NCBI GenBank assembly: GCA_006384855.1
Contig: VCJN01003570.1
Location: 1 to 64,000 of the forward strand
Length of the DNA: 64,000 nt
Reading direction: 5' to 3'
DNA from: Tetraselmis striata
Lineage: Eukaryota; Chlorophyta; Chlorodendrophyceae; Chlorodendrales; Chlorodendraceae
Numbering within the stretch: the stretch's first letter is position 1; every line of letters starts with the position of its first letter. Positions 1-64,000 of the stretch are shown here, in pieces. Position numbers and translations under genes: made by a program. The notes under the pieces were generated by a model that did no database searches, was not told where the DNA came from, and saw only the letters and a program-made list of their open reading frames with translations.

Positions 1-960
1 GGGGGGGGGGGGGGGACGGATTTTTTCCCTATGTTAAGCAGAAAAATTGACACATCGCCTTCAGTGACACCGCTGTTTTTAGTGACACACCCCTATAGTG
101 ACGGGGGGCGGGGGGGCAAACTGGCCGCTTAACACTACGGGCAACACCGTTACAATAACACTAATGTACTGGCCTAATAGCACTGGGAAAATCGGGGTTT
201 TTACAGGTTTAAGCCCGGTTGCAGCCCGGCCTGTTGCGCCCGGCGGCACTACTACGCGCGCGACAGCAGCGCCCCGCTCGGCAGCCCCGAGGTGCGCAAT
301 GCCGCCGCCGCCGCCGTTCTTGGGCGGCCCGCCGGCACTTCCGCTATAATTGCCCTTCGCACCCCGCGAGCCAAGGTCGCGCCCGGCACGATCTGGCGCC
401 CGAAACCGCACGATGGCTAGGACGAAGCGGAGAGAGGTCACATGTTCGTGCGTAGACTACGGGCCAGACGCCCCCCACTGGCGCCCCGGCCGTGACCTCG
501 ACCGGCACCCCTTTGCAGGCATGCGGCCAGCCAGGGTGCAAGTCGGACCCCGAAGACTTCGGCTACCTAGCGGGGCCGAACATGCTCCACCCCGCGTGTG
601 AGCGAGCCTTATGCGACATGTAGGGATACCGTCTTGTACAGAGCAGATTACGGATATGTACTCGATTGCTGGTCATTCACATTGCTAGTCACGCAACACT
701 ATTTCTGAGGACAACACCCATGCAATGACTCTTACTACCAGTGTTCCCCGTATCTACAGTGACACCCCAACTGTGACACCACCCTTACAGTGACAAAGGG
801 GGGCGGGGGGGGGGGGGGGGGTGTCCACAAAAGTCACTATATAGGGGTGCTGTCGCTGTATAGCCAACAGCGGCGGTACCGTAGCGTAGCGTAGCTACCA
901 GCCCGCGTAACTACGACTATACTGTGGTACCCCGGCCAAGCCTGCTGACCGTATTGATTA
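1..960. repeat. Non-coding repeat debris with TGACAC motifs and G-runs
   Basis: No convincing gene. The stretch opens with 15 G and has a second G-run near 796-821. The motif AGTGACAC recurs at about 62-100 and 755-790. CCCCTATAGTGAC (about 90-102) is met in inverse orientation by GTCACTATATAGGGG (about 832-846), so the block could be a decayed foldback or MITE. Short ORFs here have no family signature. Confidence 0.4.
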
Positions 961-1156
961 CATGAGGGCTTTCATAAAAGCGCACTACAAACAGAACTGA
1001 CAGCAACTATGAAAGGTTGCCAGCAAAAGAGAGACACAAGCCGGAAACCAAGGTCGAGCAGGAGGACAGGGAGCCAAGAACCAAGAAGGAGACAAGGGAA
1101 CCACGAAGTCACTTAGCTGCCAGGAACCAAAGGAATTCCCGCCCCGGGGTAGGCTA

Positions 1157-1800
1157 TCAGCCGCGGCGAGGACGCTTGCAGCCAATGACTCGGGTCATAG
1201 CAACACATGCCGACGAGCGACGCGACGCAGGCGCAGGAGCACCATCACGTGCCGCACGCGCGGCCGCGACTTCGCCAAGAACGTTGTCTGCATGTGCCAT
1301 GTTGATGAGCAAGGAGAAACGGCGGCGCCACGCAGACAAGAGCTGGCCGATTTTCTGGCCAGTGTGTGCGTGGCTAGCTTTCGCGAGCTCCACCAAGAAA
1401 GCCTCGGCGTGCGGGGCCAGCGAGCCAAACTCGGAAACGGCGAAAGGAACAAAGCGAAGCATGCCGGCGGCGTTTCGGACACCCTCGTCATACTTCTGGA
1501 TTTTGTGGCGCTCAGCAGCCCGCAAAGCAGTCTTTGGATCCGAGGTTGACACGCCAAGGATAGGGGCAATGGTGGTATCGACAGCAACCGTGTTTCCGCG
1601 GATACCGCCATACCCCAAAAGCCCAACATCGGCAGGCCGCCCGTCGCTGCCCTTCGGGAGAGAAACAAGCACCGACGGGTCCGTGAGGATCTGGACACCC
1701 ACGCCCAGCGCGGACTTCACGTCGTGGCAAATGTCGGAAAGGCCATGTGCCGCCCACTCGTGTGCGGCGTGGTTGGAGTCGCCCCCATAGCAAGCGGCTA
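1157..1800 (-). pseudogene. Non-LTR retrotransposon C-terminal fragment (zinc motif plus nuclease-like domain)
   Basis: The open frame reads a Cys/His cluster (ACYGGDSNHAAHEW) and then RPADVGLLGYGG with AVDTTIAPIL about 15 residues later. This resembles the C-terminal region that follows the reverse transcriptase in many algal and protist non-LTR elements, where an R-P-x-D-V...D-V/T pattern suggests a PD-(D/E)XK-like nuclease fold. A later KIQKYDEG...FVPFAVSEFGSL segment is also typical of that tail. The reverse transcriptase is absent on this strand: the next homologous piece lies at 1833-1965 on the opposite strand. Read as an inverted, truncated copy. The family is recognised from memory of such elements, not from a search. 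Confidence 0.6.
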
Positions 1801-1832
1801 CTGGTGGCCATCTCAGCAACGCAAATGCGCGC

Positions 1833-1965
1833 GTGATGGAGCGGGAAGTGGAGGCTGCGTCGGGCTCGCAAAAGGAGCTGACGGCATTTCTAGACCAGAC
1901 CCAAAAAAAAATCGAAATGAGGTGTGCGCTCTCCATGTATGTCACATGTAGGGGAACGGATCTTG
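1833..1965 (+). pseudogene. Small fragment of the same non-LTR element, plus strand
   Basis: The translation around EAASGSQKELTAFL matches EAASRSEKELTAFL encoded at about 2700-2745, and the following nucleotides (GTGTGC-CTCTCCATGT-GTCAC-TA-GGGAACGGATCTTG) match 2777-2820. It abuts the oppositely oriented fragment ending near 1800, marking an inversion breakpoint between about 1800 and 1833. Confidence 0.6.
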
Positions 1966-2190
1966 TTCAACCAGGTCTGCTGACCAGTAATCCTTATTGG
2001 TACCAGTACAGGGCTGCTGGTACTATACTAAACTTACTGTGAGTAAGAACTATCTGCCCGTACAAGTAATCATGCTGAGTCCGCACGAAGGAACTGATAT
2101 GTAGTTGGAGTACTTACCAGCCCCTCAAGTATTCCATGCAACATGGTTTATTGGCTCCGCAATTGCCTGCCGTCTGAGTAGGAGTCTCTT

Positions 2191-3400
2191 TTGATCCCTC
2201 CACGTACGGCAATGACACCAACCCCGTGGTTACCGAGAAAGGTCATGGCGGAGCTCTTGCACAACCCATACGATCCTGACCCCACGCCAGCGGAGGCGGC
2301 TACGTTGAGCGAGGATTCAGTGGCCAAGGCACGCAGCTTGCTCTACCTCCCCACTAGGTTGAAGGGCGTTGCCATCCGCCGCATGGCTACCGTCCGTGAT
2401 GCCGCCTTCATCAGTTGCATAAACGACATCCTCCCCAAGTTTCTCACTAGGAACTCCGACACCAACACCCCCGCCCACTACTCCGGGATTCTTTGACCCC
2501 CAACTTGAGTCCGTGCTTGGCCGAGGCAGCTTCAACGCAACTTCTTCCGCCCGCCAGCACGAGCGATCATTTCCTCATCAACGATCCTCGTGGGTCGGCT
2601 AGCTACGCCGCGGCGATGCGCGAGACGTTGGGGCGCCTTCAGACGGCTACTGCTAGCCACTACCTCGGCGATGCGGACGCCCGTGTATTGGAGCGAGAGG
2701 CGGAGGCTGCGTCGCGATCGGAGAAGGAGCTCACTGCATTCCTTATCGACCATGCCAACCACCCTCGGCTTCAAAATCAGGTGTGCCCTCTCCATGTCAC
2801 GTACAGGGAACGGATCTTGATCGGCTAGCTTGACGCGGCGTCGGGCATGTGGACGATGGCCATCCCCAGGAGCTGCGGGGGGTCGCTGTCGAGCCCATGC
2901 ATGGCCCCGGTGGGTGGGAGTCTGATCATTCTGCCATCGACAAAGCACAACCCCGGCATTGTCGACCTCTATGGCGACGCACTCATGAAGACCGACATGA
3001 ACCTCCGGGCACGTGGAGACGCTCACTGGCCGTACACCGGGATGCTATCGCTGACGCCTTTCATAATCATTGTGGTCACGATATGGGCATCGCTGTTCGC
3101 CGGGAGGTGGATGACTTGTTGTAACATGCAGTGCCTCTCAGCAATACCGTAGACAGAGATGAACTTAAGCATGACATCCATGGTGCCGGACGCAAAGCTC
3201 TCCCTCCCGGCCTTCAATGTCGTGACCGGGAGCTATGATTTCCGGAGGTTGAAGCCTACGCTATTGGAGCAAAAGACTATGCGGTACGGCGTCGAGTACA
3301 CTGCGGTGCCCCGGGCCACGGTTGTGGATTGGTTCGAGCACTCCATGTTGGGCGACATGCAACAGTGGCGGGTTGGCAATGCGGGATGCGGCGTGGCACA
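2191..3400 (+). pseudogene. Non-LTR retrotransposon fragment: RT thumb region and downstream, frameshifted
   Basis: The first part (2191-2496) reads LPTRLKGVAIRRMATVRDAA, like the conserved LP..xGGLGIR..... segment after the catalytic palm of algal non-LTR reverse transcriptases. After a stop near 2494-2496 the frame shifts and continues to 2828 (GSASYAAAMRETLGRL; REAEAASRSEKELTAF). A further frame from about 2833 (AASGMWTMAIPRS) resembles the SG.WL.a.P.s motif that follows. Stops and frame changes show decay. The catalytic YxDD motif is not present, so this is 5'-truncated. Beyond about 3160 the open frame (to 3872) is not recognised. Confidence 0.55.
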
Positions 3401-3799
3401 ACACGGGGCCGAGACACAAGAGCCCACTCTGAGACATCCTCGACATGTCGGAGTACACAGGCATGGTCTTCAGCATTGTGGGCGAGGTGAGCAAGGGGGT
3501 GCGCCGAACGGTGCGCGTTGTCGCATGCTTGGCCGCGGATCAGGGTGCCCTCTCATTGCGAGGCACTCGGTGCATCAGCACCCGGGCTCATCAAGACGAG
3601 GCGTTACTCGCAAGAGATTTCCTCGGGGCCCTGAGCTTGGTGGCGGCTCGAGCGCGTGCTCGCTGCCTCATCAGATGCCGCAGATTCGTCTTCCATCCGG
3701 TTGCCGAAGCTGGACAGCGCGTGCGTGGATTGCCATCGCTCACATGTGCCTGCGTGGCCCGGAATCTCAACTGGGCGCGCATCACTCATCCATCCCGCC

Positions 3800-4160
3800 T
3801 CGTCGTGCGGGATGCGGGCCGTTTTTAAGCGGCTTGTGTCGATCGGGTCCATTGATACTGCTTTTAGGCTAGACGCCTAACCCCAAGCCAGACGAACGCC
3901 CGCGACTATAGTGGATTTTGGATTGGCCTTTTTGTAATTCACACCAGCCCCTCAATACTATGTATGATTAAATGCACCTTCATGCAAATTCAAGCACTTG
4001 AATGTGGGGGAGGGGGGAGGGGGGGGGGGGGGGGGGCGGGAGTGCCGTACTCCGTAAGGCACTATCGGAGTACGTGTAGGTCACTGCGGTAGTGGAGCAC
4101 CCAACTGTTGTCGCTTTTTGGGTACGCCGCTGGACGGCCCGACCGTCCGTCGCCCTGCAC
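3800..4160. repeat. Dispersed-repeat remnants and G-run
   Basis: 3806-3825 (GTGCGGGATGCGGGCCG) also occurs at about 24094 and inverted at about 24366. 3880-3912 (CCCCAAGCCAGACG.ACGCCCGCGACT) recurs at about 37620. The downstream text GGCCTTTTTGTAATTCACACCAG recurs at about 24178. A G-run of about 28 lies near 4006-4036. No gene is seen. Confidence 0.6.
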
Positions 4161-4167
4161 GTGTTCT

Positions 4168-4354
4168 GATCTAAACTAGTTTATGGGGTTTCCCTCCTTG
4201 ACCTAACCGCTTTTAGCTACAAAGTGCTGCTCAGTGGTACGGGAACTAGGCGTCTGTTGTTGCGCCCTTTTTCAGGTGCAGCACAAGTAGACATAAAAGC
4301 AGCCAGAACAGCTGAGCCTGCCATCTGCCAGTTTTCGCTGCGTTCCACGCAGCG
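4168..4354 (+). repeat. Split direct repeat A1 of the YR element
   Basis: A 187-bp repeat starting GATCTAAACTAGTTTATGG and matching 22498-22685 with only a few differences (one extra T, a few substitutions). It ends in a hairpin: CGCTGCG (4336-4342), loop TTCCA, CGCAGCG (4348-4354). It marks the left end of the element. Confidence 0.9.
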
Positions 4355-4524
4355 ATGTAAAAACTGTCTCGTAACCAGTTGCGAGCAAGGTCACCCCAGG
4401 TTGTTCAAGACCACACCCGGCTCACCACCCGAGTGTGATATTCTCGTCCGTACGTCCGTGCGTTACCATTCCAGATGGAGAAGAACCCGTCGCCGAGCCG
4501 ACGTTGGAGTCGCTGAACGCAGAC

Positions 4525-5343
4525 ATGAGGGCCCAGTCTTCATTACTGCGAGAGTTGGCTACGGCTGTGGCGCAATTGACGGCTCGTGATCGCGTTGTTG
4601 ATGGGGAAGGGGAACATGGCTCCGGCTCCGGGCAGCGTTTCGCGGGACAGCCGACAGGCAGCGGGGGAGCCGCAGAGCGCCCCGACTTGCTAGAGCTAGC
4701 CCAGAGCGGCCGTGTCGGAGCAAAATCCGTGAGTGCCGAGGATGACTACCTCGCGGTGCCAGAGCTACTGCAGAGAGCAGAGTCTGGTTACGAGGCCGTT
4801 CGACCGGTCAGCCGAGTGCCTGGACTCTCCCCCCTGAGCACCGACCTAACGAACGAGTACCTTAAGCAGGACGACCGGCGTCTGCCGGCCCAGGAGGAGT
4901 ACTTGTGGATGTCGTGTTTCGGGGCCCACATGGCCGCACTTTTCGTGGCTCTCGACGAGCTGCTACCTTACGTCCCTGCCGCTAACCAGGACTTCACCCC
5001 CTACCTCGCGAGAGCTCGGAATCACGCCGAGGCCATCGACAAGGCGTTTCATTTTCGTTTGGCTTTCCTGCGGAGGCTAAATGAGATCAAGCGTGTGCAC
5101 GGTGACCAAGGTGTTCTGGACGTGCTGCGAGCCCAGCATTTTCAGCCTGCTTCGGAGCATCCGGGTTCCGCGATTTTTGGGGACCTCATGAAGGACTACG
5201 AGCGTCGTGTCTTCGAGGCGACTGTGGCCAGCAGCGCAAAGGCAACCGCTACTGCCCGAGTAGCAGCTGCAGCTGCAGGTCGCGGGCGTGGGCGAGGACG
5301 TGGCGGCGGGCGTGGCCGTGGCCGCGGAGGTGAGCACGAGTGA
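4525..5343 (+). CDS. Gag-like protein of the YR element, RG-rich tail
   Basis: The open frame runs from at least 4435. The first in-frame ATG is at 4525, so the start is uncertain. The protein has an acidic/alanine N-terminal part, a helical middle region (EEYLWMSCFGAHMAALF...; ARNHAEAIDKAFHFRLAFL) and ends in an alanine stretch followed by about 25 residues of alternating R and G (5281-5340), a likely nucleic-acid-binding RGG tail. It sits first after repeat A1 and upstream of the recombinase, the usual place of Gag in DIRS-order elements. No zinc knuckle is seen. The role is inferred from position and composition, not from a recognised domain. Confidence 0.55.
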   Translation: MRAQSSLLRELATAVAQLTARDRVVDGEGEHGSGSGQRFAGQPTGSGGAAERPDLLELAQSGRVGAKSVSAEDDYLAVPELLQRAESGYEAVRPVSRVPGLSPLSTDLTNEYLKQDDRRLPAQEEYLWMSCFGAHMAALFVALDELLPYVPAANQDFTPYLARARNHAEAIDKAFHFRLAFLRRLNEIKRVHGDQGVLDVLRAQHFQPASEHPGSAIFGDLMKDYERRVFEATVASSAKATATARVAAAAAGRGRGRGRGGGRGRGRGGEHE

Positions 5344-5379
5344 CGGTGTAGGGCGCCTTTCGTCGGAGCTGCTGGAGCT

Positions 5380-6082
5380 TTGCGAGGCCACCTTTCGGTG
5401 ACCGCCGCAAGACGCACCCTTGCAGCACAACGACGAGATGAGCGCCCTGTGTCAGGACCTGACCCCCCCACCTTACAGACTTCCTTTAGACCTTCCTCGG
5501 TGCGGCGCTTCTTACAGCTACAGCCGAGTGCGGCTCAACCATCCGCACACCTGCACATGGCGGCTCAACCAACCGCTTTTCTTACCACCCCATCTCTGCG
5601 TCCGTCGGTTGTTACACTACGTGTCACAACTGGTTCGCAACGACCAAGTTTCGCGCGTGTACGTTATGCACGGGACAAGCGCTACGAGCGCGAAGGGCGC
5701 GCGGGGCGGCCCTCTTACCTGAACCTAGCCCCGCAAACCCGTACTGAAGCTACTGCAAACCCGTCCAGCATCTACCGGCCAACCGCCGGGAACCTAACCG
5801 CTGCTGCCGAGTACTTTGCGAACAGTAGTCGTACCGGTGGAACTCTGTTGGTAAAACGACGCACGTACGTAATTGACGAGCCCGCAGCTGTCGCGCCGTG
5901 GGCTGCGTCACTGCGATCCCGGCTGCAGGACGCGATCGGCTCGGACGAGCTGGGCCAGCGAACGCTCGACCTGCTCTCCAGCTCCATCAGCGCTCAGACA
6001 CTCAAGAGCTACGCCGGCAGACTGTCTCAGTTCGCGGAGTTCTGCCACGACTCTGAAAACATCAGTCCGCTGGAGGCGACTA
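5380..6082 (+). pseudogene. N-terminal half of tyrosine recombinase, cut by CACTA insertion
   Basis: This open frame ends in a core-binding (SAM-like) domain of a tyrosine recombinase: SISAQTLKSYAGRLSQFAEF, then CHDSENISPLEATT. At 6083 the CACTA element starts and its TGTGA gives an immediate stop (6088-6090). The frame resumes exactly at 21492 on the far side once the transposon and one copy of the CTA duplication are left out. The upstream ~170 residues are basic and low in recognisable motifs. The first ATG of the frame is near 5557, and the true start is unclear. Confidence 0.8.
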
Positions 6083-6107
6083 CACTGTGAGATTCAGATG
6101 TGACGTA
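6083..6107 (+). repeat. Left terminal inverted repeat of CACTA element
   Basis: Starts CACTGTGAGATTCAG. It pairs with 21464-21488 with two mismatches. Flanked on the left by target duplication CTA (6080-6082). Confidence 0.95.
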
Positions 6108-6540
6108 AATGTGCCCTACTGGTGACGAACGACGACATACGGGGACGATACGGGACGGACGAGGGACGTGGATTTCATACCGAGTAGCGACGACTATCGC
6201 GCGCGACCTGTAAAGTACTATATGAATTTCTCGTTTCCATAATTTCATCAAATTGATATGCGCACGCGGGCTCGCGTGTCGCCCGCCGACGCGGAGCACC
6301 CGGGCTAAGTACAGGCGGCTGCACGTGCTCGCTGCACATCGCCGCACATCGCTGCACACCGCGGGGTCGCTGGCGTCGCAGTGCGTCACGCTGGCGGGCC
6401 GCGCCCCCGGCCCCTGCCAAGGAGTAATCACGATAAGTACTGGCACGGCCGACTCTCGCACAGCAATGGTGCTTAGTTCGCGCGAAGCGTTGCGGCACAG
6501 CATGCATGTGCCGGCAGGGTGCCGGGGGTGCTTGGCAAAC

Positions 6541-6571
6541 CATGATCGCAGGCTGCCGGCATGCGATCATG
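6541..6571. repeat. Short perfect hairpin in left subterminal region
   Basis: CATGATCGCA (6541-6550) and TGCGATCATG (6562-6571) form a perfect 10-bp inverted repeat with an 11-nt loop, inside the left part of the CACTA element. Confidence 0.7.
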
Positions 6572-6726
6572 GCTTGCGTGGCAGTCACGGCGGAGGTGTG
6601 GCCGGTGTCGCGGAGGCGCTTTTATTACATTGCTGGGCATCACTTCGCCGTTGTGGGCGGTGCCCACCACAAAACAGCTCCTGCCTAATGTTCTATACAT
6701 ATGAAATTCAGACTTTAGGGGGGCGG

Positions 6727-7445
6727 CTAGGGCACCTTCGTGAGGTCTGCCACAGTTGGAAGCCGCGCCAAGTGTTCCCTGGAAGCTGTGAGGATACTGT
6801 GCCTCCTTGGGCTTACCGTTGGGAAATACCCCTCGCGCCACTTATGAATGGGTTCCGTGTGCGCAAGCCTTGGCGGGGAAGTCGCGGTCCACGTCAAAGG
6901 GGCATAGGGGAGGAAAGACCCGACGTGATGCGTGCTCCCGGGGATTGCCGCTATGTCTGTCTCCCACTTGTGGGCTTCCTTTGTGATGTCGGACAAGAAC
7001 CGGCTGAATCTGTCCGTCTGAATCCATGTGTGGGTGAGGGCTTCTTGCACCACGCGTGCGGTCAGCCGCATGAGTTGGAACAGCGGGAACTGCTCCGCGT
7101 GGGCCCCAGCGAGGAGAGGCTCCATAGCCATGTCGTCATCGTTCTCGACGAGTACAGCGGCCTGCTTCGCAGCGATCTCGAGCATATCCTCGGCGCCTTG
7201 CAGCCACACCGAATCCGAACCGCGGAGGTATTTGAGACGCGTATCAGCGTCGACGATGTCCCCGTCCAGATCGGGCTGATCAAGCAGGAAGAGCTTGTAC
7301 TAGGCGAGCGCGTCCGCGCCGACATCCAACAAAGTGTGCCAGTGCCAAGCGTGGCGCAGGGAGCGGTAGAGGGCCGGGTTGCTGGACTGGGTGGGAGTCC
7401 AGCCGCCGGGGAGATGGATGTATTCCCCTCTCATGTCCTCGTCGG
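6727..7445 (-). pseudogene. Unrecognised minus-strand ORF inside CACTA element, one nonsense codon
   Basis: Read on the minus strand from about 7445, the frame gives a protein-like sequence (EYIHLPGGWTPTQSSNPALY; SVWLQGAEDMLEIAAKQAAV; RFSRFLSDITKEAHKWETDI) with a stop at 6727-6729 and one in-frame TAG at 7302-7300. Composition is balanced, unlike the overlapping plus-strand frame (6253-7704), which is Arg/Gly/Cys rich and looks like a shadow. I do not recognise the family. It could be the last exon(s) of a cargo gene of the transposon with its 5' part unresolved upstream, or a decayed passenger. Confidence 0.45.
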
Positions 7446-7449
7446 TGAG

Positions 7450-8216
7450 TTATTTTGTAGCGTGTTCTCCTCCACGCTCGCGTATGCTAGTTGGGTGCGT
7501 GTACAGCGCTCCACCATCCTGGCCCTTTTCTGGGGTGTAATCGATAGTGCCATGGTGGGTGGTGCAACTGGTGACCCTTCGTCGCCTCTTGTGATTGATA
7601 TCCTTGCGAAGCAGGCGGCGTCGCGCGTCCGTACCGTCGCGGCGCTGCTGCGCGATATACATATCGGGGAGTGGGCAAGTGATGCCGTCGCTAGGTGCGC
7701 GTGAACATAAAGATAAGCGGCGATATACACCCGATATTAGCCCGGTGTATTGACGCTTATTTGCGTAGTCGCAGCGCGAGTAGTAGTACGATGTATCGGT
7801 GCAGTCCCGGGCGCGCGCCCCCACGACGTGTGCGCGCGCGATGTGCGGCACGTTGTGTGCGGCGATGTGCGGCACGTTGTGCGTCACGTTGTGTGCGGAG
7901 ATGTGCGGCACGACTGACGGAGGTGTGGGCGGATGTAGGTGGTCCGGTAGCTTAGGTGGCTGGTAGGCGGTAGGTGGTGTTCGTAGGTGCGCGTTTTAAT
8001 GAAGCCGCCCTAACTGCTGATGATTGTGTAACGCCCCAGCACGCGCATGAAGTACGGGGTCGCCTCACGGTCACCGCCGCTCACCGCTGAATCAAGCGCG
8101 GACAGTCGCGCACTCGCATCTGTGCTCCCTGCCGGTGGTGGGCTACATCCACCCCAACTCTCAACCCCCCTCCCCCCCCCCCCCCCCCCCCCCCCCGCGC
8201 GCGCGCGGCAGCAGGC
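7450..8216. other. Region upstream of transposase, no clear gene
   Basis: Short GC-rich tandem pieces of GATGTGCGGCACGTTGTG repeat at about 7840-7912. A C-run of about 25 (with one T) lies just before the transposase start (8166-8196), followed by a GCGCGCGCG stretch. No supported coding sequence. Confidence 0.5.
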
Positions 8217-11200
8217 ATGCCGGGAGAGGGATGGATATCGAGTGTGTCGAAGGATGGCGTGTACGCATGCAAGCACTGCGAGGGCATCGTGGCGGGCAGT
8301 AGTGAAAGGACGGCGCGAGACCGACACTTCCGAAAATTCCCGAAGTGTAGGCACTCGTTGAAGCGTGCGGCTAAGTTGCGCCGCAAGGCCGCCTTACAAC
8401 AAGCAGCAGCAGCAGCGGCAGCAGCAGCAGCAGCAGCGGCAGCGGCAGGGGCGGCAGCAGGAGTAGCTGCAGCCGTCGGAAACGCCCCGCCGGCGCCGGT
8501 CTCGGAGGACGATGTGATGGGCGTGGGGGAGGACCCCGTTGGCGAAGACGGTATGGACATCGACGCGCCTGCGTGGCCGCCGGCGGGCGTGGAAGCCGCC
8601 GATGAGGGCGTGATACGGGAAGGCGATCCCGGTGACTTCTACATGAAGGTCATCGCCAAGAAGTTCCGGGGAGTATGGCACTACGGCGTGATAACCGGCG
8701 TTGTTACCGAGTGCGTGTTGGAGGACTACGGCGGGGCGACACAGTGGCGCGCTGTTTTCGAGGACGGTGACACTGTGGACCTTCTGCGTTCAGAGGTGAG
8801 TGAGCCCGGCCTGTGTGCTGGTGGCACCACTCACCTGCGGTTGTATGGAATCACACGCACCCGCCCGGTCGGCGTGGCAGGTTGTGGAGGCTATGGCGGC
8901 TGCTCAGGAGCACCCCCCTGTGGATGCGGACGGGGAGGCTCGCCTGGTAACCGTCTCTGAAGGCGATGACCAGTCCAGTGAATCCGAAGAGGAGGGCTGG
9001 GAAGGGGGGGGGGACGCGGCTGGCGCCGGGTGGACGAGCGATGAGGAGGAGGAGGAGGAGGAGGCGCACCTCCGGGCGTGGGAGTCTGCGGCTGTGCCGG
9101 GGTCCGACACGAATGCCCTCACGTTTGCAGTCATGAAGTGCTCGGCTCAGGTGAAGAGCAAGAATTCCAACAACTCCGCTGACAGCGAGTGGCAGCTGTT
9201 GCATGACATCATGCCCGCCGGCTTCACCTGGGGCGGGATGGCCGTGCCACGCAGCCACAAGGCGATGCGGAAGTTCCTGCGGGTACGGCCGGGATGTGCC
9301 TGGGTGCGTGCTTGACGCGGCGCGTCTTGGGGTGTCAGGCCCCTCACGCTCCTCGCCTCCCGATGCATGCATGTGCCTGATACATCCAGATATGTCCGGC
9401 ACATGTGCCCCAAGGGGTGCGTGGCGTTCAGCGGGGCGCCCGGGAAGGCTGCCGAATGGGCGAACCTCCCCGACCAGCACTGCCCGGAGTGCAATGCCGA
9501 TAGGTTTATCCGCACGCCGCAGTCCCTGAAGCTCACGGCTGCACGGGTTTGGTACGTCTTGAGCGTGGTGGACATCATCAAGGGCTGGTTCCGAGACCCT
9601 GTGTGGTACGCTTGCTGGAAGAAGGGGACGGACGTGTCTATCAACGCCTTCCGCGACTCGTCGGAGGCGGAGCGCCTGAATGAAGGCGGGCACGGCACCG
9701 GCCTCGCCGCGGGAGACTTCCTCCATGCCGACAACGGGATCTACACACTCACAGATGATGGCTTCCTGTCGCACCTTCGGGCCACCCAGTCTGTCACCGG
9801 GGTTGGGATTAGATGTGAGGACATGCCGCCCCACATGCTGACCTCCAGGAGCAACTGGCACCCAGTCGCACTCATCGGGCCCCCGGAGCCGCCCAACCTG
9901 GGCAAAATACTGTTAGAGGTGCTGCACGAGCTCGCGGTGCTTGGCGAGCATGGAGTGACGGTCACCCCCGCAGACGGGGGGGAACAATTCGTGCACAAGG
10001 TCTTCCTCGGTACGTGGGTGTGCGACGCCCAAGGCAGACGAAAGATCTTTATGCGGGGGGGGGGCTAGCCAGCTTAGAGGTTGCCCCTGGTGCCGTTTGC
10101 GGAGCCATGTGGAGGGCCCGGACGGCACGGTGAAGGTGGCGCCTGCGGGGTATGCAAAGGACGTCATCCAGAGGGTGAATGGCGTAGAGTACCAGGCTGT
10201 GCGCACAGGCACGAGCTGCCTCCTGCTCTCCGGCGACCAGATGCTGGAGCAGATGGGCGTCATCGGCCAGATAGAGGAGGACTTGGCCAAGTCGGCCCTT
10301 GATTGGGATGAGGTCGGCGAAGTGAGCCCCGCTGCCCGGCGTGCGTTCAACACAACCCGGCTGGAGCAGGCCAAGCAGAACACTGGCTGCCATGGCGTGT
10401 GCCAGGTGCCTGTGGTCCTGGGCTATGTCAGCATGGTCAACCTCTTCCCCCTCGCGCCGGACCACCTGTGCTTTTTGGGCTTGGGAAAGGACTTTTGGAG
10501 GAACTTCCTCGACGTGCTGGGCCACGTTGGATTTCGGGCTATGAAGCAAGAAGACCGGCGCAAGGCTTTAGTCCTGATACCCAGCAACTTTGGACGCGGG
10601 TTGCGCCCTTCGTTTGCGGTGTCCAAGAAGTCGAAAGGTAAGCGCCCCCCCCCCCCCCCCCCCCCCCCATGGGCGTGGGCGGCGTGGGCGGGCGCGGGGG
10701 CGTGACGGCATTCCCCTTCATGAATGCAGGGTCAGGCAAGGTGACGGTGCTGTCCGGCTGGGTCATCGAGGACTGCTGGCACCACTCGGAAACGTTTTCC
10801 CTTCTTACCGCCGGTCCGCTGTTCGAGGAGGCCCGGGTGAAGGCAATCATGACCGGGAAGGAGCTCGCGTCCCTAGCGGTGATGCGTGCGGTGTCGCAGC
10901 TGGGGGTGCTTGGGCACATGTACAAGCGCCTGCAAGGAGCTGTGTGGTTCGTCACGCGGTGGGGGTTGCAGAACGTGGTGACGGAGGAGGACGGCCCTGA
11001 GCGCAAGGCGCAGGTGGACGCGCTCACCAGGGAGGGGAGGACTCGATACCTAGCGGACATCACCGTGTATGCCCGCCTGGCTGAGGGAAACGGCTTCGTG
11101 TCGCTCCTCGTCTCCAACTTGCACTCGGCGGTGTGCCGCATGATCCACCAGATGCTGGCTTGCGGGCACCCCCTTGCGGAGCTGTGGATGGAGAACCTCA

Positions 11201-12311
11201 TGGGCTTCTTGAAGGCGGGCGCCAAGCGCGTGCTGCCGAAGAATGTCTGCGAGACCATGATGAGGGACCTCCTTTTCGCGCAGCAGATCAACCGCCTGAA
11301 GGCGCATCGCCTCTACCGGGAACCCAACCCCAACAAGAAGGTCTCTCCCCCCCCCCCCCCCCCCCCCCGGCCTCTTGCTGCCTCCTCAGCCACGTGCACC
11401 CATACCCACCCACCCACCCACACACACACATACACTCACACTCGCACTCACAGCGACCCACCCACACACACAGGGGTACATGGCCCCAGACGACGCAGGC
11501 CCCGGCGCCGTGGAGACGCCCATCCGGTTGGTTGGGAGCGCATCCGCTGCGTGGGAGCACGCGGTGGACTTCAAGGACCATTTGGAGAAGCTGCTGGACG
11601 ACGTCCGACGTACGGTGCAGGGCTCGCACTCGTATGCACCCATACTCGCGGGGTGGGGTGCGGTCCTGCCGGGCTGGAGCCCCAGCGGTGGCGCTGGGGG
11701 GCTCCTGGCCTACAAGGCGGCGTCGCTTCGCAACGGCGACAAGCCCCGGCTTCACCGGGGGGGGGGAAGACGGGGAGACGTCGAGAGACAACTCCTTCTT
11801 TGTGTACAAGATGTTGAAGCAAGTCCCCGACGCCGACCCACCCCCCTACACCACCGAGGAGCTGGAGAGCGAGGAGGAGCTGCCAAGAAACCTGCTGGCG
11901 GAGCGCGAAGACGCCAAGTACACCACCATGGTCGCGCGAGCTCAACACTTCTACCTTGCCACGCCACCGCCCCCGCCAGGGGCTGACTCGGACGACAGCC
12001 GTGGCAGCGCGCGGCCCATTCGGGCTGCATTGTGTACGGTGTGGACGCCGGAACGAGCCCACACTGCCGTGGGCTTGGACTTGTGGAGAGTGCCGGGCGG
12101 CGGCGGTGGATCCGGCGGGGAGGAGGCCCTTGTCCTACTAGATGGTCCGGGCATCCGCAAGGTGGCTGTTCTCATGGCCCCTGCCGACATGTCCTCCGCG
12201 AAGGCTGCCGACTTGGGCGTCGACGCCGGGGAGCTGCTGGTGGCGGGGATCCACGCAAGATCGCAGGACGGTGCGCGAGGGGGGGGGGGGGGGGCAGCGG
12301 CTGTGGGATAG
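8217..12311 (+). CDS. CACTA transposase (Tnp2-like), multi-exon, one apparent frameshift
   Basis: Exon 1 (8217-8795) has a Cys/His motif (CKHC...RHFRKFPKCRH), an alanine run and a Tudor/agenet-like module (FRGVWHYGVITG...WRAVFEDGDTVDLL). Exon 2 (8881 to about 9282) is acidic. Exon 3 (about 9390-10009) opens with CPKGCVAF...CPEC, the Cys motif of Tnp2 (Transposase_21) proteins, and holds NWHPVALIGPPEPPNL. Exon 4 (10080-10637) begins GCPWCRLRSHVEGP, equivalent to the conserved C-x-x-C of Tnp2. Exon 5 (10730-11340) has NLHSAVCRMIHQMLACGHPL...ENLMGFLK, like the DUF4218 tail of plant CACTA transposases. Exon 6 starts at 11474. Phases of introns 8796-8880, 10010-10079, 10638-10729 and 11341-11473 all fit. 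The exon 2/3 junction does not resolve. A run of 10 G at about 11758-11767 separates two frames that together give the C-terminus, so a 1-2 base length change is likely. Stop at 12309-12311. Confidence 0.85.
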
Positions 12312-12400
12312 GCGGCGCAGCGGTTGCTACCGAGTGAGGCTTAGCGTCGTTTGCAGTAGCAAGGCAGCCTTTCCGGTTGCATAGTGTGACGCCGCCTGGA

Positions 12401-12405
12401 TGTAA
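12401..12405 (+). terminator. TGTAA polyadenylation signal of transposase gene
   Basis: TGTAA about 90 bp after the stop codon, the poly(A) signal form of green algae. It lies about 30 bp from the opposing signal of the convergent gene. Confidence 0.6.
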
Positions 12406-12432
12406 CCCAGCAGTACGCGCAAAGTGCAAGTG

Positions 12433-12437
12433 TTACA
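12433..12437 (-). terminator. TGTAA polyadenylation signal of convergent minus gene
   Basis: Plus-strand TTACA, that is TGTAA on the minus strand, about 38 bp after the stop of the 13383-12475 gene. Confidence 0.6.
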
Positions 12438-12474
12438 CGCCCGTGTGCCCCACCCAATGACATTGCGCCCGACC

Positions 12475-13383
12475 TCACTGACGGCATGTCTCGCTCTCCT
12501 TCATCTCCTGGGCCGTCCGCCGCCTCACCCTGCGCACCCTACCAGCCGCGCGTGCCTTCTCGGAAGCCTCAGACACGGCGGCGCGAGTCGCGTCGTGGAA
12601 CGCGTCCCTGGCATGGCGGAACTCCGCTCTCACCGCGGCCGTGGTCGGGCAGGGGACTGCCCGCTGATGGGTCGCCATGCATGGGTACTTGGGGCCGCAC
12701 AAAGCTGGGGTGCCGTCGCAGCAACACTCCCAGTCCGTCCGTCGGCCGCAGTACACGCATGACGGGCGTCCGGCCAGGACACGCACATGATAGTGCATGT
12801 GGCCGCCTCCCGCCACTGCTCGTAGTGCTCCGGTCAACATGGCGACGAGCAAGTCCGCATGTCCCGCAGGTGGCTGCGGGGCGGGTGGCGCGAGCGCAGC
12901 CTCGCTCGCCTCGACAACCCCCTCATCCCTATCAGTCGCCTCTACCACGGCCTCCTCCGCCTCCTGATGCGGCGCATCAGGCGCATCGTCGTCGCCTGGC
13001 AGGGCGTCCCCCCCCGCAACGGCGCCGTCGGCGGTGGCCGACGCCGTCGTGGCGGGGTGCTGTGAGGAGGTGGCCCTAGACATAGGTGGGGCCGGCACCG
13101 CCATGTGTTGCTCCACATGCGGTGCGGTTGCGGTTGCGGTGCGGTTCCTGACGCGACAGCTCCGTCGCACAGGTACCGGCACCGGCACCCCACGCCTGCT
13201 GCGCTTACCACCAACCGGCATGTTTCCTTTGGGAGGCGGTTCATCCGCGTCGGAGGTGAGCGGCGGTGCCGGTGTGGGTGTGGATACTGCGCGGCCATTA
13301 GGGCTCCCGCCGCCCGCCGCTCCGCCGACCCACGCCGCGGCGTGTGCTGCGCCCCGCATAGTCGCCTCGAATATATTATACAT
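12475..13383 (-). CDS. CACTA cargo protein with putative C-terminal zinc ribbon
   Basis: An uninterrupted 302-residue frame from ATG 13383. The N-terminal part is low complexity with a basic patch (GGKRSRRGVPV; a likely nuclear signal) and an acidic middle (EAEEAVVEATDRDEG). The C-terminal third has a Cys/His array: CVYCGRRTDWECCCDG...LCGPKYPCMATHQ, reminiscent of the Zn ribbon at the end of piggyBac-type transposases (C..C, C..C, C, H), followed by a basic helical tail. It is convergent with the transposase, and their TGTAA signals lie 30 bp apart, which supports both genes. Probably an accessory DNA-binding protein such as the TnpA-like partner CACTA elements often carry. The function is inferred only. 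Confidence 0.6.
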   Translation of the reverse strand: MYNIFEATMRGAAHAAAWVGGAAGGGSPNGRAVSTPTPAPPLTSDADEPPPKGNMPVGGKRSRRGVPVPVPVRRSCRVRNRTATATAPHVEQHMAVPAPPMSRATSSQHPATTASATADGAVAGGDALPGDDDAPDAPHQEAEEAVVEATDRDEGVVEASEAALAPPAPQPPAGHADLLVAMLTGALRAVAGGGHMHYHVRVLAGRPSCVYCGRRTDWECCCDGTPALCGPKYPCMATHQRAVPCPTTAAVRAEFRHARDAFHDATRAAVSEASEKARAAGRVRRVRRRTAQEMKESETCRQ

Positions 13384-13963
13384 GACGCGGGGACGGGGGG
13401 GGGGGGGGGGGGGGAGTCGTGCGTTTCGTATATCGGCGGAACGGCGTGCGAAGCTGCGGCTGGCGAAGGTGGTGGAAGTAAGCGTGGCGGCGTCGGCGGC
13501 GTATTACCGTGCGTGCATGCGTGCGCAACCCGGCGGCAGCAAGCGCCGGACTCGGCGTGTGCCGGCGGCAGAGCAACGAAGCCATGGACACGGTACGGGA
13601 TGCCAAGTTTGGCTAAGCAACTGCCGAGGCTGGCGGCTTAACCCCCATGTCCGGCGGCTGAGGGACGGAAAGTGCGTAGAAGTTGATCGGCAAAGCGGGC
13701 ATATAAGCCTGGCTGTGCTAGGTTCCTATTAAGTAATGGCGGTTTGTGCTAAGTAATTCGTAGGGGTGGACCATGCAGCGCAGGTAGGGGGCGGTATAAA
13801 TGAGGCCGGGCACATATACTGCTCCACGAAACGACACTGTCGCACGTGTACTTGAATAGACCCCCCCCCCCCCCCCCCCCCCCCCACCCCCCGCCGGGTG
13901 GGCCCGCCGACCCGCCACGGCATGTAATATGTGTCATGCATCGCCGGGGTATGTGTGAGTGGA

Positions 13964-13999
<36 letters not shown>

Positions 14000-14090
14000 A
14001 TTTACACTTGTGCACTCATTAAGTTTGGGCTGGTTTCGGAGCAGTACATGTACGTATGTATATACATACAATAATGGAACGTATGTAGGA
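13384..14090. other. Spacer with three G/C runs and a TATA-like site
   Basis: G- and C-runs at about 13397-13414, 13861-13885 and 13967-13999. GGTATAAATGAG at about 13791-13802 is TATA-like on the plus strand, but no gene starts clearly downstream. The translated frames are homopolymeric and not credible. Confidence 0.4.
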
Positions 14091-15810
14091 CTTGCGCGGA
14101 AAGAGGCGGGGCTGGCGGAGTGCGTTGGGGGTGCGTAGAGTAGCGTGTTGGTGAGATTCGGGGTGCATCGGACGCCGGATGCCCACCCACCCGGCGTAAA
14201 AGACGCGTAATATTCACACTATATTAACACACAAATGTGTGAAAACCGGACATTCCGTGCCGGATGGATGGGAATACGGCGTCCGATGCAGCCAAAACCC
14301 CAGGGACACGCTATTCTATGCACCGCCAATGCACTCCGCCAGCACCGCCTCATTCTCTGTCGATTTCGAAAACGCCTTCACATTATCCACCGCTAATTGC
14401 AATTGCCACCGTGTAATGTTGTCACGATGTGCGCACACAACAACACTTACTACCGGTTCCGACGCGGATGGAGGCGGTGCTTGCGGAGTGCATTGGCGGT
14501 GCACAGACTAGTGTGCTGCAAATAATTGGGGTGCATCGGACGCCGGATGCCCATCCACCCGGCGTAAAAGACGCGTAATAATATTCACACTATATTAACA
14601 CACAAATGTGTGAAAACCGGACATTCCGTGCCGGATGGATGGGAATACGGCGTCCGATGCAGCCAAATCCCCAGGGACACGCTATTCTATGCACCGCCAA
14701 TGCACTCCGCCAGCACCGCCTCATTCTCTGTCGATTTCGAAAACGCCTTCACATTATCCACCGCTAATTGCAATTGCCACCGTGTAATGTTGTCACGATG
14801 TGCGCACACAACAACACTTACTACCGGTTCCGACGCGGATGGAGGCGGGGCTTGCGGAGTGCACTGGCGGTGCACAGACTAGTGTGCTGCAAATAATTGG
14901 GGTGCATCGGACGCCGGATGCCCATCCACCCGGCGTAAAAGACGCGTAATATTCACACTATATTAACACACAAATGTGTGAAAACCGGACATTCCGTGCC
15001 GGATGGATGGGAATACGGCGTCCGATGCAGCCAAAACCCCAGGAACACGCTATTCTATGCACCGCCAATGCACTCCGCCAGCACCGCCTCATTCTCTGTC
15101 GATTTCGAAAACGCCCTCACATTATCCACCGCTAATTGCAATTGCCACCGTGTAATGTTGTCACGATGTGCGCACACAACAACACTTACTACCGGTTCCG
15201 ACGCGGATGGAGGCGGTGCTTGCGGAGTGCATTGGCGGTGCACAGACTAGTGTGCTGCAAATAATTGGGGTGCATCGGACGCCGGATGCCCATCCACCCG
15301 GCGTAAAAGACGCGTAATAATATTCACACTATATTAACACACATATGTGTGAAAACCGGACATTCCGTGCCGGATGGATGGGAATACGGCGTCCGATGCA
15401 GCCAAAACCCCAGGAACACGCTAATCTATGCACCGCCAATGCACTCCGCCAGCACCGCCTCATTCTCTGTCGATTTCGAAAACGCCTTCACATTATCCAC
15501 CGCTAATTGCAATTGCCACCGTGTAATGTTGTCACGATGTGCGCACACAACAACACTTACTACCGGTTCCGACGCGGATGGAGGCGGTGCTTGCGGAGTG
15601 CACTGGCGGTGCACAGACTAGTGTGCTGCAAATAATTGGGGTGCATCGGACGCCGGATGCCCATCCACCCGGCGTAAAAGACGCGTAATATTCACAGTAT
15701 ATTAACACACAGATGTGTGAAAACCGGACATTCCGTGCCGGATGGATGGGAATACGGCGTCTGATGCAGCCAAGCAAAACCCCGGGGACACGCTATTCTA
15801 TGCACCCATA
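14090..15810. repeat. 368/371-bp tandem array with internal inverted repeat (about 4.5 units)
   Basis: Units begin TGCATCGGACGCCGGATG at 14164, 14532, 14903, 15271 and 15642, giving periods of 368, 371, 368 and 371. The 3-bp alternation comes from GTAATATTC versus GTAATAATATTC. A diverged partial unit precedes (about 14090-14163), and the fifth unit is partial. In each unit the first ~32 bp are inverted about 95 bp later (for example 14164-14195 against 14259-14290), around an AT-rich core with ACACAAATGTGT. Units are nearly identical, implying recent amplification. The 90-residue ORF repeated in each copy is likely chance. Confidence 0.9.
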
Positions 15811-16221
15811 CCGCCAATGCACTCCATCCGCAACCCCCGCCTCATTCCCAGTCGTACGTGCTTGTGCACACGCACGGAATGCTTGCACTGCTCCGAAACC
15901 ACTGTCACATACCCCGCTCATTGGGTACCGATTGCGGCGCATGCACGGCTAGATAGTTGTTTACATAAACCCGGGGGGGGGGGGGGGGGCACAGCAGTGT
16001 CCCGCTACTCAACCTGCATTGGATTAGGGCGACGATTGCAAACAAGACGAGGAGGCGCGCATGAACTGCTCCGAAACCACGCGATGTGCCCGGTGACCTC
16101 CATATCCAGCACGTGCACCGATGCAAGTAATAAGGACAGGACCCCCCCCCCCCCCCCCCCCGCCAAAGTGGAGGAAGTGTAGGAGTACAACCGGAGCATG
16201 CCGTGTTCCATTGTCGCTTAT
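15811..16221. other. Spacer between tandem array and protease/dioxygenase gene
   Basis: G-run near 15973-15989 and C-run near 16141-16161. CACGCGGAATGC...CTGCTCCGAAACCAC occurs twice (about 15892-15903 and 16069-16080). No gene is seen. Confidence 0.4.
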
Positions 16222-16226
16222 TTACA
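16222..16226 (-). terminator. TGTAA polyadenylation signal of Ulp1/dioxygenase gene
   Basis: Plus-strand TTACA, TGTAA on the minus strand, about 31 bp after the stop at 16257-16259. Confidence 0.6.
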
Positions 16227-16256
16227 AGCACGGGCGGTGCTGCCAGACCCGATCGT

Positions 16257-19200
16257 CTACGGCGGGATGGAGGCGGCAGCGGCAGGAGCAGGAGCCGCAG
16301 CCTCAGCAACAAGCCGCAGCTCCTTCGCTCTCGCATGGATGCTGGCGTAGTCCTCGTCACTGTACAAATGGTTTGGCAACACAGCATGTTCCCCAAAGTG
16401 GGCCACATACTGCGCCGCCAACTCGTGGTTGCGTTTCTCCGCAGCATCACTGCGGGGGGTGATGTGTGGGTACAGTGCCTCGTTGTAGGCTACCAGGAAC
16501 GGCGTGTACTGGGTAGGGTCGTCCGCACGGCCGCAGCCAGGCAGTCCCAGAAGGTGCCCCTGCCCGTACAAGCGGACATTGCCACGCCCCTGACACTTGA
16601 GACAGGGTTTACCGCCGGGCTTATCAACTGGGGCGCCCGCGGGCCCGCGGTGCGTCGTGTCCGACCCAAACATGTACCCATGGTATTGTTCCATGTAGGG
16701 CTTGTTCTCCTCGGGGACACCCATGCCACGCTCCAAGTCCTCCAGGGGCTGCATCAAGTTCTTGTGGCTCGTGATGAAGTTGGCAGCTCCCGGATCTGTC
16801 TCCGCCAGCGTCCTCTCCGTGAGGCGGTGATTCTCGTGGCCCTTTTCATGTCAACACATGGATGGCACTCAGTCCCCGCCCCCGCCCCCGCTCCCGCCAC
16901 CGGCGTGGGGGGGGGGGGGGGGGGGGGGGCGCACCCGGTACCGAATGTGCTTCACGGCATCTGTGAAGCTCACTTCTGGCCCGCGGTACACCTCAGTGGG
17001 GCGGCAGTGGCACGTGCATGCAAGGATGGCCTGCAGATTTGGAGCCTGCCCATCAATGTGGGTGATCTGAGCGGGGGCATTCGCCGGGGTGAACAGCAAC
17101 GCGATCACCGGCCACGACCAAAACCCTGGTGCTAGCTCGCCGGCCTTCTCGGCACCAGCCACGAAAGCGCGCCGCAATTCCAGCAAGGCGGCAAACAAGG
17201 CCTTCCTGCAAGGCACACGCTCAGAATAAGCGACGCACGGGTCAGGGGTTGAAGGGAGCCGGGGGGGGGGGGGGGGGGGGGCACCTCTTCATCTGATTCG
17301 GCCTTTTGCCGACCAAGGTCTCTGGCGCACTCCTTGCCCAATGCCACAGCTTCCACGGGTCGACTTTGCCCTCCTTTTCACCGACGTACGGCATCACCTG
17401 CGTGTGCTCCGCAATGTCCAACATGTCTTCCGGGGGCAGGATGACCTGTCGGTGTCAGGGGCACACACACGTCAAGCCAAGGCGGGCATCGGCAGCAGCA
17501 AGGCATCATGTTTATAGGGGGGGGGGGGGGTTGCACCTGGATGCGCCCGCCCTGAATGCCAAAGCCCATTTCGTCCCATTGCTTGCTTGGCATGTCGACC
17601 AGACACTCCATCGCCATCTCCAGCAAGGTCTTCTGGGCGTCACTCAGGTCCAACTTAAACGGCGTGGGCTGGCCCGATTGCAACTGCTTGTTGCCGATGA
17701 AACGCGCCCGCAGGGCTTGGCTGGGAGATATCAGCTCCATTGGGGTGCCGCATTCATGCACGGCGGGTGGCACGCTCGAAGAACCTCCCGCTCCTTTCAG
17801 CCTCTTGGTAGACTTGCGCCACTTAACAGCTTCAACCGCCACGCACCGTTTGCACTTCGAGGTACGCCGATTGCCGCCGGCGGTATTGAACGCGGCCGCT
17901 GCAAAGAACACACCATCTGGAGCATGGAGGACGCCCGTGCATCCCTTCAGGCGAACCTCATCTACCCGCCTCACCGCCCGCTCCGGTGCTTTCCCCGCGG
18001 CCGCCTCCTGCTGGATGAGGCTTGACGGATCCTGGTTCAGGACTGTTTCCACTAGCGCCACTGTCGCCCCCATGGAGACAGACTTCCAGCCTCGCACCTG
18101 CGGGTTGCATGGCCCACGCACGCGCTCACCCCCCACTGTGTGTCAGCGCTGCATGCTACTTGCCAAGTGCTGCATGCCAAGAGGTAGGGGCGGGGGGGCG
18201 GACCTGGGCAATGCGCCTTGCAGCCCAGGGCGTGAACGGTCGCAGGCCATCCTCGGGCTTGCCCACCCGCGCACACAAGTCCATGGGGACGATGTCCGTG
18301 TCAGTAGGAGCACGGATGACGCCGTCCTGGGCACTCCGTTGCTGCACAACGTTGTTGCGAAAGCTTTCCAGGGCTTCCGTGCTGAATTCTCTGCACGTCC
18401 CCGCGCTCAACAGCGCAGCGCGACGCTCGTCCTCGGGCTTCAACTTCAGCAAGCAGTAGATGAAGAACAGCACCCGCCACCCGCAGGTCCAAATGTCATC
18501 TTGTCGCTGGTCCACCGCCACGGGGATAGTGCGAGCCTCCGCCTCCGCTACTCTCAGGAGGTGTGTCACGTTCTCCCAGCACAAGCCGGCACGCACCCCC
18601 GGATCAGGCGACTTCATCATCATCCGGGTCACGAACTCACGGAACATGGACATGATCAGCCTGTGCTGCGAGTTGGGTTTCTTTCATCATCGAGTCGAAG
18701 ACTAGGGGCCCGGTTTCCGCAGCGTCCACCACCAAGGCAGTGAGGTGGATGGAGACACAGACCGGAATCACGAAGGTGCGCACGTCCGATAAGGGCTGGG
18801 CCGCCGGGGGAGGGTTCTGGAAGCAACGGGCCCGCCGGAAGGCTGCCTGCTGTGCTCGCACGTCCATCTCCCACTGCCCAATGCTATCGCCCTCTCCCAA
18901 CAACTTCCTGCGCAGATAGGCCTCGTTCCCGGACACCATGCTCAGAACCACGACGTTTGTACTCCCTTCCGCTCCGCCGCGTCCTTCGCTGAACCCAACC
19001 AGGTCTCGTGCGATGTGCGACAACAAACCCACCTCTAGCAGCCCGGGAGCGTTCAGTTCCGGGTCTGACGTCGGGGCCACATCAGGGAACTTTCTCAGCA
19101 AGGCATCCGCGGCGTCTTCTCCGAGAAGCCTCCACAGCTCCAGGCGTACGGGGTCATAGGTACCACCATCCTGTAGCCACCGCTCGAGGTAGGCTTGCAA

Positions 19201-19257
19201 CCTCGTCGTCGCATCTTCCTCAGCGAGGAGCTCGGGGGAATTAACACTGTTTGACAT
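16257..19257 (-). CDS. Ulp1-type cysteine protease fused to a putative 2OG-Fe(II) dioxygenase domain (CACTA cargo)
   Basis: Six exons on the minus strand: 19257-18641, 18552-18204, 18097-17537, 17445-17285, 17205-16935, 16841-16257. All five introns have GT-AG ends, phases match, and lengths sum to 2,544 nt, or 847 residues plus stop. N-terminal protease: His171 in VSIHLTALVVD, Asp188 in PLVFDSM, Gln221/223 and Cys229 in DQRQDDIWTCGWRVLFFIY, the H-D-Q-C order of C48/Ulp1 peptidases that cut SUMO-like proteins. The middle (exon 3) has KCKRC and HEC. The C-terminal part has H612-x-D614 in AQITHIDGQ, then TEVYRGP, and H717 in YMFGSDTTHRGPAG, the HxD...H iron-binding pattern of 2-oxoglutarate dioxygenases, followed by C-x-x-C. 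Ulp1 domains are common in DNA transposons. The fused dioxygenase-like part is unusual, and its assignment rests on motif spacing only. Three introns start with a C-run within a few bases of the donor. Confidence 0.8.
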
Positions 19258-19694
19258 GGCGGCAGGTTTATGGGGGGGGGGGGGGGGGGGGGGGTCTTGG
19301 GTGCCCACGCACGGGGATTTGCGGCGCTGGGTGGAGCGGCGGACACTCACCCGTTCCGCCTCTACATGTCGTGCACACCGCTGCTGCACACCGCTGCCGC
19401 ACACCGGTGCGCATATTCGTCGCGCACATATACACGCGCGCCCTACCGCATATATTATCCCGGATTCACTCGGTGAAACCACGTATTCAAAACGCCGTGC
19501 TGCTTCAACAATATACACTGCGAAATTACCCCGACACAATGCCGCACCGACTAGCCCTTCACATGCATACCAGTAGTAGTGGCGCGCTGCTCCTCGCCTC
19601 CGCTGTGTCGTTGACTGCCCCGGAAGGCGGTGTTAGTTTCTCCACCTCGCCCCCCCCCCCCCCCCCCCCCCCCGCTTTCACCGCTCACAGCGCC
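19258..19694. promoter_or_regulatory. Divergent intergenic region between two CACTA cargo genes
   Basis: 437 bp separate the minus-strand protease gene from the plus-strand gene at 19695. It holds a G-run (about 19272-19293) just upstream of the minus-strand ATG and a C-run (about 19650-19671) just upstream of the plus-strand ATG, plus an AT-richer centre (CGCATATATTATCC near 19448). It probably acts as a shared bidirectional promoter, inferred from layout. Confidence 0.4.
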
Positions 19695-20857
19695 ATGGCA
19701 GACCTCGTCTCCCGGGCAAAAGCCATCGTTATCACAAAGAAAACCCGTGCAGAGGTGCCCTTATGCCTGGTGTTCGCGGCGCAGTCCGTGGAGACAATGG
19801 TTGCCCACGCGGCAAAGTCGCAACCAGCAGATCTGCGGGTCTACCCCTCAGAAGACGACGCCAGGAAGGGTTCCTGGGGCGCACCTCTGCAGGAGTTTGC
19901 AGCCCGGCTTAGGAACCAATCCGGCGGGGGGCCGCTGCGACAACAACTCGAGGCCGCGCAGTATACGCTGCCAGAGGGGGTGCTGGCCTTCTATGTCACG
20001 CCCGCAGATCGCACCGGCATCACGGACCCCTCCAGCGCTGCTGGGGCTGCCTCGTCCTCCTCGACAAGGTCGCGCGCCAGCACCGACACCATCACTGTCA
20101 TGCGTGCAGAGATCCAGGCCGTATGGCCACGAGATGATGACGACGTGTACTTGCCGGTGCAAGGTGCGTTGGGCGAGGTTGTTGCCCCTGACTGGGCGGC
20201 GGGCCTTGTTGTCTCGCGTGTCCGCGCCGCCGGCATCGAGGAGGACGAGAAAGACATGAGGAAACGCGTGACAAGGTGGGCACGCAACAAAACACTCCAC
20301 CCACCACATAAGCACGCACCTACTCGTGGCTAACTTGTGCCGCGCGCAGGTTCGTCCGGGAGCGCCGTAAGGCCCACCTAAACGCCAAGGCTTCCACAGT
20401 GCCAGCGGCGCAACTCGTGGTGGCCGAGGAGGCCGCGTCCTCAGCCGCATGGAGGCGAAACTATTGTGGCTTGTTGTGGGCGTCCGGGCACAGGGGGCGT
20501 CCCGACGCCAAGGCAAAGAAGCTCATGGCGGCGGCGTCGGCACAGCCTCCCGTGGTGGTGAAGACACTGACGGCCACCGTTCTCCCTCCGGACGCGCCGC
20601 TGCCCCGCCCACCCCTAACTGAGAAGGAGCTGTGCTGGATGAACGCCGCCGACAAGAAGCAGTCGGACGCCGACAAGAAGCGGAAGAGGCCAGTGGAGAA
20701 GCGCCCAGGTAAGAAATTGACGGTCGCGGAGTCGGAGGCGGAGTCGGAGGCGCAGGCGCAGGCGGAGTCGGAGGCGGAGGCGGAGGCGGAGGCGGAGGCA
20801 GCGAGGTCGTCGAAGCGGCGGGTCCCCCGGGCACGCAAGAACAAGAACAAGCAGTAG
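19695..20857 (+). CDS. CACTA cargo protein, lysine-rich with Ala/Glu repeat tail
   Basis: Two exons, 19695-20275 and 20350-20857, joined by a 74-bp intron (GTGGGC...GCGCAG) whose phase fits, give 362 residues. The start ATG sits in GCCATGG. The N-terminal part (LVSRAKAIVITKKTRAEVPL) is compact and globular-looking. Exon 2 starts FVRERRKAHLNAKA and ends with a run of E-A-E-S/E-A dipeptides and a basic tail RRVPRARKNKNKQ, a likely nuclear signal. I do not recognise a domain. Position next to the right end suggests an accessory transposition or chromatin-binding protein. TGTAA follows at 20934. Confidence 0.6.
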
Positions 20858-21463
20858 CTTCCCCCCCCCTCCCCTCACCCCCCCCCCCCCCCCCTCCCGG
20901 GCCACATTCCCCGATGGCAGCTGTCGCGAATATTGTAATTCAAACATTCTTCGGCAAACCGCTGCCTGCCCCCGCCCCCCCCCCTCGCGAATATTTATGT
21001 AACGTGAGCACTCTTTGGCAAAACATGGCAGCCAAACCTCCCATCTGATGACCTTTGATCGGACGGCTGGCAGGCCCGTTCAGCAGTACTAGCTATAATG
21101 TACACAAAATTCTCCAGTGTTACCAAATACGTATGGCTGCGATTTGCGCTCCCATGTACTAATAGTCGTAGTTATCCACAGGACGACTCGTCATCGTGCC
21201 CGGGTTCGTATTAGATACCCGGTACCGGCTCAATAATATATCGCGTACTATCCGGTACTACACGGACAACCTTGTACCTTATACGTCAGTGCCATGTAAC
21301 AATTCACCGGGCTAGTACGACTACCAGAATGATGACAAAAAGGATTTATCGCCCGCCGGCATTAACGCCGGATGTACTCGCACGTAACTGGATGGACGTG
21401 CCGCCACCAGCAGCAGCCTTCACTGATAAATAATAGTCGCTAGTAGTAGTGCTTCGTCACCCG
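20858..21463. other. Right subterminal region of CACTA element
   Basis: Non-coding. C-runs at about 20863-20894, TGTAA at 20934-20938 and again near 20997, then lower-GC sequence to the right inverted repeat. The AT-richer tail has AATAATAGTCGCTAGTAGTAG next to the terminus. Confidence 0.5.
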
Positions 21464-21488
21464 TATGTCACACCTGAATCTCACAGTG
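21464..21488 (-). repeat. Right terminal inverted repeat of CACTA element
   Basis: The reverse complement begins CACTGTGAGATTCAG. Flanked on the right by CTA (21489-21491). Confidence 0.95.
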
Positions 21489-22417
21489 CTACCGCTACTA
21501 CTGTCGTTCGGTATGTTGCCTGGATCGGGGAGCGAGGGCACATCGCAGCTAAGTCGCTGCAACCCTACTTGTCAGCAATCAACACGTTCCTCGAGCTGCA
21601 CAACCTCGTCCCAATCGCCAAGGACAGTCTGCACCTAACTTCAGCAAGGCGTGGGCTGATGCTGCGTCAGCGCCGGCTGGACGCTGCCCCTTTGCGTGTC
21701 CCTCTGCCTGCGGATGTAGCCTATCGCTTCGTCACAAAAGCCGAGCTAATTGTGTCTGCTCCTTACCCATAGTACCACCTCGACTTCCGAGCTCTCTTGG
21801 CCTCGGTTGTCAACTTCATGTTCTTTGCCAGGGGCCTTACTGGCGTCTCCTGTCGAATGCGAGATGTGCATGTCGACACCTACAACTTCACCTTGCAAGT
21901 GTACCGCGAGAAGGGTCGCGCTGGCCGACGGGGACCCGACGACATGTGCGTACTTCTCCTTCCGGTGTCCGAGCACCCTCGAGTGGCACGTCTTTTGCAC
22001 CACTTCATCGACAACGTCCAATCTGCCCCCCTGGTTACTGTTGGCTTGGCTGCATCAAACTTCTGGGCTGTCACTACGGCCGAGCAGTCAAAACCTTGGA
22101 CTGCGGCTACAATGTCATACTGGATGTCTGCAGTCATCAGTCTAGTCAATGCTGCCCCCCCTGCTGGCACTTCCTGGACTTCACACAGTCTTCGCAAGGG
22201 CGCAGCCTCTGCAGCGAATGCCATCGGAGTGCCATTGTCCCAGATTCGCTACCAAGGCGGTTGGGCCACTAACTCTGACGTCGTTCTGGACTACATCGAC
22301 CCCAACGTTCTTCCTTCACCTGGCGCATGGTTCTTCTTTGGACACATCGCCCCCCTCCGCCACTTCCAAGTCCAACATGACTCCGCAGCGGTGGCCTTCC
22401 CAGTGCCTCCTTCATGA
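21489..22417 (+). pseudogene. C-terminal (catalytic) half of tyrosine recombinase
   Basis: This continues the core-binding domain (VVRYVAWIGERG; LQPYLSAINTFLELHNL) into a catalytic domain. Visible active-site elements: the first Arg in FFARGLTGVSCRMRDV, the beta-hairpin Lys region YREKGRAGRR, the H-x-x-R box SHSLRKGAAS, the GGW position (His/Trp), and the nucleophile Tyr in VVLDYIDP. This is the full set expected of a YR recombinase, so the fold was functional until recently. Two lesions exist: separation from its N-terminus by 15.4 kb, and an in-frame TAG at 21770-21772. Stop at 22415-22417. Repeat B1 starts about 55 bp later. Confidence 0.85.
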
Positions 22418-22471
22418 CTTGGCGCTACCTCTTCTCCGTCAATCCACCGCTCTCTCCGTTCGCTCAAGACT

Positions 22472-22497
22472 GGCAAAACCAGACTCAACTTTGAAAT
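22472..22497 (+). repeat. Split direct repeat B1
   Basis: GGCAAAACCAGACTCAACTT plus GAAAT, repeated exactly at 22779-22804. It directly abuts A2. Confidence 0.9.
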
Positions 22498-22685
22498 GAT
22501 CTAAACTAGTTTATGGGGTTTCCCTCCTTGACCTAACCGCTTTTTAGCTACAAAGTGCTGCTCAGTGGTACGGGAACTAGGCATCTGTTGTTGCGCCCTT
22601 TTTCAGGTGCAGCACGAGTAGACATAAAAGCAGCCAGAACAGCTGAGCCTGCCATCTTCCAGTTTTCGCTGCGTTCCACGCAGCG
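22498..22685 (+). repeat. Split direct repeat A2
   Basis: Second copy of the 187-bp left repeat (4168-4354), including its terminal CGCTGCG/CGCAGCG hairpin. It lies between B1 and B2. A TGTAA at 22753-22757 before B2 could end the element transcript. Confidence 0.9.
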
Positions 22686-22778
22686 CCCCCCCTGACTCCG
22701 TTTTCCCTCCACGCTTTCGCTAAACCATCCTGCCAATTTCCGCTCTTGACCGTGTAAAACAGCCTGCGCGACCTTTTT

Positions 22779-22804
22779 GGCAAAACCAGACTCAACTTTG
22801 AAAT
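22779..22804 (+). repeat. Split direct repeat B2, right end of YR element
   Basis: Exact copy of B1. The sequence after it (TCGCAAAG) is unrelated to that after B1, so this is taken as the right boundary. Confidence 0.85.
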
Positions 22805-23226
22805 TCGCAAAGTACCTGTACCTCCGAGAGAACACCGCCGGCCCTTCGTCTGCCGGCGGACGCCACGCGCACTCCGCCGTCCATGGTACCTAGCGTCTGT
22901 AGTGCCTTGCCCCCGCCGGCCCGCCCCCCTGCCTGCCGCCCGTAGTAGTTCTTTGCCTTCGCCCGACTCTAACCCGTATAACTAAACCCACGTTCTGAGT
23001 CGAGTGCTCCTCTACTAGGTCTTCCTCGTGTAACACCTGCGATATCAGATACAGGGTACCTACAGGTACCTGTACCTACTCCCGCGCGCGCCACTACGTC
23101 GCGCATGCCACTACTGTACCATCACTACTGTAGGTACCCGCGCACTATCTAAATTATTCTCCCATCGTCAGTGCTTTAACGTTTTCGCGCTACAAACCGA
23201 ACTAAAAGGCTGCCTTTCGTGGTCTG
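22805..23226. other. Spacer, no gene
   Basis: GC-rich then mixed sequence with GGTACC-type short repeats near 23056-23075. No coding evidence. Confidence 0.5.
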
Positions 23227-23510
23227 TGCAGGGTATTTTCATGGCAGTGTTTTAGACGGTGATCCAACAGTGTTGGAAAATCTTTCAGTGGCCTTCAATT
23301 AGTCTTGCAGAATGCTTCGGCAATTTGCTTGATGACTGTAATCGAGAGTTGCTGTTGGTTCTGTTTCTAGTGCGCATTTGTGAATGCCCTAATGTATCTA
23401 CTATACAAATCGAGAGTCGCCCAGCCAGGGCTTTCCGTAATTGGATTGCTGCGCCCAAACGGCCGCCGTAGAGACGCTGCAAGGGTTTCACTGCCAGTCC
23501 TGTCCCGGGG
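23227..23510 (+). mobile_element. 5'-truncated 3' end of a non-LTR retrotransposon
   Basis: GGGTATTTT.ATGGC...GTGTTTTAGACGGTGATCCAACAGTGT and CTTCAATTAGTCTTGCA..ATGCTTCGGC.ATTTGCTTG match the reverse complement of about 34200-34400, the 3' flank of the minus-strand reverse transcriptase remnant. GCCGCCGTAGAGACGCTGCAAG (23461-23482) also matches 34220-34245 reversed. Only the 3' part is present, the usual outcome of incomplete target-primed reverse transcription. Confidence 0.65.
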
Positions 23511-23524
23511 GCGGGAATAGCGAA

Positions 23525-24093
23525 ACTAAAAGCAACTATGAAAGGTTGCCAGCGAAAGGGACATAAGCCGAAAAAATCTAATAATCCTTATTACGGGTAC
23601 TCCGGAACAGCGACCGGAGCCTGTAGATTCCCCTACCTCTTGGGTTGAGCGGAGGACAAGGAGAGCCGCGTCCGAAATCGCCTGGAATATGTGAGAATCG
23701 ATACCGGTCGCAATACGGTTTTATCACGGATTTTTAGGCGTCCGTCCTCCGTCCTCCGTCCTCCGTCCTCCGTCCTCGTGTGCTGCGTCTTCGTGAATGA
23801 ACCGTCATACGTTCGATCTGCGCTCGTTTGATTTCTAGGCACTCCCACCACAGTCCGTAAAAATCCTGCGACTAAGACGGATCTATCGTGAAATATACCG
23901 GAAACATACTGCAAAAATCACGAATGTCCGTCCTCCGTCCGTCCGTCCTCCCCCATACGCGCTTCGTGGATGAACCGTCATACGTCCGGTTTTCGTTCGT
24001 TTGATTTCACGGTACTGGTACGTGTACGGTAAGATTCGTGCCCGCCCTGTAATATAGACCTGCTGACGACCGGCCCGACCTGCGCGACCTCGT
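23525..24093. repeat. Repeat debris with TCCTCCG tandem repeats
   Basis: GCAACTATGAAAGGTTGCCAGC at about 23532 also occurs at 1003-1024. (TCCTCCG)n lies at about 23740-23777, with a second GTCCGTCCTCC block near 23925-23950. The text around the two blocks (GTGAATGAACCGTCATACGT / GTGGATGAACCGTCATACGT) is duplicated about 175 bp apart. No gene. Confidence 0.6.
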
Positions 24094-24384
24094 GCGGGAT
24101 GCGGGCCGCCTGTAGGCAGCTTGTACTGTATTGCTGATCTTGTAGTGCTGTTTTTTTTTAGCGGTGGGTTGGGTACCGGCCTTTTTGTAATGCACACCAG
24201 TAGTCAGCGGCCCGCTTTTACGCGGCTTGCAGATTTAATCTGTTTTACAAAATAATACGTCTCTTTTGAAAAACAATAAATTACTGACAAATCTAACGCT
24301 AAAAGCATTATTACCCTGAAACAACAGTATTATTACAAGATCAACACTGCAAGCCGGCTAAAAGCGGCCCGCATCCCGCACCAC
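24094..24384. repeat. Foldback/MITE-like inverted repeat
   Basis: GTGCGGGATGCGGGCCGC at 24094 is met by its exact reverse complement at about 24367-24384. Similarity continues inward for about 55 bp (GATCTTGTA on both arms). A third copy of the arm lies at 3806. The interior is AT-rich and non-coding. Confidence 0.7.
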
Positions 24385-24898
24385 GCTCAACCCAAGAGGT
24401 AGGGGCACCTCCACAGATCCCCGGCGCGAAGCGCCGCTTAGTAGCCATCTGCTACTGATAGTCGCTATTTACGGCGGGTATATCAATTATGAATGAATAC
24501 CATATACGGGTACAGCCGGTACCAATCGCGCGCTACTGCGACCCCGCGCCCCGCCGCCGCCGCCCGGCCTCTATTTTTCGCCTGCCCGCTTCACGTTCCT
24601 ACTTCTGCTCGCGGCGCCACGAATAGCGACTACTCACTACTCAATACTCGGAGTCGCTATCTCGGAATACTCTGCTGGCGATACTCCGGCGCCGCGCCTG
24701 CCGCCACCGTTCGCTCCACTCGTATTCGCAGAGCAACAAGTGGCAAACGCCACCGGCGGTGGAAACTGGCTACGCAAGAGCAGGATCCACAGTGCTCTGG
24801 CCCGGGGGGCAGTCAAGTGCCTGAGCGTTCGAGGCAGTAGGTCCCGGCGTACTCGAGTACTCGTACGAGTACGTGGTGTACCGTTCCCGTAGTCGTAC
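24385..24898 (+). promoter_or_regulatory. Upstream region of the demethylase gene
   Basis: No gene. The sequence becomes GC-rich toward 24700-24800, and short ACTCGAGTACTCGTACGAGTACG palindromic runs lie just upstream of the start codon (about 24850-24873). Likely promoter and 5' UTR, inferred from position only. Confidence 0.4.
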
Positions 24899-29592
<4,694 letters not shown>

Positions 29593-29882
29593 CCTGGTCC
29601 ACACTGGGCGCAATGCCCTCCCCGCTCCGCCTCAAGCATCTCCGACTCCCTGTCGCAGCCAGGCACCGAGCGGCCGCGATCAATTTTGCCAGCCACCGCC
29701 CCGCCTCATGCCTCATAAGTGATACCGACTTAATGACCCACCAAATCCGTTGCAAGCCGCCGGCCCGCCCAACCTGCACCCTTGTTTCCATAGTATTTGT
29801 ACCCGGCCGTGCCCCGCCGTCGCCTCCCTGGATTGACGCGCCATTCAGCTGGGGCACTGCAAAGCCGCCTCTGTGACACCTC

Positions 29883-29887
29883 TGTAA
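29883..29887 (+). terminator. TGTAA polyadenylation signal of demethylase gene
   Basis: TGTAA about 290 bp after the stop codon, the first clear one downstream. Confidence 0.5.
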
Positions 29888-29899
29888 CGCACCACCGAA

Positions 29900-30900
29900 A
29901 CACACCGCCCCCACCGCTGCGCCCCGCATTCTGTGCGGTGCCAAGGACGTGCCAAGGATGTAAACGTCACGAGCACACATTGTCTGGGAAGGGATGCGTG
30001 CCTCCTTGCATCGCACTGGAACCATGCACGGGTGCTGGCATGGCTATAAGAACATCTTTTGGCTCTTACATTTTGTGGCCGGCAAATGCTATTGAACTTC
30101 ATTATATATTGTGACGACATATTAATCAAACTTTGCAAGAATTTGGCAAGGTGCATTATTCTAAATTTTGTACTTAGCGGCGCGCCGACACCTGTAGTAC
30201 CTGTGCAAGTTGTGGACTTAAATTATCCCCCCCCTCCCCCCCCCCCCCCCCCCCCCCCCTACCCCCGCCGATCATCCACACGTAGACACGAGGACATAAG
30301 TGTATAGAGATGGTACACCTATCATGTGCATTAGAATCCACCACAGAATCTCCGCATGCAGCCTCTGGCATGGTGCAAAACGATCCATACCGTTGGTGAC
30401 CCGTAGTGAACCCATTTCAATGTCCGAGTACTGGCAGATAGTGCTTGTTTTTCAAAACATTCAGACCGGATGATCTGAGTTGTCTTATTCGGACTTCCAT
30501 CTTCCCCGCGGTCTTCGCGCCAGTGACAGTGTACCCTCTGCCCCCCCTACCCTCCTCTCAAACAGTAATGCTGAAGCGCCGCACTGCCGCCAGCTGGTGC
30601 GCCAAGGAATCGGGGGGCGCACATGTGAAGGCACACCACGTGACGCATCCACTGAGCTCCGTCAGCTGCCAGCTGGGAGACACGGAGGCCGGCACGCCGC
30701 CGGCCACGAAGGCACTCTGAACGGTTGCCATGATAGTGCCAAGATTGCGATGTGACTTGTATGCCATTACATCGCCACACCCTTTGCCTCAATTGGCATC
30801 CAGCAGCACGCCAAGTAACATATCCAGCGGGAGCTCTCTACATGTAATATTTGCCTCCGCACGGCGTGTCCGCATTGGTGGGTGCAGATTACACCTGCTG
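29900..30900. other. Intergenic, no gene recognised
   Basis: A C-run of about 35 with a few T lies at 30227-30260. Otherwise mixed sequence with no coding signature. Confidence 0.5.
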
Positions 30901-30915
30901 GTTCTTGTGTGAGAA

Positions 30916-31220
30916 TCACATACATAAGACTGTTTTGCTGAGGTTCAGGTGTCTCCTGGTGTCAGCAGCAGCAGCAACCTCCCTGGTGTTTCCGCCTTGT
31001 TCGACCTCCGCCTTGGCTTTCTTCACCAACTCCGGTTGGTGTTCTTTTGGGTTATCAGCACGTTCATCCGCACGTCCACGCCCCTCCCCCTCCAGCATAC
31101 CCCCCCCCCCCCCCCCTCACCCCCCGGCCGCCCAAGATGCTCGGATGATGATGGCTCAGCCAGAGAAGTGGGGGCGGCAGTGAAGGCCCGGTAATGTCCA
31201 TAGTTCCAGGTATATGTCAC
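30916..31220 (-). pseudogene. Diverged partial copy of the coiled-coil ORF at 33114-34074
   Basis: The minus-strand translation gives GVDVRMNVLITQKNTNRSW and, in another frame, ELVKKAKAEVEQGGNTREVA. The gene at 33114-34074 reads GVDVRFNLLIPSQNSIRSW and KKAKEEEQHRGNTPAA. The same order and strand with a frameshift identify a duplicated, decayed 3' part, cut by a C-run at 31100. Confidence 0.6.
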
Positions 31221-31229
31221 TTCTTAGGT

Positions 31230-31740
31230 CGCCCCACTGCTCTCCGGGTGAGGCATGTTGGAGCGTTGCACAAGACAGGAGTGCTATTAGCAGAGTATGT
31301 TTGCGCAGAGTGTGGCGTAGGGCACTGATGTGCCGCAGTAAGAGTGAGCATGGATGCACAAAAGCTAATAACTTCTGTTACTCTGTGTTGTTTTCCTGGA
31401 ATAACACCAACCCGGAGGCGGTGTTTTTTGTATTCCTCGTACTAGGGATTATTTATATCGCATATAATAATGATTATAATCCTTAGTTAGTCGCCATCTG
31501 TTTTTTTGACATGAAGCGGTGGTAATATTAGTCGCTAATGAGGGGTCGGTGATGTTATATTGAGGTGGGATGCCACCTGACGGAATTCAGTATCCGCCTG
31601 TCAGCCCGTACGAGTAATCTTGGGACTCCATACTTTTTGTTTCTGACATTTCGTGACCAATTGTAATTTCTCAATTTCCGTGAACCGATCGTCAATGTGG
31701 CACTGCTATGCGCTAGCTAGGGCCCGCTAGGGCTATGCCT
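31230..31740. other. AT-rich spacer, no gene
   Basis: Lower-GC sequence with no recognised coding region. Confidence 0.4.
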
Positions 31741-31750
31741 GTCCTAGCGC

Positions 31751-32074
31751 TTAAGCGCAGTACCGACTACACCGGTGCCGCACAGGGGCGGGCGGCGCCA
31801 GCCGCAGCTGCTGCTGCATCGACCGGAACATGATGGTGGTGAACGCCAGGTGATCCGAGCAAGAGTAGAGGTCATGTGACCACTTTGCGCTGTGCGACCG
31901 CGTGTCGGGGCCCTTGAGAGACCTCCGGAATCGGTCCATCTCCGCCAGTACATGCATCCTTCGTAAGACAAGGTGCATAGCATTCCTTTCTTGGACTCCT
32001 TTGTACACGTTAGACTCATTATAACAAGAGTTTTTAGAACAATTGCCTAGTCTCGTATGTAATGAAAAGTACAC
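31751..32074 (-). CDS. Unrecognised ORF fragment
   Basis: A minus-strand frame of 107 residues with ordinary composition (LRRMHVLAEMDRFRRSLKGP; WSHDLYSCSDHLAFTTIMF). It might be an exon of the coiled-coil gene family on the same strand, or a chance frame. No family recognised and no splice partner found. Confidence 0.25.
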   Translation of the reverse strand: MYFSLHTRLGNCSKNSCYNESNVYKGVQERNAMHLVLRRMHVLAEMDRFRRSLKGPDTRSHSAKWSHDLYSCSDHLAFTTIMFRSMQQQLRLAPPAPVRHRCSRYCA

Positions 32075-32079
32075 ATGTA

Positions 32080-33113
32080 ATCCTTAGTAGTTAGAGAAGG
32101 CAATACAATTCAACGCGTGTGCACATTTCAAAAACATCTTTCGCACTAAGGCTGTCTGCCACGTGTGTATAGATGTATGGTGATTATTGTATCATGCTGT
32201 GTTAGAACCGATGACACAGCAGCAAAGAAATTGTAAGCATATCGCCAGGTACTTTTTTCGAGCAGATGATTTGCTGTAAACAAAGCCAGCTAGAAAATGA
32301 GGAAGTAAATTGTTTCCTTTATCACGGTCCTGTCACAATGTGACACATTGAATATCTGTCAATATTGACACATCTTGAATAATGGCCCATCCAAAACAGT
32401 TGTTACAATGATAGTAAATGGATGCTCTAATGAGATATTTGCAATTTGGGAATGTGACGGTTGAATTTTGCCGCCTAAAGTGTGCTCGCAGACTTGTGAT
32501 GTCATAGTAGGTTGCTGGTGGGCAGACCACACGTCATAAACGGCAGCAGAATGCAGCACAGGGCTGCAAGACGCCGTCTTTAACATAAGACTCTACTACG
32601 GGCAGAGTTTTAAGCAACATCAGCGGGTTTGTAGGGCGCTTGAACGCACTACTTTCTGAGAGTAACAACACGAAGCATCAGTGAATGTGCCGGCCATTAA
32701 TATGTGTTGCCATAATCACACCACAGCCACAAGCATACCCAGGGACGCGCCGCACGCTACTAGTGTCTCCAATACACAGGTACATACACCATTGGGAAGC
32801 GCCATGTACTCACTGACGGGCCACTGTGAGCCAGGAGTTAGCGGAGTGCGTGGGCCCACTTGCGCAGCCATTGCATGCAATTGCACAGCGCCTTGGTAAG
32901 CTGGCCACCAAATGCCATCGGATTGCCAGGATGGCAACACTTGCATAAAAGTGCACAATGTCGGATTATGTTCCCGTGTACGATACTGTCCGCCCACTTT
33001 GGGCCGGGCGTCGGCAGAGCGGTGCTGCTTGGCAGTGATGTGGGTGGAAAGGTACAACACCGCATCTCCTTTAGTGCCCCAAACTAATTATGTATATCTG
33101 CTGGTTATTAGCG
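32080..33113. other. AT-richer spacer, no gene
   Basis: Mixed to AT-rich sequence lacking long frames of credible composition. No RNA gene or tandem repeat noticed. Confidence 0.4.
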
Positions 33114-34074
33114 TTACCGTGCCCACTGTGTGGCTGCCGCTGCCTGGGTGTTTCCATCGTGTTGCTCCTCCGTGTCAGCCTTAGCAGCAGCCGGGGTGTT
33201 TCCGCGATGTTGCTCCTCCTCCTTGGCTTTCTTGATCCAAGACCGGATGGAGTTCTGGCTGGGTATCAGCAAGTTGAACCGCACATCCACTCCCTCCCCC
33301 TCCAGCAGCCCTCCCGGCCCAGTTGATCCCGCTCCTCTCAATATTTTTACCGCCCGCAGGCCACTCCGGGCGGTCATCACCTTCAGCAGGAGCTCCTTCA
33401 CCTTTGGGCTGGTCCGCATGCCGGCTGCCTTCTTCACCGGCAGGTTGTAGGCGGTGTCATCCAGGAACGTCCAGAGGACCTGCTGGTGTGCCGGTCGAAT
33501 GGGGCCGGAGATTGCGCCACGGCAGAGGTTGGGTAGCAGCTTGGGGAAGCCGGCCCGCTCCAGAACATCTTGTGCGGCTTCGCATCCCTCACTTTCACGG
33601 CGCTCGTTGTCGCGCTGCCTCTCCGCCTGCTCCCTGTGCAACTGTTTGCCCAGCGTGCCGATTTCCCCGTTGATGGCCCAGACCTTGTCCTTGAGCTTTA
33701 GCTTGGCGGCAGCGGTGCGTTGCAGCCGTCTCTGGAGCGTTTTGATCTCCTTTGCCATTTTTCCTTTGCCCCGTCCACCCTCCATGGTACAGCGTCTCCG
33801 CGTCTGCGTTGCGAAATGTGTAACCCCTAGGCCGGCCGGCAATGCACGGCCGTCGCGTGCTGCCACTCGGCCCAGCCGCTTCTCGGTCTTCCGCATCCGC
33901 CCCTGCCTTTGCCCATGCAATAGCCGCTGCCAGTGCTGCCGCTGCTGTCTGGGTTGCAGCGGCTTCCGCGGATGCCCCTTCCCCCTCCCCCGGCCCATCG
34001 GACGCGGACTCGTCGCATGATGGCTCAGGGGACGCAAGAGAGGGTCGCGGCAGCAGGGGGGCGTCGACATCCAT
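33114..34074 (-). CDS. Coiled-coil protein of unknown function, probably transposon-derived
   Basis: Starting at ATG 34074, the first ~100 residues (MDVDAPLLPRPSLASPEPS; acidic, alanine-rich) are in one frame. From about 33770 a second frame carries a coiled coil (MAKEIKTLQRRLQRTAAAKL...REQAERQRDNERRE) and a domain reading FLDDTAYNLPVKKAAGMRTS then VMTARSGLRAVKIL, with stop at 33114. Either a short intron joins the two frames near 33770-33840 or there is a frameshift. A decayed copy lies 2 kb downstream on the same strand, which suggests a repeated element. The function is unknown. Confidence 0.5.
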
Positions 34075-34199
34075 TCACGACAGGATAGAGATCGACCACC
34101 GCCGGAAGCAGCCTGACCTGGTAGTGCTCGCAGGAGAGCAGCCTGGTGCGGGTGGCACGGTCTGCCGGTAGCATGCCGCGACTGCCGTAGTAACTGCCA

Positions 34200-35980
34200 T
34201 TTTCCCCCCGCACCAGTGGAAAGCTTGCAGCGTCTCTACGACGGCCATTTGGGCAGTGATCCACATACGGAAAGGCGACGCTCCCTCTAGGATTATAGTC
34301 AACAAGCAAATCGCCGAAGCACCTTGCAAGACTAATTGAAGTTCAGTTATAGGATTTCCGACACTGTTGGATCACCGTCTAAAACACGACCGCCATCAAA
34401 ATACCCGGCGCACTGACCAGAGGTGAAAGGTCCGACCTACCCGTTTGGGCGTCGGCCCATACGACTAATGCGAGTTGGGGCAAGCCCCAAGCACCCAGCG
34501 GAGCAAAGCATTTCGGGAGTGCGACATATGTGCAATAAAACAGGCGTGAGGGAGGCCCCCATGCCATAGCTGGATTTTTTCTTAACATTCCCAGTAGTAA
34601 AATCCAAGGCGCCGTGAAGGGAGGGGGGTACCCCGCCAAAAATAAAGGCACTTAAGTCCTCAGGTGTTGACGCAATAACATGACTACTAATAAAATCCCT
34701 AAACTCCGGAACTAACATCCCCAAATTATGACGGTGATAACCCCACTGCGGGCACTTCACCAACATATGTTCGATAGTCTCAGATTCACCTCCGCCACAT
34801 GCAGGGCAGTGTTCAAGGAACTGCTCAGGCATGGCATGAAACCGGGCCATTCGGCGGGCAGTGGGAAATACTCGGGTGCGTAATTGTATCATAATGTGCG
34901 GGCCCGCCACAACCCCCGTGGGGACACCCACACCGTACTGTGGCAACGGGATTGACGCATACGACGCCTGGACATATATACCCCAGGTTTCAGTGCGTGC
35001 TAACGATGCCGAAGATTCGTAACACGCCCATACCGATGCTTTTACTAGTTTAGCGGCATCGCGCACAGCTAGTGACCTTCACTCAATTGGAAGGTGCGCC
35101 TCCTCAGCTAGCCCTACGTTCGCCCTATCTAGTCGATCTAACCACCGCACAGTCCCCGACGTCCACATGTTAGGGCGCGCCCGACTTAGCTGATCTAGTA
35201 AATGGGTATACGTGTATTCAAGTCGGATGCTACTTTAAGGAACACCCGAGCCCGTGCCGCAGTGGCCGTAGCCTCTATGGGCGCAATATCCAATTCCCGT
35301 ATCATCGGTGCAGTGGCCACCCATGGGAGTTTTTACCCACCCCAATAAGGCACCGCAAGTGCAAGTCCTGTCTCGGGGGCGAAAAAAAGGGGCACCGCAA
35401 GCACTTATTGAGCACGGTTCGTAATTTATTGGCGCCGCTACTCCTATCCATACCCCATACTTCACACCCGTAAGTTAGAACGGGCAGTACACAAGTTTAA
35501 CAAGGACAAACACACGCACATCATTACGAATTATGTCCCGTCCACCGACTCGAGCGCCCTAATGGCGCGTTTACCCTTCTTAACCCGGTCGTCTACTATG
35601 TGCCGCATACATGAATCCGAGTTTATGACGGTATCGAAATACCTATATTCATTTACAACCGGTACCCGTTCCCCCCAAGCTGCCATGGGGCAGCTTGTTC
35701 GCATAGCGCGGTCTCGTCGGAATGTCGCCGAATGCCATCACTCACACTTAAGTACCCCAAACCCCATAAAATGGTCCTCCGCCCATATTGTGAGAAGTGG
35801 GCGAACATGGCATGCATCGAACGAGCATGTGACACCAACAGCGTCGTCCGCGTAAAACTGACACGGCACCCAAAAGGGTTGCCTTGCCGCCAATGTGTCG
35901 GTGCATCATGGTACATCACACCCTATCCTAGATGTTCTACCCATCGAATATATCGTTAATAAATATGTATAGCGTAATAT
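34200..35980 (-). pseudogene. Decayed non-LTR retrotransposon: RT palm/thumb and C-terminal zinc domain
   Basis: In order on the minus strand: SMHAMFAHFSQYGRRTILWG near 35840-35740 (after the palm YxDD position), YRYFDTVINSD...VKKGKRAIRALE near 35650-35560, LPVLTYGCEVWGMDRSS near 35490-35440, and an intact 209-residue frame at 35066-34437 with FPTARRMARFHAMP then CPACGGGESETIEHMLVKCP, the C-x-x-C...H...C zinc motif of L1-like elements. The frame is broken by stops and shifts, and the catalytic core is unreadable. The 3' flank (34200-34390) matches the separate copy at 23227-23510. Confidence 0.75.
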
Positions 35981-36099
35981 CACACTTCTCACTTTCCAGT
36001 CGACCTTTAACACGGGGCGATGTACTGCATATATACTAAATCCGGGCGAGCCGGCGCGGCTACTGGTGATGCTAGTGTACTCATGTGAAACGGTGGACC

Positions 36100-36600
36100 G
36101 ACCGACGACCGGACGACCCACCACCAGGCCAACGGCCGGCCAACGCCCACCGAGGCGTGAGGAGCATGCTCCACATGAGACCATCACTACAGCGCCACCA
36201 TAAACATCAACATACCCTAGGAGCAACAGAAGGCCGCAGTCCGCGCCACTCTCGATGCGCCGCGCGGCGGCATGACCCAACCTCCCATGATCTGAAGAGC
36301 GATTGCCGCCCAAAAACTCGCAGGCACCCGACTCCCATCTGTTGCCCGCCCCAACCCAACTGCCGGCCAGCGCCCAAGAGGCGCGAAGAGCAGGCTCCAC
36401 AGGAGACCATCACTACACCCAACATGGACATCAACAAACCTGAGGAACAACATGATGAGGCCGCGGTCGGTGCCACTCTAGATGCGCCGCGCGGCGGCAG
36501 AGCCCAACCCCCATGATCCGAACAACCATTGCCGCGAAAAATTGCAGGCATCCGACACCCACACGCTGCCCGCCGCCTCCTCCGTGCTTTGATCCGCCAG
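36100..36600. repeat. Tandem duplication, about 240-bp period
   Basis: 36120-36360 and 36362-36600 are imperfect copies: both contain GAGACCATCACTACA, GATGCGCCGCGCGGCGGCA and CCCATGATC.GAA. Overlapping frames on both strands are shadows. No function seen. Confidence 0.65.
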
Positions 36601-36654
36601 TCCCGCCAGCCCCCAACCGATCTCCCCGCTAGTGCCGACAGTGCCACACAAGTC

Positions 36655-37160
36655 GCCATGCTATTCAGCGACTTGGTGACCCGCAACCGTGCGACGGGGC
36701 TCGACCTGCGCCGCAGCCGTCTGTTTTTGAACCCGGTCCGTACCCTCAGTCCCAAGCTCGGGGTACACACATCACCTCTTGACGTTCGGGCGGTGACCCA
36801 GCGCGCCCCTATGCCAACTGCCGCCGCTCCGGCAGGGGTGAGCAAAGTCAAACTCACCACTAACACGGGATCCGACACGAAACTCGACGTAGCCAGTACC
36901 ATGCACCTGTTAAGCGACATGGTGACCCGCAACAGTGCGACGGGGCTCGACCTGCGCCGCAGGTGTATGTTTTTGACCCCGGTCCGTACCCTCAGTCCCA
37001 AGCATGGGGTACACACATGAACTCACGACGTTCGGGCGGTAACCCGGGGCGCCCATATGCCAACTGCCGGCGCTCCGGCCGGGGTGAGCAGAGCCAGACT
37101 CACCACTAACACGGGATCCGACACGAAACTCGTCGTAGCCAATACCATGCACCTACATAG
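36655..37160 (+). repeat. 246-bp tandem repeat that keeps reading frame (82-residue unit)
   Basis: The unit starts at 36659 (ATGCTATTCAGCGAC) and repeats at 36905 and partially at 37151. As 246 is divisible by three, a frame opened at about 36529 reads repeated VTRN.ATGLDLRR...F.NPVRTLSPK.GVHT segments until a TGA at 37018-37020. It may be a decayed repetitive structural protein of a mobile element. No known domain. Confidence 0.6.
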
Positions 37161-37746
37161 GCGGGAGAGGATGGCGACTATTCACCAACCGGCGCAGACT
37201 GCAGCCGACCAGACGGCGATGCACCACGGCTAGCTCCCCCGGGAGCTCCCGCCACCACCAACTAGCCCGCTACAAGCGGCACACCCCCGCCGGCGACGGC
37301 AGCCCCTCAAGACAAGGAGATAAACGACGACGAACCGCCACCGGAAGTCGCCCAGCCGGCGACAAGCGTCGATCCCGCCCCGCACCCCGAGCCGGCTCCA
37401 CCGGCCGCACCCCAAGCCCCCACCGCGAAAGGATAGGCCTCGAAGGCCACCGCCCCCCTCGAGCGTACCTCCACAACCAGCACACCAGCACATGCTTCCT
37501 GCCTGGCCCAGCTCGCGGCCGAGGCCCACCGCCTCCGTCGCCCCCTGCGCCGGACGATCCCCTTACAACAGCCGGTTGGCCGTCTGCTGATATTCTCCGC
37601 CAGCAAACAAGGCGCCCAACCCCAAGCCAGACGCACGCCCGCGACTAACAGCGCCCCAACCCAAGAACTACGGACATTTTTAGCCGATATGCCCGGAATT
37701 GTATACTTGTCGAATTTACCCGTACTATTCCCCCTCAATTATTATC
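37160..37746. other. Proline/arginine-rich low-complexity region, no supported gene
   Basis: GC-rich text translating to Pro/Arg/Ala in all frames. CCCCAAGCCAGACGCACGCCCGCGACT at about 37619 repeats 3884-3912. No clear coding evidence. Confidence 0.4.
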
Positions 37747-38143
37747 CAGCGAAGCGTCGATTTTTCGGCGGTGAGCTCTATTGCCGTACGGGTACCCGTA
37801 TAGTGCAGCGGATCGGGCCTATAGGTGCATGACTAAAGCGCTTATCTACTGGCATGTATTACTAAGTACTATAATCCACCCACCCACCCGCCCACCCGCC
37901 CACCCACCCACGGTCCTTAATTACACAGCTGTCCGATTGCGATCTCACGGCTGGGAGGTACTGGAACTGGTACTCGCTACTTGCTGCTGGTAATGGAAAA
38001 AAAACTCTGGTACTTTAAAGCGCTGGCAATGCAAACGCTCGCTGCTGGTATTTCAAAGCCCTGGCAATGCAATTCATGGAAATGTAGGCCAGTGATATAG
38101 AACACGCTATTTTAAAATTTTCTGAAAAATCGACGCATCGCTG
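37747..38143. mobile_element. Possible MITE with CAGCG ends
   Basis: The left end CAGCGAAGCGTCGATTTTTC (37747-37766) pairs with the reverse complement of the right end CAGCGATGCGTCGATTTTTC (38124-38143), 19 of 20 matching, 397 bp apart. The interior is non-coding, with a (CCCACCCG)n run at 37876-37913. CAG-type ends and the size suit an hAT-like MITE, but no 8-bp target duplication is evident. Confidence 0.5.
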
Positions 38144-38930
38144 ATTCAATTGTCAAGTTACTTCGTATAAAGTGTATCGCCCGACCCGCGGGCTTGGTAC
38201 ATGCACTAGACGAAGTCATCGTGCCATTAAACGCAGTGTACTTTGCAAAAAAAATACATGGAGGGCATTGTAGCCCCCACCCCACCAAGCTAGCCGGCTC
38301 AGTGGTATATAAATACTAAGCACCATGTAGCTATTCCTGTTAGCTCCCCTCCCCCATCACACCTCAGTAGCAACAGGTGGGACGCCTCTGGCTGCCTTAG
38401 CGTGCCTGCTGAGCTCTGAATGGGATGGATGTGACTTAGATAGGGACAACAGGGGGGCGCTGTTGTCTTGGCTATAGCTTGGCGATGGACGGAGGGGCTA
38501 AGAAACATAAGAGGATGGCCGATCGCTTGAGCTAAGATAACACTTCGTGTTCCCCACTTCGGTTCCGAGCCCCCTAAGTCCCCTGGCACGTCATAAAGAC
38601 CATGCGCCGATGACTAATCGCACCGAGGATAGACCGTTGCAGCGGCGGCCCTACGCCACGACGCCTGGGCTTGGTAACATCACCTACCCCACGCGCCACC
38701 GACCATATTGCCTGGATAAATTTGTCGGCGCCGGTGTCTAGGGATCCCCCCCCCCCCCCCCCCCCCTCCCGTGGGCCGGCCGTCTGCATGTGGGTCATCT
38801 AGGGGGGCAAGCACCGCGAGCATATTAGCTGTGACGAAATCGTGGAACGGCTTCGGCCATTCAGAGGGAGAGTCGCCGTGGGCAAGTTTGGGAATGGACC
38901 TTGCAGCTAGGCGTTCATGCCTGGGAGGTG
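38144..38930. other. Spacer, no gene recognised
   Basis: Mixed sequence with a C-run at about 38746-38766. No coding evidence. Confidence 0.4.
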
Positions 38931-39870
38931 GACATGTATCCTCACGGATGGTGCCCATAGGGAAAGTTGACATGACAGGGAAGTGATCGGAGGTGTCCCA
39001 AGAGTAGTCCACCCATGCCGAGGGCGAGACAAGGGGGGGGGAGAGACTATGGTGGGAGGTCATGCGATGAAGTGGTCGAGAACGCGGCAGCTGCCCCTCT
39101 GACAAGTACCGCGTTCGCGCGACGATACATTCCGCGGCCACATGGGATTTCCGCCGGGAAGGCACCGCCAACGCCTGACTAGAGCCGCCAACTCCCTTTC
39201 ATCCATGTTCCAATCCCCCCCCCCCCCCCCCCACCACCACCACGATCATATCCCTCGGAAAACTCGTACGTAGCCGCGCCAACTCTTCGCGCAGGCGGTC
39301 CCGATACCGACAGCTCGCACCCGATACGGCGACCGAACTAACACACAACACCCACGTTCCGATGCAACGCGGTCACCAAACGAATAATGGTCAGAGTACC
39401 CATGAAAACGCACTCGCATATTGGTCGCCCTATCCATGGTCTCTTGAACGAGCATAACCTTTTACCAAACACCCTCACATCTACGGATCGCTTGATCAGC
39501 GGCGCGCCAACATCCTCCACCTTAGAAGACATCCCTTTATCATTAAGCGTCGCAACGCACAAGTGGGCGGGCATGGGATGGAGGGAAGGGGGAGGGCGAG
39601 GGGTGGAGAGGAGACATGGGGAGGGCGGGCGATGTGGCAATCCTAGTACGAGCGGTGTTCCCGCAAGCACCACCCCCACCGGCATGCAAAACGTTGCAAA
39701 CGCTCGCGGACATGCGCACCCTGCCCTTGGGTATAATACACATCAAAGCGCACTAGCCCATCCCGTTGCAACACACGATCGATCTTCGGAATGGCCGAGG
39801 GCCGGCCATTAAACGCGTGATCGACGCGGTTCCAAAAGGCAGGTAGTGGCGACATGTCCCCCCAACAACA
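38930..39870 (-). pseudogene. APE-type endonuclease fragments of a non-LTR retrotransposon, rearranged
   Basis: Minus-strand pieces: HLCVATLNDKGMSSKVEDVG (near 39560-39500; start of an APE endonuclease), MLVQETMDRATNM...RGCCVLVRSPYR (39455-39246; the QE box), and WDTSDHFPVMSTF (near 38995-38960; the SDH catalytic box). A GDMSPLPAFWNRVDHAFNG segment resembling the GDFN box lies at about 39860-39780, upstream of the domain start rather than inside it, so order is disturbed or two copies overlap. Frame changes and a C-run (39216-39232) confirm decay. Confidence 0.65.
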
Positions 39871-39899
39871 CACACGACGCAGGGACGGCCCAACGCCCC

Positions 39900-42800
39900 C
39901 GGCCAGGTGCCCAACCATCCAAAGGCGAACCCCCCACGGCTGTGCTACCGGTGGCGCGCGGCTGCCCACATCGGGGCCAACCATACCGGAGCTACGGTTA
40001 TGTCATACCAGGCGGGAAAACTCGGTAATGCGGTAGGGTCCTGGCAAACATTCCCTAGCGCGATATATAAGGGTTACGGCTCCCCGAGTCGCCGGCCGGA
40101 CAAGGCCAACAGCACGGGGGCGGATACCGCTCGGTTCCGGGCTAGTTTTCACGCGATTGGGGCTCCAAGGCCTGCCAGTTTGACCGCGGGCGGGCGGACG
40201 GGGGGGCAATCTTGCCTGCGGAGCGGAGCCGGGATGCACCGGGAAGTGTTGTCCCGACCTCGTGGCGCACTTTCCTGTCCTTTGCTGCCCTCGCATGTCA
40301 TGTTCGACCTGGCATCCCGGCGGGGGGGGGGGGGGGGGAGGGGCTGAGGGGGCTCGACGCAGGCAATTAGTCGGTTAGTCCCCTAACCGCGCGACCGATC
40401 GCGGGATCCTCGCCGCCACACGCAACCGCGACGACCGGTAACACCCCCGAAGCTGCACGGCTAGTCCCGAGGAAGGGCCGTTGGAGTGCTGATGACCGGT
40501 TGGCTGGCTGCCTGGCTGGCGCTGGGGTGCTGGGGACGGCTGGCATGCTGGTAGTGGGCAGGAGGGCGGTCGACTCGGGGGAGCGGGCAGTGTCGCGGGT
40601 ACTTAAGGGCAGTACTGCGCTTAACACATGGGCAAAGCGGCTGAGAAGTGAGAAGTGCATGCCGTGTCTTATTGTCACAATGGCGCGTAGGCGCGCAGAG
40701 GCCGGCGGAGCCTCTCCCCCCCCCCCCCCCCCCCCCCCCTCCCCCCATTTGTGGATCCAAGGTTTTTAACGTTTTTGCGGACACGGATACGAACATTTTG
40801 ACGAGGGCGTTGTTCCACCGCGGGCAGTCACGCGCAAAGGCTTTGACTTGTACCTTGGTGCGCCGCTGGTATCCCGCTCGCCTAGTGCTAGGGTCCAACG
40901 CTGTGACCTAACCCAGTCCGGCCCGCCGTAGTTGTACCGTGCATGTGCTGGAACTTAATTTTTGGACGACGCACTCCCACCACCTCCGCCCTTGCACGGC
41001 AGCACTTGGTCGCGCAATACCCGGCATGCACTGACACCCGATACACCTCCTCGCGACACTTATTGTATGGATGGACGGTTTGGACTCGCCGCGACTCGCA
41101 CCTCACCGGGAAGGGGGGAAGGGAGGAAGGGAGGGGGCAAGGCATGCTTTCTCCGGTGCCAGCCGCCGCCCCCGGTCCACCAATTCAAGGTATGGACCGT
41201 CCGTGCCCCCCATGCTCCCTGCGACTGACCCCCCATGGAGATTGTGTCGAATCGCCCATTCCGCTGGGGCTTGGGAAGTCCACGAACGCGCGACGTGGCT
41301 GTCAGTGTTCAGCGCGGGGGGTGTCGTGGCGGATGCCATATGTCTTCGGGGGGAAACCGATCGTGCCGATACACCGTGCCCCCCTCCCGAGAGGGGGCCC
41401 TCCCTAGAGAGGCCTCCCGAAAGATGCCCCACCCCATAGGGTCTTGATGACATTCCAAAATGAATCGAAGCGCCGCCATGTATCTTGCAGACCGAAATGA
41501 CACAAGCTAGGACGACATGCAGATGGAAACGGACAATCGATCTCCCCGCCGTCGAGGCGGTCGCCCTCGCCACTCTGGACTAGGCGGTCTAACTGTGACC
41601 GGTGCGAAGCGCACCCGATATGTGAGGGCGTTTTCGAAAGTGTTGGCTCCAAGTTGCACGAGGCGCACCGGCGCGTGGAGATATAGTTCGTGGGCGTTAT
41701 ATTCGACCCAATCAGTCAACGCACGGAGAGCCTTGCGTTTGTGGATTGGAGGGGGTATGGGGCGGTGCCGGCCCCGAGGATTGGATCCCTGTGTTGTATG
41801 AGCACAACCAACGGTTATAAATGTTGCGGAAGTAAGCATGCGATACGCCGTCCCATGAGTTTGAGCCCTTGGACTTCCACGATATACATGCTGGCGGCCG
41901 GGACGTACAAGCAAGTACATGTTCCAGCACGATGCCGCAAAGGCAGCAACACGGACCAAACTCTCGGAACACCTACCCCCCCCCTCCCCCCCCCCCCCCC
42001 CCCCCCCCCGCGGATAGGACCGCCAAATACAAGCACTACAAAGCCTAACCTAAAACCGCACATATAATGCGCAGGTTGGCCCGCTCTGGGCAGTCGGCCT
42101 TGAGACATGGGAGGATGCTCTGGCAGCCCAACGACGAAACGGCGCCCCCTTTACCGCCTCAAATCAGTCGCAAAGATTACCATAGCCGCCCCATCCAAAC
42201 CCCATCCACAATCCGGTCCGCCCTCCTGAAGCCAATACTTACCCTATCGCAAATTCTCAAACTACCAAGAGGGACCTTACCCCCGCAGCCCTACCCCTCC
42301 CCAGACATGCGTCAACTCCAGATACACAACTCATGGTTGCCTGTTCTTCCGCGCACCGCGCACCGCCCACAACTCGCCCTGCCGGTCCTACACCCCCAGC
42401 ACGCCCCGGCCTAGGCCCGCACGGCCCTGTTCCGCACGCAACCCCTCACAGTCCATGCAACTCCCTTACCATCCAGCGATGTGACCCGAATCACCTCAAC
42501 GGCCCGAGGACCAAATGGCGTCAACCAACACCTCGTCCACTGGGCCCCGGAAATCCTCACCCTTGCAGAAATCAACGGCCATAAGCACATGTTGAGCTTC
42601 ATCCCGGCCTCGTGCACACCCATCACACAAGACCGCCTTCCGCCAAGAGAAGTGAAAAACACCGGTCGTCGTCAATGTACCCACTGACACCTCCTATCAA
42701 TAGGCATACTCTGGAACTGCCCAGTCACAGGGTTCCACAACGTGGTCCACCCTGCTTGCGTCCTTGCCACGGATGCCAGATGTGCCAAATGCGTAATCAA

Positions 42801-43140
42801 AAACCATATCAGGACGACATCAAACGCCTATTCGAGATGCAGTGGGAACTAGCATGGCAATTAGCCGAATCCATTATGGATACAGAATCAGGACCACGCG
42901 CGCTCAATGCAATTCAAACCATTGCTTTCGAACCATACTCGAATCCCCGGAATTCTCCCCCGCTCAACCGGCCACGTAGCCCCCCCCGCCCCCCCCCCCC
43001 CCCCCCCCCCCCAAATAAAATAAAAACCAAGTGGATGAAATCAAACTCGCCACCATCAACCCGGACCTTGACTCCCTGCCCACGGGGGAATTCTACTTCA
43101 GCGTCTGGGACGCGCGCATCAACTAGTACTTCAAAAGCCG
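39900..43140. other. Repeat debris without supported genes
   Basis: G- or C-runs at about 40321-40339, 40717-40746, 41977-42010 and 42980-43012. Several frames (for example 42612-43277 with CHGCQMCQM) look protein-like, but none shows a recognisable domain. Probably further retroelement remains. Confidence 0.4.
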
Positions 43141-43202
43141 GACGGCACAGCCTCGTGTACCCTCGACCGCCGACGGAAAAAGGGCAAATATCGAGTCAAA
43201 AT

Positions 43203-43279
43203 GGGGACATTTACGGACTCGAAAATGTGCCCCCCTTAACTCGGTTTTTGCACCCCCCAAGGGGGTGCAAAAACTGAGT
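43203..43279. repeat. Twin hairpins at an element border
   Basis: First hairpin: GGGGACATTT (43203-43212) against AAATGTGCCCC (43223-43233). Second: 19-bp arms 43239-43257 and 43261-43279 (ACTCGGTTTTTGCACCCCC and its near-perfect complement), loop CAA. A related pair occurs at 49716-49793. Confidence 0.8.
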
Positions 43280-43545
43280 AACGCCCAATACCGTACGAAT
43301 GTACTGTGAAACTGGCCTTTCACACATTCTTGCCAACACTGTACGAGGTACCCTTCACCTATACTGCACTATGTACTACGCATCTGTCCACCGCCCCTTG
43401 ATGAGATGCGTCGCTACCAGTCCATGCTAACCGTTTTTGCCTCGAATGCTACTCCGTCGCTGTGCTTTTCACTCTTCTATCACTCGCAAGCACCCTCGCG
43501 CTTTTGTTTAGGGAGGCATCTTCACGCATCTTGGTTCACAAAAGC

Positions 43546-43857
43546 ATGGCAGACCATCCTCGCAAAGGAAAACGCACCTCTGCCCGGTTGAAGACTCCGG
43601 TGGCGGGGGCATCTGCAGCTGCGCTTGGTTTCGAGCCAACGACGGCTCACGACGCACTGCTAGTGACCCCCATGGCGCAAGATTCTCCGCAGATGCACTT
43701 GCGTTCGGGCAGGAGGGCGTGTCAGGCTCCAATACCCACGACTCAGCCCAAAAGGCCTCTGCAACCGAGCGGTGGGCAACATCGGAGCGGACCGCCATGG
43801 CCTTGCTTGGTACGGCGGAGATTCGCAGCCTTTGGCCGAGCCGGGGCCTCAGCCTAA
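43546..43857 (+). CDS. Unrecognised ORF, possibly ORF1 of a retroelement
   Basis: The ATG at 43546 opens MADHPRKGKRTSARLKTPVA and the frame runs to 43857. It is basic, without known motif. It precedes duplicated segments that occur three times between 44360 and 49560. A following frame (44054-44269) contains a long Glu run from a (GAG)n microsatellite at about 44084-44140. Confidence 0.3.
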   Translation: MADHPRKGKRTSARLKTPVAGASAAALGFEPTTAHDALLVTPMAQDSPQMHLRSGRRACQAPIPTTQPKRPLQPSGGQHRSGPPWPCLVRRRFAAFGRAGASA

Positions 43858-44359
43858 CCCCCAGCCTCGAGGCGTGCCACCTTTGGACCCACTCCCCGGA
43901 GCGACTCCAACGGTACGCGGACTCGCATCTTCGTTAGCATAACTCATCTCGGCGCCGTGGGCTGCGTTAAGCGCACCTCGCCATCGCGCATCTCAGGGAT
44001 CTCAACCCACGCAGACCGATGTCGAACAGTCTGGAGCCGGTCTAGGTGAACCTTTGGCCACGATTCATGAGGATGAGCACGGACATGAAGAGGAGGAGGA
44101 GGAGGAGGAGGAGAAGGAGGAGGAGGAGGAGGAGGAGGGGCCCATTACTGTCGGAGGGTGTCCGCCTGGACAAACGAGCTCCGCCACAAGCGCCACAAGT
44201 GGGAGCAAAATGGTAACCCCTCGCCCCTTGTCAACAAAACCTCAAACGTGTGCGCATCTTCGCGCGTGAGGGAAAAGATTCTCACACGCCCCCCCCTCCC
44301 TACATAGACCATCTCCACGACCCCCCTTCAACAAGAAGCGCCACTTGTCGACCCAATGC

Positions 44360-45140
44360 TCGGCGAAAACTGTGAAACACTGTGGCTACTCGATTCGCAG
44401 CGTGCGCGAATGGCACAACGACTACGAGATGCGGCGCGGCATTCAACAAATCAAGAACAAACGCTTCACGAAGTCCACCAACACCTGCCAGCCCTGCCAA
44501 GGCAGCTCGGCACCCCGCACCGTCTTGGTCGACAACCGCTACTACCAGGTCGTAGCGGCAACTCGTTAGGCTGGCGGGTCCTCCAAGCCCGCATCTCAAC
44601 CACCGCCAGCGGGGTCCGGTGGAGATGGTTCCCAAAACGGCGCTGCAGCAGGTCTCTTCGAGCGTCGAGCAGCTCCGCCCCTCCCCCAAGCAAGCTTGGT
44701 CCCTCGGTGACTGCCAAGCCGCCGAGTGAGCCTCAGCCTTCGAGAGCGACGAAGCGCTCGCACGGTGCGTTGAGCACAGCAGGCAAGACCACTTTGTCGC
44801 CCATGAAGCTGCGTAGGAAGCGTTCCGAGAAGCGCGGGCCGAGTCCTCCTTTGAAGATGGCGAAAGAATTGGAGGCCGACGACCCCCTAAGCCGAAACGC
44901 GAAACCCGGTCAAGCCGCCAGGCGCCTTCGGGTGCCGCTGCTGGAAGTCGCCTTGCCACATCTTCCCATGGCGGTGCCCCATCTCTGCGTCCCCGACCCA
45001 CATCTCCGCCCAAAAAGCCCTCATCTCGGGACGCAAAGCCCGTAACGCCGCATGCGCGGACATCTCGGCCTCCTACTAAATGTATCTCTCGTGTACAAAC
45101 CCGTGTATTGTCGCTCCTAGCTCTACTTGTAACGCTGCCC
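44360..45140 (+). repeat. Segmental duplication, copy 1
   Basis: Contains KTVKHCGYSIRSVREW..., VLVDNRYYQVVAATR and the Pro/Ser-rich AGGSSKPASQPPP segment, found again at 47450-47880 and 49220-49560. It ends with TCTCTCGTGTACAAACCCGTGTATTGTCGCTCCTAG, which is the theme of the 290-bp array at 48100-49150. The coding status is unclear; frames are broken at similar places. Confidence 0.6.
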
Positions 45141-45621
45141 TGTCCAAGGAGCCCTTTGTCGTTGTCACGTCGCCTTGGTTCACTCACATGGATGTCCTCC
45201 TACCGTTGCTGGCGGCCTCCAAGGCGGAAATCTATCGCGTGCAGATTCCGAGCACCTACTTGACGCAAGGGCCCCTCCCGCGAATGATCTACCTCGACAG
45301 CCTGTTGACAGCGAATCGTGTACTTTTCATCGCGTCAAAGCACCCAAGAAACCCCGAAACCAACGGACGCGCCTTGTGGTTGGTCGTCGGAAGAGATTCG
45401 GCGACTTTTAGAGCGCACCTCTCGGAGCACCTCGGCAAGCAACGTGAGTTCGTGTCTGGTCCGTGACAAGGGATTCATGCAGCTTGAAATTCGCTGCCAT
45501 AGCTCCCTGGACAATACCTCATTAATCATAGTCAACGATCATAACAAATCATTCTCAACCGCAGATAAGAGTTGAATCGACTCCTGTCCGTCGATTTCAC
45601 AAACCGCACTTCCTTTGCTAG
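45141..45621 (+). other. Continuation of unrecognised element, no confirmed gene
   Basis: An open frame (45080-45466) reads WFTHMDVLLPLLAASKAEIY and RALWLVVGRDSATFRAHLSE. It is protein-like but unrecognised; possibly part of the duplicated element. Confidence 0.3.
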
Positions 45622-46138
45622 TGCGGCCGGGACAGCGGGGCGCCAACGCGCCGCGGCCGGGGCAGCGGGGCGCCAACGCGCCGCGGCCGGGGCAGCGGGG
45701 CGCCAACGCGCCGCGGCCGGGGCAGCGGGGCGCCAACGCGCCGCGGCCGGGGCAGCGGGGCGCCAACGCGCCGCGGCCGGGGCAGCGGGGCGCCAACGCG
45801 CCGCGGCCGGCGCAGCGGGGCGCCAACGCGCCGCGGCCGGCGCAGCGGGGCGCCAACGCGCCGCGGCCGGCGCAGCGGGGCGCCAACGCGCCGCGGCCGG
45901 CGCAGCGGGGCGCCAACGCGCCGCGGCCGGCGCAGCGGGGCGCCAACGCGCCGCGGCCGGCGCAGCGGGGCGCCAACGCGCCGCGGCCGGCGCAGCGGGG
46001 CGCCAACGCGCCGCGGCCGGCGCAGCGGGGCACCAACGCGCCGCGGCCGGCGCAGCGGGGCGCCAACGCGCCGCGGCCGGCGCAGCGGGGCGCCAACGCG
46101 CCGCGGCCGGCGCAGCGGGGCGCCAACGCGCCGCGGGC
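45622..46138. repeat. 30-bp GC-rich minisatellite, 17 units
   Basis: The unit (GGCAGCGGGGCGCCAACGCG + CCGCGGCCGG) repeats 17 times. The first unit has GACAGC, the next five GGCAGC and the last eleven CGCAGC, with one CACC variant at about 46031. As 30 is divisible by three, all six frames are open, so the long frames here are artefacts of the repeat. Confidence 0.95.
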
Positions 46139-46150
46139 CGCGTTGGCGCC
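46119..46150. repeat. Hairpin at the minisatellite end
   Basis: GGCGCCAACGCG (46119-46130) and CGCGTTGGCGCC (46139-46150) are perfect 12-bp inverted arms with an 8-nt loop: a half unit in inverted orientation. Confidence 0.85.
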
Positions 46151-46159
46151 GCGGGCGGC

Positions 46160-47440
46160 GCATGTTGGTGGTTCATGCAGCCCCGCATACTTATAAATGG
46201 TTTGCAGCCATCCAGGCAATCAAAGCATGCTTAAAGGCAGCATCTGCGGTGCAGCGCTGCAGCAATCTGCGGCGTGTTGCCAGCAAATATCAAGCATTAG
46301 CCCTACTGCCTTGCAATCCGTATAGTATCGTCAAGCAGGTGCGTGTTTATATCCCTTTCATGCCATGCAGCCCCGCATACTTATAAATGGTTTGCAGCCA
46401 TCCAGGCGATTAAAACATGCCTTAAGGCAGCATCTGCGGTGCAGCGCTGCAGCAATCTGCGGCGTGCCGCCAGCAAATATAAGGTATTAGCCGTACTGCC
46501 TTGCAATATGTATAGTATCGTCAAGCCGGTGCGTGTTCACATCCCTTCTATGCAATGCAGCCCCGCATATTAATAAATGGGTTGCAGCCATCTAGGCAAA
46601 TGGCTGCAGCACTCTGCGGTGTGCCGCCAGCAAATATAAGGTATTAGCCGTACTGCCATGCAATCTGCATAGTATCGTCAAGCCGATGCGTGTTCACATC
46701 CCTTTCATGCCATGCAGCCCTGCACACTAATAAATGGGTTGCAGCCATCCAGGCGATTAAAACATGCCTTAAGGCAGCATCTGCGGTGCAGCGCTGCAGC
46801 ACTCTGCGGCGTGCCGCCAGCAAATATAAGGCAGTAGTGGTACTGCCTTGCAATCTGTATAGTATCGTCAAGCCGGTGCGTGTTCACATCCCTTCCATGC
46901 CATGCAGCCCCGCATACGAAATGGTCTGCAGCCATCTAGGCAAATGGCTGCAGCAATCTGCGGCGTGCCGCGAGCAAATATCAGGCATAAGTGGTACTGC
47001 CTTGCAAATCTGTATAGTATCGTCAAGCCGGTGCGTGTTCACATCCCTTCTATGCCATACAGCCCCGCATACTAAATAATTTGCAGCCATCTAGACAATT
47101 ACAGCATGCCTTAAGGCAGCATCTGCGGTTCAGTGCTGCAGCAATCTGCGGCGTGCCGCGAGCAAATATCAGGCATTAGTGGTACTGCCTTGCAAATCTG
47201 TATAGTATCGTCAAGCCGGTGCGTGTTCACATCCCTGCTATGCCATGCAGCCCCGCATACTAAATGGTTTGCAGCCATCTAGACAATTAGAGCACGCCTT
47301 AAGGCAGCATCTGCGGTGCAGCGCTGCAGCAATCTGCGGCGTGCCGCGAGCGAATACCAGGCATTAGTGGTACTGACTTGCAATCTGTATTGTATTGTAA
47401 AGCATATGGGCAAGTAAATCCCCTTTTATCATAAAATCCT
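46160..47440. repeat. Tandem array of about 190-bp (and about 156-bp) units, seven copies
   Basis: CCCCGCATAC (or a close variant) starts at about 46181, 46371, 46561, 46718, 46908, 47063 and 47251, so spacings are 190, 190, 157, 190, 155 and 188. The short units lack about 33 bp. Each unit has TATAAATGG- or TAAATGG-like text, GCAGCGCTGCAGCA and TATAGTATCGTCAAGC. The small ORFs are not conserved as protein. Confidence 0.9.
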
Positions 47441-47449
47441 CATACTGGA

Positions 47450-48060
47450 AGGTTGCCGAGCCAGCTCTTTACCCCCCACCGTCTTGGTCGACAATCGCTA
47501 CTACCAGGTCGTAGCGGCGCCGCGTCAGGCTGGCGGGTCCTCCAAGCCCGCATCTCAACCGCCGCCACCGGGGTCCGGCGGAGATGGCTCCCAAAACGGC
47601 GCTGCAGCAGGTCTCTTGATAGAGCTTCGAGCAGCTCCGCCCCTCCCCCGAGCAGGCTTGGTCCCTCGGAGACTGCCAAGCCGCCGAGTGAGCCTCAGCC
47701 TTCGAGAGCGACGAAGCGCCCGCACGGTGCGTTGAGCACGGGAGGCAAGAGCAGCTTGTCGCCCATTAAGCTGCGCAAGAAGCATTCCAAGGAGCGCGGG
47801 CCGAGTCCTCCTCCAAGATGGCGATAGAGCTGGAGGACGACGACCCTTCCAGGCGCCTAAGCCGAAACGCGAAGCCACGTCAAGCCATCAGGCGCCTTCG
47901 GGTGCCGCTGGTGGGAGTCGCAGGGCCATGTCTTCCCGTGGCGGTGCCGCATCTCCGCCTCCCCGACCCGCGTCTCCGCCTATGGAGGCAAGAGCAGCAG
48001 CTTGTCGCCCATTAAGCTGCGCAAGAAGCATTCCAAGAAGCGTGGGCCGACTCCTCCTTT
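47450..48060 (+). repeat. Segmental duplication, copy 2
   Basis: VLVDNRYYQVVAAPRQAGG onward matches copies at 44520 and 49400. GGCAAGAGCAGCTTGTCGCCCATTAAGCTGCGCAAGAAGCATTCCAA occurs twice inside it (about 47745 and 47989), an internal duplication. Confidence 0.65.
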
Positions 48061-48099
48061 TGGAAGAGCCTCAGGCCACCGCTGGCAACAATGACGAGC

Positions 48100-49150
48100 A
48101 AGAGATGCAGAGGGTGGAGATAGTTAAGTGTGAGGGGTGGGATTACCCGCATCTCGACAGCAAGAGCAGGTGAACGCCCGCATCTCTCGCGTAAAAACCC
48201 GTGTACTGTCGCTCCTAGCTCTTTTAACGACGAGACGCTTTTCCAAACCCGACTCCAGTGCGTCGTGGAACCTTGTCTTACAGGTGGTTACGCCGAGAGA
48301 GATGCGGTAATGAAACCCGGAGGCCCACTTTGAGGACGACAAGTACATCCTCGTGTCAGTCTTGCCAGCGGTGGGTGAGGCCACCGCTGGCAAACTGACG
48401 AGCAAGAGATACATAGGGTGGAGAGATTTTACCGTGACGGTGGGGGTACCGCATCTCCGCAGGTGAACGCCCGCACCTCTCGCGTAAAAACCCGTGTACT
48501 GTCGCTCCTAGCTCTTGTAACGCCGAGACGCTTTTCCAAACCCGACTTATGTGCGTCGTGGAACCATGTCTTACAGACGGTTGCGCCGAGAGAGATGCGG
48601 CACTGGAACCCGGAGGCCCACATTGGGGACGACAAGTACATCCTCGCGCCAGTCTTGCCTCCGGCCACCGCTGGCAAGACTGACGAGCAAGAGATGCAAA
48701 GGGTGGAGAGATTTACCGTGAGGGTGGGATTACCCGCATCTCGGCAGCAAGAGCAGGTGAACGCCCGCATCTCTCGCGTAAAAACCCGTGTACTGTCGCT
48801 CCTAGCTCTTGTAACGACGAGACGCTTTTCCAAACCCGACTTCTGTGCGTCGTGGAACCATGTCGTACAGACGGTTGCGCCGAGAGAGATGCGGCACTGG
48901 AACCCGGAGGCTCGCGTCAGTCTTGCCAGCTGTGGCTGAGGCCACCGCTGGCAAGACTGACGAGCAAGAGATGCATAGGGTGGAGAGAGTCAACCGTGAC
49001 GGTGGGGGTACCGCATCTCGGCAGCGGGGGCAGGTGAACGCCCGCATCTCTCGCGTAAAAACCCGTGTACTGTCGCTCCTAGCTCATGTAACGATGAGAC
49101 GCTTTTCCACACCCGGCTCCCGTGCGTCGTGGAACCTTGTCTTGCAGGCT
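48100..49150. repeat. Tandem array of about 290-bp units
   Basis: CAGGTGAACGCCCGCA.CTCTCGCGTAAAAACCCGTGTACTGTCGCTCC starts at about 48168, 48460, 48754 and 49032 (spacings about 292, 294 and 278). Each unit also has GACGCTTTTCCA-ACCCG and GCGCCGAGAGAGATGCGG. A diverged copy of the theme lies at 45078. Confidence 0.85.
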
Positions 49151-49219
49151 GTTGCGCCGGACTTTTCCGTAGATTGGTGGTACGCTGCCGTGGATTCTGC
49201 CCTCTTCGGGGAGTGCCAG

Positions 49220-49600
49220 AGCAAGACTGTAAAACACTGTGGCTACTCGATTCGCACCGTGCGCGACTGGCGCAACGACAACGAGATGCGGCGCGGCATT
49301 CAACACATCAAGAAGCAACGCTTATTAAGTCCACCAACACCTGCTTGATCTGCCGAGCCGGGTCTCTAACCCCCCCCCCCCCCCCCCCCCCCGTCTTAGT
49401 CGATGACCGCTACTACCAGGTCGTAGCGGCGCCGCGTCAGGCAGGCGGGTCCTCCAAGCCCGCATCTCAACCACTGCCAGCGGGGTCTGGCGGAGATGGC
49501 TCCCAAAACGGCGGCGCTGCAGCAGGTCTCTTGGAGCTTCGAGCAGCGAGGAGTGAAATCCTTAACAGGGTGGGCCACCGTGGCGCGCAAAATGGCGCGA
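49220..49600 (+). repeat. Segmental duplication, copy 3
   Basis: KTVKHCGYSIRTVRDWRNDN to GSGGDGSQNG matches copies 1 and 2, here interrupted by a C-run (about 49370-49392). Confidence 0.65.
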
Positions 49601-49715
49601 AGTAGCCGCACCACCTAGGTTGAGGCGGGTAGTACTTTACGCAGGAGAGGGCGCGAAGAGGACACGGCGAATGGTCATTGTTAGTATTCTCGTATAGTTA
49701 TAAATTGCACCTGAA

Positions 49716-49793
49716 ATGTACCCAAAAAGTGGGTACATATACGAGTCTAAGCGATCACGTGGGGGGCACATTTTCGAGTCCGTAAATGTGCCC
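49716..49793. repeat. Twin hairpins, second locus
   Basis: ATGTACCCA/TGGGTACAT (49716-49724 and 49730-49738) and GGGCACATTT/AAATGTGCCC (49764-49773 and 49784-49793). The second stem and its loop are the reverse complement of 43203-43233, and CGACCGCCGACGG lies beside both loci. Confidence 0.75.
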
Positions 49794-49849
49794 ATTTTGA
49801 CGCGATATTGCCCCCTGTACCGACCGCCGACGGGTCGAACACCTCCACT

Positions 49850-51620
49850 TTCTCTTCAGACCGGACCGAACAAATCAAACGTTTGCAGAGAAGGTTTATG
49901 CGCTCCTAGGCAGAGTAGGCACCCTTACGAGTGCCGACGACAACTCCAAACACCAATTCCAAAGGAACAAATGGGCCACGGATGACCGCCCTCCACGCCC
50001 GCACAAAACCTTTCCGCGACCCCCTCAACAAATCGATCTATACCTCCCACTATCACCAACCTATACCCCGAAGATGCGGTTTTCGGCGCGAGACCCCCCA
50101 ACGACTTGTACTTGTGGGCTAGAACGTCCCTCGCCAACCCCGAATACGATGACAAACGTATGCTGAAAGCGGTGCAACACACTCTCCGTAGCGTGCACGC
50201 CCAGCGATACGAATCTAAAGCCATACAGTCATCCTCCCCGCGTGGACATAAGCATCCTACAAGAAAGGTCCTCTCCTCAACTTCTCCTACATGCATAAAC
50301 TGTTCGAGCTCCCCGCGGACCTCACCAAATTCCGGTCCCCAAACCAACACACCAACACACTAGCCCCGAACACGAACCTCGGCACCAAACGGCTGGTGGG
50401 GGTGTACTTGGCCTCCGCGCCCTACCTCAAGAACATCAACTCAGCAGAGGTCTCAACCACGATGACGACTGCCCTCAGGGCCATGTACCCCGGCCGCACC
50501 CCGCACTTCCACCGCAATACCACCCAACGGCCAATAAGCTCGGACGCAGCCTGAGCCGCAACGTCAGGCCCCCGTCTTCCTTGACCGCCCGGCGACTGGC
50601 AAATACCACCCCCCGCGCCGGAACACCGCCCGCTGACAACACCAATCCCGTCCGTACAGCCCCTTGAAAGACAGCACGATCTGACGCGCCTCACATACAC
50701 CGACGGCTCTCGTATTCACCGCGACGGAGTGGTGGGAGTCGGCGCCGGGTTTACACGCCGGGCAATAAACCCAACGCAGTAGGAGTGGACGGAGACGAAA
50801 CTCGCCGCACCATCATCAGAGCCGAACTGGCCGCCATTTCGGTGGCGCTCGAGTCTGAATTTCCGGAGCACATCCTCTCAGATAGCGCTGTCCCCTTCAC
50901 CTAATAGAACGCATGATGTACAGCCCGGTCACCTAACGACGCCACGCTCACAAAATACTACTCGAACATATGTTACGCCAACTCATACACCGAGCGGATA
51001 TTGAACTCCAAACCGTCCTGCGGAAAGTGAAAGCCCATATTGGGGTCGAAGGCAACGAACAAGCCGCCGCCAAAGTAGCCTATGGCACAATCCCACCTGA
51101 CACTATCGTGATCATAGGCGCAACTCCCGAACCAGCCGATGACGTGTGGCTGACCCCGTGCGCCAAGCAAGGCGCGCCGACCACCACTCACACCCCACAC
51201 AACCTGAAAACCGCCCCCCCCGGAAACACGCCAACGCTACAGTAGGCTGCGACGCCTCCGACGAGACCCTACACTCCCACCTCATAGACCCGACGCTGGT
51301 CACAGGTGCAATGCTGGACCTCATCACCCCCTCGGACATCACCACCTCGGAGAGAATCCACATGCTGGAGTTCATGTGGGGAACACACTCAAGCCGAATG
51401 AGACGCAAAGGCCAGTCGTCCTTCACAGTCATGCGGGAAATGCGGACAACACTTCAACAACGGCCACGTTGCAGGCAACTGCCCCTCCATGGCCGGCATG
51501 AAGACTAAATACCTACACAACAGCACGCTTAAAGTCCTCCTCAACGAGGTGCTGGAAGTCTTGAACGGTGGTCGCTGGCACGTACTATCGACGGGCGCGG
51601 GCAACAAACATGTAGCCGAC

Positions 51621-51654
<34 letters not shown>

Positions 51655-52350
51655 CCAACAGAGACACCCTCACCTCCGACCAAACAGACAGAATCAAACA
51701 CACACCCCCGCGCATCAGCAACCCCGACCGAGTGGACACCCAAGAAGGGGAAACCGAAGGTTCCTGTGCCACCCAAGCACCCATTCTGCTCCCTTGTAGC
51801 ATGCTACCCCCCCCCCCCCCCCCCCAAACACACACACACACACCTCCGCCCCAAACACTGCAAGCCGGACGCAGTACGCGTCGTCGGATTCGACTAGGAC
51901 CCGGCCACCGAAGCCATATCTCCGAACAGCGATCCCATAGCATTCAAAGAATACATACAGTCGAATTCAAATAATGCACTGATCTCAATCATGCCACCGT
52001 ACACGCTCTCATCCACGAACATGACCAACACATGGTGAACGCCCTACGTCAACAAGGTTGGAAGTGTCCGATTGAAATCATCCCCGTCACCCTCAGCCGC
52101 AGATGTACCATGCACAAACTCACACTACAAGCCATCCGTACCCTCACGCCCCCCCCCCCTCAAGCAGCAACCCCCGGACAAACCCCCTCCACCTCCGAGC
52201 GCCGCTGCAATCCGCCTCTTTAGAAAACTCCAAAGACAGTCAATCGGATGGGGGCATTTTGGCATGGGGTGGGTCGCCCGGTCGTCGGACGATCCTACGT
52301 AACCGCATGAGGTGTACGCACCTACTAGCCGCGTCGAATCGTCGAATTTG
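49850..52350 (+). pseudogene. Decayed non-LTR retrotransposon with RNase H and C-terminal zinc domain
   Basis: RNase H pieces: TYTDGSRIHRDGVVGVGAGF (from 50693), TIIRAELAAISVALE (about 50812), ILSDSAVPF (about 50872), then QTVLRKVKAHIGVEGNEQAA (about 51015-51070), giving the D-E-D-H/GN order in three different frames with stops between. Downstream, CGKCGQHFNNGHVAGNCPSM (from about 51434) is a C-x-x-C...H...C zinc motif, and HMVNALRQQGWKCPIEIIPV (about 52030-52090) resembles the terminal domain of algal L1-type elements. Upstream, ELPADLTKFRSP (about 50310) is weaker. The element is dead. C-runs at 51620-51653 and 51808-51826 have expanded inside it. Confidence 0.75.
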
Positions 52351-53560
52351 AGTACATACGCAGTATTGTACTCGATGTTAAGGGTCGGCAGGAAAGTGAA
52401 AGTCGTAGGGATGCGGGCGAGCCGTTTGGCGGTGCACGCGGTCATCTGGTGAAACCGTTGGTGTTTTTACGAGAATCGCGGCTTGATGCCGCGGGTATGG
52501 CGGCCGGCGCAAGATCACAACTCTGAGAGTCTGAGCCGCTCCGGGCTGGTCCGCTGGGGTGGTGGTTGGATCTAAGTCCACGCTCTCCGCAATCGGCGGA
52601 TGCCGGACGGGGTCCCTGCTGGAGAGGGTTGGTGTGGCGCCCCTAGGACCTATCCAAGTATCCCGTGGATACTGAATTCCTTAAGCCTCCACCACCTCTA
52701 GCACTCACTAACACCCAAGAGGGCTCCTTCCCCTTGTCTGAACCAAATTAACCTTGGCATCAATAGGCACCTCTTAGACATTTGCCAGCTTTTTGTTCAG
52801 AGCAACTATGCCGATCTTGCCCACACTCGGGGGTAGTGAGTACTGGTCAGCGGTGGGACGCTCCACCTCGGGCCGCCGCCACACCGCTCAGTACTTTAAG
52901 CCGTCAACCGTCACTACGTATGTTACAACGTCACGTACGCGCACGGATGAACAAACACCCGTACAATGGTGCTTCCGCCACTCAAGCAGCGTACAATGTT
53001 AACATGCTGCGATCATCGTCTCGCAAATCTCCGTATCTTGCACTGTCTCTCGTCTCGTCCACAGACACCCATGCGTCTCACGGGCAGGACAAGGGGAGAA
53101 AGGCACGCCCAAAACAATGGGCGTGGCCTCAAGAAGCACGCAAACGGCGCCATGGCTAGATGGATGGGCCCACGCGCTAAGAGTTGAAATCGCACGCACG
53201 CACACGCGCGCGAGCCGCGCACCGGGCCGGGTCCGCGATTTAGCGTTAGGTGCTGTCCGTGTCTTATAATGGTGCTCATAAGATGTTGCGGCTTAAAAAG
53301 TGTTAGTCCTCCGCCATGTACTAGCCGCGGTACAGTATTCGTCTTTTGTATGCAATCCTCCTTACGGATCCATGTTCGGGTCCCATATACAGGTTTCACT
53401 ACATAGAACACGAAGGCGGGTGACGACTCATGTTGTCGCGACACCAAGCAGATCTTGCTGCCTCGGGCTTAGGTGTGGCAGCGACGCTGTGATGTCGCCG
53501 CCATGTGTATCATGCTAGTACATATATTTTGTTCCATAGAATCCACCTGCAGAAGGAAGC
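52350..53560. other. No gene recognised
   Basis: Mixed sequence with short frames of no family. No tandem repeat of note. Confidence 0.4.
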
Positions 53561-53566
53561 AGCCGT

Positions 53567-53676
53567 ACACCTCGCCACAAACCCTAGTTGCCAGAGAAGG
53601 CAACTTTACACATCGCCACAAAGTCCAGATGCGCAGATGTACACTTCGCCACGAAATCATACACTTTGCCACAAAC
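53567..53676. repeat. Four copies of ACACNTCGCCACAAA with a small hairpin
   Basis: Motif copies at about 53567, 53608, 53641 and 53661. Between the first two, AGTTGCC/GGCAACT forms a 7-bp hairpin (53585-53605). Role unknown. Confidence 0.6.
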
Positions 53677-53679
53677 TTG

Positions 53680-55620
53680 GCTGTAGGTCTCCTCTTGTGC
53701 CGTGCCTAGGGCTGTGACTAGGATATCAAACCCTAGGCAATCAAGTGCCCTATCTGGGGTCGCAACGAGGATACAAAACGGTAAATGAAACTCCAGCTGG
53801 CAAGGTAGGTCTTAGGCTGTCTTGGTCATCGTGCGCCCGCGGATATGGCGGACGTTGCGGCAGCGTCTGTTGGCGGGCACTTGGAGCCCTTCTAAGGGGC
53901 CGATCAACCGACTTCCGCCTCGATACCACAAACTCTCGACTCGGGGCGCTAAGGGTCGTTGCGTACAATTACCGGCCTGCGGTCTACGCCAAACCACGCC
54001 TTCGCCACGTAACTCTAACATCCCATCAGCACCGTGGCATCGCGCCTAGTGCAATACGGCGGCGGTGGGCGCTCGGCTGGGTCATGCCATGAAGGTTTCC
54101 TCACCGCGCGTCGGACATTGACGACCGCTCGGAAGCAACCACTCCGACAATAAGATGACGCCGTGCTCGCGGCCGCGCACCGCAATCACCGCGCCCCCCA
54201 CCTCCGTTGCACGCAGAACTGCGCTCCTGCCACCAAGCCTTACCGGCGCTCGCCAATTAGCGTCGCTTTCTCGCCGATGCAATCTAGCTGGCGCGAACGC
54301 CTAGTGCCGGCGTACATAGTGCGGCAGCAGCGCGGTGCCGTCAATGCGTCGGACAGTTGGAGCCAGCGAGAACTAAATTGCCGCCTCCCCTCGAAATCGC
54401 AAACTCGCCGACACGAGGCGCCCGATAAGGCCGCCGCTTGACCACAACACTCTGCGGTGTACACCAAACCACAATCTTGCCATGACCATAACATATCTAG
54501 CTCACCGGCCGGCGCACGACGGCGGGCGCTCGGCTGGGGCATACGGGCCGCACCACCGGCGCGATTTTCACTTCTTCAGTTTTTCTCACAATCTCACCGC
54601 GCGTCGAACCCGACGATAACTCCAAAAACCCGCCTTGCCGAAACGCCACGTCGTTCACTACCGCCAAGGCCAACGCGTCGCCGACACATTAAAACACACT
54701 CGTGCCCCCCCCCCCCCCCCCTCGAAACCTCCATCGCCGGTACTCGAAGATCAGTATTAAGGACTGCCATATTCGGATTTTCCTGGTGATGTATATCCAT
54801 CATGGTACGTCGCTTTATTTATTGCTGGTGCACATGGGCCGGTACCATCGTCCGGCAGCGCGTCGCATAAGGACGACTCCACGATCGCGGCGGCTTTCTC
54901 ATTGGTCGAGCAGGTGGGCACGCCATCCAGCCCACTACCGCCGTTTGAATCCAGCAAACTAGCGGATAGGAGGCGCCCATGACCGCCGTTCGCCGCTATA
55001 TAGATGCTGGCGGCGGCCTAACTGCAAAAGCCAGAGAGGTTAACCCGTACAAAGCTACGTTCGCACGGGCAAGGCATCTAGAAACAAGCGCGGATATGTG
55101 TGCTCCGGAGCACAATTGTTCGGCCGCACCGCACGGCAGCGCTCGGCGTGGAGCGATGGTTCCGGAGCGGCTATCGGGCTCGGGGCTATGCATATGCTAC
55201 TTGTATCAAAAATGTCGCCGCCGCCGGTGCGTGCATCCGCCGGCCGGGCGTTGGTCATAATGTGAGCATGCCGCGCGCCAATCGCGGCGGTACAAGGATG
55301 CTAGGCCCACGATACGAGTGTGGTTATTTTGTTCTCGTAGACCGTGGACTTGTGTATCCACGGGGTCGGGCGATTGGGATGACTGTTCAGCCTTCGAATC
55401 TGCAAATTCGCCGATGCGAGTCGCCCTCGTTCGCTACGCGGCGCAAACCCGCAAGCAACTTGCGGTCCACACGAAATAACGGTATTGCGGCGGCTACTGT
55501 CTGACATTCCGCCAAAACTGCCGCCTTAATCAACCGCCAGGGCATGACGGTAGGCGCTTGGCCGGCCCACATCGGCTGTGACACCGCGTGTTGGAACCAG
55601 CGCGCCGAAATCAGCGTTCC
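53680..55620. repeat. Three diverged copies of an old repeat
   Basis: Blocks at about 53870-54090, 54300-54545 and 55380-55575 share CGAAATC.CAAACTCGCCGA-, CACAA/CACGAA-, and GGCGCTCGGCTGGG/GGCGCTTGGCCGG-type text in the same order. No coding capacity. A C-run lies at 54705-54721. Confidence 0.45.
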
Positions 55621-55639
55621 GCCGACTTGCCGCCCGCTG

Positions 55640-56880
55640 CCGGCATTTACCTACCGACCGATTAAATATCGATCCAAGATTATAATAAGATGCATTAGAT
55701 ATGGCAAGATCATAATATGTTATCAATATTTAATTCCGAATTGATCGATGATCTTGATCATTAGCTTACCAGATCAATTGATTATTTGGGTCCCGATTGA
55801 TCAACGATCTTGATGTTTAGCTTCCCATTTATCAGATTAATCTATCATTAGCTCCCCGTTAATCAGATTTATCGATATTATGGTCCCGATTGATCAATGA
55901 TAATCTTGATATTTATTTCCGGATTGATCAATGATCTTGGCCCTTCGCCGGCGAATTAAATGAACGCGTGAGGCATCTATAGTCAACAGCAACATCAAGA
56001 TCGACATCAACCACAAAGCGTGGCCCATTAACCATTGACAACCTTACCACTCTGCTGCTAACAACTTATTTGGCACGGACCCGACGTCGGGTACCAGTAG
56101 CTTGAAATATTGATATCAAACCCCCGGCCCCCCCTTCCCTCGTATTATTGTATGTGATTGGATAAAGTATCGACGCTCTAAGGTGGCTTGATTCTTCCGC
56201 ATATTTGCATCGACGGTCGATTCGAGTGCGGCCGCCAACCGCCCGCATGCACGCAGCAGCCGGCGCTGGACTAATGCATGACTACGACTTCATGAAGAAT
56301 GCGTCCGAGTCCACGCTCCAGCACGCGATGCTGCTGCACATGAACTGAGAATGAGCCCTTCCTGCCCCTATCTTTGCGCTGCTGCACTATCTGCGTTGTC
56401 CCTTGGCCTATGCGTTGCTGCCGCCCTAGCTTCGTTGCCCCCATGCCCGTGGCTACTCAAGCTTGGTTGACCCCCATGCGCATTACTACCCAAGCTGTGC
56501 TGCCCCCCATGCATATTGCTACAATGCTGCCCAGACTAGTGTAGCCACTAGACGATGTGTAATCATCAAGTTTTAGCCATTTTGAGAGGCCAGGAGCAGT
56601 GATGCAACATTGGTGCATATATTTGTAGGGGTTAAAAATCATTGATATCGATCTTTAGCTCCCGATTTATCAGATGATGCGTCGATCTTAAGCACTAAAA
56701 TTGATAATTGATCTTGATCTTTAGCTCCCGATTTATCAGACGCATTGATCATTGTGGTCCCCACCGATCATTGGTCTTGATCACAACTTGGAAAAATGCC
56801 GTAATGATCAGATAAGATCATACCATGATCTTGATCTTCAGTACCTCATTCGATGAATGATCTTGATCTTAAACCCCCCA
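55640..56880. repeat. AT-rich island of GATC-rich repeats
   Basis: Imperfect units of about 45-60 bp, TGATCAATGATCTTGAT.TTTAGCTCCCGATT.ATCAG, occur at about 55670-55945 and again at 56645-56880, around a non-repetitive centre with (GTTGCCCCCATGC)-like pieces (56400-56530). GATC occurs far more often than elsewhere in this GC-rich window. No gene. Confidence 0.7.
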
Positions 56881-57618
56881 GTCTTGATGTGGAGCCTTAA
56901 CTGCGATGTGCACGGAACCACGCTCCAGTCCCGAAGCCTGGTTGGTGCTCGACAAGTAGTATTGCTGTCTGGCTGATGCAAGTGGACCGGCGCCAATGTC
57001 CGGTCACAGCGTGCAGTAGATTGCACGGCATCCGGCTGTCGGAGCCCACCGCTCAATGGACTGCCGGGATGCATCGAAATCCGGATGCACCTCGCCGAAA
57101 CGGTGAGCAATTATGCGCCACCGCCACCACATGTATAATAGTTTCCAGATATCAAACACGAAACACTGCCCAAGGAATGTAGTAGTCGCACCCAACACGT
57201 ACCTAAGTGCTATTTCGCAAACACCGGTACAAGCTTGTGCATGAAGGCACGCGCTCACCAGCCGCGCAACGCAGTCATCTACTTTCCTATGCACAGGAAC
57301 AAAGCGGACTGCTGGCAATCCGAAACCACAAGTTTGCCCACACGCCCGCCAACACCATGCGCGACACCGCCGAGCTCTGGTCGTCGTGCCCCAGGCGCCG
57401 TATCTCAGCACCAGGAATTTTACGGGCTGATGCAGGTGACACAACGCCGATGCCAGTGGCGCCCAGCAGACCGCAACAGAGCGGCCCAGTTGTCCCAAGC
57501 TATCCCAGGTTCTCAGCGTTCTGCCGCTTCCAAACCATAAGTTCACGGACCCTCCATGTTCCGCCTCCGGGCGGATTCGCCGGAAAAACACAGGATGACA
57601 CCAACTTGCCAGGCGCCA
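56881..57618. other. No gene recognised
   Basis: Frames on both strands have ordinary composition but no recognised domain. Probably downstream intergenic sequence of the TGH-like gene. Confidence 0.4.
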
Positions 57619-57623
57619 TTACA
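57619..57623 (-). terminator. TGTAA polyadenylation signal of TGH-like gene
   Basis: Plus-strand TTACA, TGTAA on the minus strand, about 165 bp after the stop at 57787. Confidence 0.5.
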
Positions 57624-57786
57624 CACCGCACGGCCATTTAAAACTTTGCCGATGTGCGAGATAATGGTGAACATGCAGGCATGCTGCTGGTGCGTAATAC
57701 AAATTGCACGTGCGCACTCCCCTCAGTTTGCATACTAAGCATACACCGTGTTTTGCTCAGCGCTAGACTTCATTGCTTGAAACCCT

Positions 57787-60700
57787 TCAGTGTTCTGCGT
57801 CTGAGCCACTGGAGGAGGTGGCGTCCGATGACGATGCATCCCCATGCCCGTTGTCATCACTTCTGGCTCTGTGAGGTCGTGAGCCGCCAGTGTCGGCGTC
57901 GCGGCTCCTGTGCTTCTTGTTCTTTTGGCTTTTGCTGCGGCTGCTCTTCCGATGGCTTGATGATTTCTGCTTTTTCCTCTGCTTTGCCGTCTTATGCCTG
58001 CGGACCAGTCGCAGCGTCCGCCTCATCCACAGCACCGTTCGTCAAGAGAGGGACGCGCAGGCATGCTAATGAGATGGGCACCCCAAGCCATCAATGGCTC
58101 AGGGGTAGTCAGCCCCCCCCCCCCCCCCCCCCCCCCCCAAAAAAAAAGAAAAAAAAAAAACAAAAAGACCGGCTCCCCTCAGGCAGCATGCAGGAAAGCC
58201 TAAACAGCAACCCAAAAGTCCTCGCGTCTTCACGACCGAGAAGTGGTCTCCGCTGCTGTGGATGGACAATCAGTCTGTTGCATATATGATCGGCGCGGTC
58301 TCATTATATCCAATAGAGACATATCCACTGGAGGGCAAGACAGCAAACGCATCAAGAAGGCAGTCTGTGAACCACCAGGATGGGCTGATCTGGTCTGGGC
58401 TGTGCTGCGGCGCTCATGCCTGTCAGAGGACTTGTGCTTGTGTCTGGACTTGCTCTTCTTGGACTTTGCTTTCTTAACGTCCTTCAGCGCACTGAGGATC
58501 CGCATGACGTCCGCACCAGTTGGTGCCGCTTGCTGCGGAAGGACCTCAGGCGCACTGCAAGTGGCTTGTCTCTGAACATGCGAAACATCCCAGGATTCTC
58601 TTAACGTGACTGGACAATAACACACACACACACACACACACACGCTGTGTTGAGCCTGTCCAGAAGAGGTACTCTGATCACTGCCTACCTGCGCCGGTGG
58701 CCCTGCAGGTCGCTCCACAGTAGGGCGGCTCGCCATCTCGGAAACGCGGTCCTGTGCCGTGAGGAGGGCGTCGCCAAGACGGTTTGGCTTTGGCAGTTGA
58801 GCAAGCGGAGGTTTCGGAGGCGGCGTCGGAGCCACTGCGGAGCATTTCGGAACAAGCACCAGTCAAACTCAGCACCCGCGAGCTCTCCCGCGCCCGCCCT
58901 TGGTCAGCGCTACCCCACGCAGACGCACCTGGTGCGGTCTTACGATTGCTTGGCTCTTGCTCTGGAGGGTGAGAGGCCGGCTGAGCTGCCTCTGGTGGCC
59001 TCTCTGCCCGCTCCTCCCCCTCTTCATCAGAGGAGTCAGCCTCGAAAATCGCCTGCCGCAGGAGATGTCAGACACAGCTGGTCAGCCCAGCCTCAGCTTC
59101 TGCGTACGCAGTGCGGACCCCAATCATAGTGCAGGACGGCTGCGCAAACCTTGAAGATGTCCATGGGTTTCCCCAACACTTCGGCCTCGGTGGCCGGAGG
59201 CGCGATGGTCGCTGCCACAGGTGTAGCAGCGGAGCCCTCTTCTGCTACCGGTGTGCTCCTACTGCCATCCGACTGTCCCAGGCCGAGGCTGCTCAGAAAC
59301 GCGTCTGCCATCGCCGCCGCGTCTGTCCTCGACGCCACACCCGCAAAGTCCTCATCCGGTTCTGCGCGGTGACTTGGCGACTTGGTACCTGCGGGCGCCT
59401 GATCCCGCCCACCTGCGCGAGGCAGAACCAGGGGGCTGAGGGTCCGCATGCAGCAAGCCGGATTGCCTCTGTCGAGGAACCACTTGAGGTCCCGTGCGCA
59501 CCAGCCACATCTGTCTGAGCAGCATGTGCGTCCGCGTCCGCGGCGGCCGTCTCCGGAAGAGTCAGGTGATCGGTCATGAATCGGCTCCCTGCATTCTCCG
59601 AAGGCCGTTGCTTGCCCTGGTGATGGCACAGCAGAGAAAGAGCGTGAGAGGCGGCGCTGCCTCGCGCACTCCTCTCTTCTGACCGCCCTACCGCAACCAT
59701 GGAGCGCGCATCTATCATGTTGACAGCCGCGCATAGGGGATGGTCGTGCTTTTGGGGAGGGTGTGACGCGCCCCATCCTACAGGCAAGTGGCACCTTGTG
59801 CGGGTCTTGAACCCCAAAGCGCTTGCACAGCAGCGGCTCCGGCCACCAGTCTTCCGTGATGCGGACCCCTGCGCGCTGGTTGGGATCGGCTGCCTCGCCC
59901 GTACCGCTGCCACTGGCGCTCTGTACCGCTTTTGCGAGGGCGGACGCCTGGATGATGCCACCGCTCAAGAGGGGCCCTTCCTGCGCGGGGGCGGGCAGAT
60001 CAAACAAGCATACCACCTCAACCCCGAGTGGGGGGGGGCTCCATTCCAGGGGTCGCACAACGGTATCAGGCGGACTATTTGCGGAGGCTGGCGGTTGCAG
60101 ACAACAGCACAGGTACACGAGCAATGCAGCGCAGGTATGGTATCATCACAGGTGTATGGTACGCCCTGCTGTTCCAATAGCTATCAAGGCGAAGGTGGGT
60201 ACATTCCTCGCTGCTGGAGGAGGGGTTGTGGGGTTCGGGCAGATGGTACCTCGACAGCTCCGCCACTCGAAAATCGCCTGGAAAATGAGGAAGCAAGGCC
60301 GGCAGGCAGCCCAGTTTGTCCAGTCCCCGGGCCAGACCCCTGCCGCAAGCGCACGAGACGGGCGGTGCAGCGAGCCAGGTTAGCCTCTGCACGCTCCGTC
60401 GCAAAGTGCGGATGCTTGGGGTCTGCTGGTGGATGCTAGCAAAAGTCACCTGGGCGGCGCCCTGTGAGGAGGCCGTGAACTTGCTGCCCAGTGCCTCCCG
60501 CAACACGGCGCGGTCCCCCGGCGCAACGCCAGAGCGCACCGCCGCCGCCCTCGAGGCGGGCGCAGCAGGCGCCGCGCTGGGTGTGGGTGCGGCCGGCCTG
60601 GCTGGGAGCACCTCTTCCCCCAGTATCTTGCTCCTATCTGATGGTCGCACTGCTGGCCGGCCAGAGGCGCTGGGAGCTGGCGCAGCAGCTCCCGCAGGAG

Positions 60701-63485
60701 CGCATGGCGAGGCGGCTCTTCGGCTCTCCACTTGCCACTGGTAGTACGCGGCCCCCGCACCGCCAAACAGAAAAACAAACTGGGGATTTGCAGCCTGCGG
60801 ACAAATAGTGGATTGTGAACCCATGATGGTCGTGGCGGCAGTAGGGAGGGAGGAAAAGGGGCAGTCCCCCTCCAGGTGGGCTCATCCAACATAAGCCCAC
60901 ATGAGCCCTGCAGTACCTGTCGCTCCTTGGCCATATCCTCAAACATCTTCCCGTTGCGGGCGACAAAGGACGCCAACGTCTCTGCTGCTCGCTTGATCTC
61001 TGGGTCCGCAGGGGGCGGCGGCGGGGGCGCTGACGCCTGCGCGAGAGTCGCCACGATGTGTCAGGTCGGTGATGATGCGGTGCCTCTGGGAGCACGCCCC
61101 ACTGCGATGGGCAGGGTGGGAGTGACCTTTGGGCCTCTGGGGGCCGGGGCGGGCATTGTCTTGAAGAGCGGCCCGGCGAATTTGTGAAACGGCGCAAACA
61201 TCTGGTGGAATACCAGCAGGCGGCTCAGCGCCGCAGTCTAAGATGAGCAGCGAAGAATGCCCAGTGGTACTGTAAAAGCAGCGACATACCGCTATTTTAT
61301 CGGCATCAACGGGGCGCGTGTCCCCCAGTTATGTGTGAATAAACATACTATTCACGAGTGCAATGACAAGGCGTTCCGTCCCCAGCCAGTCGAGTTGCCC
61401 CCATGTCTGGGCGTACCCTGGGGACTGTCGGGGGCCGGAAATAAGTGCTTTGGGAAGCGGCCCCGGAGTCCATGATGAACCCGCGGATGAGGGAGCTGAG
61501 AGCCTTCGCGGCATGTGCTGCCGTGCCGATCTGCTTCAGGGGGTCCTGCCCCTCCAGCCGCGCCGCCGAGTCTCTGCCCAGAGAGCCAAAGAGGAACAGA
61601 CCCCTCAGTCGGGTACCTGTAGGGTGCCTCGGAGTAAGCCCCTGGGGATGGGGGAGGGGAGGGAAGGGGGGGAGAGGGGGGGGAGCCCCCCCCCCCCCCC
61701 CCCCCCGGCCACCCCCCAGCAATGGCTCGCTACGCCGCTGCCAGGAAGGGGTGGGCAAAGCACATTGCTCCATTGCACCCACCGCATCAGGCCAAAGCCT
61801 GGCTCATCCTCCTCGCTGAATATCTCCTGCAGTGCCGCGAAATTGGATAAGCACAGCTTGCATAGGCCACATGCCGGTACAAGACTGGGGTGCCTGTTCC
61901 AGAGCGGTGCGGCTCCCACCTGATACGCGTCCGCTTTGCTGTCGAGCTCGGTCACGTAGTCCTCCTCCTCGCCGTACGTGTCAAACTCTTCAAGCACCCT
62001 GAGTAGCACCGCAGAGTAAGGCCATCTGTCTGTGCCACATATGCCGGCCAGCCACCTGCCAGCGGCCTCATGTGTGTGTGTGTGTGTGTGTTTGTGGGGG
62101 GGGGGGGGGGGGGGGAGGGGGGGGGGGGGGGGGGGGGAGGGGGTGCGTGTGTCACCAGGGCGCGCACCCGGTCCCAAACGCCACGCCTCGTCTGCGCTTG
62201 GTGGAGGGCAGCCCGGACCCTGAGTCACCCCCACCCCCTTTGCGTTTCAGCGCCCTGAAGTCCTCCGCGTCCTTGTACGGGTCGAATCCAAGGCCATACA
62301 GATCCACCTGCATCCGCCGCATCCACAGTGAGTTCCGCGCACCTAGTATGCAATATCTCGTGGGATGCGGCGGGCTGTTTGCTCTGACAAGCAGCTTGCC
62401 CCGCCACTCACCTTTGGTTTCAGCTGGAAGATTGGGGTGTTTTCCAGCCCAATGACAGGAGCTGCGCCCCATCGGCTGCCAGCCTCCATTGGCTTATTCC
62501 CACTGGCAACGCCAACTCCCCGGCCCTGCCGCCAGCCCATGCGCTGCAGCATCTTCACGCCCCACGAGTCGGAGACCTGCTCAACCAGCTCCTGGATGGG
62601 CGCGCCTGCGGAGCCGGGTACCCCGTGTCAGGCGCGCCCGCAGTGCACTAGCCGCGGTCATAGCCCTTCGCCCGGCTGCGTGCCCTGCCCGCACCCACTC
62701 GCTACCCGCCCTGCTCGGCGATCGCGGAGCGGGACTCACCCGGAATGACCTGCGGCCGGCCGCTGATATCCTCTGCCAATGCTTGTCGAGCAGCATTGGC
62801 GCTGGTGAGCCCGAATGTATCATATGCCTGCTGCGTTGTGACCTGCAGTGAGTCGCAGCCAAAGCATCGCTCAGGGCCCCATATCACATGGCTGCCCCGT
62901 CGACACCCATCCGCACCGTGCTGTGCTGTGCTCACTGACAACTAGCAAGCCAAAGCGCTACACTGGACCTGCAGAACGCCCTGCTCCGCCCGCTCATCTT
63001 CGTCCAGAAAGTCGTTAACGCTCTGCGTGGTGCTCTTGTGGCGCTCGCTGCGGGAGGAGCGGAACGTCGCCGGCGTGAAGCCCTCCTGTGCGGGGGAGGT
63101 GAAGCGGCGAAGGTGAAGGGGACATGAGCTCTCCCGCACAAAAGGTGCACCTCCCGCTGTGCGCTTGAGTGTGAGTGGCCGAGACCGCTCTCGTTGGTCA
63201 TAGAGGGCGGGCTGCTGTCGCGCAGGTGGGGAGGGAGGCGCAGCAGGGTCGCACTTTGCTCCCGACGGTGTTGTAGTATCCGGCGCTGAAGCCGCCAGTG
63301 AAGGCGCCGTGAAATCGGCGGCGCCCCTGCTCATCCGTCGCCTCCTGCTGCCACACGGGCGCGGTCCGAGTCGCGGCGGGGTCTGCCACCGCCTTGCGGT
63401 ACTGCCCTGCCGCTGTCGTCTCCTCATCCTGCAGCGCGGTGCCCACGAAGACGTAGTCCTCGCCGTCGCTGCTGTCACTCACCAT
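57787..63485 (-). CDS. TGH: TOUGH/GPATCH1-like G-patch and SURP splicing cofactor
   Basis: About 18 exons on the minus strand: 63485-63255, 63085-62969, 62842-62740, 62605-62412, 62307-62168, 61998-61920, 61826 to about 61779, about 61641-61417, 61201 to about 61127, 61036-60917, 60794 to about 60450, 59980-59795, 59616-59502, 59361-59150, 59052-58929, 58834-58689, 58571 to unresolved, 57997-57787. Most phases fit. Signature text: [27 protein letters not shown] then EGFTP (N-terminal DUF1604), G-patch [34 protein letters not shown]-like [35 protein letters not shown]+[11 protein letters not shown], and a Lys/Arg/Ser C-terminus. Family members bind RNA and act with the spliceosome; plant TGH also affects miRNA processing. 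The nuclear role here is inferred by homology. A small exon between 60450 and 59980 may be missed. Introns carry C/G-runs, (TG)n and (AC)n tracts. Confidence 0.92.
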
Positions 63486-63779
63486 AGCCCCCTCTCCTCT
63501 CCTGGCCTCTCCTGTTCGCCTTCTGGGAGTCAATTTCCCGCCCGCTCCGGCCCGCCGCTCTCGGCGGCTCCTGGTAGATATGCGACGCAACGATGCAAGT
63601 GTCCTGGGCGCTCGTGTGCCCTGATGCTGATGGGTGGCGCGACTCTGAACCAAACAGCGCACGTTGGCGACCGGGGCTCTGTGGATACCCGCCAGCTGAT
63701 TAGGTTAGCGACTGATAATCGCGTCCAGCGGCAGCCAAGCCGCAGATAACATTAGCACATGAGCACAAGGTACATCCCT
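63486..63779 (-). promoter_or_regulatory. Upstream region of TGH-like gene
   Basis: About 300 bp between the start codon and the tRNA-like repeat. GC-rich near the start with short purine/pyrimidine runs (CCTCTCCTCTCC). No TATA box is evident. Confidence 0.35.
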
Positions 63780-64000
63780 TGTCCGCTCGGTAGAGCGGTC
63801 GTCTCGTGTGCGAGAAGTACCGGGTTCGATTCCTGGCCGATGTATTTCGGCAATATCGGCCCGGCGTGTCCCGGGTTTACTCGGTTGATGCATTAGCCCT
63901 TCGGGGTTCGAATGAGGCAATGGTCTATGGGCTATGCCAGACCTACGACTGCAGTTGGCGCACGAGGTCAAGTGCTGGGGCGGCTTCGGCCGATGTCCCG
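63780..64000 (+). repeat. tRNA-like SINE head
   Basis: CCGC-TCGGTAGA-GCGG (63784-63799) is a D-arm with an A-box-like loop, TCTCG-TGTG-CGAGA resembles an anticodon arm with too short a loop, and CCGGG-TTCGATT-CCTGG (about 63820-63836) is a perfect T-arm/B box (GGTTCGATTCC). TACATCC/CGATGTA flank it as a 6-of-7 acceptor-like stem. The shortened anticodon loop and extra bases rule out a working tRNA; a tRNA-derived SINE running off the window edge fits best. Confidence 0.65.

Follow-up and report, generated by a model that had tools for sequence, protein, structure and literature searches.

A Ulp1-like protease gene with a conserved C-terminal half, carried by a CACTA-like transposon of Tetraselmis striata

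What does a predicted Ulp1-like protease do inside a DNA transposon, and what is the protein half to which it is joined? The question is raised by a minus-strand gene at positions 16257..19257 of the window, the whole stretch of 64,000 nucleotides analysed here, which opens one contig (VCJN01003570.1) in the 224 Mb, 2,903-contig genome of Tetraselmis striata. In keeping with a green algal host, the RuBisCO small subunit gave its strongest PDB matches to small subunits of which some are recognisably green algal. A preliminary description of this region proposed a six-exon gene, carried as transposon cargo, whose product fuses a Ulp1-like protease to a 2-oxoglutarate/Fe(II) oxygenase.

The gene does lie within a mobile element, as proposed. 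The element is CACTA-like, with 15-bp terminal inverted repeats (TIR), a CTA target site duplication (TSD) and a target frame that is restored when the element is taken out:

6083..21488, no strand assigned: EnSpm/CACTA-like element of 15,406 bp, complete, with perfect 15-bp TIR and 3-bp TSD
6083..6097, plus strand: left TIR, CACTGTGAGATTCAG, with TSD CTA at 6080-6082
21474..21488, minus strand: right TIR, with TSD CTA at 21489-21491

The inverted repeats start with CACTG and, together with the 3-bp TSD, conform to the EnSpm/CACTA definition (TIR beginning CACTA or CACTG, TSD of 3 bp). The interrupted frame, which adjoins the element on both sides (left of 6080, right of 21491), is tyrosine-recombinase-like by reading of the sequence, and closes exactly, without a gap, when the flanks are joined without the element. 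It is perhaps part of another mobile element. Termini were located across the whole genome with a 29-base pattern of 24 fixed bases, allowing up to two mismatches, which gave 2,318 matches (1,214 forward and 1,104 reverse); the reversed pattern, used as a control, gave 0 matches in the genome. The TIRs, the TSD, the target frame restored on removal and the copy number of the termini are hallmarks of the EnSpm/CACTA superfamily. Facing termini among the matches listed are often about 8 kb apart (e.g., C9:45532-53768), half as far as in the window element, which suggests that shorter, probably non-autonomous derivatives are abundant in the genome. Beside the element, the plus-strand frames at about 24893-28067 may, by reading of a motif, form a JmjC-type histone demethylase gene.

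The protease gene shares the element with several other features:

8217..12300 (approximate), plus strand: transposase-like gene of several exons, with Cys-rich CPKGC...CPEC, GCPWC and a HPLAELWMENLMGFLK region
12475..13503, minus strand: open reading frame with a dense Cys/His cluster (CVYCGRRTDWECCCDG...CMATH)
14095..15806, no strand assigned: tandem repeat between genes, 4.6 copies of a 371-bp unit
19695..20857 (approximate), plus strand: second plus-strand gene, read from the sequence, with a repetitive charged tail

Judged by eye only, the HPLAELWMENLMGFLK region of the transposase-like gene may be an acidic end of the CACTA/Tnp2 type, and its GCPWC resembles, again by eye only, the C(2)C motif in the accessible part of Kojima 2025 (PMC12730594). 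No Tnp2-type or other transposase family in Pfam was matched by the assembled gene, some junctions of which were guessed, or by its pieces. The frame at 12475..13503 had no Pfam match above cut-off and possibly encodes a DNA-binding protein. The second plus-strand gene had no Pfam match, and Rfam gave 0 matches in the window. Runs of G or C are common across the element.

The six exons first proposed for the protease gene (minus strand; 19257-18641, 18552-18204, 18097-17537, 17445-17285, 17205-16935 and 16841-16257) can be rebuilt as a GT-AG model of 847 residues, the longest product among 300 splice combinations. The model fails at the first intron: the supposed intron 1 (18640-18553, minus strand) is coding sequence in other copies of the gene and was rejected. 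A search with the N-terminal part gave at least 188 matches, with 124 of 231 candidates scored, and the matches listed provided 55 paired copies, the window included (the pairing does not include rows C506 and C2204, one of the two C1470 rows, or 24 short rows). Both sides of the supposed intron lie in one frame in 48 of the 55, and the frame is broken in the other 7, the window copy among them. Where the first segment extends from residue 10 or earlier to residue 188 or later, 42 of 44 copies are in frame. The first exon is fully open and intron-free in L037, L039, L042, L044, L045, L046, L056, L057 and L060, and several further translated copies read through the same stretch. Since most copies are in frame, the window copy is taken to be damaged by a frame break at about 18,685, and the intact gene is predicted to encode about 876 residues in five exons (by summing the exon lengths):

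18204..19257, minus strand: exon 1 (the former exons 1 and 2 with 'intron 1'), N-terminal region and Ulp1/C48-like protease domain; other copies read through
17537..18097, minus strand: exon 2 (formerly exon 3), linker with no known domain; splice sites conserved in copies
17285..17445, minus strand: exon 3 (formerly exon 4); splice sites conserved in copies
16935..17205, minus strand: exon 4 (formerly exon 5), containing THIDG; splice sites conserved, no family match
16257..16841, minus strand: exon 5 (formerly exon 6), containing THRGP, CxxCxGxG and RLYG; splice sites conserved, no family match above cut-off

The four remaining introns were surveyed at 51 loci, each counted where the exon end was reached. 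In order along the gene, the donor is GT in 34/34, 30/31, 39/39 and 27/27 copies, and the acceptor is AG in 31/32, 35/39, 39/41 and 40/41, while the intron lengths fall into each of the three classes modulo 3. Exons 1-5 form one multi-exon gene structure that is conserved among copies; it probably gives a single transcript, the product of which would fuse the protease to the C-terminal half. Three introns of the gene show runs of roughly 14-22 C a few bases past the 5′ splice site, as read in the sequence:

about 17530-17517, 17281-17261 and 16929-16908, minus strand: intronic C runs

The arrangement recurs elsewhere in the genome. With the last two exons as query, 144 of 372 candidates were scored and at least 211 matches obtained. 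Of the 57 segments listed for the C-terminal part of the Ulp1 region, 48 are followed on their own strand by a listed last exon, no more than 3 kb downstream; the two halves therefore travel together. Relatives outside this genome were sought in viral contigs, genome contigs and phages by searches that reach close relatives only, and none was found.

The protease half can be recognised once its first exon is read continuously. The spliced 847-residue window model matches no Pfam family, and each of the residues singled out in it (H171, D188, Q221/Q223, C229, H612, D614 and H717) is at the position claimed. Eleven copies were picked for their open frames, two of them partial, and 9 of the 11 matched Pfam Peptidase_C48 at E values up to 10 (best E 1e-4); given these matches of the correctly read first exon, the Ulp1-like assignment is real. 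The one score shown, for L039, is 21.2 bits against a cut-off of 20.7, so that by the family's own cut-off, and by a small margin, the gene product is predicted to be a protease and a divergent member of C48. Five copies also matched Peptidase_C57, a viral processing peptidase family (best E 0.0016). The His-Asp-Gln-Cys site has the spacing of the family (H171, D188, Q251 and C257 in L039), its four residues do not vary in the aligned 11 copies, and the motif with this spacing occurs in 0.4% of 5,000 shuffles of the same protein. Profile-profile comparison with a Ulp1-like protease of the host and two human ones aligned the His/Asp region (E 0.034, probability 1.5%), and a search of the PDB with the Ulp1 alignment found nothing. 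The AlphaFold model of the Ulp1 exon has a mean pLDDT of 34.0.

Many copies have lost the protease. Its catalytic part is absent in 9 of 20 fetched copies, and in eight of those nine the first-exon match ends at residue 108; in L048, L051 and L055 the sequence continues from there into the intron at 17536-17446 (window numbering). At least 24 rows of the deleted kind occur among the matches listed, and in a tree of the last two exons (44 sequences) the deleted copies are not monophyletic.

Selection on the protein was gauged from the ratio of nonsynonymous to synonymous changes (N/S), with a neutral expectation taken from the mutation spectrum of the introns. Pooled dN/dS ratios among copies range from 0.71 to 1.76. 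In full-length copies the observed/expected N/S is 1.06 for the Ulp1 exon, 0.97 for the linker exon, 1.61 for exon 4 (19 N, 4 S) and 0.67 for the last exon, a mild constraint. For differences between subfamilies, the counts are 24 N and 7 S in the Ulp1 exon (1.10 of neutral) and 6 N and 2 S in the last exon (0.90). Amino-acid change among copies is near neutral, and purifying selection on amino acids is therefore not claimed. Stop codons are expected at about 0.035 per nonsynonymous change from the intron spectrum; in the non-deleted copies they number 5 per 625 amino-acid changes in the Ulp1 exon, 3 per 440 in the linker exon and 1 per 250 in the last exon, and are not clearly scarce in exons 3 and 4 (2/90 and 3/92). 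The scarcity is weak evidence, a lead rather than a test, because it does not extend clearly to exons 3 and 4, because protease-deleted copies are equally poor in stops (0 per 161 and 2 per 232 changes), and because a change that several copies inherited together counts more than once.

Ulp1 domains have precedents in DNA transposons, as the preliminary description stated, and CACTA elements are among these. In the accessible text of Benjak et al. 2008 (PMC2528002), ULP domains are described in five grapevine CACTA families (Cactavine-2, -3, -4, -5 and -13) and rice proteins are described with both Tnp2 and ULP1 domains. Those elements, compared by description only, are like the present one in being CACTA elements with a Ulp1/C48 domain. 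They differ, as far as that text goes, in that the rice proteins combine Tnp2 with ULP1, whereas the protease of the window element has a gene of its own, on the strand opposite the transposase-like gene, and in that this protease continues into a C-terminal half of unassigned fold. That transposons carry TET/JBP oxygenases also has published support: in the part of Kojima 2025 available (PMC12730594), TET/JBP dioxygenases are encoded by EnSpm elements of fungi. The fungal elements thus share with ours the superfamily and an accessory gene; their cargo is TET/JBP, with 'Ulp1' and 'SUMO' appearing 0 times in the text available, whereas no oxygenase family is recognised here. A third comparison, also by description, is with the VANDAL elements of Arabidopsis, whose VANC/KIU genes can bear a Ulp1 domain, and whose VANC-type proteins, some with that domain, reduce methylation of related copies according to the accessible part of a review (PMC13317346). 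These too are DNA transposons with an accessory protein that can carry Ulp1, and they work by anti-silencing, but belong to the MULE superfamily whereas the window element is CACTA-like. No report of a Ulp1-oxygenase fusion in a transposon was found among titles and abstract openings. Ulp1 is known cargo of CACTA elements, and the less ordinary arrangement is a protease spliced to a conserved half of unassigned fold.

The gene is probably an accessory gene of a high-copy EnSpm/CACTA-like transposon, with an N-terminal C48 protease and a C-terminal half, and we infer for it an anti-silencing or regulatory role. Anti-silencing would be the likeliest function, and is favoured because of the published precedents (ULP in CACTA, VANC in VANDAL and TET/JBP in fungal EnSpm elements), the nearest for such a role being the plant VANDAL elements with their VANC-type proteins. 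The protein would then act on the element's behalf, in anti-silencing or regulation, its protease stripping chromatin, silencing or transposition proteins at the element of SUMO or a related modifier, and its C-terminal half either aiming the protease or adding a second activity.

Two readings would remove that function or the fusion itself. The gene may be useless to the element, decaying cargo of which the window copy is a pseudogene moved by the transposase of other copies, and the frame break in the window copy, the near-neutral N/S and the widespread internal deletion of the protease part are all consistent with this. Retained splice sites in nearly all copies argue against it, as does the unbroken frame through the supposed intron 1 in 48 of 55 copies; stops are also scarce in three of the five exons, though in deleted copies too. 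We regard decay as unlikely. It is very unlikely that two adjacent genes are present in place of a fusion, a Ulp1 gene (exon 1) followed by a separate downstream gene (exons 2-5). In favour of two genes, exon 1 left unspliced reaches a stop about 45 bases further on in the window frame, but the conserved protein sequence stops at the donor, by reading of the copies, and the exon 1/2 junction keeps its GT (34/34) and AG (31/32) across an intron whose length is free modulo 3.

The nature of the C-terminal half is the harder matter. The preliminary description made it a 2-oxoglutarate/Fe(II) oxygenase (HxD...H...R), which would couple de-SUMOylation to oxidation of DNA, RNA or histones; this was not borne out, nor was it refuted. 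The HxD...H triad and a distal Arg are present, and in copies outside the deleted group they are well kept (H612 in 34/35, D614 in 35/35, H717 in 34/35 and the RLYG arginine in 35/35). The order and context of THIDG, TEVY, FGSDTTHRGP and RLYG presumably resemble strands II, VII and VIII of a double-stranded beta-helix, which we count for the oxygenase. TET/JBP genes in fungal EnSpm elements, as described in the part of PMC12730594 seen, favour it as well. The candidate metal ligands are nevertheless not distinctive, because nearly every position is equally conserved (mean column conservation 0.966-0.972), and among the 9 deleted copies Tyr replaces the first His in two and His replaces the Asp in one. 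The pattern HxD-(38-128)-H-(7-27)-R occurs in 61% of 5,000 shuffles of the same protein and a stricter form with H[RKSTA]G in 4.8%, at or near chance. No oxygenase family was matched in Pfam, NCBIfam, PHROGs or the PDB, and the few weak matches of this half were all to other families; the linker of exon 2 had no Pfam match. Tet_JBP and 2OG-FeII_Oxy_6 were not matched in the alga's own genome, a weak absence, as control genomes gave none either. The AlphaFold model of the L006 frame, which covers most of the C-terminal half (19 splice-junction residues replaced by 4, C-terminal end missing), has a mean pLDDT of 32.7 and is unusable; neither model counts as evidence, because the Ulp1 exon, which passes its family cut-off, failed equally. 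An oxygenase is thus possible but doubtful, and the fuller proposal of a divergent 2-oxoglutarate oxygenase, giving a transposon-borne Ulp1-oxygenase fusion that would act on SUMO-type marks and by base or histone oxidation, is judged rather improbable.

The CxxCxGxG and CTCHC motifs offer a putative zinc-binding module as a fair alternative to the oxygenase. In that case the C-terminal half would be a DNA- or protein-binding module that aims the protease at the element, its zinc held by CTCHC (exon 4), the DnaJ-like CxxCxGxG (exon 5) and nearby His. Both cysteines of CLKC are present in 35/35 copies outside the deleted group and in 9/9 deleted ones, and VANC proteins recognise short DNA motifs, according to the available part of PMC13317346. 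One copy resembles Anti-TRAP over CxxCxGxG, weakly (E 0.096, 13.1 bits), but this is far under the cut-off of 32 and was seen in 1 of 4 sequences, and the number and spacing of Cys and His fit no family known to us. The module is put forward as a tentative reading.

If the accessory gene does act in anti-silencing, T. striata would hold a natural experiment within one genome, in which methylation and mobility could be compared between classes of copies, namely the 48 with the protease stretch in frame and the at least 24 rows that end near residue 108. If the second domain is an oxygenase, a single protein would combine two anti-silencing chemistries known from different transposons, and this Ulp1-oxygenase fusion would sit in a family of over two thousand termini in a single algal genome.
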